Virus record (IMG/VR): IMGVR_UViG_3300010160_000125 | Span: 1-35,151 of that record | Direction: 5' to 3' (one strand) | DNA: 35,151 nucleotides | Origin: a virus | Shown here: in pieces, positions 1 through 35,151 of the stretch | How positions within the stretch are numbered: position 1 is the stretch's first letter | Layout: each line of letters starts with the position of its first letter | Notes under the pieces: model-generated | Database searches by the model: none | What the model was told of the DNA's origin: nothing | The model's input: the letters and a program-made list of their open reading frames with translations, nothing else | Position numbers and translations under genes: made by a program

Positions 1-2
1 AC

Positions 3-515
3 TCACCAGAAGCCTGGGCGAACTACACAGTCACATCGCTCAGTCAACATATAGTTTCGTCCCCGCGTTCGCCCCATTCTTTTGTTAATCGAGTCGCTTG
101 CGCCGCTGCGTACTGTTACAGTAGATTCTCCGCCTTCACTCATTGCTCCACCGGAGCTTTTTATTAATTCTGCTTGATTTTGTTCTGCCATTTTTATTCC
201 TCCTGTATTATTTGTGGTATTTCCGAAGACAGGCGTTGTCGCTCCAAAGCCTGAACTTCCGCCAAAGCCTGTTGTAATCGTTGTTGATGAACTATTTGAA
301 CTGGATGAGCTGAATCCTCCTGACGACGGTGCGCCAAATGTTGCTGATCCTGTCGGAAATCCTGTTGTTGTATTGTCACTTGATGTTCCTCCAAATGTGC
401 TACCTTGTGGGATTGCTGTTATTGTTATATCACTTGCCATCATGTCATGATGGTCATCACTTTTTGCAATTAGATTGTCATCTGATCCTGATTTTTTTGC
501 TAACAGTGTTGCCAT
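3..515 (-). CDS. Gly/Ser/Thr-rich FG-dipeptide protein, unknown function
   Basis: This 170-residue protein is not one I recognise. Residues 36-105 are low complexity, rich in Gly, Ser, Thr and Asn, with FG dipeptides at Phe41, 60, 84, 90 and 97 and GF pairs near 52 and 67. The last 60 residues are different: charged, with an Arg-rich stretch (KRMGRTRGR) and two Cys (CDC) before the C-terminal GFW. A ribosome site (AGGA) lies 8 bases before the ATG at 515. A second, stronger site (AGGAGG at 199-204) precedes an in-frame ATG at 191, so a 62-residue C-terminal product may also be made. It is the last gene seen of a minus-strand set with the two genes upstream. The composition fits a disordered or glycine-rich virion component, but this is inference. 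Confidence 0.6.
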   Translation of the reverse strand: MATLLAKKSGSDDNLIAKSDDHHDMMASDITITAIPQGSTFGGTSSDNTTTGFPTGSATFGAPSSGGFSSSSSNSSSTTITTGFGGSSGFGATTPVFGNTTNNTGGIKMAEQNQAELIKSSGGAMSEGGESTVTVRSGASDSINKRMGRTRGRNYMLTERCDCVVRPGFW

Positions 516-516
516 T

Positions 517-1065
517 TTATAATCCTGCCATTGCTTTAAATGCTTTTATTTCGCTATCTTGTTCTGGAAATATTGAAACAGTTTCAAGTCCTGCATTTTG
601 ACGCATTTCATTCAATTCTTCTTCACGTTCATCATCTACTCTATATTTGTGGGGTGATATAGTAATCACTTGTTTTAAAATATCTGCATCCGATTCGTAT
701 TCTTCTTCATCAACTATGACTGTCCATTCTTTTAACTTCATGTTAGTCAATGTTTCCATGTCATCTAATAATGTTATAATTCTTTCTGGAACAGTAGTTC
801 TACGATTCATTTCAACAAATACTAGGTATTTTCCAGTAGATAATTCACCGTCACTAACTTGAGCATCTAATACAAAATCATATCCTCGTTCAAACCAATC
901 AGCCAAATCTTCTCCTGCTTTTTTGTTTTTAACAGTGAATGCAATAGTTACTATCTCACTATCTTTACCCATTTGTGCTGAATATTCATCTACTGATACA
1001 ACTGGTAAAACAATACCTTCAAGGTCATGATAATCTAAACCCTCATTGATAATTACTTTAGTCAT
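517..1065 (-). CDS. Conserved-looking acidic phage protein, unknown function
   Basis: This 182-residue soluble protein has no signal peptide or membrane segment and is acidic throughout, with the run DEEEYESDAD near residues 119-128 and DDEREEELNE near 144-153. Alternating hydrophobic/polar stretches (IVTIAFTV, KYLVFVEM, EWTVIVD) suggest an alpha/beta fold. The start ATG overlaps the stop of the upstream gene by one base (TAATG), which points to translational coupling with the 204-residue gene before it. I cannot assign a function. Partnership with its two neighbours is inferred only from the coupling. Confidence 0.7.
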   Translation of the reverse strand: MTKVIINEGLDYHDLEGIVLPVVSVDEYSAQMGKDSEIVTIAFTVKNKKAGEDLADWFERGYDFVLDAQVSDGELSTGKYLVFVEMNRRTTVPERIITLLDDMETLTNMKLKEWTVIVDEEEYESDADILKQVITISPHKYRVDDEREEELNEMRQNAGLETVSIFPEQDSEIKAFKAMAGL

Positions 1066-1679
1066 TACATTGTTCCTTGTGGGGGAGGTGCATTAACATC
1101 CATGTTGCCACCCATGTCAGGAGTAGATTGTTGAGCATCGCCGCCGTTTTCTGTACCATCTTGATCTTCTGACTCTAAATCGTCATTGTACGCCTCATCT
1201 AGATCATTCAAGTCAATAGTTTGGTCAGCTAAGTCAATAGAACCTTCACGGATATCATCCATCAATTCTTTAGGCATTTCAATATATATTAACCAAATAC
1301 TGCGATATGCCATCTTTGGATAGCGGGTACCGGGTTGAAAATCTTCGTAATCTTTTATTTCTACAGGAACGCGAATCTTTGTCTTTTTCCAAAGAATCTT
1401 ACAACCTAGATGTAATAGTCTTTTTGCGCCACGTGGATCGGGCATTAGCTTGAATGGCCACATAAACATGCAGCCAACCGAATAACGTTTAGTAACAGGG
1501 CCTTGTACTAGTTCACCTAGCTCCCAGTTTTTAAATGCATATAAATCTGCCTCATCTAGTACTCGTTCAAAGTCTAGTATTACGGACATTGATCCGTCAC
1601 TGGTAAAGATGCCCTTCACGGTATCAATGATACTGGTGTAATTTACGTCATCAAAAAATTTATCTGCTGTTGGAATCAT
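1065..1679 (-). CDS. Unknown phage protein with acidic disordered tail
   Basis: This 204-residue protein has a folded-looking N-terminal part of about 150 residues, with hydrophobic strands such as SVILDFERV and SIWLIYIEMP and a basic segment around KILWKKTKIRVPVEI. The C-terminal tail of about 50 residues is rich in Asp, Glu, Gly and Pro and looks disordered. It is the first gene of a three-gene minus-strand set. A GATAAATA late-type box ends 5 bases before the ATG and there is no ribosome site between them, so the message may be leaderless. No family is recognised. A virion or assembly role is only suggested by the late-type promoter. Confidence 0.7.
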   Translation of the reverse strand: MIPTADKFFDDVNYTSIIDTVKGIFTSDGSMSVILDFERVLDEADLYAFKNWELGELVQGPVTKRYSVGCMFMWPFKLMPDPRGAKRLLHLGCKILWKKTKIRVPVEIKDYEDFQPGTRYPKMAYRSIWLIYIEMPKELMDDIREGSIDLADQTIDLNDLDEAYNDDLESEDQDGTENGGDAQQSTPDMGGNMDVNAPPPQGTM

Positions 1680-1684
1680 GTTAG

Positions 1685-1692
1685 TATTTATC
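1685..1692 (-). promoter_or_regulatory. T4-like late promoter box GATAAATA
   Basis: Minus-strand GATAAATACTAAC leads directly into the ATG at 1679. If transcription starts 6 bases after the box, as for T4 late promoters, the first RNA base is the A of the ATG. A second weaker box (CATAAATA) lies at 1741-1748. Confidence 0.6.
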
Positions 1693-1756
1693 TTTTTACG
1701 ATTGAATACTATGTTTTGATAATTTTATACCGTAGCCTAATATTTATGCTTAATAT

Positions 1757-1783
1757 TACTTTTAAAAGTACGCTAGTATAGCG
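1757..1783. promoter_or_regulatory. Two abutting palindromes upstream of phoH
   Basis: A perfect 14-bp palindrome (TACTTTTAAAAGTA, 1757-1770) is immediately followed by an inverted repeat with 5-bp arms and a 3-base centre (CGCTA-GTA-TAGCG, 1771-1783). They lie in the 127-bp divergent spacer, 24 bases before the phoH ORF. A protein-binding site or transcript hairpin is possible. Function is inferred only from position and symmetry. Confidence 0.4.
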
Positions 1784-1806
1784 ATATTCATTGACCTTAA
1801 ATAAAG

Positions 1807-2634
1807 ATGAGTGTTATGAGAACTCACGCTCTACAAAGGAGAATCAACTTGAGCAAACGAAAAACCAGCGCATTAAGAAGTACAGACACAAGGTTTTCAC
1901 ACAGTAAAAAGACAGACGGAAATACATTCTATTCAAGAGAGTCAAAAACTATCGATTTCACACAAGCAACTCAAAAACCAAGAGTACGCAGACCCGTAGA
2001 ACTCATCCCCAAATCCATTAATCAAGAAAAATACATATTAGCATTACTTGATGAGAAGACAGATATAGTCGTGGTTTCGGGACCTGCAGGAACAGGGAAA
2101 ACGTATCTTGCTATGCAAGCCGCTATCAAAGCAATGCGAAACGGTGATTGTGATAGGATTATCTTATCTAGACCGGCGGTTGGTGTTGATGATGAAAAAC
2201 ACGGTTTCTTACCGGGAGATATCAATCAAAAGATGGAACCCTGGACTAGACCATTGTTAGATGTATTACGTGAGTATTATTCAACTAAAGAAATTGCTGA
2301 CATGCTAGAAGAACAAATAGTAGAGATAGCTCCGCTAGCGTTCTGTAGAGGTCGCAACTTTAAAAATAGTTGGGTAGTTCTTGATGAGGCTCAGAACGCC
2401 ACCCCAAGCCAGTTAAAAATGATTATGACACGTATCGGTATCGGTAGTAAAATTGTCATCACTGGTGATGTAGAACAAACAGATAGACGCACGCCTGAGA
2501 ACGGGCTCCTAGACTTACTAAGTAGGCTAGATGGTGGGAAGGGGGTGATTCCAGGCTTAGCGTCTTGCAAGTTCGATATGCGTGACATACAACGTCACAA
2601 AATTATTGAACACATCCTCAAGATGTATTCATAA
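1807..2634 (+). CDS. phoH: PhoH-like P-loop ATPase
   Basis: This 275-residue protein belongs to the PhoH family, ATPases common in T4-like phages whose role in infection is unsettled. The Walker A motif GPAGTGKT is at residues 92-99 and Walker B VVLDEAQN at 190-197, followed by the conserved stretch NATPSQLKM. The first 60 residues are basic and poorly conserved-looking. The start is uncertain. ATG 1807 and ATG 1816 have no clear ribosome site. TTG at 1849 (residue 15) has AGGAG with 7 bases spacing and would give a 261-residue protein. The gene is divergent from the minus-strand gene at 1679, convergent with the next gene, and alone on its strand here. Two palindromes sit just upstream and a strong shared terminator just downstream. 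Confidence 0.93.
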   Translation: MSVMRTHALQRRINLSKRKTSALRSTDTRFSHSKKTDGNTFYSRESKTIDFTQATQKPRVRRPVELIPKSINQEKYILALLDEKTDIVVVSGPAGTGKTYLAMQAAIKAMRNGDCDRIILSRPAVGVDDEKHGFLPGDINQKMEPWTRPLLDVLREYYSTKEIADMLEEQIVEIAPLAFCRGRNFKNSWVVLDEAQNATPSQLKMIMTRIGIGSKIVITGDVEQTDRRTPENGLLDLLSRLDGGKGVIPGLASCKFDMRDIQRHKIIEHILKMYS

Positions 2635-2660
2635 AAATAAGGGGCCTTGCCCCTTATTTT
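2634..2660. terminator. Bidirectional rho-independent terminator
   Basis: A perfect 11-bp stem (AAAATAAGGGG pairs with CCCCTTATTTT) surrounds a 5-base loop. It is flanked by A-rich and T-rich tracts, so it can work in both directions. It separates phoH from the convergent minus-strand operon and overlaps the stop codon of the latter. Confidence 0.9.
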
Positions 2661-3559
2661 ATTTCCCAATCTATTACAGTAGATGTTGCTATCATTTGTC
2701 TGAAATTATTAAGATCAATTAGTGACGTAGGAATTTTAATTTCTTTTCCATCGACTATAATTGTGTTAATTTTACCTATCTTACAATAGCCAAATGCTAA
2801 AGTTGGATCGTTTATGTCCAACTTCCAAAAATCTATTCCACCCCTATCAATATAAAACTTCTTCCATCTATTAATGTATTGTATTTTTGTAATATCATTG
2901 AAGAAGTTATCCACTAAATAAAGTCTACAGCTAGCATTAAATTTTCGTTGCGGTACAAATTGTTCCGGCGGACATTCAAAATCATTTACAGTGAATAATT
3001 CTATTGCGTGTTTACCTACATGTGTGTAATGAAGTGATAAATCTCCAAATGAATTAAACGGAGTAAACAATTTGTAGGCAGATTCAGGTATATCATACGA
3101 TTCAAATACGGTTTTATTAAAATCTAACGCAACTCTAAACAAGCTAGATTCTGATGCCATTTTAGAAGACCATACATTTAATAACACAGACTCCAACCAA
3201 TGTATGATATCATTGTACTCAGTCAACAACGGCCATGCTTCTTGATATTTAGGATCGTTTTTCATCTCAGGAAAATGCACATGCATTATATGAAGTGCCA
3301 CTTTCCATGTAGCTTGGTTGATATCCTGTTTCACAACACGGGTATTATCATACTGATTTATCTTATCAGCAAGCTCATACAATCTTTGAATTCTACTATT
3401 AATTAATTCTTCACTTCCATAACCAGTATAATGATTTATCTTACATAGTTCTGAAGTATTGCGTTTAACAATAAGGTTAGCCCATTGCTGGGCTATTTCT
3501 TCATCAATCAAATCATATATTATTGATATATCATTTGTAAAGTTAATTACAAATTGCAT
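2654..3559 (-). CDS. Unknown protein, end of replication operon
   Basis: This 301-residue protein has no recognised catalytic motif. The N-terminal half is helical-looking and charged. The second half carries a GDLSLHYTHVGKHAIELF segment followed by PQRKF, a pattern I associate with uncharacterised proteins of T4-like aquatic phages. It is the last gene of the overlapping operon that includes the gp44-type clamp loader; its ATG overlaps the preceding stop by one base. The clamp-loader small subunit gp62 would be expected near here, but length (301 against about 187 residues) and content do not resemble it. It ends at the shared terminator. I do not assign a function. Confidence 0.75.
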   Translation of the reverse strand: MQFVINFTNDISIIYDLIDEEIAQQWANLIVKRNTSELCKINHYTGYGSEELINSRIQRLYELADKINQYDNTRVVKQDINQATWKVALHIMHVHFPEMKNDPKYQEAWPLLTEYNDIIHWLESVLLNVWSSKMASESSLFRVALDFNKTVFESYDIPESAYKLFTPFNSFGDLSLHYTHVGKHAIELFTVNDFECPPEQFVPQRKFNASCRLYLVDNFFNDITKIQYINRWKKFYIDRGGIDFWKLDINDPTLAFGYCKIGKINTIIVDGKEIKIPTSLIDLNNFRQMIATSTVIDWEIK

Positions 3560-3828
3560 TATGATTTTTCATTTTGAGAAATTAACGCTTCTTTTTCTAA
3601 TTGCTCAATCAAATTAGGATATACTTTTTTATAATAAGCATCCATACGTTCAAAATCAGTATCTACCACCTTACCCTCGATAACACATTTTAGTACCTTC
3701 TTCTGAGCATAGTCAATAATAACGTTGCAGGTTTGTAGGTCCGCGGGCTTAACTTTTTTACCAACAGCAACTAGTTCATCAATTTGACCACCGGCTTTCC
3801 TCATAAATGTTATAAGTAAATATCTCAT
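3559..3828 (-). CDS. Small conserved T4-like phage protein beside clamp loader
   Basis: This 89-residue soluble protein is alpha/beta-like. The start RYLLITFMRKAGGQIDEL reads as a strand-turn-strand, followed by KVKPADLQTCNVI and a helical, charged C-terminus. I recall similar small proteins directly downstream of gene 44 in T4-like cyanophages, though without known function. Its ATG overlaps the clamp-loader stop by 4 bases (ATGA), so the two are probably made together. A link to replication is inferred from this coupling only. Confidence 0.75.
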   Translation of the reverse strand: MRYLLITFMRKAGGQIDELVAVGKKVKPADLQTCNVIIDYAQKKVLKCVIEGKVVDTDFERMDAYYKKVYPNLIEQLEKEALISQNEKS

Positions 3829-4751
3829 GATGTTAACTCTACTAATGTTGCTGCTAGTGAGATTTCAGCTATTCCAACTAGAGGTAGATTTGCTAAACCA
3901 TTACGAATGATAATGATACTTGCGTCTTTCTTTTCTTGATCCTTACCCCACAGATCCAAATTTTGGTACATCCATTTGTAGCAGTCTTCTACATGACTTG
4001 GATACATAGAAATATATTGCATCAATTGCTGACGACCATCAAGTACTTTGCCTGCTTTAAAGAGTTGAACTGCTTCCATTAATAATTCATTTTCATCTGA
4101 ACCACCTGTTGGTGCTGGTTGCAATTTACCATCAATACAATTAACTTGAAGTTGATTCAATACTTTACGTAAATCAGGATAACAAGCACGAACATAATTA
4201 TCTAATACATCTAAATCAAAATCAATATTTTCTGTTAGTAAAACAGTTGCTGCACGTGCCGTAAAGTCAGTATGATCTGGCTTGCTGATGTGAATCTTGT
4301 GACAACGACTTTCACGCAATGCTGGAATGATTTTCTCAGGATAGTTACAAGTGAGAATGAATCGTACTGTGTCTGAATATGTTTCCATATCAGTACGCAA
4401 TGCTGCCTGTGTTAAGTGAGGTAATGAGTCAGCTTCGTCTAATAAAACAACTTTAAACTTACCGAAAGGTAATGTTTGTGCAAATGACAATAGCTTATCA
4501 CGAACCAAATCAATTTGACGTTCACGACTTGCGTTAATAACCATTACATCATAGTCTTCTACACCAAGTTCTTTGATTAAGACTTTAGCAAGTGTAGTCT
4601 TACCTGTACCAGGATCACCGCTGAACAACAAGTGAGGGATGATACCATCTTTGATCCATTGTTCTGCTTGTGATTTGACTCGTTCATCAGTGAACACATA
4701 ATCATTGATACTGTTAGGGCGATACTTTTCTACCCAAAGTTGATTTATCAT
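3825..4751 (-). CDS. gp44: Sliding clamp loader large subunit, gp44-like AAA+ ATPase
   Basis: This 308-residue AAA+ ATPase matches T4 gp44 in length (319) and motifs. In T4 this subunit, with gp62, opens and loads the gp45 clamp onto primed DNA for the gp43 polymerase. The N-terminal WVEKYRP is the classic clamp-loader box. Walker A is GDPGTGKTT (45-53), Walker B with the DEAD signature is LLDEAD (103-108), sensor 1 is around Asn136, and the SRC motif supplying the arginine finger is at 148-150. The C-terminal part is the collar-like helical region. gp62, gp45 and gp43 are not in this window. The gene overlaps both neighbours by 4 bases inside an operon led by the sigma70-type promoter at 6919-6947, in keeping with early or middle expression. 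Confidence 0.95.
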   Translation of the reverse strand: MINQLWVEKYRPNSINDYVFTDERVKSQAEQWIKDGIIPHLLFSGDPGTGKTTLAKVLIKELGVEDYDVMVINASRERQIDLVRDKLLSFAQTLPFGKFKVVLLDEADSLPHLTQAALRTDMETYSDTVRFILTCNYPEKIIPALRESRCHKIHISKPDHTDFTARAATVLLTENIDFDLDVLDNYVRACYPDLRKVLNQLQVNCIDGKLQPAPTGGSDENELLMEAVQLFKAGKVLDGRQQLMQYISMYPSHVEDCYKWMYQNLDLWGKDQEKKDASIIIIRNGLANLPLVGIAEISLAATLVELTS

Positions 4752-5032
4752 TTTCTTAACATTTCAAGTGTAATAACGTATGCAATACCCTGACCCAAGT
4801 CTTGGTCAGAACTAATGATATGCAGTGCGGTGTTATGTCTGTCAGACTTTTCATCATACATAGTATATTCCAAAACATAACCGCCATTGGCTTGATGAAT
4901 AGTAAAACTCATACCTCTGCTATCAAGTGTTCTGCCTCGACTAACAAGACTGTTCTTTGCTGAGGGTCTTGTCTCTGCAATGTCTTGAGGAAATATAAAG
5001 TTATGTAGTTTTTGTCTAATCCAATTTATCAT
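4748..5032 (-). CDS. Small unknown protein in replication operon
   Basis: This 94-residue protein has a basic N-terminus (INWIRQKLHNFIFP) followed by a likely beta-sheet part (SFTIHQANGGYVLEYTMYDE) and a short helix. It overlaps the clamp-loader start by 4 bases and the upstream gene stop by 4 bases, so it is translated as part of the operon. It has no cysteine clusters, membrane segment or known motif. Its function is unknown. Confidence 0.7.
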   Translation of the reverse strand: MINWIRQKLHNFIFPQDIAETRPSAKNSLVSRGRTLDSRGMSFTIHQANGGYVLEYTMYDEKSDRHNTALHIISSDQDLGQGIAYVITLEMLRK

Positions 5033-5652
5033 ATAAATCCATTTACTTGTTTAAATTTTTCATACTGACTTGATACATCTGTTTTTTCAAAGTTTAACCA
5101 TTCACACAGTTTGTCAAATTCAGTTAAAAAGGTGCCTTCTATGAAGTGACTAATGTTAAAATCATAGACGCCGTCTATTATATCATTATTTTTGATATTA
5201 GTGTAATAGATATCGGGAATATTTTTCAAAGGATGTTTTTTAATGGCCATATCCCTTACAATTTGATTGTATTTGTAGGGTATAGTAATCTTAATATATT
5301 TGGCTTTAGGTATGTGGTGTTTAATCAATTCAACTTGTTTGGGTAGTAATATTCTATGAACATAATGCAAATTAGAATTTAAAAACTCTTTAGGAGGCTC
5401 CCAATTTTTCTCAAGGTATGTTTTTTGCACTTCAGTTGTCGAGTTAGCCCATTCGTAAACTCTTGCGCCTGTATGAAAATCTAAGAAAAATTGTGTTATT
5501 TCATGATGAGCGGCACCGGATTCGTCAAAGAAAATATCTTTCTTGTTTTGTAGGAAGACACTAGTACTATATGATAAACAATGTAATAGAAAAGATCCAA
5601 AACTTCCCGGTACAAAATGTATGAATACTATTCTATCACTACCCTCAAGCAT
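5029..5652 (-). CDS. Possible sulfotransferase-fold protein
   Basis: This 207-residue protein opens with a hydrophobic strand and a glycine/serine loop (IVFIHFVPGSFGSFLLHCL, residues 8-26). This resembles the 5'-phosphosulfate loop of PAPS-dependent sulfotransferases (strand-PxSGTT-helix). A later segment (IPKAKYIKITIPYKYNQIVRDM) sits where the second, 3'-phosphate-binding strand and helix would be, and the C-terminal FLTEFDKLCEWLNFE resembles the terminal helix of that family. However, the usual Arg/Ser pair for 3'-phosphate binding is not obvious, so it may bind another ligand or be inactive. It overlaps its neighbours by 4 bases and 1 base. A role modifying phage or host glycans or small molecules would be speculation. 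An unrelated fold is quite possible. Confidence 0.45.
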   Translation of the reverse strand: MLEGSDRIVFIHFVPGSFGSFLLHCLSYSTSVFLQNKKDIFFDESGAAHHEITQFFLDFHTGARVYEWANSTTEVQKTYLEKNWEPPKEFLNSNLHYVHRILLPKQVELIKHHIPKAKYIKITIPYKYNQIVRDMAIKKHPLKNIPDIYYTNIKNNDIIDGVYDFNISHFIEGTFLTEFDKLCEWLNFEKTDVSSQYEKFKQVNGFI

Positions 5653-6029
5653 TAATACACCTTATCACTCATTGTTTCATCATCCATTGGATTATCCGAT
5701 ATCAACAGTATATCATTACTATCAACTTTACGCAATGTTTCTTCACCCAAAGGGGTTTCAACCGTAATACCGCGAGTCCAACGACCATGTGCAATTAAGA
5801 TATATTTTCCAATCTCAAGTTGAGGGTCATTCTGTTCAGGACCTAGACCATAAATCTTTGCCCAACGTGGACGAATACCAGCACTTTTCTTGTCATCATC
5901 CATTAGAATAATACCACCTTGCGTAATACGTTGGTCAAACTTCATATCAGACACAATTATATCTTTGTGTAGAAATGTCAGTTTATCTACTTTAGTAGGA
6001 CTGAATGCCGGCTTACTATATTCGCTCAT
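5652..6029 (-). CDS. GroES/gp31-like co-chaperonin
   Basis: This 125-residue protein reads as a GroES-fold co-chaperonin, the lid that closes the host GroEL chamber. In T4 the analogous gp31 is needed to fold the major capsid protein. The mobile loop is visible as RITQGGIIL (residues 34-42); its last three residues correspond to the IVL tripeptide of GroES that contacts GroEL. It is followed by a beta-barrel pattern (RPRWAKIYGLGPEQ, then LEIGKYILIAHGRW), matching the GroES spacing of loop, barrel strand and K-V-G-D-type turn. It is longer than GroES (97 residues) and near gp31 (111). It overlaps the downstream gene by one base and the upstream gene by 4 bases. GroES identity is inferred from pattern, not alignment. 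Confidence 0.75.
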   Translation of the reverse strand: MSEYSKPAFSPTKVDKLTFLHKDIIVSDMKFDQRITQGGIILMDDDKKSAGIRPRWAKIYGLGPEQNDPQLEIGKYILIAHGRWTRGITVETPLGEETLRKVDSNDILLISDNPMDDETMSDKVY

Positions 6030-6394
6030 TTTTCACCTTTTTTGAGTTCTTCTGCTTTGATCTTTTCAATTTCAACATCATCTTCAAAAGATTCTTCTAA
6101 CTCACGCTCACTTGAAGTAAGTTCTTCTAATGGGATATCAGGTTTAGCAACTTCAGATTTTGCTTGTTGACTCGCGTGTTGCTGGCGAACTTGATTTGCG
6201 GACCGTGTTCCTACTGTATTAGCATATGATTGATTAACCCTTTCGGTTACGGGTTTAATAACTCTTCCAAATGCATCAATAGTGTCCCCACGTGCATTTA
6301 CCTTCATGTTACCTACCGCTTTAGTATTTTCATTTTTGGCAATAATTGATGCCATATCTACTGTCTTACCCATTGCTGTTCTGTAATTTGTCAT
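6026..6394 (-). CDS. Conserved T4-like phage protein, unknown function
   Basis: This 122-residue protein is probably largely disordered. The N-terminal TNYRTAMGKTVDMASIIAKN and the following GNMKVNARGDTIDAFGRVI are stretches I recall as conserved in T4-like cyanophages. The middle is Gln/Ser/Ala-rich and the C-terminus alternates Glu and Lys. It lies 11 bases after the Pol III-like fragment and overlaps the co-chaperonin start by 4 bases. The function is unknown, and a DNA-replication or assembly role cannot be told apart. Confidence 0.75.
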   Translation of the reverse strand: MTNYRTAMGKTVDMASIIAKNENTKAVGNMKVNARGDTIDAFGRVIKPVTERVNQSYANTVGTRSANQVRQQHASQQAKSEVAKPDIPLEELTSSERELEESFEDDVEIEKIKAEELKKGEK

Positions 6395-6405
6395 TTCATT
6401 TTTCC

Positions 6406-6912
6406 TTATTTAATAAACTCATCTATAGACAAGTCATAGTACAAGCTATTTATTTTATGTATGCCGAGTAAAAACAATATAAAACTTGCTACGCTTGACC
6501 CGCGACCTACTCCCCAAACTATGTTATTCTTACGCATTGTATCTACTAAATACTTTAAGTATTTAAGTAATATAAACATATCACGATCCTGAAACAATAT
6601 CAACTCTTCGCCTGCTCGTTGTAGTTCTTGATCGGTGCTGCACTGGTCTAAAATGTATTGAGCAATGTCTAACTTATAATATTCGTTAGGCATTAACCAA
6701 TGACTTTGATTCTTTTCATCAAATTGATTGATTGAACAATTATCACTGGTGTATTTAATACACTCAGGGATATATTCTAGTTGCAAAACTTCATCAAATT
6801 TAATTTCATCAGTTACAAACACACGCTTTAGATTACGTGATGGGTCTTGTAAGTATAACAAACACAATTCCATCTCATCATAGATTTGTTGACCATAAAC
6901 ATCTGTTCTCAT
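6406..6912 (-). CDS. Orphan DNA polymerase III alpha-like fragment
   Basis: The C-terminal 70 of 168 residues match the first part of the bacterial Pol III alpha (DnaE) palm domain: a helix (EELILFQDRDMFILLKYLKYL), then VWGVGRGSSVASFILFLLGI (133-151, compare VGPGRGSxAGSLVAYxLGI) and a tail equivalent to LDPLxYDLLFERFLN. The protein stops exactly where DnaE continues to its catalytic Asp-x-Asp. It therefore has no catalytic aspartates, PHP domain, fingers or beta-binding motif. The first 98 residues are not recognised. The ATG is 7 bases after the -10 of a strong sigma70 promoter, so the message may be leaderless. First gene of the replication operon. It could be a nucleotide- or DNA-binding accessory protein, a polymerase mimic, or a relic. 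I find no frame disruption. Confidence 0.75.
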   Translation of the reverse strand: MRTDVYGQQIYDEMELCLLYLQDPSRNLKRVFVTDEIKFDEVLQLEYIPECIKYTSDNCSINQFDEKNQSHWLMPNEYYKLDIAQYILDQCSTDQELQRAGEELILFQDRDMFILLKYLKYLVDTMRKNNIVWGVGRGSSVASFILFLLGIHKINSLYYDLSIDEFIK

Positions 6913-6918
6913 TAACTA

Positions 6919-6947
6919 AGTATAACAGAATTAATGTAGTGTGTCAA
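6919..6947 (-). promoter_or_regulatory. Near-consensus sigma70 promoter for replication operon
   Basis: On the minus strand TTGACA (6947-6942), a 17-bp spacer and TATACT (6924-6919) form a -35/-10 pair with one mismatch from consensus. It overlaps the stop of the upstream structural-type gene and points into the operon 6912 to 2654. This indicates expression by host RNA polymerase early in infection. Confidence 0.85.
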
Positions 6948-7198
6948 GAGTTTTTACTGCCAACTTCGCCCTCTTTTTGAACTTTCACAGCAGACTGGAG
7001 GTTTTGTTTTTTGAACATCTCATCCATTTTCTTATTGTATTCGGATTTGTAGCTTTCTATGACCATTCCAATTTGATGGATCATGGGGCCGTTTTGCATA
7101 CGATATGCAAAACTTAATTTTTTGGTTAAGTCTGATATGGTGTTAGACAAGTCTTCCATAGACTTGTCTGATAGATTACCAATAAAAGGATGTTGCAT
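6944..7198 (-). CDS. Small conserved T4-like phage protein
   Basis: This 84-residue helical protein contains HPFIGNLSDKSMEDL at the start and a long amphipathic helix (LTKKLSFAYRMQNGPMIHQIGMVIESY). I associate this pattern with small proteins of T4-like cyanophages near structural genes. The C-terminus is charged and probably disordered. An AATAAATA late-type box ends 4 bases before the ATG, leaving only TAGG as leader. It is the last gene of the virion block before the early operon promoter. Function unknown; a virion-associated role is inferred from position and promoter type. Confidence 0.75.
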   Translation of the reverse strand: MQHPFIGNLSDKSMEDLSNTISDLTKKLSFAYRMQNGPMIHQIGMVIESYKSEYNKKMDEMFKKQNLQSAVKVQKEGEVGSKNS

Positions 7199-7202
7199 CC
7201 TA

Positions 7203-7210
7203 TATTTATT
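7203..7210 (-). promoter_or_regulatory. T4-like late promoter box AATAAATA
   Basis: Minus-strand AATAAATATAGG runs straight into the ATG at 7198 and overlaps the stop codon of the upstream gene. The first base differs from the T4 consensus TATAAATA. A start 6 bases after the box would fall one base inside the ATG, so the transcript would be leaderless or very short. Confidence 0.5.
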
Positions 7211-8999
7211 ACCAATTGTTCAACTGGGTTCTTTTCCAGATACTAGTGCCTTCATACACAGTAACCGCAATGTTTCCATTTGCCGTAGACAATGCCATCT
7301 TTTGCCCTGCTATACCACTATATCTTGTTTGGGATATAGTGATGTTACCGCTATCTTCAATACTAGATATGTAGTACACTATGTTAGCAGTTATCCCACC
7401 AAATGTGTTTCCCAAGAATACAATTGGATCATTGCTTGCAATGTTACTTGTACTTGACAATGTTAGATTATAATCGGTAGTTGCAGTAACTTGCATTGAT
7501 CCGTTTTCATTCAATAATGCAACAGGGGCGCCGCCCGGATTGTTTGCACATACAGTGAATGCTGTGCTGTTTGCAATACTTTGCACAAAGTAATTTGTAC
7601 TAGCATTTAAGTTACCCATAATATTACCGTAACTAGCAACACAATTACCAGTATCATTTGTCAATCCTAAATTGCCTCCACCAAATGTCGCACTAACTGC
7701 AATATTTGAGTTACCTGTGAATATATTTTTAATGTAATATGTTGAATTTGCTATGTTACCAAAAACATTACCACTAAACGCTACCCTGCCACCTACTACC
7801 ATATTTGTAGTCGTTGACACAGTAATAACATTACCAGTTGCATAAGTTGCAGTAGCATATGCATTAGCAATAGTACCAGTAATCAGTACTGGATATCCAA
7901 CAACAAAATTTTCTGTGCTAGATACAATAATTGCGTTTCCACTAGCTAACGTGTTAGTAGAAGTAACAGTATTGGTTACCGCGGTAGTATTAGTTAAATA
8001 TTTAGGTATTGCACTACCTTCATATGATCCGGTAGCTACGTACATATAACTTACAGGTGATACGGTCATTGTACCACTGGTGCTAGACACATTGAATAAA
8101 GCAGCCGGGCCTGAAGCAGTGCCAGGTGTTGCTGATATAGTAAATGTTGTGGTGCTTGGAATACTACGTACATAGTAAACTGTACCTGCTGTTACTCCAC
8201 CAAACACAACCCCTGAGAATTGAATTGGCATATCTAGATAAAATCCTGCAGTACTATCACAGGTTACAATTTCATAGGTACCATCAGTTGCAGTACACGT
8301 AGCAAATGCCAATGATGTTGCAGTATCAATGCAGACGGTACCATTTACATCACCTTGAAATCCTACTGGGCTAGGTGTTCTTTGTTGAATTTGAGTTGAC
8401 TGTCTTGGTCTGTTGTATGGTTCAACAGTAATTGTTGTTCCGCAGTCAACTGAACTGAATCTAAAGTCCATTTGACTAACTCCGTATGGTACGGTTATTA
8501 CTGGTACATTGGCCACGTTAGCAAAATTCTCTATAGTAGTTACACCATACTGATTGGTAACGCTGCTAGGGAATGAAATAGTAGCATTAGCATTTGAAAT
8601 TGCTAATTCTAGTTGAACATTACTTTGAGTACCTGCTGGCGCCCAACCAGTAAATTGAATAGTTGTATTTCCAACAATAGAACCGTATTGTACATCACCT
8701 AAACTTGCGTTAACAGTCATTATACCTGATATAGCATTACCCAAGTTATAAGTAGTTGCTCTGAAGCCACGTGTTAATGTATTACTGAGTAATGTGTTAG
8801 CCATATCATTATTCAGTGTCATACCTGGTAAGGCTGATTTCAGTATAGCATTATTTTGTAGGTTAGTAATTTCACTAGCCGCAGTATTTAAATCTGTTCT
8901 AATAACAGAGAAATTATCTCTGAATCCTTGACTACTATTGTTTACACCCGGTACAGGGTAGTTAACATTAATTCCATTTGTATTGATTGCGCTTGTCAT
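7209..8999 (-). CDS. Virion structural protein with repeated beta modules
   Basis: This 596-residue protein begins with a segment I associate with T4-like cyanophage structural proteins (NGINVNYPVPGVNNSSQGFRD, residues about 8-28), followed by a heptad-like stretch and a beta-rich domain to about residue 200. From about 235 to the C-terminus it carries roughly four copies, some degenerate, of a module built as I-V-x-S-T-x-x-F-x-x-G-x-P-V-x-F-S-G, then F-G-x-I/V-x-x-x-x-x-Y-Y-V, then T-x-F-T-I-S and a glycine turn. The same module occurs in the 827- and 456-residue proteins of this window. This suits a trimeric fibre, baseplate decoration or adhesion protein on the virion surface. A TATAAATA box lies 19 bases before the ATG and GGAAT is a weak ribosome site. 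Confidence 0.8.
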   Translation of the reverse strand: MTSAINTNGINVNYPVPGVNNSSQGFRDNFSVIRTDLNTAASEITNLQNNAILKSALPGMTLNNDMANTLLSNTLTRGFRATTYNLGNAISGIMTVNASLGDVQYGSIVGNTTIQFTGWAPAGTQSNVQLELAISNANATISFPSSVTNQYGVTTIENFANVANVPVITVPYGVSQMDFRFSSVDCGTTITVEPYNRPRQSTQIQQRTPSPVGFQGDVNGTVCIDTATSLAFATCTATDGTYEIVTCDSTAGFYLDMPIQFSGVVFGGVTAGTVYYVRSIPSTTTFTISATPGTASGPAALFNVSSTSGTMTVSPVSYMYVATGSYEGSAIPKYLTNTTAVTNTVTSTNTLASGNAIIVSSTENFVVGYPVLITGTIANAYATATYATGNVITVSTTTNMVVGGRVAFSGNVFGNIANSTYYIKNIFTGNSNIAVSATFGGGNLGLTNDTGNCVASYGNIMGNLNASTNYFVQSIANSTAFTVCANNPGGAPVALLNENGSMQVTATTDYNLTLSSTSNIASNDPIVFLGNTFGGITANIVYYISSIEDSGNITISQTRYSGIAGQKMALSTANGNIAVTVYEGTSIWKRTQLNNW

Positions 9000-9013
9000 A
9001 TTTGTAATTCCGT

Positions 9014-11497
9014 TTAATATTTATACTGATTCTCATTCGGCAAAATTGTTTGTCTTGGGAATAAAACATAAAAATCTTTACTGTTTAATGGGTCAGGAGT
9101 AGGTGACGCACTAGGTAAGCTAGTCCAACTTGCAGGGCTTGTGTTATTGTCATAGTTATAAGTTGCACTCTTATCTACACTGAATCGATCAATTTCAAAA
9201 TTTATTTGATTCAATGTAAATTGCCAATTGTTTTCTATGTTAGACTTAATAGTCTCACTAAACCCTGGTTTTGTGTAGCATATAACCCAAGCAGGTACGT
9301 ATCCAGTGGTACTACCATTAGCTTGTTGACTAGTCATCCATAATGGTAATAGTTTGCTGTTATATTCTTGACCAACCACTGACGCGACTTGATTACGCAT
9401 GTTAGGTAGACTATTAGGGTATAATAATCTAGCATATCCCGGTGTTAAACTTGTATAATAATCTTGACCCAATTGATTTATCCAACTAGCATGAATACTA
9501 GTACTGCTTGTATACCAAGGACCTTTACCTAAATCAATCAATCTAGGCCAGTATATTTCACTTTGAATACTTACACCTTGTGGATTAATCAAGTTATCTA
9601 TCACTTCACTATATACAACTTCGTAAAGTATGTTTCCCGCATCGTCTTTTGCAACAGCAGTTTTTAATTCACCAAGAGTAATGTTTCTCCAATAGTGATT
9701 CTTTGTGATTGCTTGTAAATATTGTTGGATAGCACTTGCATAGATACCATAAGCATGTTCATATATAACACTGGTTGCTTTACCAAAATATTGATCTCCA
9801 CTGCGATACAAATAGTCAGTTGGTATCAATGTTTCATTGTCTAGTAATGTGGCAAGAATATTTCTGTCAGTAGTTGATGGTGTTGCTTTAATATATAATG
9901 TGTCCGTTGGTTGTCCAAATTCTTGTAGTACACTAACTGTGAATGTTTTATAAGAGTTAACTGATAGGAATTTTTCTGAATATGCTTCAACAGTAAAGGT
10001 ATAACTTGAAGTGTCACCCACATTCAAATATTTGTTTGTGGGCTGATCTGCAACTCTACCAACTATCTCACCGTTACTAGCAACTGACAAGTTAGGTGGT
10101 AATGCACCGTTTGTTAATCTGTAAGATAGTTCTACATCACTAACTGCTTTGACAAACAATGTGCTGATGTTTCCATTCAATATTTGTCCTAAATTACTAT
10201 CACTTAGCCAATCAATAACACCAGTAACATTCTTTTGTAGATTAAATGTAAAGTTAAAATAAGGACTTGCATAGTATGTTGCACCTGTTTTGTACACACT
10301 TACGCTGAAATTATAATTACTTACACCGTCTGTAGTTAGTGCAGGGTAACCGGTGATCCATCCTGTTTGAGTATTACCGGTTAATCCATTAGGCAAATTA
10401 GCAAAACTGTATGCAATAGGATTGCTATCAAAGTCTTTACCTATTATTTTAAATGCAAAATATTCACCACTCTTAAAATTACCCATGTTAGCAAACTGTG
10501 TAGGAGCAATAGGTGGCAAGATGTAGTATCCATAGTATGGATCACTGTTATGTAGATTGTATGTAAGTGGACGAGTGTTTAGTATTACAGGTAATCTGCT
10601 GTTGACTGGTTTGCCAGGCCCACCCTGGTTAACCGGTGTATTTTGATTTATAACTGTAATAGAGTAACTAGCCAATGCATTTCCTAATGGACTTGTTAAG
10701 CCCAATGTAAAATTATATGTTCGTATTGTTGGATTACCTACAGACACCGCCGGCAATGTTACTGTCATTGATCCACTACCGTTCACTAAGAAAAAAGTAG
10801 AACCATTCTGTGTGACACTGATAGTAAATGTAGTTGATGAAAGTATAGCTCTTACATAATATACTTGACCTGCTACAAGATCACCAAATACTGTTCCACT
10901 GAAAACAACCGGTCTTCCTGGATAAAATCCTATAGTTGATGTAACAAGAATAGTATTATTTGCGCTACTTGTTTGTGTAGAATTTGTAATGACCGACGGA
11001 TCAGTTAACGTAACTATCGGTGGTTGAGCATATCCTCTAATAACACCCAATGAATCAATTTCTAGTCCAGGAGGTAATGCACCTTCTCTAAGTTGAATAA
11101 TTACAGGATTATTAGTCTCTGGATTACGATATGTGATTGGATATTGAACCCATATACTGTCTTGTGTACTTAGTATGCTACCATTTGGAGTTGTAAATTG
11201 TGGGATTGCTGATCCAGAAATAATCAATGAAAAGGTTCTGTCTCTAATATTTCCATTGTTGTCAGTTATTCTGACTACGAACGTGCTAGATGTGTCACCT
11301 GTTACGATTCCAGGAGTGCCACTTAGTAACCCAGATGAATTTAATGTTATACCTGTAGGTATTAATCCGCTCAACAATGTATAAGTAATTGATGTTGCCG
11401 GCAATACGGCTGAAGCAGAAAATTCAAACAATAAAGGTAGTGACGCAGGGTAACTACCTATTGATCCTGCAGGGGTATTCCATACTGGTTGTGACAT
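9014..11497 (-). CDS. Large virion protein with Ig/cadherin-like repeats
   Basis: This 827-residue protein begins with putative Ig-like (He_PIG-type) domains: YTLLSGLIPTGITLNSSGLL-SGTP at about 40-62 and again LREGALPPGLEIDSLGVIRG at about 138-157, with further LPNGLTGNTQTGWITGYP and LPPNLSVASNGEIVGR units. The shared module FYPGRPVVFSGTVFGDL...YYVRAI...TFTIS lies near residues 191-235. The C-terminal 280 residues are different, Tyr/Trp-rich and globular-looking, perhaps the virion-attachment or assembly part. The ribosome site is AGGA. One base separates it from the endolysin gene. I infer a tail or baseplate-associated adhesion or structural protein; the exact position in the virion is unknown. 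Confidence 0.8.
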   Translation of the reverse strand: MSQPVWNTPAGSIGSYPASLPLLFEFSASAVLPATSITYTLLSGLIPTGITLNSSGLLSGTPGIVTGDTSSTFVVRITDNNGNIRDRTFSLIISGSAIPQFTTPNGSILSTQDSIWVQYPITYRNPETNNPVIIQLREGALPPGLEIDSLGVIRGYAQPPIVTLTDPSVITNSTQTSSANNTILVTSTIGFYPGRPVVFSGTVFGDLVAGQVYYVRAILSSTTFTISVTQNGSTFFLVNGSGSMTVTLPAVSVGNPTIRTYNFTLGLTSPLGNALASYSITVINQNTPVNQGGPGKPVNSRLPVILNTRPLTYNLHNSDPYYGYYILPPIAPTQFANMGNFKSGEYFAFKIIGKDFDSNPIAYSFANLPNGLTGNTQTGWITGYPALTTDGVSNYNFSVSVYKTGATYYASPYFNFTFNLQKNVTGVIDWLSDSNLGQILNGNISTLFVKAVSDVELSYRLTNGALPPNLSVASNGEIVGRVADQPTNKYLNVGDTSSYTFTVEAYSEKFLSVNSYKTFTVSVLQEFGQPTDTLYIKATPSTTDRNILATLLDNETLIPTDYLYRSGDQYFGKATSVIYEHAYGIYASAIQQYLQAITKNHYWRNITLGELKTAVAKDDAGNILYEVVYSEVIDNLINPQGVSIQSEIYWPRLIDLGKGPWYTSSTSIHASWINQLGQDYYTSLTPGYARLLYPNSLPNMRNQVASVVGQEYNSKLLPLWMTSQQANGSTTGYVPAWVICYTKPGFSETIKSNIENNWQFTLNQINFEIDRFSVDKSATYNYDNNTSPASWTSLPSASPTPDPLNSKDFYVLFPRQTILPNENQYKY
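9018..9025 (-). promoter_or_regulatory. T4 late promoter box TATAAATA
   Basis: A perfect match to the T4 late consensus on the minus strand, 19 bases before the ATG at 8999. It lies inside the last codons of the upstream gene, where it encodes Tyr-Lys-Tyr. A start 6 bases downstream gives a leader of about 13 bases with GGAAT as ribosome site. Confidence 0.6.
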
Positions 11498-11498
11498 A

Positions 11499-12119
11499 TT
11501 ATCCTTGTAAGAACTTCATAGCAATATCGTAGTGATGTTTTCTATCTTCTAATCCAATAGTACCACCGTTGATACGTTTGGTTAATGTTACAAAATCATT
11601 CTTGTCGCAATATTGATTTAAGTTGTTGTTATCCCAGAACCAACCTGCACTACTTACTGCACCATTTGGTGTCTCCAAGTACGCTACTGTTGCATCAACA
11701 CTGATGCCAAGATCGGCAGCAAACTTTGTATAGTTTTGTTTACCGGTCAATTGAATTAATCCTCGACCGCAAAATTTATAGCCATCACCTGATTCTTCTG
11801 GTCCATTGCCCATACGATTGCCATATACACGATTAGCAATCTTTGCAGGTTTTTTTGCATATTGATTAGCCAATTCTTCTGTGGGGAAATACTTTTTAAA
11901 AGTAGTCATTAATCCTTTGACACTGTAGTTCAAGTTTTCTTTAATGAAATTAAAATCACCTGACTCATGTGCCGTTTGTGCTAAGAAACCTGCTGCACGT
12001 ACAGGATTATCAAACATGTTGTAATATTCTGCTACAGTATTCATAGGCTCAAGATAACCTATCAATACATTTTGTTTTGTTTTTGGGCATAATGCCTTTA
12101 ATAAATCTATTGTTATCAT
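11499..12119 (-). CDS. Endolysin, GH19 chitinase-like lysozyme
   Basis: This 206-residue protein matches the glycoside hydrolase 19 fold used by phage endolysins to cut peptidoglycan. The motif AQTAHESGDF holds the likely general acid Glu52, and KENLNYS supplies a second acidic residue, Glu61. The conserved KKPAKIANRVYGNRMGNG, then GDGYKFCGRGLIQLTGKQNY (the GRGxIQLTG signature) and GWFWDNNNLN complete the family. There is no signal peptide, so release would need a holin, or the enzyme could be carried on the virion. It sits among tail genes, between fibre and adhesin-like genes, and shares their transcript, so a virion-associated lysin is as likely as a classical endolysin. The Shine-Dalgarno site is weak (AAGG). 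Confidence 0.9.
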   Translation of the reverse strand: MITIDLLKALCPKTKQNVLIGYLEPMNTVAEYYNMFDNPVRAAGFLAQTAHESGDFNFIKENLNYSVKGLMTTFKKYFPTEELANQYAKKPAKIANRVYGNRMGNGPEESGDGYKFCGRGLIQLTGKQNYTKFAADLGISVDATVAYLETPNGAVSSAGWFWDNNNLNQYCDKNDFVTLTKRINGGTIGLEDRKHHYDIAMKFLQG

Positions 12120-12128
12120 TTTTTTGCC

Positions 12129-15100
12129 TTATCCATATGTCGCCAATAAGCGTGAGCCGGTGCCTAAACTAAAGTTACCGGTAATTGTACCCACTGTTAT
12201 GTTTGAACCAGTAGTAAATGCATTACCTATAAAAGTTGCACCTGTACCACCTATGTTAGCAGTTGTTGTTATGTTACCAGTAGCACTCAATGTTGTATAG
12301 ATACCATTGTTAGCACCTATGTTACCGACGTTAGCATTACCTGTCACACTTAAACTTGCTAATGTACCAACTGCGGTAATATTAGCCTGACTATTAGCTG
12401 TTACTGTAACTGCTGTTGTTGCACTAGACACTGTACCTGATACATTTGCACCTGCCACTGCGTTTGCAGTCGTTGCAAATGATACTGCACCGGAGACGTT
12501 GCCACCTGCTACACTATTAGCTGTTGTTGCATATGTAGCTAATCCTACAGCTCCTGAGACGTTGCCACCTGCTACTGCATTTGCTGTTGTTGCAAAAGCT
12601 ACTGCTCCACTTACATTAGCACCTGCTACACTATTTGCTGTTGCTGCATATGTAGCAAGACCTGCTGTTGCTACTGATAAGTTAGAAACTTGAGTAGTAG
12701 ATGATACTACAAACGGAGCAGTACCGGTCGCTACAGTAGTAATGTATTGTCCGGTGATGTTTGATGTAGTGCCGGTGTGGTTAGTGGCAGATATGTTGCC
12801 TGCAGTGACGTTTCCGGATATACTTAATGAAGTCAATGTGCCAACACTTGTAATGTTACCTTGTGCGGCTGTTGTTACAGTACCGGCTGTAGTTGCAGTT
12901 CCTGCACTAGTTGCATATGTAGCATTTGCTACAGTCCCACTTACATTAGCACCTGCCACTGCATTAGCTGTTGTTGCATATGTAGCTAATCCAACAGCAC
13001 CGGTTACATTTGCACCTGCTACACTATTAGCAGTAGTTGCATAAGCGACAGCACCTGAGACGTTTCCACCTGCTACACTATTAGCTGTTGTTGCATAAGC
13101 GACAGCACCTGAGACGTTTCCACCTGCTACACTATTAGCTGTTGTTGCATAAGCGACAGCACCTGAAACATTAGCACCCGTAATAGAACTTAACGTTGAG
13201 CCGTTACCTGACACATTAGTAAACACACCAAATGTGGCCCCGATGTTACCAACGTTTGCATTACCAGTAATACTTAACGTACCGGTAATGCTTGTGTTAC
13301 CTGCATTTAATGTACCATTGGCAGCAGTAGCTCCGTCAATTCTTAATCCAGTTAAATATCCTAAACTGGTAATGTTGGGTTGTGCCGCAGTAGACAATGT
13401 ACCTACAATATTGTTGGCACCAATGTTGCCAACGTTAGCATTACCTGACACTGATAATGTACCAGTGATTGCTAATTGTGGATCATTGAATTTAATATTA
13501 CTACTAGCATCTATAGCGTTTGCACCACTACTGTATAACAACGCATTTGCTGCACCAGGAATAGTTTGACTAATAACTGATGCAAACGATAAATTACCAT
13601 TACCATCACTTTGCAAGAAACCTGTACTACCTGTTATTTTAATATTACTAACAGAACCTAAATTAGCAAGACCATTAACAGACAACCCAGTTAATGTGCC
13701 TATACTAGTAATATTTGGTTGAGCATTAGATCCGCTTGATAATGTACCTGCTAGTGATCCATTACTTAGTATAGAGTTTGCAATGATTGTACCTGAAACA
13801 TACATTTGTGCTGATGTTAGTATTAGTACATCAGGTGTTCCGTTAACACCCATTGTAATATTACCATTTGGGTTAGTAATATCAACATTACTATTACCAT
13901 TAACAATACTGTCAACCACAATGTTACCGGCTGTTAAATTACCTGTTACTGAAAGATTACCTAAGGTAACATTACCAGTAACACTCAATGTTCCACTTGT
14001 TATTAAGTTACCACCTTGAATATTACCAGTGGCAGTGATTAAACCACCTGTACCAATATTTCCAATATTTGCATTACCTGAAACAGAAATAGATGTTAGT
14101 GTACCTGTACTTGTGATATTTGGTTGTGCTGTTGTTGTTACTGTACCTGCTGTAGTTGCACTAGACACGGTGCCAGATACATTAGCACCTGCTACACTAT
14201 TTGCTGTCGTTGCGAATGATACGGCACCTGTAACATTAGCGCCGGTAATAGAACTCAATGCTGAACCATTTCCACTAACATTAGTGAATATACCTTGGGT
14301 TGCACTTATGTTACCAACGTTTGCATTACCTGATACTGACAGACTTGTTAATATACCAGTACTTGTAATATTAGGCTGTGCTGCTGTAGTCAATGTACCA
14401 GTTACTAATGTGAATACTGCGTTATTGGCACCTATATTACCAACGTCAGCATTACCGGTTGCAGTAATGATGCCAGTACCCAAATTGCCAATGTTTGCAT
14501 TACCACTTACACTCAAGCTCGTTAGTGTACCTGTACTTGTTATATTTGGTTGTGCATTAGTTGTGACGGTACCTGATGTAGTTGCAGAACCAGCAGTACC
14601 TGCGCTAGTTGCATATGTTGCATTTGCTACAGTTCCGCTTACATTAGCACCTGCAACACTATTTGCTGTTGCGGCATAATTGACTTGACCAGATACGTTG
14701 GCCCCTGCAACACTATTTGCTGTTGCGGCATAATTGACTTGACCAGATACGTTGGCCCCTGCAACACTATTTGCTACGTTGGCAAAATTCACTTGTCCGG
14801 ACACGTTAGCACCTGCTACACTATTTGCTGTTGTTGCAAATGCAACTGCTCCTGAGACGTTGGCACCTGCTACGGCATTGGCAGTCGTAGCATATGAGAC
14901 GGAACCCGTGACATTGGAACCTGTAATAGAACTCAATGCTGAACCATTTCCACTAACATTAGTGAATATACCCTGTGTTGCACCTATGTTACCAACGTTT
15001 GCATTACCTGACACTGATAATGAAGTTAGTGTTCCGGTACTGGTTATATTAGATTGTGCGGCTGTTGTTAATGAGCCCGTTACAGTAGTGAACACGCCTG

Positions 15101-15824
15101 CGGCTGCTCCTATATTACCTACATTAGCATTACCGGTTGCACTAATTACACCTCCGGTTACTAGATTACCACCATGAACATTACCAGTAGCAGTAATTAA
15201 TCCTGCAGTGCCAATATTACCTACATTAGCATTGCCCGAGACAGATATAGAAGTTAATGTGCCAGTACTTGTTATATTTGGTTGTGATGCAACTAGCACA
15301 GTGTTTGATGTACCAGCTGATAATGCGTAAGTTGCGTTTGCTACAGTTCCGCTTACATTAGCACCTGCAATATTTGTTAAGTTTGCACCGCTGCCTATGA
15401 AATAATTTGCTGATGCTGCATTACCTAAATTTGCATTAGCTGATATAAGATTACCACCTATGTTTGCGCTACCGGTGACTATTAAGTTTGCTAATGTTAC
15501 TGTAGTAGGTAGTTCTATATAAAGAGTTTGTGCAAAAGTAGTATATGTAGCAGCGTTAGTGATTGGATTAGGGGTTGTTCCTATTTTAAGTGTTGATGAA
15601 CTGAATGAAACAGATGCGATGTTGGCGCTGACAACAACATTACCAGTTGGAGAATTAACAGTAATACCAGCGCCGGCTGATCGGTTAACAGAACTTACAG
15701 AAGCACTAGTAAGTCCGTTGTATACTTCATTAAAATTTTCTTGTACTTTTTGGAATGCTATTCGTATTGGATCCGCTGACGGATCATCAGGAAACGTACC
15801 AAAATCTATATTTTGTTGACTCAT
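12129..15824 (-). CDS. Giant repetitive tail fibre protein
   Basis: This 1231-residue protein is built almost wholly from short repeats. The N-terminus (NIDFGTFPDDPSADPIRIAF, then QKVQENFNEVYN) resembles attachment domains of T4-like fibres. Next come units such as GNGSALSSITGANVTG and ISVSGNANVGNIGA, and arrays of an 18-residue repeat, consensus SVAGANVSGAVAFATTAN, in four clusters near residues 296-408, 523-561, 878-975 and 1048-1131. The total is about 18 to 20 units. Such glycine/asparagine/valine repeats are typical of trimeric beta-helical fibres. No recognisable receptor-binding tip or intramolecular chaperone follows; the C-terminus is FSLGTGSRLLATYG. The repeats are partly identical in DNA, so copy number may change by recombination. 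A GATAAATA late box lies 20 bases before the ATG. Confidence 0.88.
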   Translation of the reverse strand: MSQQNIDFGTFPDDPSADPIRIAFQKVQENFNEVYNGLTSASVSSVNRSAGAGITVNSPTGNVVVSANIASVSFSSSTLKIGTTPNPITNAATYTTFAQTLYIELPTTVTLANLIVTGSANIGGNLISANANLGNAASANYFIGSGANLTNIAGANVSGTVANATYALSAGTSNTVLVASQPNITSTGTLTSISVSGNANVGNIGTAGLITATGNVHGGNLVTGGVISATGNANVGNIGAAAGVFTTVTGSLTTAAQSNITSTGTLTSLSVSGNANVGNIGATQGIFTNVSGNGSALSSITGSNVTGSVSYATTANAVAGANVSGAVAFATTANSVAGANVSGQVNFANVANSVAGANVSGQVNYAATANSVAGANVSGQVNYAATANSVAGANVSGTVANATYATSAGTAGSATTSGTVTTNAQPNITSTGTLTSLSVSGNANIGNLGTGIITATGNADVGNIGANNAVFTLVTGTLTTAAQPNITSTGILTSLSVSGNANVGNISATQGIFTNVSGNGSALSSITGANVTGAVSFATTANSVAGANVSGTVSSATTAGTVTTTAQPNITSTGTLTSISVSGNANIGNIGTGGLITATGNIQGGNLITSGTLSVTGNVTLGNLSVTGNLTAGNIVVDSIVNGNSNVDITNPNGNITMGVNGTPDVLILTSAQMYVSGTIIANSILSNGSLAGTLSSGSNAQPNITSIGTLTGLSVNGLANLGSVSNIKITGSTGFLQSDGNGNLSFASVISQTIPGAANALLYSSGANAIDASSNIKFNDPQLAITGTLSVSGNANVGNIGANNIVGTLSTAAQPNITSLGYLTGLRIDGATAANGTLNAGNTSITGTLSITGNANVGNIGATFGVFTNVSGNGSTLSSITGANVSGAVAYATTANSVAGGNVSGAVAYATTANSVAGGNVSGAVAYATTANSVAGANVTGAVGLATYATTANAVAGANVSGTVANATYATSAGTATTAGTVTTAAQGNITSVGTLTSLSISGNVTAGNISATNHTGTTSNITGQYITTVATGTAPFVVSSTTQVSNLSVATAGLATYAATANSVAGANVSGAVAFATTANAVAGGNVSGAVGLATYATTANSVAGGNVSGAVSFATTANAVAGANVSGTVSSATTAVTVTANSQANITAVGTLASLSVTGNANVGNIGANNGIYTTLSATGNITTTANIGGTGATFIGNAFTTGSNITVGTITGNFSLGTGSRLLATYG
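13021..13169. repeat. Tandem 54-bp repeat inside fibre gene
   Basis: Units at 13021-13074, 13075-13128 and 13129-13169 (partial) are spaced by exactly 54 bp and nearly identical; the first differs at two positions and the third diverges near its end. They encode the 18-residue unit SVAGGNVSGAVAYATTAN. The low divergence suggests recent duplication. Confidence 0.9.
14651..14775. repeat. Second tandem 54-bp repeat in fibre gene
   Basis: Two units, 14651-14704 and 14705-14758, are identical over 54 bp, followed by a partial third to about 14775. They encode SVAGANVSGQVNYAATAN. They share the protein repeat, but not the exact DNA, of the array near 13100, so the two arrays were amplified independently. 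Confidence 0.9.
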
Positions 15825-15844
15825 ATCTATTCTACCTTATTTAG

Positions 15845-15852
15845 TATTTATC
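15845..15852 (-). promoter_or_regulatory. T4-like late promoter box GATAAATA
   Basis: Minus-strand GATAAATACTA followed by AATAAGG and the fibre ATG at 15824. The predicted start leaves a leader of about 15 bases with AAGG as ribosome site. Confidence 0.6.
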
Positions 15853-15880
15853 GTTTACAGACAAACACTATAGCCAAAAA

Positions 15881-15904
15881 AATACCCGACTAAAGCCGGG
15901 TATT
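15881..15904 (-). terminator. Rho-independent terminator after 710-residue gene
   Basis: An 8-bp stem (AATACCCG pairs with CGGGTATT) with an 8-base loop is followed on the minus strand by a run of seven T. It lies 14 bases after the stop of the 710-residue gene and just before the fibre late promoter. Confidence 0.85.
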
Positions 15905-15918
15905 GTTAGAAGTATCAA

Positions 15919-18051
15919 TTAATTGATACCACTTAGTTTTTTCCAATCATGTAATAATGCGGTAGATTCCTGCATTGGATTTCCCAAACGACCTATTTGA
16001 GTAGATACAACTGGAATAGTTGTTTGACCAGTAGCTTTACGCTTGTTCAACCCACCGCTAATAACATTAGTCATGAAGTCAATATCAGATTCAAATGTAT
16101 CATCAGCACCATTAGCTAACGATTCTTCTACTTTTTCTTCTTCCTCATCGATAGCATCATCACTAGCCGCTTCGTCTTCCGATTCCGCTGCATCATAAGT
16201 TGAGGCTGCTGAATTTGCTTGCTGAGTGTCAGCAATTTCAGCATCGGTGTCGGCTGCACCTGAATCAGGAGGATTGTCTTCAGCAACATTATAAGTCATT
16301 TGGTCTTCTGATTCAACTTCGTCAACCATTTCTTGACCTTCATGACAACCGCATGATGATTCACCGCATACTTCACATGCTTCTTCACCGTCGTGTTCTT
16401 CATGACCTTCTTCACCGCCTACTTCGTCAGCATAGTCTTCGCTACCGCCTTCGTTGCCACCTTGACCAGTTAATTTCTTCATTAGAGCCATCATACCATC
16501 ATGGTCATCAACTACTTCAATTCCACCTGGAGCAGCAGTAGTGCCTTGTGGGGCGCCATAACCATTTTGATCGTCACCACCAAACAAGCCTAAACCAGCT
16601 GATTTAATTATGCCCAATAATTGGTCAGCATCACCGTCTTGTGCTGATACACTTACTGAATCAGGTGCACCTTGTTGACCTTTACTGATAGAAACAGTCA
16701 TGCCTTCAGCAACATCTGCTTTAGATTCTAGTAGTGCATTTAATTCCTTTTCCCATGCTTCAAAAGCAAATGGGCTTTCTAATACTTCTTTATCCTTAAA
16801 AGTTTGACCAAATGCATTGAATGTATCTCCCGGAGTCTTGATAGCTTGTTGCTTCATATAAGAAGTTTTATCCATTTCGTACATGTCATCTTCCATAGTA
16901 GGTGTATGAGCACCATAGCTTGCCATATCGTTAACTGTATCATTCTCACCAACATAACCTTGAATTGGCATTTGGCCATAGCATTCATCTAAGCCTTCTT
17001 TGTAACCTTCATGATAACAACGTGCTTCTTCCATGTCTTCATAGTTCTTACCACAGTGTGAGTGACCTTTTAAACCATGAGCTTTGCCTTCTAAGCGGGC
17101 AGCTTGTAATTGTTGGTCCATACCTTCTTTAACTTTCTTTTTAGCAAAAGGATTTACACCTTTCTTAGGAGCTGCGCCTTTCTTTTTGCCTTCATTGTCA
17201 TCCTTACCTGGCTTCTTATCAGCCCAATTAGGAACGCCATCATTATCATCATCAGGCTTTTTCTTAGTAGCAGATTTCTTAGCAAAAGGATTTACACCTT
17301 TCTTAGCTTCTTCCAATGACAATGGGCTTGCCAAGCTGTCATGAGGGGGCATATCTGCCTCTTTAATTTTTTTCATTTGTGAACCAGCAATACGTTTTGC
17401 TGCCTCTACACCATACTTTGGAGTTAGTTTACGAACCAGTGCGTCAAAGCCTGTAGTAGCATTATTATGCTTACCGATATCGCCTTCCGCCACACCTTCT
17501 TCACCGCCAATAGTTATATCACCTTTTTGAAAGGCTGCGGCTGCTTGAGGATTCTTTGCAGTTGCAACAACTTTACCAGCTGCATCTTTAACTTGTACTG
17601 CACCTGGCATAGGAGCTGTTGTATAACTGCTCTGTTCAGCAATCATGCTTCTATTGATTTGTTCGATCCAATCCTTAAGATTGCTTTTTGATTTGGCTTT
17701 AGCTTTAGGTTCTTCATCACCAGTACCATCATCATCTTTGTTAGATGTATGGCTTTGTGACTTACCTTTAATAACTGTTCCCTTCTTAGTTGACTTTGGT
17801 GCTTTACCACCAAATACACTAGATAGGCCTTTAGCATCATATTTCTTTTCTTCACCAGTAGATGAATCAGCATCTTTCTTAGGACGACCACGACCTTTTT
17901 TAGCAGCAGCTTTTACTTTGTTGCCTTCATCATCTTCATCATCTTTACGGCCATATCCACCTGGCTCAGCAGTATGAATCTTACCTTTACCGGTATCTTT
18001 AACAGCTTCACTTAGCTGAGTAAGTTTGTTCATTATATCTAACATGTTCAT
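15919..18051 (-). CDS. Large charged, mostly disordered phage protein with AT-hook-like motif
   Basis: This 710-residue protein is not one I can name. Its N-terminus holds QLSE-AVK at 12-18, a match to the L/I-x-E cleavage rule of the T4 prohead protease gp21. An AT-hook-like KGRGRPKK follows at 52-59. Lys-rich stretches with two copies of GVNPFAKK flank DDDNDGVPNWADKKPGKDD near residues 265-283, which looks like a thrombospondin type 3 calcium repeat. Near 555-570 is a Cys cluster (CEVCGESSCGC) that could bind a metal. The C-terminal third is very acidic (DEEEEKVEESL). Gene neighbours are a capsid-targeting-like protein, gp16 and gp4, pointing to the head. An internal or scaffold-like head protein that binds DNA is an inference. 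A terminator follows the gene. Confidence 0.7.
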   Translation of the reverse strand: MNMLDIMNKLTQLSEAVKDTGKGKIHTAEPGGYGRKDDEDDEGNKVKAAAKKGRGRPKKDADSSTGEEKKYDAKGLSSVFGGKAPKSTKKGTVIKGKSQSHTSNKDDDGTGDEEPKAKAKSKSNLKDWIEQINRSMIAEQSSYTTAPMPGAVQVKDAAGKVVATAKNPQAAAAFQKGDITIGGEEGVAEGDIGKHNNATTGFDALVRKLTPKYGVEAAKRIAGSQMKKIKEADMPPHDSLASPLSLEEAKKGVNPFAKKSATKKKPDDDNDGVPNWADKKPGKDDNEGKKKGAAPKKGVNPFAKKKVKEGMDQQLQAARLEGKAHGLKGHSHCGKNYEDMEEARCYHEGYKEGLDECYGQMPIQGYVGENDTVNDMASYGAHTPTMEDDMYEMDKTSYMKQQAIKTPGDTFNAFGQTFKDKEVLESPFAFEAWEKELNALLESKADVAEGMTVSISKGQQGAPDSVSVSAQDGDADQLLGIIKSAGLGLFGGDDQNGYGAPQGTTAAPGGIEVVDDHDGMMALMKKLTGQGGNEGGSEDYADEVGGEEGHEEHDGEEACEVCGESSCGCHEGQEMVDEVESEDQMTYNVAEDNPPDSGAADTDAEIADTQQANSAASTYDAAESEDEAASDDAIDEEEEKVEESLANGADDTFESDIDFMTNVISGGLNKRKATGQTTIPVVSTQIGRLGNPMQESTALLHDWKKLSGIN
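17142..17306. repeat. 27-bp direct repeat in the 710-residue gene
   Basis: The same 27 bases occur at 17142-17168 and 17280-17306, spaced by 138 bp. Both encode the KKGVNPFAKK-type sequence. The span between them encodes the DxDxDG calcium-repeat-like segment, which could be lost in frame by recombination (138 is divisible by 3). Confidence 0.9.
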
Positions 18052-18068
18052 TTTACTATTCCTTTGAA

Positions 18069-18692
18069 TTATTTACGTGCGCCAGTTGCTGGCTTTGTTG
18101 GGCGCTTGATATTAGTCATTGGACTCTTGTCGCCTAATTGTTTGTCATCTAAGTATGGCTTAAACGGATCAAACGCATTTTTAGTTTTAGAAGCTGCATA
18201 TGGTATATCAATCTGAGAACCTTCTGATTGCTTCTTGATAGATTGCAAAAATGAACCAGCATATTGTTTGCTAGCTTCTTTACCACCCGGTTGTTCTTCT
18301 AACTCAGTGTGTAACAACACAGGGGAGTGACTCATCTCATTCTCATATCCTACCTGTTCATTATCAATGCTGTCATTAAAGTCAGTACCAACAACACGAA
18401 CCATATCAACTTGATAACCTAACAATTGAGCAATTTGTTGAATCATTGGCTCTGTCGCTGGATAGCGAAATTCTGCTTTTAGAATTGTAACACTTTGATT
18501 ACTCAAATTAGGAAATCCAAATGGTGATTTCTGTATTGGTGTGCTAGTTGGATTAGAGATTTTGATAGGATCAAATTTATTTAAGTTATACTTAAACAAT
18601 TCAATAAAGTTCTTATCAACATCGCCGGCAATTTTGATAGTGTAATTATAAGACTTTACACTTTCTGTTATATATTGTTTAAGGCTTCGCAT
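18069..18692 (-). CDS. Putative internal head protein with capsid-targeting-like N-terminus
   Basis: This 207-residue protein begins MRSLKQYITES. In T4, proteins packed into the prohead (internal proteins and Alt) start with a short capsid-targeting peptide that the gp21 protease removes after L/I-x-E; here ITE at 8-10 fits that rule and spacing. The middle (VTILKAEFRYPATEPMIQQIAQLLGYQVDMVRVV) looks alpha/beta and folded. The last 60 residues are Lys/Pro-rich and probably disordered. It lies 17 bases upstream of the 710-residue gene, which has a similar site, and downstream of gp16 and gp4. I recall relatives in T4-like cyanophages without function. The internal head role is an inference from the peptide. 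A late-type box GATAAATA lies 19 bases upstream. Confidence 0.7.
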   Translation of the reverse strand: MRSLKQYITESVKSYNYTIKIAGDVDKNFIELFKYNLNKFDPIKISNPTSTPIQKSPFGFPNLSNQSVTILKAEFRYPATEPMIQQIAQLLGYQVDMVRVVGTDFNDSIDNEQVGYENEMSHSPVLLHTELEEQPGGKEASKQYAGSFLQSIKKQSEGSQIDIPYAASKTKNAFDPFKPYLDDKQLGDKSPMTNIKRPTKPATGARK

Positions 18693-18711
18693 GTTTTATT
18701 CCTGTATTCTA

Positions 18712-18719
18712 TATTTATC
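18712..18719 (-). promoter_or_regulatory. T4-like late promoter box GATAAATA
   Basis: Minus-strand GATAAATATAGAATACAGGA leads to the ATG at 18692. It overlaps the stop codon of the gp16-like gene. The predicted leader is about 13 bases with AGGA as ribosome site. Confidence 0.6.
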
Positions 18720-19200
18720 ATTTATCTGTTGTTTTTGGTGCCAACATCTTCAGCAATTCATTACGATCTAACGTCTTTCCTGTACCTAATGGTGTAGCTT
18801 CAATTTCTTCTTCTTTTAAAGCGTTCTTCTGATCTAATTGTGCTTTCTTTAACTGCAAATCAATCATTTTAAGCTTTTTGTTAAGTTTGGCTGTCTTGGC
18901 TGTAATGGCGTGTCCCAAGAAACTACTAGCACTATTGAATATTTCACTAGCAAAACGACTGTCAACCTGCATGCCAAGGTCAAGTAAATCTTTATAACTT
19001 GCGGTAGCCATATTTGATAATTCATCTAGTTCAGCATCGCTAGCATCAAGACCTCTAACTTGGGGTAATGCTTGTTCAATCTTCTCTAAATTGTTCAATG
19101 CTTCTGTTGTAATTTCACTTGCATTGTCTGGAATAGGAACGCTGAGTGTGTCTATCTCATGCTGTGGCAATTCAAAAAGTTCTGATAATTTTTTGGTCAT
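18718..19200 (-). CDS. gp16: Terminase small subunit, gp16-like
   Basis: This 160-residue helical protein matches T4 gp16 in length (164) and layout: a polar N-terminus (KKLSELFELP), a central pair of long helices (SNMATASYKDLLDLGMQVDSRF and FLGHAITAKTAKLNKKLKMIDLQLKKAQLDQ, about 67-130) and a short polar tail. I recall the same pattern in cyanophage gp16 proteins. The small terminase forms a ring that regulates cutting and packaging by gp17. The large subunit gp17 is not adjacent and not in this window, unlike in T4. An AATAAATA late box ends 5 bases before the ATG with no ribosome site, so translation may start on a leaderless message. Confidence 0.7.
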   Translation of the reverse strand: MTKKLSELFELPQHEIDTLSVPIPDNASEITTEALNNLEKIEQALPQVRGLDASDAELDELSNMATASYKDLLDLGMQVDSRFASEIFNSASSFLGHAITAKTAKLNKKLKMIDLQLKKAQLDQKNALKEEEIEATPLGTGKTLDRNELLKMLAPKTTDK

Positions 19201-19205
19201 AAAAG

Positions 19206-19213
19206 TATTTATT
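19206..19213 (-). promoter_or_regulatory. T4-like late promoter box AATAAATA
   Basis: Minus-strand AATAAATACTTTT continues directly into ATG 19200, and the box overlaps the stop of gp4. Six bases after the box is the A of the ATG. There is no purine-rich ribosome site between. Confidence 0.5.
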
Positions 19214-19650
19214 TACTTTCGTGAACCATTATAGAAAAGGTCATCCTCGGTTATTACTCTGAATGCATACCCCTGACTCTTGCAATATGCTGAGGCAGCT
19301 GCCCATTTAGCGTGATTGATAGCAACTATCATTCTGTCTTTTGCACTTGCCACTTTACTTTCAATGATACTTTGCTTTTTAGGTTTAATCTCTACCATTT
19401 CAGCAATCTTTTTACCGTACTTGTTTTGATAGACTACAAAAAAGTCAGGTACATAGTTTGTTGGTTTGCCTGTAAATGGATGGCGATATGGTATTTTGAT
19501 AGCTTCACTAGCCCAATACAATACGCTTTTATTAGTATCACAGAAGGTCATGAATGTTAGTTCCCATCCACTGCGATACTGCGGTGTATGTTTACCTATG
19601 TACTTTTCAGTATTTTTGGGTGTAAATTTTCCCTGTGCAAATCTTGACAT
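19213..19650 (-). CDS. gp4: Head completion protein gp4, PD-(D/E)xK-like
   Basis: This 145-residue protein matches T4 gp4 (gp50), needed to finish filled heads before tail joining. The start MSRFAQGKFTPKN and the KHTPQYRSGWE segment are family hallmarks. The pattern Glu30, Asp69 (YVPDF) and Glu87-x-Lys89 (VEIKPKK) is that of a PD-(D/E)xK nuclease fold, also seen in TnsA-type proteins, so it may act on DNA ends at the portal. Length fits the family (about 150). It is separated by one base from the next upstream gene. Confidence 0.9.
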   Translation of the reverse strand: MSRFAQGKFTPKNTEKYIGKHTPQYRSGWELTFMTFCDTNKSVLYWASEAIKIPYRHPFTGKPTNYVPDFFVVYQNKYGKKIAEMVEIKPKKQSIIESKVASAKDRMIVAINHAKWAAASAYCKSQGYAFRVITEDDLFYNGSRK

Positions 19651-19651
19651 G

Positions 19652-20011
19652 TTACTGCACTATGTTGCGAGCAACCGGTTGATTGGCTTGTGGTACTGTG
19701 CCAAATCCATACAATGACGTTTTACTTTTGAAACTATTTAAATAGTAACCAATAATTGTGTTGACTTCTAATTTATTCTTACCTTGTATGTAGCCCAGTA
19801 AATCTAATACAGGTATTTTTGTTTCTTGTGCTATTCTAAAAAAATAAACAGTAAAGTTATCTGCTATTTGTTTAGTATCACATACATTTATAAAATATGA
19901 ATGTACAACATCATATTCGTCAGGCGCAATAATTAAATTGAATCCATAGAATTCATCAAATATTCTAATTGTTTGGTCAAATGAGGAACGTGAATCAATA
20001 ATTCGTGCCAT
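19652..20011 (-). CDS. Conserved T4-like structural protein
   Basis: This 119-residue protein begins ARIIDSRSSFDQTIRIFDEFY and has a helix-rich centre (TVYFFRIAQETKIPVLDLLGYI) and the tail SFKSKTSLYGFGTVP-x-x-N-x-x-VARNIVQ. I recall this pattern in T4-like cyanophages, annotated as a virion structural protein near tail and head-completion genes. It has a good ribosome site (AGGAG) and lies between the tube-like protein and gp4. A baseplate or tail-tip part is a guess from position. Confidence 0.75.
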   Translation of the reverse strand: MARIIDSRSSFDQTIRIFDEFYGFNLIIAPDEYDVVHSYFINVCDTKQIADNFTVYFFRIAQETKIPVLDLLGYIQGKNKLEVNTIIGYYLNSFKSKTSLYGFGTVPQANQPVARNIVQ

Positions 20012-20035
20012 ATAAATCTCCTAAGAGTATTTATA
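20011..20035 (-). promoter_or_regulatory. Late box TATAAATA within a palindrome holding the ribosome site
   Basis: A perfect T4 late box lies at 20028-20035, minus strand. Its first seven bases (TATAAAT) pair with ATTTATA just before the ATG, enclosing the ribosome site CTTAGGAG. A transcript starting at the late promoter would lack the left arm and have a free ribosome site; read-through RNA could fold. The arms are A/T only, so the fold is weak. Confidence 0.5.
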
Positions 20036-20051
20036 CTTTGAATTTATATGC

Positions 20052-21230
20052 TTAACCTGTTTGTCCACCGGGAGAGACTGCCTGATCGGTAATTGTAACA
20101 TTTTGAGGTGAACTTATACTTGTACTTGGGGCACCTGCTGTGCCGGCAATACTTGGACTAGTCCCATATCCAGGAAAATAACTATTAGTTCTATTCTGTA
20201 ATTGAAGTTGCGCCGATTGTGCTAACACATTATTCAAATTCTCAGTTGCAACTTGAGTTATGTTAGGATTGGCTGTTGTATTATACGCGGTTTCGATTAA
20301 CTGGTTTGCAGTAAGTGTTTCATTAATATTAGAACCAAATGGTACAGTATAACCGTTTTCTGAATTTACTAAACCCTGCGGCCCTAACACAGCAGAGGTT
20401 GATCCAATTGGTGCAAGTGGGCTTATAGTTCTATCATATGATGATGGTTCGCCAAATCCAGGTACTTGATTACTTGCATTAGGGCCGCTAATTGCGCCTT
20501 CATAGTATTTTACTGTTTCATAATCAAGTGTCATCTTGTTTTCCATAATTCCACTACCTTCTGAATAGGCATATGTATCATGTTCAAAACTAGTAATGAT
20601 TGGATTAATCAATACATATTCTACAAAGTTGTGTTGATTAAAACCGTAAATTCTTATATTCTTAAAGAATGGGATTTTTGATATACTTTGAACAGCTTGA
20701 CTTGCAGTAGCCGTTTGAACAGTGCTCTCACCTATATATCCCCAATCAGTGTCAGTGGAAATGTCAGGTGAGTATATGTTTCTATAATTATAATTATCAA
20801 CACCGTTAACGGGTTGATTTGTTTGTTGTACTTGTATCTTATTTGCATCTTTGTAATAATATGTATAGTAGTTATACCACATATCATTAATCATATCACC
20901 ATTGTCATCGTGAAAACTGATACTTACTGGGTTGTATTTTATTTTAGTCTGTACTAATCGCTTGCGATTATACTGATTCATCACATGCGTGTCAAATGCA
21001 AATTTAGGTAAATTAATTGTCTTAACAACTAATCCAAAATTAGCACCCGTTGCAAGACCGGGTTTGTATGCACTTTCATTAATTTCAAAATATACGTGAA
21101 ATAAAAATTTTAATTTAGGAGTATTCTGATAAGAATTACTCCTAAATATTTTTGAGGCGTGTGTATAATCTCTTAAGTACACGTTGGAAGAAGCCGCACC
21201 TGTTAATAAATTTTGTGCATTTACAGTCAC
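20052..21230 (-). CDS. Tail-tube-fold protein, gp48/gp54-like baseplate tube component
   Basis: This 392-residue protein has an N-terminal half resembling the gp19 fold: KLKFLFHVYFEIN, LVVKTINLPKFAFDTHVMN and the strongly patterned YNRKRLVQTKIKYNPVSISFHDDNGD (about 85-111), then YYTYYYKD. In T4 the proteins gp48 and gp54 (364 and 320 residues) share the tube fold and start or cap the inner tube on the baseplate; the length here suits that role better than plain gp19. The last 130 residues are Asn/Gln/Thr-rich and disordered-looking. The start is GTG at 21230 with only a weak ribosome site. It follows gp19 by 17 bases, likely on one transcript. Confidence 0.65.
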   Translation of the reverse strand: MTVNAQNLLTGAASSNVYLRDYTHASKIFRSNSYQNTPKLKFLFHVYFEINESAYKPGLATGANFGLVVKTINLPKFAFDTHVMNQYNRKRLVQTKIKYNPVSISFHDDNGDMINDMWYNYYTYYYKDANKIQVQQTNQPVNGVDNYNYRNIYSPDISTDTDWGYIGESTVQTATASQAVQSISKIPFFKNIRIYGFNQHNFVEYVLINPIITSFEHDTYAYSEGSGIMENKMTLDYETVKYYEGAISGPNASNQVPGFGEPSSYDRTISPLAPIGSTSAVLGPQGLVNSENGYTVPFGSNINETLTANQLIETAYNTTANPNITQVATENLNNVLAQSAQLQLQNRTNSYFPGYGTSPSIAGTAGAPSTSISSPQNVTITDQAVSPGGQTG

Positions 21231-21247
21231 GGCTTATCTATCCAATT

Positions 21248-21877
21248 TTAACCAATAGAACCAATACCAGTACTTAATGCGCCGCGTGTTCTACCAACAA
21301 ATGCTCCTACACCATTACCAAGTGGAGATTGTATGCAATTATCAAAAGAGATTGCTAACTGAATTGTAGCAGCTTGACTTTCACCGTAGTTTAAGTTGTT
21401 ATAGTTAGCTGTCTTTACGTAGCAACCGTAAACTTCCCATGTTTCTAGAATAACAGGAGCACTTATACCGTTACCACCATCTAATACTTCAATGTTTGTT
21501 TGAAACTTATAATCTTGTGCCGTAGAAGCTGATGCTTGTTCAACAAAGTCTAATTGCTTTTGTAATTGTTGACCAACCAATTGAGAAACTCTTCCTTGAG
21601 CATCATCACGAACGTTGACTGTTAAATCTGACCAAGTGTGCTTACCTGCAATTTTAACTGTAGAGTTATACACTTGTAGTGGGATTTCAGCGAAGGTAAC
21701 ACTTGGACGTGTAATATCTATTACCTGTTTTGTAAGTTCAACGGTGTTACCTCTACCTAAATTTAGAAAGTTAACTCTAAAACGGTATTGTAGTTTAGGC
21801 ATTAATAAGCCTTGATTTCCGCCGGCGATGTCCGTCGCTACGGACATGTTGAACAATGATTGTGAGGCTGTTGCCAT
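21248..21877 (-). CDS. gp19: Tail tube protein gp19
   Basis: This 209-residue protein matches the T4 tail tube subunit gp19 (163 residues), which stacks in hexamers to form the inner tube for DNA delivery. Visible hallmarks are MPKLQYRFRVNFLNLG near 26-41, the strand pair RPSVTFAEIPLQVYNSTVKIAGKHTWSDLTVNVRDD (72-107) and the C-terminal ETWEVYGCYVKTANYNNLNYGESQAATIQLAISFDNC. It lies directly downstream of the sheath gene, as in T4 (18-19). A GATAAATA box and a strong ribosome site (CAGGAG) precede it, after the sheath terminator, so it can be made in excess. Confidence 0.92.
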   Translation of the reverse strand: MATASQSLFNMSVATDIAGGNQGLLMPKLQYRFRVNFLNLGRGNTVELTKQVIDITRPSVTFAEIPLQVYNSTVKIAGKHTWSDLTVNVRDDAQGRVSQLVGQQLQKQLDFVEQASASTAQDYKFQTNIEVLDGGNGISAPVILETWEVYGCYVKTANYNNLNYGESQAATIQLAISFDNCIQSPLGNGVGAFVGRTRGALSTGIGSIG

Positions 21878-21897
21878 TTTTTAATCTCCTGTATATT

Positions 21898-21905
21898 TAT
21901 TTATC
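21898..21905 (-). promoter_or_regulatory. T4-like late promoter box GATAAATA
   Basis: Minus-strand GATAAATAAATATACAGGAG before the gp19 ATG at 21877. An overlapping second box (AATAAATA, 21894-21901) shares it. The ribosome site AGGAG follows within the short leader. Confidence 0.65.
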
Positions 21906-21913
21906 TTTTAAAT

Positions 21914-21937
21914 AAGATACCCCGGAAGGGGTATCTT
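21914..21937. terminator. Terminator hairpin between sheath and tube genes
   Basis: A perfect 10-bp stem (AAGATACCCC pairs with GGGGTATCTT) with a 4-base loop directly abuts the sheath stop codon. The T tract after it on the minus strand is short (TATTT), so it may only partly end transcription or may protect the 3' end. Confidence 0.75.
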
Positions 21938-24900
21938 TTATTTACCGCTTACCTGTGACGCAATTGCACCAGTGTTCATTACACGAACCGGGATATAGAT
22001 GAATTCAGCCGCTTTTACTGGCTCAATTGCAACATCTACCCATAGTTCGTTTCTATCGATACGTGCCGGTGTGTTATTAACTGTATCACATTGTACCAAA
22101 TAGTCATAAAGACCACGTTTAGCAACTAAGTCAACTAGTAATGTTTGAATAACAGCAGTAATAGAACTGCGTGTTAATACATCATTGGGTTCGAATACAA
22201 ACGGTCTTGCCGCAATAGTCAACTGTCGACGGATATAGTTAACTAAACGTGCAACGTTTGTACGATCCAACGCACTTGTACTGTCATAGCTATTCTTGTT
22301 ACCATAGTTTAGTAAACCAACACCACTAAAGAATACTAATGGATTAATAAAATTAACATATAATGTATCACGAATACCAATACGTGTTTTGGTAGTAATG
22401 AATTCTCCGGTCATACGATCCAAGTAACCAATGTTCAATGCATTCTCGATATTGCCTCTACGTGTGCCTGCTGCCGCTAACCAAGGGTAAGCGATAGTAT
22501 CATTGCGTAAGAATGTACGTAACATCATGTGTGACGGAGGAACAACAACTTGATTTCCTGACAAGTCATTTGCAATTCCACTTGGATAGAATAGACCCAA
22601 GTAAGTATTGCGCGTAACCAATCCTTCTTCACCTGTGCTTTGTGCACCGGCGGCGTTAGTAGCCCATGCTTGAATTGCAGTAGCATCGTCAGCTAGACCT
22701 AATGGTGTATCACCAATAATGTAACCTGTTTCGTCACGATCATAATTCAATACAACCATGTTAGGCTGTAGTTCAGGATAGTTAGGAGTAGCCATCAAGT
22801 TAAAATAGTTATCTTCTTCACGAATACTAGTATTAGTATCGATTGAAGCACGTAATGATTTTACAACCATAGCACGTTGTGCCTTACGACCCATATATGC
22901 TGCACCATTAGCTTGATTACCACTGACTGATACCCATGCATTAGTTTGATTTGGTAATGCATCGTCCGGGAAACTACGATTGTTGAAGTAATTTACTCTA
23001 AACTGTTTAACGTTATAACCACTACGGCGTGTGTTAAACAATAACATACCTTGAGGAGATAAAGATGCTGAAGGGGCGTCTAAATCTAAGTAGTTACTTG
23101 ATAACAAACTAACGATTGTTGGGATAGGATCATCTGTGGGACTTGTATACTGATTGGTAGCCCAACGAGCATCAGCAAATGTGACACCATTTTGACTAGT
23201 TTGGTCAGCATTATTAATCAATACCCATTGATCAACTCCATTAAATTGTTGCCAACGACTCATAACTGGATAATTTTCTAAGTCACTTGTATCTATCCAT
23301 AAATCACCGTATACCAATATTGTACCATCACTTTGTGTAGTAGGTTCAGTAGAGCTAATGATAGGACCATTTGGATCAGTAGCATTTACACCAGTAGCAG
23401 CAGGGTGACCATTAACGTCATATGATGTATTACGGTAACCTATCCATGCACCGTTCTTTTGAACCATGATGTCAGCTTGATTAACTACAGAATAGAACCA
23501 GTTTGTATTATTAGCAGGGATAGCAGTAGGAGCACCCTCATTAGCTATGTAAGTAAATTCAACCCAATTACTTAATTGTGTAGAATACTTGGCATCAGCC
23601 ACTCCAAAATCAAATGAAAGTCCGGTAATAGCTCCACTGACACCGATTGTAGCAACTGTCAAATTTAAGTCGTTTGTGCCTGAGGATCCGCTTAAATATT
23701 CTCCGTCAATTACAATTGTATCACCTACAGCAAAACCAGTTCCACCTGTGTATATGCCATTACCTAATCCATAATAAACACCAAAGATTGATCGGATATT
23801 GAAGCTAGCACCAGTTCCAACGCCATCTGTTGTCCATCTGGTAGCACCAGAATTATTTACATTACTAAAAGTTTGAAGTTTAGCTAAACCTGATGCTACT
23901 CCTGTTGTTTCACCAACTATAAATCCAGCAGCATTTGCTAATCCACATGATGTTTGTTCCGCAGTAGTGAAATCTGCTAATGATATAACACCACCTTGAG
24001 TATGTGTAATTTGTATTGCACCATCGGTTGTTACACTAGCAGTTACATATGGCGCGCCTGCAGCTAAAAATGCAGTTACAAAATCCGTTGCATTTGCGCC
24101 ATCTGTAATAGTTGCGGTATATGAAGTAGTTAAGCTAGAGCTTCCTGGAACTGACACATTTATATACATTGTATATGGCCCAGCACCATTACATGTTGTA
24201 CTATCAAACACAGGATCTTGTACAGTTCCGGTTACAATTGTAGGACCTGTTGCAATTCTTTCCCATAGATAATATGGAGCTGATGCACTTTGTCCATCAT
24301 ATGCATATTCTCCGTATACAGTACCTGCAGGAATTAATTTTCCACCAGTACTATCAAGTGCATAAATTGCAGCCCAATCCGAATTATATGATCCTACATT
24401 CTTAGTAATCCAACTATTAGTAGTAGAATTATATTCTGAAACATCTGGCGCCAACCCATTTCCAGCTGAACCTACTTTAATCCATACTGAACCTGTTGGT
24501 CTAGGAATACTTTGACTTGCAGACCACAATGGCATTTGAGAAGAGGTTCCATATGTTACAGTTGGAATATAATATGTTTTTGCAGTAATACCTAAATCAG
24601 CTAATACAGTACCGGTGCCTACCCCTATTGTTAAACTAGGTGCTCCTGAAGAAACAAGTTGAGTTGAATAAAGATTTAATTTTCCATTAACAACGTTTGC
24701 TGATAATTCAGGGTAGTTGAAATCATTAATCAATGCAGCTATGCCGGCAACTGTATTGTTTGTGCTTGCCGGAACAGTAATAGTTTTAGTCCAATAACCA
24801 CTTACGTTAATAGTAAACGTATTTCCTACAGTCAATGTTGCAGGTGCATTAGATCCTTGTACAGTAGGGATACTGCCTCTCCAAGCTGCTCCATTTAATA

Positions 24901-25555
24901 TTACCCATACATTATCTGTTGTTTTATAAAAATAAGTGTGACCTTCAAGTGTGCTTGGGAGAGTATATGACTGTATTGCATTAACTGCATAATCTCCAAT
25001 ATTTCCAATACTATCTAGTGGTGCACCAGCTGGCCCGCCACCAACGATCATTGCTGGATCAGTGATAACAATAGGATTTTGTAGTACAAACTGCCCGGTG
25101 GTAGCATTAAATTCGTTAATACCCCATGTACTGTTTATTGTGTCTAACCAATATGTACCGTCAGCTGGCTCACCTACTGGACGTCCTGCTTGTCCTACTA
25201 AGCTTGCTAAGTCAATATCGGCTCGTAAAATATATGCACGATTTGTTACTCCAAGTGTTGAATATGCTGCCAATAATCCATATTCATTTAATTCGTAACC
25301 CTGAATAGGAGTACCATTGGTTGTTGTATAGAAGAAAGGTGTACCATATAAGTTTACCAAATCACGCTGACTGGTAACCAAAAATAGTTTATTTGCGTTT
25401 GCGGCTGTAGTAGCGGCGGCTACGCCGGTACCACTAGCATTAGCTTTATTTTGCGCTGTCGCTAGCAAAATAAGAGGAACTGAGTTTATTGGGGCTTCAA
25501 GATACTGACTTTGATCGTTGATCGTTACTTGTACGCCTGGTGATGTTAATGCCAT
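21938..25555 (-). CDS. gp18: Tail sheath protein gp18 with large internal expansion
   Basis: This 1205-residue protein is the contractile sheath subunit. The N-terminus ALTSPGVQVTINDQSQYL and the C-terminal 430 residues (from NYDRDETGYIIGDTPLGLAD through HMMLRTFLRNDTIAYPWLAAAG, RIGIRDTLYVNFINPL and the end RVMNTGAIASQVSGK) are typical of gp18. The T4 protein is 659 residues; here about 550 more lie in the middle. They include TYWLDT-x-x-S-x-WGINEFN-type segments that I recall in T4-like aquatic phages, a TFTINVSGYWTKTITVPAS module, and a GFAVGDTIVIDGEYL module. These extra beta domains probably stand out from the tail surface. The gene has a late box at 25610-25617, a long leader of about 50 bases with an AAGGAAAA ribosome site, and a terminator abutting its stop. 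Confidence 0.95.
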   Translation of the reverse strand: MALTSPGVQVTINDQSQYLEAPINSVPLILLATAQNKANASGTGVAAATTAANANKLFLVTSQRDLVNLYGTPFFYTTTNGTPIQGYELNEYGLLAAYSTLGVTNRAYILRADIDLASLVGQAGRPVGEPADGTYWLDTINSTWGINEFNATTGQFVLQNPIVITDPAMIVGGGPAGAPLDSIGNIGDYAVNAIQSYTLPSTLEGHTYFYKTTDNVWVILNGAAWRGSIPTVQGSNAPATLTVGNTFTINVSGYWTKTITVPASTNNTVAGIAALINDFNYPELSANVVNGKLNLYSTQLVSSGAPSLTIGVGTGTVLADLGITAKTYYIPTVTYGTSSQMPLWSASQSIPRPTGSVWIKVGSAGNGLAPDVSEYNSTTNSWITKNVGSYNSDWAAIYALDSTGGKLIPAGTVYGEYAYDGQSASAPYYLWERIATGPTIVTGTVQDPVFDSTTCNGAGPYTMYINVSVPGSSSLTTSYTATITDGANATDFVTAFLAAGAPYVTASVTTDGAIQITHTQGGVISLADFTTAEQTSCGLANAAGFIVGETTGVASGLAKLQTFSNVNNSGATRWTTDGVGTGASFNIRSIFGVYYGLGNGIYTGGTGFAVGDTIVIDGEYLSGSSGTNDLNLTVATIGVSGAITGLSFDFGVADAKYSTQLSNWVEFTYIANEGAPTAIPANNTNWFYSVVNQADIMVQKNGAWIGYRNTSYDVNGHPAATGVNATDPNGPIISSTEPTTQSDGTILVYGDLWIDTSDLENYPVMSRWQQFNGVDQWVLINNADQTSQNGVTFADARWATNQYTSPTDDPIPTIVSLLSSNYLDLDAPSASLSPQGMLLFNTRRSGYNVKQFRVNYFNNRSFPDDALPNQTNAWVSVSGNQANGAAYMGRKAQRAMVVKSLRASIDTNTSIREEDNYFNLMATPNYPELQPNMVVLNYDRDETGYIIGDTPLGLADDATAIQAWATNAAGAQSTGEEGLVTRNTYLGLFYPSGIANDLSGNQVVVPPSHMMLRTFLRNDTIAYPWLAAAGTRRGNIENALNIGYLDRMTGEFITTKTRIGIRDTLYVNFINPLVFFSGVGLLNYGNKNSYDSTSALDRTNVARLVNYIRRQLTIAARPFVFEPNDVLTRSSITAVIQTLLVDLVAKRGLYDYLVQCDTVNNTPARIDRNELWVDVAIEPVKAAEFIYIPVRVMNTGAIASQVSGK

Positions 25556-25581
25556 TTTGTTTTCCTTTATGTAAAATTATG

Positions 25582-25595
25582 AGGGTTACGACCCT
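25582..25595. promoter_or_regulatory. Short inverted repeat in sheath leader
   Basis: Five-base arms AGGGT and ACCCT around a 4-base loop. It falls inside the predicted sheath mRNA leader (about 25604 to 25556), between the late promoter and the ribosome site. It could stabilise the 5' end; the effect is unproven. Confidence 0.35.
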
Positions 25596-25609
25596 AAAAT
25601 GCATACTAT

Positions 25610-25617
25610 TATTTATC
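25610..25617 (-). promoter_or_regulatory. T4-like late promoter box GATAAATA for sheath gene
   Basis: Minus-strand GATAAATAATAGT, 55 bases before the sheath ATG, so this transcript has a real leader. It is divergent from the plus-strand late box 51 bases away. Confidence 0.6.
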
Positions 25618-25667
25618 GAATAGTTTTAAAAAGTGCCGTTTTGCGTACCTTCGAAGGTTGGAATCGA

Positions 25668-25675
25668 TATAAATA
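25668..25675 (+). promoter_or_regulatory. T4 late promoter box TATAAATA for HNH-like gene
   Basis: A perfect T4 consensus with the CTA extension (TATAAATACTAC) ends 4 bases before the preferred ATG at 25680. A start 6 bases on falls at or just inside the ATG, so the message would be leaderless. Confidence 0.6.
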
Positions 25676-25679
25676 CTAC

Positions 25680-26027
25680 ATGTTAAGGCCTATCTGTAAA
25701 ACATGCGGAAAGAATCACTGTGCAGTGAATTATATACGTAAAGGTGTCACTCATTATCGCAGTGGGTGTGATGCGTGTGGTAGGAAAAGAAAAAAATTAA
25801 AGGCTAGGACACCTAGATGGCAAGGTGCTGGATACAATAAAAAACTCACATGTGATTTGTGTGGGTTTCGTAGTATCTTATCTAATCAAATTACAGTATT
25901 TCATATTGACGGTAATTTGGATAATTGCAATTTAATTAACTTACGCAGTATATGTTTGAACTGTGTAGAAGTTGTTAAGAAGAAAGAAGTGACTTGGAAG
26001 CGCGGCGACTTACAGGTTGATTATTGA
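25680..26027 (+). CDS. HNH-nuclease-like two-zinc protein
   Basis: The preferred 115-residue product starts at ATG 25680. The open frame reaches back to 25599, but that part overlaps the sheath promoter and lacks family sequence, while MLRPICKTCG is where I recall cyanophage relatives starting. Cys6, Cys9, Cys30 and Cys33 form a zinc ribbon (CxxC-x20-CxxC). Cys58, Cys61, Cys92 and Cys95 frame a second site with FHIDGNLDNCNLINL between them, the His-Ile-Asp-Gly-Asn core of HNH nucleases. It may nick DNA during packaging or recombination, or be a nuclease-fold regulator. It is alone on the plus strand between gp18 and the dNMP kinase, and its 3' end overlaps the kinase 3' end by 18 bases. Confidence 0.8.
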   Translation: MLRPICKTCGKNHCAVNYIRKGVTHYRSGCDACGRKRKKLKARTPRWQGAGYNKKLTCDLCGFRSILSNQITVFHIDGNLDNCNLINLRSICLNCVEVVKKKEVTWKRGDLQVDY

Positions 26028-26642
26028 TTGAATCTGTTTATGCAAGTCATCAATTGAACTATTATTATCAATATAGTGGTCATAGTCTAGACCAACACTA
26101 GAATACTCACTAGCATGAACACGATTTCTATCTAGTTTTGCTTTGCTAGTAGCCCAGTACATATTGCTGTTTTCACCCCTATTGTATTCTGCTGCGGCAT
26201 CATACCAATCAGGTGGTTGACCTCGACTAACTCGCATTGTAGTCCCACCTACTGATTTTATAGCAAGTACTTCATTTGCAAAACGACAATCAGTAATGAC
26301 TATGTTATCAGTAGCCTGACGTAGTTTGTTCTCTACACTAGCAACCCATATATCATTATGAAAGCCATTACGACATACTTCAGTGCCCCAGTATTGTAGT
26401 ATCCAGCGAGGGGTAATTTCCATACCAAGACGTTCACTCCACCATGTATCTTTTTGTTCTCTCCACTCTCTACTAGCTTTAGTAGAACCTTCTAAATACT
26501 CTCTGTTCCAACCAAAGACACTTGCCACTGCATCTTTAAGACTAGCTGCAAAACTTAATCTCTTGAATCCATGAAATGTACAAAGATAATCTGCTACTGT
26601 GTCTTTACCTGAACCAATGAAACCTGTGATGCCTATAATCAT
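26010..26642 (-). CDS. gp1: Deoxynucleoside monophosphate kinase, gp1-like
   Basis: This 210-residue protein is a P-loop kinase of the T4 gp1 type, which phosphorylates dNMPs (in T4 dTMP, dGMP and 5-hydroxymethyl-dCMP) for phage DNA synthesis. Walker A is GFIGSGKDT (7-15), followed by the family pattern ADYL-x5-FKRLSFAASLKDAVASVFGW. WSERLGMEITPRWILQYWGTEVCR-x2-F and NIVITDCRFANEVLAIKSVGG are also characteristic. The T4 protein is 241 residues. The ribosome site CAGGAG is 10 bases from the ATG but sits in the right arm of a hairpin. It follows gp13 on the same strand. Its 3' end overlaps the HNH-like gene on the other strand. Confidence 0.92.
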   Translation of the reverse strand: MIIGITGFIGSGKDTVADYLCTFHGFKRLSFAASLKDAVASVFGWNREYLEGSTKASREWREQKDTWWSERLGMEITPRWILQYWGTEVCRNGFHNDIWVASVENKLRQATDNIVITDCRFANEVLAIKSVGGTTMRVSRGQPPDWYDAAAEYNRGENSNMYWATSKAKLDRNRVHASEYSSVGLDYDHYIDNNSSIDDLHKQIQSIINL

Positions 26643-26651
26643 AAAAGAAAA

Positions 26652-26682
26652 ACTCCTGTAATACTTATTATACTACAGGAGT
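26652..26682 (-). terminator. Hairpin acting as terminator and hiding the kinase ribosome site
   Basis: Nine-base arms (ACTCCTGTA pairs with TACAGGAGT) enclose a 13-base loop, and on the minus strand the hairpin is followed by TTTTTCTTTT. It can end transcription coming from gp13. The right arm contains the kinase ribosome site AGGAG, so RNA that reads through would also hide it. The loop holds TATAAT, a possible -10, but no good -35 is seen. Confidence 0.7.
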
Positions 26683-26705
26683 GTGACAAAAAAAAGTGTT
26701 TTAGG

Positions 26706-27500
26706 TTAACCTTGTACCCATGTCAGGGGTTGCGAATAGTCCACATAACGTTTTAATTCATCAATAAGTTGTTCCATTGCGGCTTTACCTTCAGCTTTCA
26801 TAGCTGTACCGTTTAATGTAGTACCACCACCTGGACCTGCAATAGTACCAAACTTCTCACGTGCTTCACCAATAATTAGTTTAAGATTGGCTAATATATA
26901 GTCCCCAATCCAAACACCTGAACCCGGATCTTGTAACAATACTTCTTCAGTTCGTTGAACATCAGCCCAAATAAGAATTCTCTCACCACTGGCTTTAGGG
27001 TCACGTACAATACGCAATACCTTAGTCACTGGATCAAAAGTATATACTACATAACCACCAAACATACGTGCAGCTAATTCAACATAACCTGCATAGAAGT
27101 CATATGTTGCCATACCGCCCGCAAAGTTATAGTTTAACAGATAGGTGTTTAGAATAGCACTTGAGAAAGGATCAAAAGCAGTACTACCTGTTCCACCAGT
27201 TTCCATACCAATTGTACGTCTGAACAGACTACGTACATTGATAAAGTTGCTAGGTAAAGTGTAAGTATCTACGTCCTTAATAGTAGTCATTAAGGTGTAT
27301 GATTCCGCAGTACTATTTTGTGCTCGTTGACGATATACTTTGATAGTATAATTATAAGCAGCCTCAAAATGTTCAGGATCTAATTCCAAATCAATGATAC
27401 CGTCACCTAGACGATATCTTAGATTCTGAAATAAAGCCTGTTTTAACTCGTCTAAAGTTAGACCACTGGGAGTTGATAAAATGCTTGCTGTTGCTGACAT
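26706..27500 (-). CDS. gp13: Neck protein gp13-like head-tail connector
   Basis: This 264-residue protein resembles the gp13 neck proteins of T4-like aquatic phages: LTLDELKQALFQNLRYRLGDGIIDLELDPEHFEAAYNYTIKVYRQR (about 14-59), TYTLPSNFINVRSLFRR, DPFSSAILNTYLL, and the C-terminal GPGGGTTLNGTAMKAEGKAAMEQL. In T4 gp13 (309 residues) binds gp14 and completes the head neck. gp14 and gp15 lie 1.7 kb away on the other strand, so the 13-14-15 set is present but split. Its late promoter and ribosome site are enclosed by a 9-bp inverted repeat, which may block translation from transcripts running in from the MazG operon. gp13 versus another connector is judged by family memory and context. Confidence 0.65.
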   Translation of the reverse strand: MSATASILSTPSGLTLDELKQALFQNLRYRLGDGIIDLELDPEHFEAAYNYTIKVYRQRAQNSTAESYTLMTTIKDVDTYTLPSNFINVRSLFRRTIGMETGGTGSTAFDPFSSAILNTYLLNYNFAGGMATYDFYAGYVELAARMFGGYVVYTFDPVTKVLRIVRDPKASGERILIWADVQRTEEVLLQDPGSGVWIGDYILANLKLIIGEAREKFGTIAGPGGGTTLNGTAMKAEGKAAMEQLIDELKRYVDYSQPLTWVQG

Positions 27501-27503
27501 ATT

Positions 27504-27537
27504 GTGTTACCTAATAATAGTATTTATCAGGTAACAC
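27504..27537 (-). promoter_or_regulatory. Late promoter inside an inverted repeat controlling gp13
   Basis: The minus strand reads GTGTTACCT (27537-27529), then the late box GATAAATA (27528-27521) with CTATTATT, then AGGTAACAC (27512-27504), AAT and ATG. The 9-bp arms are perfect. Read-through RNA folds with AGG of the ribosome site paired; RNA started at the late box (about 27515) lacks the left arm and leaves it free. Confidence 0.65.
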
Positions 27538-27543
27538 ACTGTA

Positions 27544-27981
27544 TTAGATATCTCCCTCTTTTCGATTCTCACTATAATGGGCATCAAAACTACCGCCGGG
27601 ATAACGGCTTTCTAGCTTACGAATGTTTTCGTCAATTACATCGTTGGGGTCAAGATTCAGTGCCCTACATGCATTGATCCAATACCAAATAACATCACCG
27701 AGTTCACGTTTCATATGGAATACTTCATCAGCAGACAATCGTTTACCCTGAAAAAGAATCTTTTTGGGCACTTCAATAAACTCGCCGGCTTCTGCGGCAA
27801 GTCCCATACATGCAGTAATCAACAACGGTACGTTAACGTCCGGATCATGTCTTTGTGTCACTTCATCAAAATTAGCATCAACTTCATCAAGTCGGTTCAT
27901 GAATGTAGTCAAATCATTACTTGCTTTGCTAGTAACAGCCTCTACAAAATCTTTGTATTTGTTTAAATCAATATTGCTCAT
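27544..27981 (-). CDS. mazG: MazG-like nucleotide pyrophosphohydrolase
   Basis: This 145-residue protein carries the MazG metal-binding pattern: Glu64-x-x-Glu67 in GLAAEAGEFIE and Glu93-x-x-Asp96 in MKRELGDVIWYW, with the usual GxxxE-type helices between. The C-terminal ENIRKLESRYPGGSFD is a common MazG end. Such enzymes hydrolyse (d)NTPs to monophosphates and are widespread in aquatic T4-like phages, where they may affect nucleotide pools or alarmone levels. Its ATG overlaps the stop of the upstream 385-residue gene by one base, so both come from the consensus sigma70 promoter at 29170-29198. It is followed by the gp13 hairpin. Substrate cannot be told from the sequence. Confidence 0.88.
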   Translation of the reverse strand: MSNIDLNKYKDFVEAVTSKASNDLTTFMNRLDEVDANFDEVTQRHDPDVNVPLLITACMGLAAEAGEFIEVPKKILFQGKRLSADEVFHMKRELGDVIWYWINACRALNLDPNDVIDENIRKLESRYPGGSFDAHYSENRKEGDI

Positions 27982-29138
27982 TAAAATGCTTTCAAAATAA
28001 TCATATCTTGATTAAAGCGACCGTTAGGTGTAGTAGATACTGCTTTAATATCGTTAAAGAATTTACGTGCCGCTGGCTTGCTTCCCATAAGTTCTTTAAG
28101 TTGTTCTGCGGGTTTACGCAATGTTTTAACTTCACTCTTTGTAGAGTCAAAGCCCAACAGTGTGTTACCCTTTACTGTAAATGCTTTTGAATACTCATCA
28201 GCAATATAGTGATGCACCTTGCGCTTTGCACTATCATAAATCCAAGCTTCACTTGCACCTTGTAACTTGACAGGACTGATACTAATCAAATCAAGTTTTG
28301 CGGCTGTGTCTTTGAATGTTTTTAGATACTTGAGTTTAGAAACAATCTTCTCAACAGGTACCGCTTTGCGTTGTCGAGGTGCCTTGCTTGCTTTCTTAAC
28401 TGAAATATATGAATTTAGGTCAGACAAAACTTGTTCAATAAACTTAACAATATTTCTAACTTGAATCTTTGTGAGGTGACTATAACCCTCAGTCAGTTGT
28501 TTGTCAGTACCCTCTTGTAGATCACTGAATTCTGTTTGCTTCTTTTTCCAAATATCAGCAATCAAACTGATATGTTGTGGCATGACATTAAACTTAGAAA
28601 CAAGTTCCATTGTTTTTGTTTTAGTTTTGCCTTCTGTAATAAATTCGTCAAACACCGCTTCAAGTTCTCCTGCGGCATCTTTTGCCTTTTCACGCAAAAT
28701 GTCTTGAATGTTAGGGCGATTAGAAACATCAACCTCTTTCTTAACTTCTTCGGGTTTGTTGACCACTTTTAACAAACGACTGATTTCGTTTTCAAGGGTC
28801 ATGTCTTCATGTTCATTTAACTCAAACCCGCGCAATTTCATACGTGCCAACCAACACAATGTCATAAGAAATTCGTTCTCATGTACTTTACGCATTGTTT
28901 TTGCGTCAGCAGGTCTATTGTTCAAGTCAAGATATTGACTTAATAGTTCTTTAGCGTCTTTTTTACCATAAAACCTATTGTACCACGTAAAACTACGCAT
29001 CATTGCTACCCTGCGCTTGTCTTCGTCAGGTTGTAGAACAAAAAGAGGCTCATCACCGTAATATTGAACATCTACATCTCTTGGATTTAGAGCTTTCACT
29101 TGACTGTGATCTTCTGAATTCTTTCTACGTGTCGCCAT
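27981..29138 (-). CDS. Unknown early protein, 385 residues
   Basis: This soluble, charged protein is not one I recognise. It opens with RRKNSEDHSQVKALNPRDVDVQYYGDEPLF. A helical region (FTWYNRFYGKKDAKELLSQYL, about 50-70) follows, then a long helical middle with many Lys and Glu. The C-terminal part of about 130 residues (AWIYDSAKRKVHHYIADE, then TVKGNTLLGFDSTKS) looks beta-rich. Basic stretches such as KKASKAPRQRKAVP could bind nucleic acid. It has a strong ribosome site (AGGAG) and is led by a perfect consensus sigma70 promoter, so it should be among the early proteins and highly expressed. The next gene is MazG, overlapping by one base. Roles in host takeover or replication are possible but unproven. 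Confidence 0.75.
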   Translation of the reverse strand: MATRRKNSEDHSQVKALNPRDVDVQYYGDEPLFVLQPDEDKRRVAMMRSFTWYNRFYGKKDAKELLSQYLDLNNRPADAKTMRKVHENEFLMTLCWLARMKLRGFELNEHEDMTLENEISRLLKVVNKPEEVKKEVDVSNRPNIQDILREKAKDAAGELEAVFDEFITEGKTKTKTMELVSKFNVMPQHISLIADIWKKKQTEFSDLQEGTDKQLTEGYSHLTKIQVRNIVKFIEQVLSDLNSYISVKKASKAPRQRKAVPVEKIVSKLKYLKTFKDTAAKLDLISISPVKLQGASEAWIYDSAKRKVHHYIADEYSKAFTVKGNTLLGFDSTKSEVKTLRKPAEQLKELMGSKPAARKFFNDIKAVSTTPNGRFNQDMIILKAF

Positions 29139-29169
29139 TGGTTACTCCTAAAGTTGATAGTATTTGTGT

Positions 29170-29198
29170 ATTATAGCACAACCCGTATTTACTGTCAA
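29170..29198 (-). promoter_or_regulatory. Perfect consensus sigma70 promoter
   Basis: On the minus strand TTGACA (29198-29193), a 17-bp spacer and TATAAT (29175-29170) match the bacterial consensus at every -35 and -10 position. The start is predicted near 29163, leaving a leader of about 24 bases with AGGAG. It drives the 385-residue gene and MazG. Confidence 0.93.
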
Positions 29199-29214
29199 CC
29201 TTAAAGGAATGTAC

Positions 29215-29222
29215 GATAAATA
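29215..29222 (+). promoter_or_regulatory. T4-like late promoter box GATAAATA for gp14
   Basis: The box is followed by ACTAT and then the ATG at 29228, so six bases after it is the A of the start codon. It is divergent from the early sigma70 promoter, whose -35 lies 17 bases away. Confidence 0.6.
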
Positions 29223-29227
29223 ACTAT

Positions 29228-30961
29228 ATGCCGAAATTATCCCTATACCGCCCCAACAAACAAAATGATTACAAATTCTTTGACCGAACTATTTCGGAAG
29301 AATTGCGTGTAGGTGGTACAGACTTGTATATTCACAAGTATTTGGGACCGCAAAATCAGGGCCCAAGTAATGATTATACACTACCTGAGTATACAGAGAC
29401 AGCCCCTACGGGCATACAAGATTTATTGTTTTTAGAAAACCGCGACCGAGCATACGACCCAAATATCTACAGATTGCGCGGGCATTATAATGTTCAAAAC
29501 TTAGACTTTGATTTAAGTCAGTTTGGATTGTTTTTAAACAACGATATCATTTTTATAAATGTACACTATAACGACATGGTTGACATTGTTGGTCGCAAAT
29601 TGATGGTTGGTGATGTACTTGAATTGCCTCACTTACTTGATTATAATCCTTTAAAAGAAACTATTCCTATAGCGTTAAAAAGATTTTATAGTATTACTGA
29701 TGCTAACTATTCTAGTGAAGGTTTTAGTCAAACATGGTATCCTCACATGTGGCGAATTAAATGTGAGCCGTTAGTTGACAGTCAAGAGTTTGCTCAGATT
29801 CTTAATGAACCTATTAATTTAGACACATATCTAGGTTTGTGGGATAGCACCAAAATATATCCACCGGGGTATGTTATTACGTTTGGTGATAAAAATTACA
29901 CATCATTAATTGAAGTACCGGCAGGAACTATGCCACCTAATCTAACGTACTGGGAACTTGACCCGGATCAGAACTTACGTGATATTCTTGCTACTTATAA
30001 TAAGAATCTTGAAGTTAATAATGCTGTACTTGCGGAAGCACAAAGATTGTTACCAAAGTCGGGCTACGATGCAAGCAAGTTATATATTGTTCCCACATAC
30101 GGTGTTTATAGTGAAAATGGAGTATTGTCACGTAAGTTAGATCAACCAGCACCGCCCATCAATGTAGTAACATCTTCAAGTAGTACCGGGGCGCCTAACC
30201 CTACTGTTGAGATTGTATCTAATACTCAGTATGTTAATGACAGTCCTGTATTAAGAATTCCAGCAGCTACTATAGCTAAAATTTGGACAATGACATTAGA
30301 TTCATCGTTTACTAGTATTGAAGCCAACGCAACATTATCTTTATCAGCACTCAGAGTGACGCCTCAAATGGAAGAAGGTGGTTCGGTAGCAATTGAATGG
30401 GATACTGTGTTGTCCGTAGAAAGTATGGGATTAATAACAGGCCCATATGGTACAGCAGACAACACTTACGCAACCGCAGATCAAGATCCAGTTGCTCCGG
30501 GTTTTACTGGTACAGCACCGTACGGTCCTAACACAATGGATTATCGTGCTGATTGTGATCCAAGATTCCAATATATTGCTCGCAGTAGCCCACGTAGTTT
30601 TGGTTATACTATGGGTTATCTGACAGGGGCAGGTTTAGATAGTATACCTAACGGTTTCCCAAGTGGATCAGGCATTGCATTCCCGCAAAACCCATCAGTA
30701 GGAGAATACTTCCTGCGCATTGATTACTTACCTCAGCTATTATTCAGATGGGATGGTAAAATTTGGGTACGCATCAGTGAGAATGTCAGAACAAATACTG
30801 GATTTGCTAGTGAAGACAACCAATCAGAATTGAATAGTTTCATTAATGATACTCAACAAACAAAACTGACAGATGGCACGTATGTACCACAACGTCAGGC
30901 GTTGTCAACTATATTAATGCTTGCACCAGACAACAACCCACCTATACCACCTAACTTATAA
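29228..30961 (+). CDS. gp14: Neck protein gp14-like, enlarged
   Basis: This 577-residue protein starts LSLYRPNKQNDYKFFDRTISEEL and continues GGTDLYIHKYLG, TGIQDLLFLENRDRAYDPNIYRL and RKLMVGDVLELPHLLDYNPL, a pattern I associate with gp14 neck proteins of T4-like phages; T4 gp14 is 256 residues. The match occupies the first 200 residues or so. The remaining 370 are an extension with a carbohydrate-binding-like WDSTKIYPPGYVITFGDKNYTSLIEVPAGTMPP segment, disordered linkers and a C-terminal domain with FPQNPSVGEYFLRIDYLPQLLFRWDGKIWVR. In T4 gp14 joins gp13 in sealing the head. The gene lies one base before gp15, as in the T4 order 14-15. No ribosome site precedes the ATG. Confidence 0.7.
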   Translation: MPKLSLYRPNKQNDYKFFDRTISEELRVGGTDLYIHKYLGPQNQGPSNDYTLPEYTETAPTGIQDLLFLENRDRAYDPNIYRLRGHYNVQNLDFDLSQFGLFLNNDIIFINVHYNDMVDIVGRKLMVGDVLELPHLLDYNPLKETIPIALKRFYSITDANYSSEGFSQTWYPHMWRIKCEPLVDSQEFAQILNEPINLDTYLGLWDSTKIYPPGYVITFGDKNYTSLIEVPAGTMPPNLTYWELDPDQNLRDILATYNKNLEVNNAVLAEAQRLLPKSGYDASKLYIVPTYGVYSENGVLSRKLDQPAPPINVVTSSSSTGAPNPTVEIVSNTQYVNDSPVLRIPAATIAKIWTMTLDSSFTSIEANATLSLSALRVTPQMEEGGSVAIEWDTVLSVESMGLITGPYGTADNTYATADQDPVAPGFTGTAPYGPNTMDYRADCDPRFQYIARSSPRSFGYTMGYLTGAGLDSIPNGFPSGSGIAFPQNPSVGEYFLRIDYLPQLLFRWDGKIWVRISENVRTNTGFASEDNQSELNSFINDTQQTKLTDGTYVPQRQALSTILMLAPDNNPPIPPNL

Positions 30962-30962
30962 T

Positions 30963-32339
30963 ATGGCACAATTTTTTTACGACAACCAGATACGCAGATT
31001 CTTAATTCAATTTGCAAAAATTTTTAGTTCATGGCAAGTTACTAGGGGTAAAGATCCTGCGGGTAATGACATTCTAGTACGTGTTCCTGTTATGTACGGT
31101 GATAGTAGCAGACAGGCTGCGGTTATTATTGCTAATAATAGTGCAAGCAACACACCCAGCGCACCATTGATTACATATTATATTAGTGGATTAGAGTACG
31201 ATCAAAAACGAACACAGGATCCCACATTCATTGATAGACTTAATGTACGTCAACGTACATTCAATCAAGAAACAGGTCAATATGAAACAACACAGGGCCA
31301 AGCATTTACTATTGAACGTTTGATGCCCGTACCCTATACATTACGAATTACTGTTGACTTTTGGACTACAAACTATAATCAAAAATTAGAATTGATTGAA
31401 CAATTGGGTACATTATTTAATCCTTCATTAGAAATCCAAAGTACCGATAACTTTATTGACTGGACTAGTTTAAGTGTTGTTTACCAAGATGGATTAACAT
31501 TTAGTAGTCGTAGTATTCCGCAAAGTACTCAAAACCCCATTGATGTACTGAGTTGGAAATTTTACATGCCCATCTGGATAAGTACTAGCACCAAACTTAA
31601 AAAGTTTGGTGTTATTGAAAAAATTATTGCAAGTATTTTTCAAGGTAAAGCATTAGAAGATATACAAGATGATGACTTATTATTGGGTACTAGACAAAAG
31701 ATTACTCCATACGGATATAAAGTATTATTAATAGGGAACAGATTGCAATTACTTCCTGCCAACGAGGCATTTGATCCAAGTAATATTGATTTAAATTATC
31801 CTAATCCACCTGCAACGGATTTATATTGGTCATCGTTATTGAACGTGTATGGTGCAGTTAAACCGGGTATTAGTCAAATATGGTTACAAAATCCATACAT
31901 GAATACTGACATTGTAGGAACAATTGTACCTGATCCAACCGATGACAGATTACTAATATATGATATTGATCCTGACACATTGCCACAAAACACATTGGAT
32001 CCTGTTACCAGTGTTATAAACCCGCAGACATCAGGACCTAATGCAGGATTGCCGGGACCAGTTAACGGTGTCCGATATTTGCTTGTTGAGAATATAGGTC
32101 AAGTAGGTAATCCTACAGTAGCATGGGGTGATTTAATTGCTAATGCAAATGATATTGTAGAATATGATGCAGGCACAGGACAATGGTTTGTAAGTTTTGA
32201 TAGCCGTGCTGATACTAGTGCAGTACAATATGTGACTAATTTAACAACTGCAATTCAATATCGCTATACACCAGATGGTGTGTGGATGAAAAGTTTTGAA
32301 GGCTGGTACAACCAGGGAGATTATTCTATTGTGATTTAA
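30963..32339 (+). CDS. gp15: Tail terminator (sheath completion) protein gp15, enlarged
   Basis: This 458-residue protein starts at ATG 30963, one base after the gp14 stop; an upstream in-frame start at 30921 would overlap gp14 and lacks family sequence. The N-terminus AQFFYDNQIRRFLIQFAKIFSSWQVTRG matches T4 gp15 (YFYNSSFRRYATLMGDLFSNIQIKR), followed by RVPVMYGDSSRQ and MPVPYTLRITVDFWTTNYNQKLELIEQLGTLFNPSL, the same order as in T4. gp15 forms the ring that ends the sheath and binds the neck. T4 gp15 is 272 residues. The additional 180 or so residues here lie C-terminal and include VRYLLVENIG and GTGQWFVSFDSRADTSAVQYV, beta-rich modules common in aquatic phage tail proteins. Confidence 0.85.
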   Translation: MAQFFYDNQIRRFLIQFAKIFSSWQVTRGKDPAGNDILVRVPVMYGDSSRQAAVIIANNSASNTPSAPLITYYISGLEYDQKRTQDPTFIDRLNVRQRTFNQETGQYETTQGQAFTIERLMPVPYTLRITVDFWTTNYNQKLELIEQLGTLFNPSLEIQSTDNFIDWTSLSVVYQDGLTFSSRSIPQSTQNPIDVLSWKFYMPIWISTSTKLKKFGVIEKIIASIFQGKALEDIQDDDLLLGTRQKITPYGYKVLLIGNRLQLLPANEAFDPSNIDLNYPNPPATDLYWSSLLNVYGAVKPGISQIWLQNPYMNTDIVGTIVPDPTDDRLLIYDIDPDTLPQNTLDPVTSVINPQTSGPNAGLPGPVNGVRYLLVENIGQVGNPTVAWGDLIANANDIVEYDAGTGQWFVSFDSRADTSAVQYVTNLTTAIQYRYTPDGVWMKSFEGWYNQGDYSIVI

Positions 32340-32344
32340 TTTGT

Positions 32345-32352
32345 GATAAATC
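32345..32352 (+). promoter_or_regulatory. Degenerate late box GATAAATC before Nudix gene
   Basis: GATAAATC differs from the late box only in the last base and is 5 bases before ATG 32358, the same spacing as the other start-abutting boxes. It could be chance in AT-rich sequence. Confidence 0.3.
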
Positions 32353-32357
32353 ATAAT

Positions 32358-32774
32358 ATGAGTAACACATCCGCCGGCGTTTTCTTTTACTCTAAAAGAA
32401 CTCAACGATATCTATATCTACTTAGAACTGACAAGAAGAACCCAGGTAACTGGGGAATTCCAGGTGGTAAGGTAGAAAACGATGAGACACTTATGGAAGG
32501 TGTTGAGCGTGAGTGTATGGAGGAAATAGGTTACTTCCCCAAGAAAGCAAAACTAGTTCCAATACAAAAATTTGTAAATCATTCATTCACATATCACACA
32601 TTCTTTTGTACAGTTGACAAAGAGTTTACTCCTGTATTAAATGAAGAACATTGTGGTTATGCATGGGTAGGTGATAATCAATATCCAAAACCATTGCATC
32701 CGGGCTTGTTCAACACAGTAAATTTTGATGTTGTAATAGATAAATTAGAAGCACTAACAAAAAAGACAGCCTAA
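32358..32774 (+). CDS. Nudix hydrolase
   Basis: The 138-residue product from ATG 32358 contains a complete Nudix box, Gly37-x5-Glu43-x7-Arg51-Glu52-Cys-x-Glu55-Glu56-x-Gly58-Tyr (in GGKVENDETLMEGVERECMEEIGY), all essential residues present. The surrounding NWGIPGGK and HTFFCTV-type strands fit the MutT fold. A GTG at 32343 would add five residues; the ATG is preferred because a degenerate late box ends 5 bases before it. It follows gp15 and ends at a strong shared terminator. Nudix enzymes cleave nucleoside diphosphate-X compounds; in phages some remove oxidised dNTPs, some act on ADP-ribose or NAD-capped RNA. Substrate is not evident here. Confidence 0.92.
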   Translation: MSNTSAGVFFYSKRTQRYLYLLRTDKKNPGNWGIPGGKVENDETLMEGVERECMEEIGYFPKKAKLVPIQKFVNHSFTYHTFFCTVDKEFTPVLNEEHCGYAWVGDNQYPKPLHPGLFNTVNFDVVIDKLEALTKKTA

Positions 32775-32786
32775 GCTGTCTTTTTT
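32759..32786. terminator. Bidirectional rho-independent terminator
   Basis: A 12-bp stem (AAAAAAGACAGC pairs with GCTGTCTTTTTT) has a CTAA loop containing the Nudix stop codon. T runs follow on both strands. It also overlaps the stop of the convergent coiled-coil/TM gene. Confidence 0.9.
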
Positions 32787-33099
32787 ATTTTAGCAGTTTT
32801 GCAACTGTATCATATCCTAAAGTACCAAGCACTATACCTGCTCCCATCATCATCCATCTCCACTTTTCGAGAGTGCCTATTTTATCAGACATTGACTTAT
32901 GAGCACTTGTACTCGCTTCTTGCATTTCTTTAAGAAGCACGTGTGTTGCTTCATTGTTGTTGTTGAGAGAGGAGTTCAAGTCTTTGATATCAGCTTTGAT
33001 TTCACTGATATCACTCTTGATGTCATCTACTCGTACTTGAAGAACAGCTACGTCGGTTTCAGTTTTAGTAGGCATTTTTATTGTTTGAGTAGCTGACAT
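32785..33099 (-). CDS. Coiled-coil protein with C-terminal TM, XhlA-like holin accessory candidate
   Basis: This 104-residue protein has a coiled-coil-like region (VAVLQVRVDDIKSDISEIKADIKDLNSSL, about 17-45), a polar linker, and a C-terminal hydrophobic segment (WRWMMMGAGIVLGTLGYDTVAKLL, about 80-103). This layout is that of XhlA-type proteins, which sit on the membrane through one C-terminal segment and work with a holin. No second membrane protein or spanin is in the window and the GH19 endolysin is 21 kb away, so lysis function is an inference. It could also be a structural or membrane-tethered protein. It starts 2 bases after the upstream stop, and no ribosome site is evident. Confidence 0.55.
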   Translation of the reverse strand: MSATQTIKMPTKTETDVAVLQVRVDDIKSDISEIKADIKDLNSSLNNNNEATHVLLKEMQEASTSAHKSMSDKIGTLEKWRWMMMGAGIVLGTLGYDTVAKLLK

Positions 33100-33101
33100 G
33101 A

Positions 33102-34472
33102 TTAAGCAGCGTTAATTGTTACGATTGGGTTAGGTTGACCTTCGTATGTATTAGCAGCATATGCAGTATTGAATGTAGCGATAACATCAGGGTTAACACT
33201 ATTAACAACAGCAGTACCTGTACCAGAACCGGCTGCTGTAGCAACGAATGTAACACCTGTCATGTTACTTGCTGAACCACATAATGTCCAATCTGTTGTA
33301 CCAGTACTATAAATTGTATATAATGTACCTACTGATAATGAACCGGCTGCAACTTGTGCTGGGAACACTTCAGTATTGTAATCATTAACACTTGAAACAT
33401 ATGCCGTAGCAGTGTCTGCATCAGTAGACAAGATGTTCATTGTGTTTGGTGTCAATGCTGTGTTAGCAACGTTAGCTGTATAACACTGTGCAACTAAACC
33501 AGTTGTACCACCTTGTACCAAATACTTTGTTTTACCTTTTTGACGCAAGATGAAACCTGCTTCGTCATTTGCATACACATAATTTTGACCTACACCACCA
33601 ATTGTAGATGCTGCATTTGCTGCCAATGTGATACTATCTTGCAATGCGTTAGGTGTACCAGTAGCAGCAGTCATAACCTTTATTGCACCACCCAATGACG
33701 CAGAAACTGTAAAGGCTGTTGCATTAGGATTTGTGGAAACAAAATAGTTAACACCTGCTACCAACGTGCCTAAGTTAGCACTGAATGAAACTGGTTGATT
33801 AAGTGCTAGTGTTTGAGCATTTCCTGTTGTGCGAATAAAATTTCCAGTAACAAGTGTGTTTGCAACTGCAACTGATACATAACCAAATGTACCTGTAGCA
33901 AAACCTAAGTTAGTAGTTGTACCATATGCGTCAACAGCTTGAATTGCAGAACCAGATGAAAGTGTGTTTGCAAAGTCTGTGCCGGCACCATATACTAATG
34001 CACTAGCATCGCTTGAGTAAATATTACCTGTACCAGAGATACCAATAGCAACTCTTGGTAGAACTTGTGAACCAACAATAGCTGTGTTACCACCAACTAC
34101 ACCGTATGTGTTAGCGTTAGTTGCAGGGAAACCTGCGCCACCAACTGGGTTATTGAAGTATGCATCAACTACACCAACTGATGCAGAAACTGAACCACCT
34201 GTTGTGTCAGACAATGCAACCGGTGTGCTTGTTGTGTTTGCGCTTAGATCAGTAGCAGAAGCTGTGAAATTATTAGCATCAATGACTTGTAATACATAAT
34301 ATGTTGTTGCGGCTGATAAACCACCAACGCTTGATGCTACTACGAATGGCATATTTGCAATAATACCTAATGTGTTTAAGTTTTGAGATACGGTAACATA
34401 ATCTGTTGCCGCTGTTGTATCAGTGATTGTTAAGACTGCTTGAGCCTTTGCGATTTTTAGAGGACGTCCCAT
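33102..34472 (-). CDS. Phage structural protein with beta modules
   Basis: This 456-residue protein starts MGRPLKIAKAQ, an N-terminus (MGRPL...) I associate with T4-like cyanophage structural proteins. It carries two copies of the module seen in the 596- and 827-residue proteins: MPFVVASSVGGLSAATTYYVLQVIDANNFTASAT (about 41-74) and QPVSFSANLGTLVAGVNYFVSTNPNATAFTVSAS. There is also an LSVGTLYTIYSTGTTDWTLCG-x-x-x-x-x-TGVTFVATAAGSGTG domain found in many phage structural proteins. A central segment (DEAGFILRQKGKTKYLVQGGTTG) looks like the cyanophage core domain. It has a long leader with a GATAAATA box and an AAGGAAA ribosome site. It is likely a virion decoration or tail protein; exact location unknown. 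Confidence 0.75.
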   Translation of the reverse strand: MGRPLKIAKAQAVLTITDTTAATDYVTVSQNLNTLGIIANMPFVVASSVGGLSAATTYYVLQVIDANNFTASATDLSANTTSTPVALSDTTGGSVSASVGVVDAYFNNPVGGAGFPATNANTYGVVGGNTAIVGSQVLPRVAIGISGTGNIYSSDASALVYGAGTDFANTLSSGSAIQAVDAYGTTTNLGFATGTFGYVSVAVANTLVTGNFIRTTGNAQTLALNQPVSFSANLGTLVAGVNYFVSTNPNATAFTVSASLGGAIKVMTAATGTPNALQDSITLAANAASTIGGVGQNYVYANDEAGFILRQKGKTKYLVQGGTTGLVAQCYTANVANTALTPNTMNILSTDADTATAYVSSVNDYNTEVFPAQVAAGSLSVGTLYTIYSTGTTDWTLCGSASNMTGVTFVATAAGSGTGTAVVNSVNPDVIATFNTAYAANTYEGQPNPIVTINAA

Positions 34473-34556
34473 TTGATTTTCCTTTGAATAATTAGTGAGT
34501 TCTAGTCACTACGCAGTGGGGTACTGCATAAACCTGCCGAATGCAAGTGTATGATG

Positions 34557-34564
34557 TATTTATC
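34557..34564 (-). promoter_or_regulatory. T4-like late promoter box GATAAATA
   Basis: Minus-strand GATAAATACATCATAC lies 85 bases before the ATG at 34472, so the transcript has a leader of about 79 bases. The spacer also holds a short 5-bp inverted repeat (GCAGT...ACTGC, near 34514-34528). Confidence 0.55.
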
Positions 34565-34578
34565 TAAAAAGACTAAAA

Positions 34579-35136
34579 TTAAGTTGTAGGACCGCCAAGA
34601 TTTGGCGTTGGGAATATTCCAGTAGTACCTGTATTAGCATGTGGCATACCTAATTCTGTAATAGTAAATGGGGCAGATGTTACTCCAGATACTTCTAAGA
34701 ATGATACTATATTGCCTTGACCTACAATAATACTGTTATTCACTGTGTTAGCAGGAATGATTGTGCTGTTAGCATCAGCTACAGTGTATGCTACACCGTA
34801 TGGGCTATATCGTGCTGTAGCATTACTGATTACTACGGCTGAATTTGCAGTTAGTGTTAAACTTGTATTGTTAGCAATAGCTTTTACAATGCCTGCAGTA
34901 GCACCTGCTGTGTTACCAATCCAAGCACCAACATTTAGTTGAGTCAAGAATGTTGTGCCAGAACCTGTCACTGTTGCACTATTAGTGGCAGCGGTTATTG
35001 TACCTGTCAATGCAACATTGGGGAAGCTAGTTGTATATTGTATAGGACTACTTGTAGTCGCTATTTGTATTTTATCCGTAGCGATGTTGCCTGATGTTTG
35101 TACTGCTGAACTTGCTGTATATGCGTATGATGCCAT
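34579..35136 (-). CDS. Phage structural protein with common beta domain
   Basis: This 185-residue beta-rich protein has the stretch TGTITAATNSATVTGSGTTFLTQLNVGAWIGN and AGIVKAIANNTSLTLTANSAV (about 42-105), a domain met in many phage tail and fibre proteins (V-x-G-x-GT-x-F-x-x-x-L-x-x-G-x-x-I). The last part (PFTITELGMPHANTGTTGIFPTP) is glycine/proline-rich. It begins with a ribosome site AGGAA upstream of the ATG at 35136, and no promoter is visible before the window ends, so it may continue a set of genes beyond. It precedes another structural gene on the same strand. Confidence 0.7.
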   Translation of the reverse strand: MASYAYTASSAVQTSGNIATDKIQIATTSSPIQYTTSFPNVALTGTITAATNSATVTGSGTTFLTQLNVGAWIGNTAGATAGIVKAIANNTSLTLTANSAVVISNATARYSPYGVAYTVADANSTIIPANTVNNSIIVGQGNIVSFLEVSGVTSAPFTITELGMPHANTGTTGIFPTPNLGGPTT

Positions 35137-35151
35137 TTTTAATTCCTATAT

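Follow-up and report, generated by a model that had tools for sequence, protein, structure and literature searches.

A DnaE-like palm fragment from a jumbo-phage lineage with a family B polymerase as the predicted N-terminal half of a split, minimal DNA polymerase III alpha

The window analysed here, a 35,151-nucleotide stretch of viral DNA (positions 1 to 35,151 of IMG/VR record IMGVR_UViG_3300010160_000125), contains a gene whose product resembles part of the bacterial replicase DnaE (Pol III alpha) and stops just before the catalytic aspartates would follow. A sequence-only reading of the locus described the gene as an orphan replicase fragment, out of place in a T4-type phage, and as probably functional. 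What such a truncated protein may do, and where the remainder of its active site is encoded, are the questions raised by this locus. The gene and its characteristic motif are located as follows:

6406..6912, minus strand: N-terminal half (N-half) of a split minimal Pol III alpha; 168 aa, PHROG 11127, part of PF07733
6493..6507, minus strand: GRGSS codons (residues 136-140), a Pol beta-like nucleotide-binding turn, placed by translation and alignment columns

The open frame, extending from 6912 to 6406 on the minus strand, is intact over 168 codons. Profile comparisons establish that the homology of its product to Pol III alpha is not due to chance. The protein matches PF07733 (E = 1.1e-8, above the curated Pfam cut-off), PHROG 11127, annotated as "DNA polymerase", over residues 39-168 (E = 3.5e-40), and TIGR00594 (6e-6), one of several Pol III alpha models matched in NCBIfam; the DnaE-like palm segment around GRGSS recognised by the sequence-only reading is therefore borne out by three profile collections. 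A PDB sequence search with the single window protein returned noise only, and a profile was needed for alignment with Pol III alpha. Using a family profile of 14 relatives, residues 94-168 align with residues 381-455 of the Thermus enzyme and residues ~98-168 with residues 323-393 of the E. coli enzyme. The last ~100 residues thus represent the first part of the bacterial palm, and the match over residues 70-168 runs from the pre-palm region through the loop ahead of the catalytic strand. Since the catalytic Asp residues of E. coli alpha are 401 and 403 in the established numbering, the window protein ends ~8 residues before the first of them, as had been proposed. The Asp triad is absent from the chain, the ORF ending ahead of it, as is the full DnaE-type architecture (PHP, thumb, fingers, beta-binding). 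The GRGSS columns are invariant in alignments A2 and A4, with the members of A4 having been chosen by GRGSS, such that independent support for invariance comes from the 14 rows of A2; similarly, the presence of the motif in 157/157 N-halves is partly circular, as the ORF picker demanded it. A near-invariant Glu (E165) replaces the Arg of the DnaE "FERF" motif.

In its passages on this enzyme, the study of Iyer et al. 2021 (PMC7824862) states that in jumbo phages of group 2.2 a minimal Pol III alpha is divided between two proteins encoded by distant genes, an NTP-binding N part and a Mg- and template-binding C part, and suggests a reconstituted enzyme. These parts correspond to PHROG 11127 (N) and PHROG 11778 (C), the window gene matching the former. 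The gene is thus not out of place: phages of its jumbo lineage typically carry a minimal Pol III alpha encoded by two genes, of which it is the N-terminal one, and the earlier suggestion that it binds nucleotides is plausible and agrees with the published NTP-binding half. Our literature search found no experimental test of the split predicted in 2021. The N-half gene has been recorded before, as CBB_328 of phage CBB (172 aa, a truncated "DNA polymerase III alpha"; PMC5259590) and probably also as the PF07733 marker of the marine jumbo phage group PGC_A (PMC9123017); the passages of these two papers on the N-half do not identify its partner.

Weak profile matches in phages Phosso and GAP32 pointed to two ORFs (191 and 216 aa) that represent the C-terminal half (C-half). 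Both begin with TDIDIDF, followed by K-V/M-D and then FKK-x-HA, in the same order as in DnaE, and both match PHROG 11778, "DNA polymerase". Beyond PHROGs, the support for the C-half from sequence is weak, with a best Pfam value of 0.0063, and neither half matches a PHP family. In relatives, the C-half comprises ~190 aa, starting at the catalytic DxDxD and carrying the third Asp and a finger helix; the register of its DxDxD relative to E. coli D401/D403/D405 may be off by two residues. All of 100 C-halves share D6, D8, D10, K69, D71, R139 and H171, which argues for a retained, predicted metal-dependent catalysis. Searches of the 35-kb window with the DIDID motif and with the C-half profile found no C-half. 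The gene is therefore an orphan inside the window and not in its relatives, where the catalytic half is a separate gene, and the search for the missing catalytic part that had been proposed succeeded there. The closest relative, G005, shares 76% identity in the N-half and carries its C-half at 65.5 kb and its N-half at 109.5 kb. Because the C-half is located 44 kb upstream of the N-half in that genome, the partner in the window genome is expected outside the 35-kb fragment, beyond its right end.

The two halves occur together. With a C-half profile derived from Phosso and GAP32, a C-half was found in 16 of 20 records with an N-half, including all four complete named genomes, and the other four are fragments of 84-114 kb. 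In a search of 50,697 phage records, an N-half was found at E ≤ 1e-12 in 58 named records; every one of these has a C-half too and falls within the 63 C-half matches obtained in total. The hypergeometric value for this co-occurrence (58/63) ignores relatedness and is not readable as a probability. The five C-half records beyond the 58 include the complete genomes of Slicko01 and RAS14, in which an N-half was detected by profile; the others are an unverified 109-kb record and Slickus01 and CM1, which closely resemble Slicko01 and RAS14. No N-half was detected in four large IMG/VR records with a C-half (G017, 290 kb; G019, 232 kb; G032, 201 kb; G033, 191 kb; loci L118, L143, L307 and L309), which may be incomplete or may belong to a lineage with a different N-half. 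Recovery of N-halves from C-half records depended on the method, as a one-sequence search missed most, a profile did little better and PF07733 added some. The halves are 11 to 315 kb apart in their genomes, and no fused or adjacent halves were present among the fetched loci.

Predicted structures are consistent with complementary parts of one fold. The AlphaFold2 model of the N-half has a pLDDT of 89.8, falling to 67 at residues 131-140 around GRGSS, and that of a C-half (L293) a pLDDT of 93.5; Pol III alpha is the top Foldseek match of either model. In VIA-align superpositions, residues 70-168 of the modelled N-half fall on E. coli alpha 277-393 (Z 8.8, rmsd 2.7, 96 aligned), Thermus 296-455 (Z 8.4, rmsd 2.7, 96 aligned) and 5lew 305-413 (Z 10.5, rmsd 2.5, 92 aligned), in agreement with the overlay that had been envisaged. 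Residues 1-193 of the C-half model align with E. coli alpha 397-781 (Z 8.8, rmsd 3.7, 182 aligned), Thermus 459-841 (Z 9.1, rmsd 3.7, 181 aligned) and 5lew 417-808 (Z 8.8, rmsd 3.8, 188 aligned), with unrelated folds dropping to Z 3.6. The two halves tile Pol III alpha as adjacent, non-overlapping segments, and the break lies in one loop in all three references. The 193 residues of the C-half cover about 385 of E. coli alpha, so that the thumb is missing along with roughly half of the finger region; the pair also lacks the PHP and C-terminal domains.

The split point is fixed. Among 157 intact ORFs the N-half ends at (E)F[LI][KR] nearly always, and 98 of them are exactly 168 aa long, while C-halves begin at the catalytic strand. 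Median dN/dS was 0.096 for the N-half (44 pairs) and 0.10 for the C-half, and sequence comparison thus indicates that both halves are under purifying selection with fixed ends. At least 593 relatives of the N-half are found in IMG/VR. The conservation of the N-half, together with its intact frame, means that it is presumably functional, as the earlier reading had supposed.

Immediately upstream of the gene lies the following element:

6919..6947, minus strand: sigma-70-type promoter, TTGACA-17-TATACT with an extended -10, 11/12 match

The gene is therefore the first behind a strong promoter, as had been noted. This promoter is the best of 21 promoter-like sites in 2500-9200, a region with no overall excess of such sites (21 vs a mean of 30.6 in shuffles). 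Its -10 element ends 6 nt ahead of the ATG at 6912, with no Shine-Dalgarno sequence and an in-frame TAG two codons upstream of the ATG. Given this spacing, transcription is predicted to start on the first letter of the ATG, and, as judged from promoter position, the N-half mRNA of the window's clade is probably leaderless. Within this clade, the -10 element occupies exactly this position in 82/115 distinct upstream sequences, and the -35 element is also in place in 73/115 (loci L002 to L266). Both elements were found at this position in 0/123 C-half starts and in 50/1283 other ORFs, the latter being first-ATG ORFs, some of which may not be genes. A Shine-Dalgarno-like 4-mer precedes 7/115 N-halves vs 581/1283 other ORFs. 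The same promoter-to-start arrangement was observed at a DnaJ-like gene (13 loci) and at gp44 (10 loci) in some relatives. In PA5oct and Phosso the N-half directly follows the preceding gene, and the leaderless promoter thus looks like a clade feature. At the level of titles and abstracts, the literature yielded no description of such a leaderless promoter in jumbo phages of this type.

Downstream of the N-half, the operon contains:

6026..6394, minus strand: 122-aa gene, PHROG 14844, directly downstream of the N-half; 82/84 related loci
5652..6029, minus strand: GroES-like co-chaperonin, T4 gp31 type
3825..4751, minus strand: T4 gp44-type clamp-loader ATPase, PHROG 168 (9.7e-70)

The replication operon proposed behind the gene is real, and the order N-half, 122-aa gene, gp31-like gene and gp44 is conserved, with a divergent PhoH gene closing the array. 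Related gene orders are found in cultured phages that infect Salicola, Pseudomonas, Cronobacter and Sinorhizobium. The 122-aa protein is a candidate interaction partner of the N-half. The attribution to a lineage with a family B polymerase also holds, as PolB is present in 9/9 related records searched; none was seen within the 35-kb fragment. Elsewhere in the window, 12129-15824 (minus strand) encodes a probable fibre protein of 1231 aa composed of numerous short repeats (VAGANVSGxV and similar ones), and the long antisense ORFs over this region look like composition artefacts.

In the window's clade, a 187-aa DexA-like 3'-5' exonuclease (PF16473, 5.5e-33; PHROG 255) is encoded upstream of the C-half in 57/64 loci with room to test. 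In 30 of those loci, about half of the testable ones, the exonuclease gene overlaps the C-half start by 4 bp (e.g. L094:932-1495 and L293:941-1504), which suggests translational coupling. A DexA-like gene adjoins the C-half in 0/75 testable Phosso-like loci. RNase T-type exonucleases are located near the C-halves of GAP32 and RAS14; a universal DnaQ/RNase T partner was considered and rejected, being found in 5/13 records only.

One T4-type phage record, G004, encodes an unsplit Pol III alpha-like protein of 559 aa (L086:6890-8569) that lacks PHP and has a family C palm and fingers. It differs from the split pair in holding both parts in one chain, and is present besides both halves. This protein, which matches PF07733, was rejected as the missing partner because the genome has its own C-half. 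The 559-aa gene lies near a family B polymerase gene, so that, with the two halves, three polymerase systems are found in one phage.

It is likely, in our judgement, that the window protein is the N-terminal, nucleotide-binding half of a two-polypeptide, minimal family C nucleotidyltransferase whose halves assemble into one active site. Homology, the fixed split point, co-occurrence, conserved catalytic residues and the tiling of the predicted folds are observed; the physical assembly of the pair, its catalysis and its biological role are inferred from them. In Pol III alpha, the GRGSS turn contacts the triphosphate of the incoming nucleotide. The N-half would accordingly contribute the helical lead-in to the palm and this turn, and the C-half, encoded elsewhere, would bring a reduced finger region and, as ligands of two metal ions, DxDxD and the third Asp. 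Packed against each other, the two proteins would complete a Pol beta-like active site. Lacking thumb, PHP, beta-binding/clamp contacts and OB domain, the pair is expected to work over short patches and non-processively, as a polymerase or nucleotidyltransferase alongside the phage's family B enzyme. Primer extension, the filling of gaps and the handling of lesions are conceivable tasks, and the DexA-like exonuclease would be its likely partner in the window's clade. DNA polymerase activity of the assembled pair is predicted with a little better than even likelihood. Given the replacement of the FERF Arg by Glu and the missing thumb and half-fingers, this activity may be altered or lost.

These same losses, and the conserved operon with gp44 and gp31, would fit an assembled pair that no longer polymerises DNA and regulates the replisome as a nucleotide sensor or as another nucleotidyltransferase (e.g. 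end-tailing or small-molecule transfer). This appears unlikely, since the catalytic Asp residues, Lys69 and His171 are invariant in the 100 C-halves, which would be needless for a pure sensor, and the C-half adjoins a DexA-like exonuclease in part of the family. That each half acts alone, the N-half in nucleotide binding or replisome contact and the C-half as a separate metal-dependent enzyme, is suggested by genes 11-315 kb apart and by models that are confident individually, yet it is rendered quite improbable by the 58/58 co-occurrence, the complementary active-site parts and the near-gapless tiling; furthermore, the pLDDT drops to 67 precisely at the GRGSS edge that would pack on a partner. 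The absence of the catalytic part could also mean that a full polymerase gene has decayed or was misassembled here. The earlier reading allowed for a broken polymerase, to be revealed by a neighbouring fragment in related phages; instead, the partner is distant, the same ends recur in 157 ORFs, dN/dS is about 0.1, IMG/VR relatives are numerous and the gene has a dedicated promoter, so that this explanation is refuted, with virtually no likelihood left to it.

The split pair resembles bacterial DnaE in its palm fold, GRGS, catalytic Asp residues and finger His, and differs in comprising two chains of ~360 aa together, whereas DnaE carries PHP, thumb, complete fingers, beta-binding and OB domains on one polypeptide of ~1100 aa. 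The split itself had already been predicted. What is new is an independent test of the published split, through co-occurrence, exact tiling and invariant catalytic residues, together with the leaderless N-half promoter and the 4-bp exonuclease overlap of the window's clade, neither of which we found described, be it in the passages of PMC7824862 on this enzyme or in other papers. The fullest form of the proposal is a thumbless, two-subunit Pol III-type polymerase whose active site is completed in trans, working beside a family B replicase and a DexA-like exonuclease, and whose nucleotide-binding subunit is made, in one large clade, from a leaderless mRNA with the position of its sigma-70 promoter held against the start codon; it is offered tentatively, with a likelihood placed slightly below even.

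Should the halves assemble, the resulting family C polymerase core would be very small, at roughly one third of the length of DnaE, and would reveal which parts of Pol III alpha nucleotidyl transfer can do without. Separately, the leaderless promoter is a regulatory feature that is easily tested. As the gene marks a very common jumbo-phage lineage, a role of the pair beside the family B replicase bears on replication and repair in genomes of 350-500 kb.
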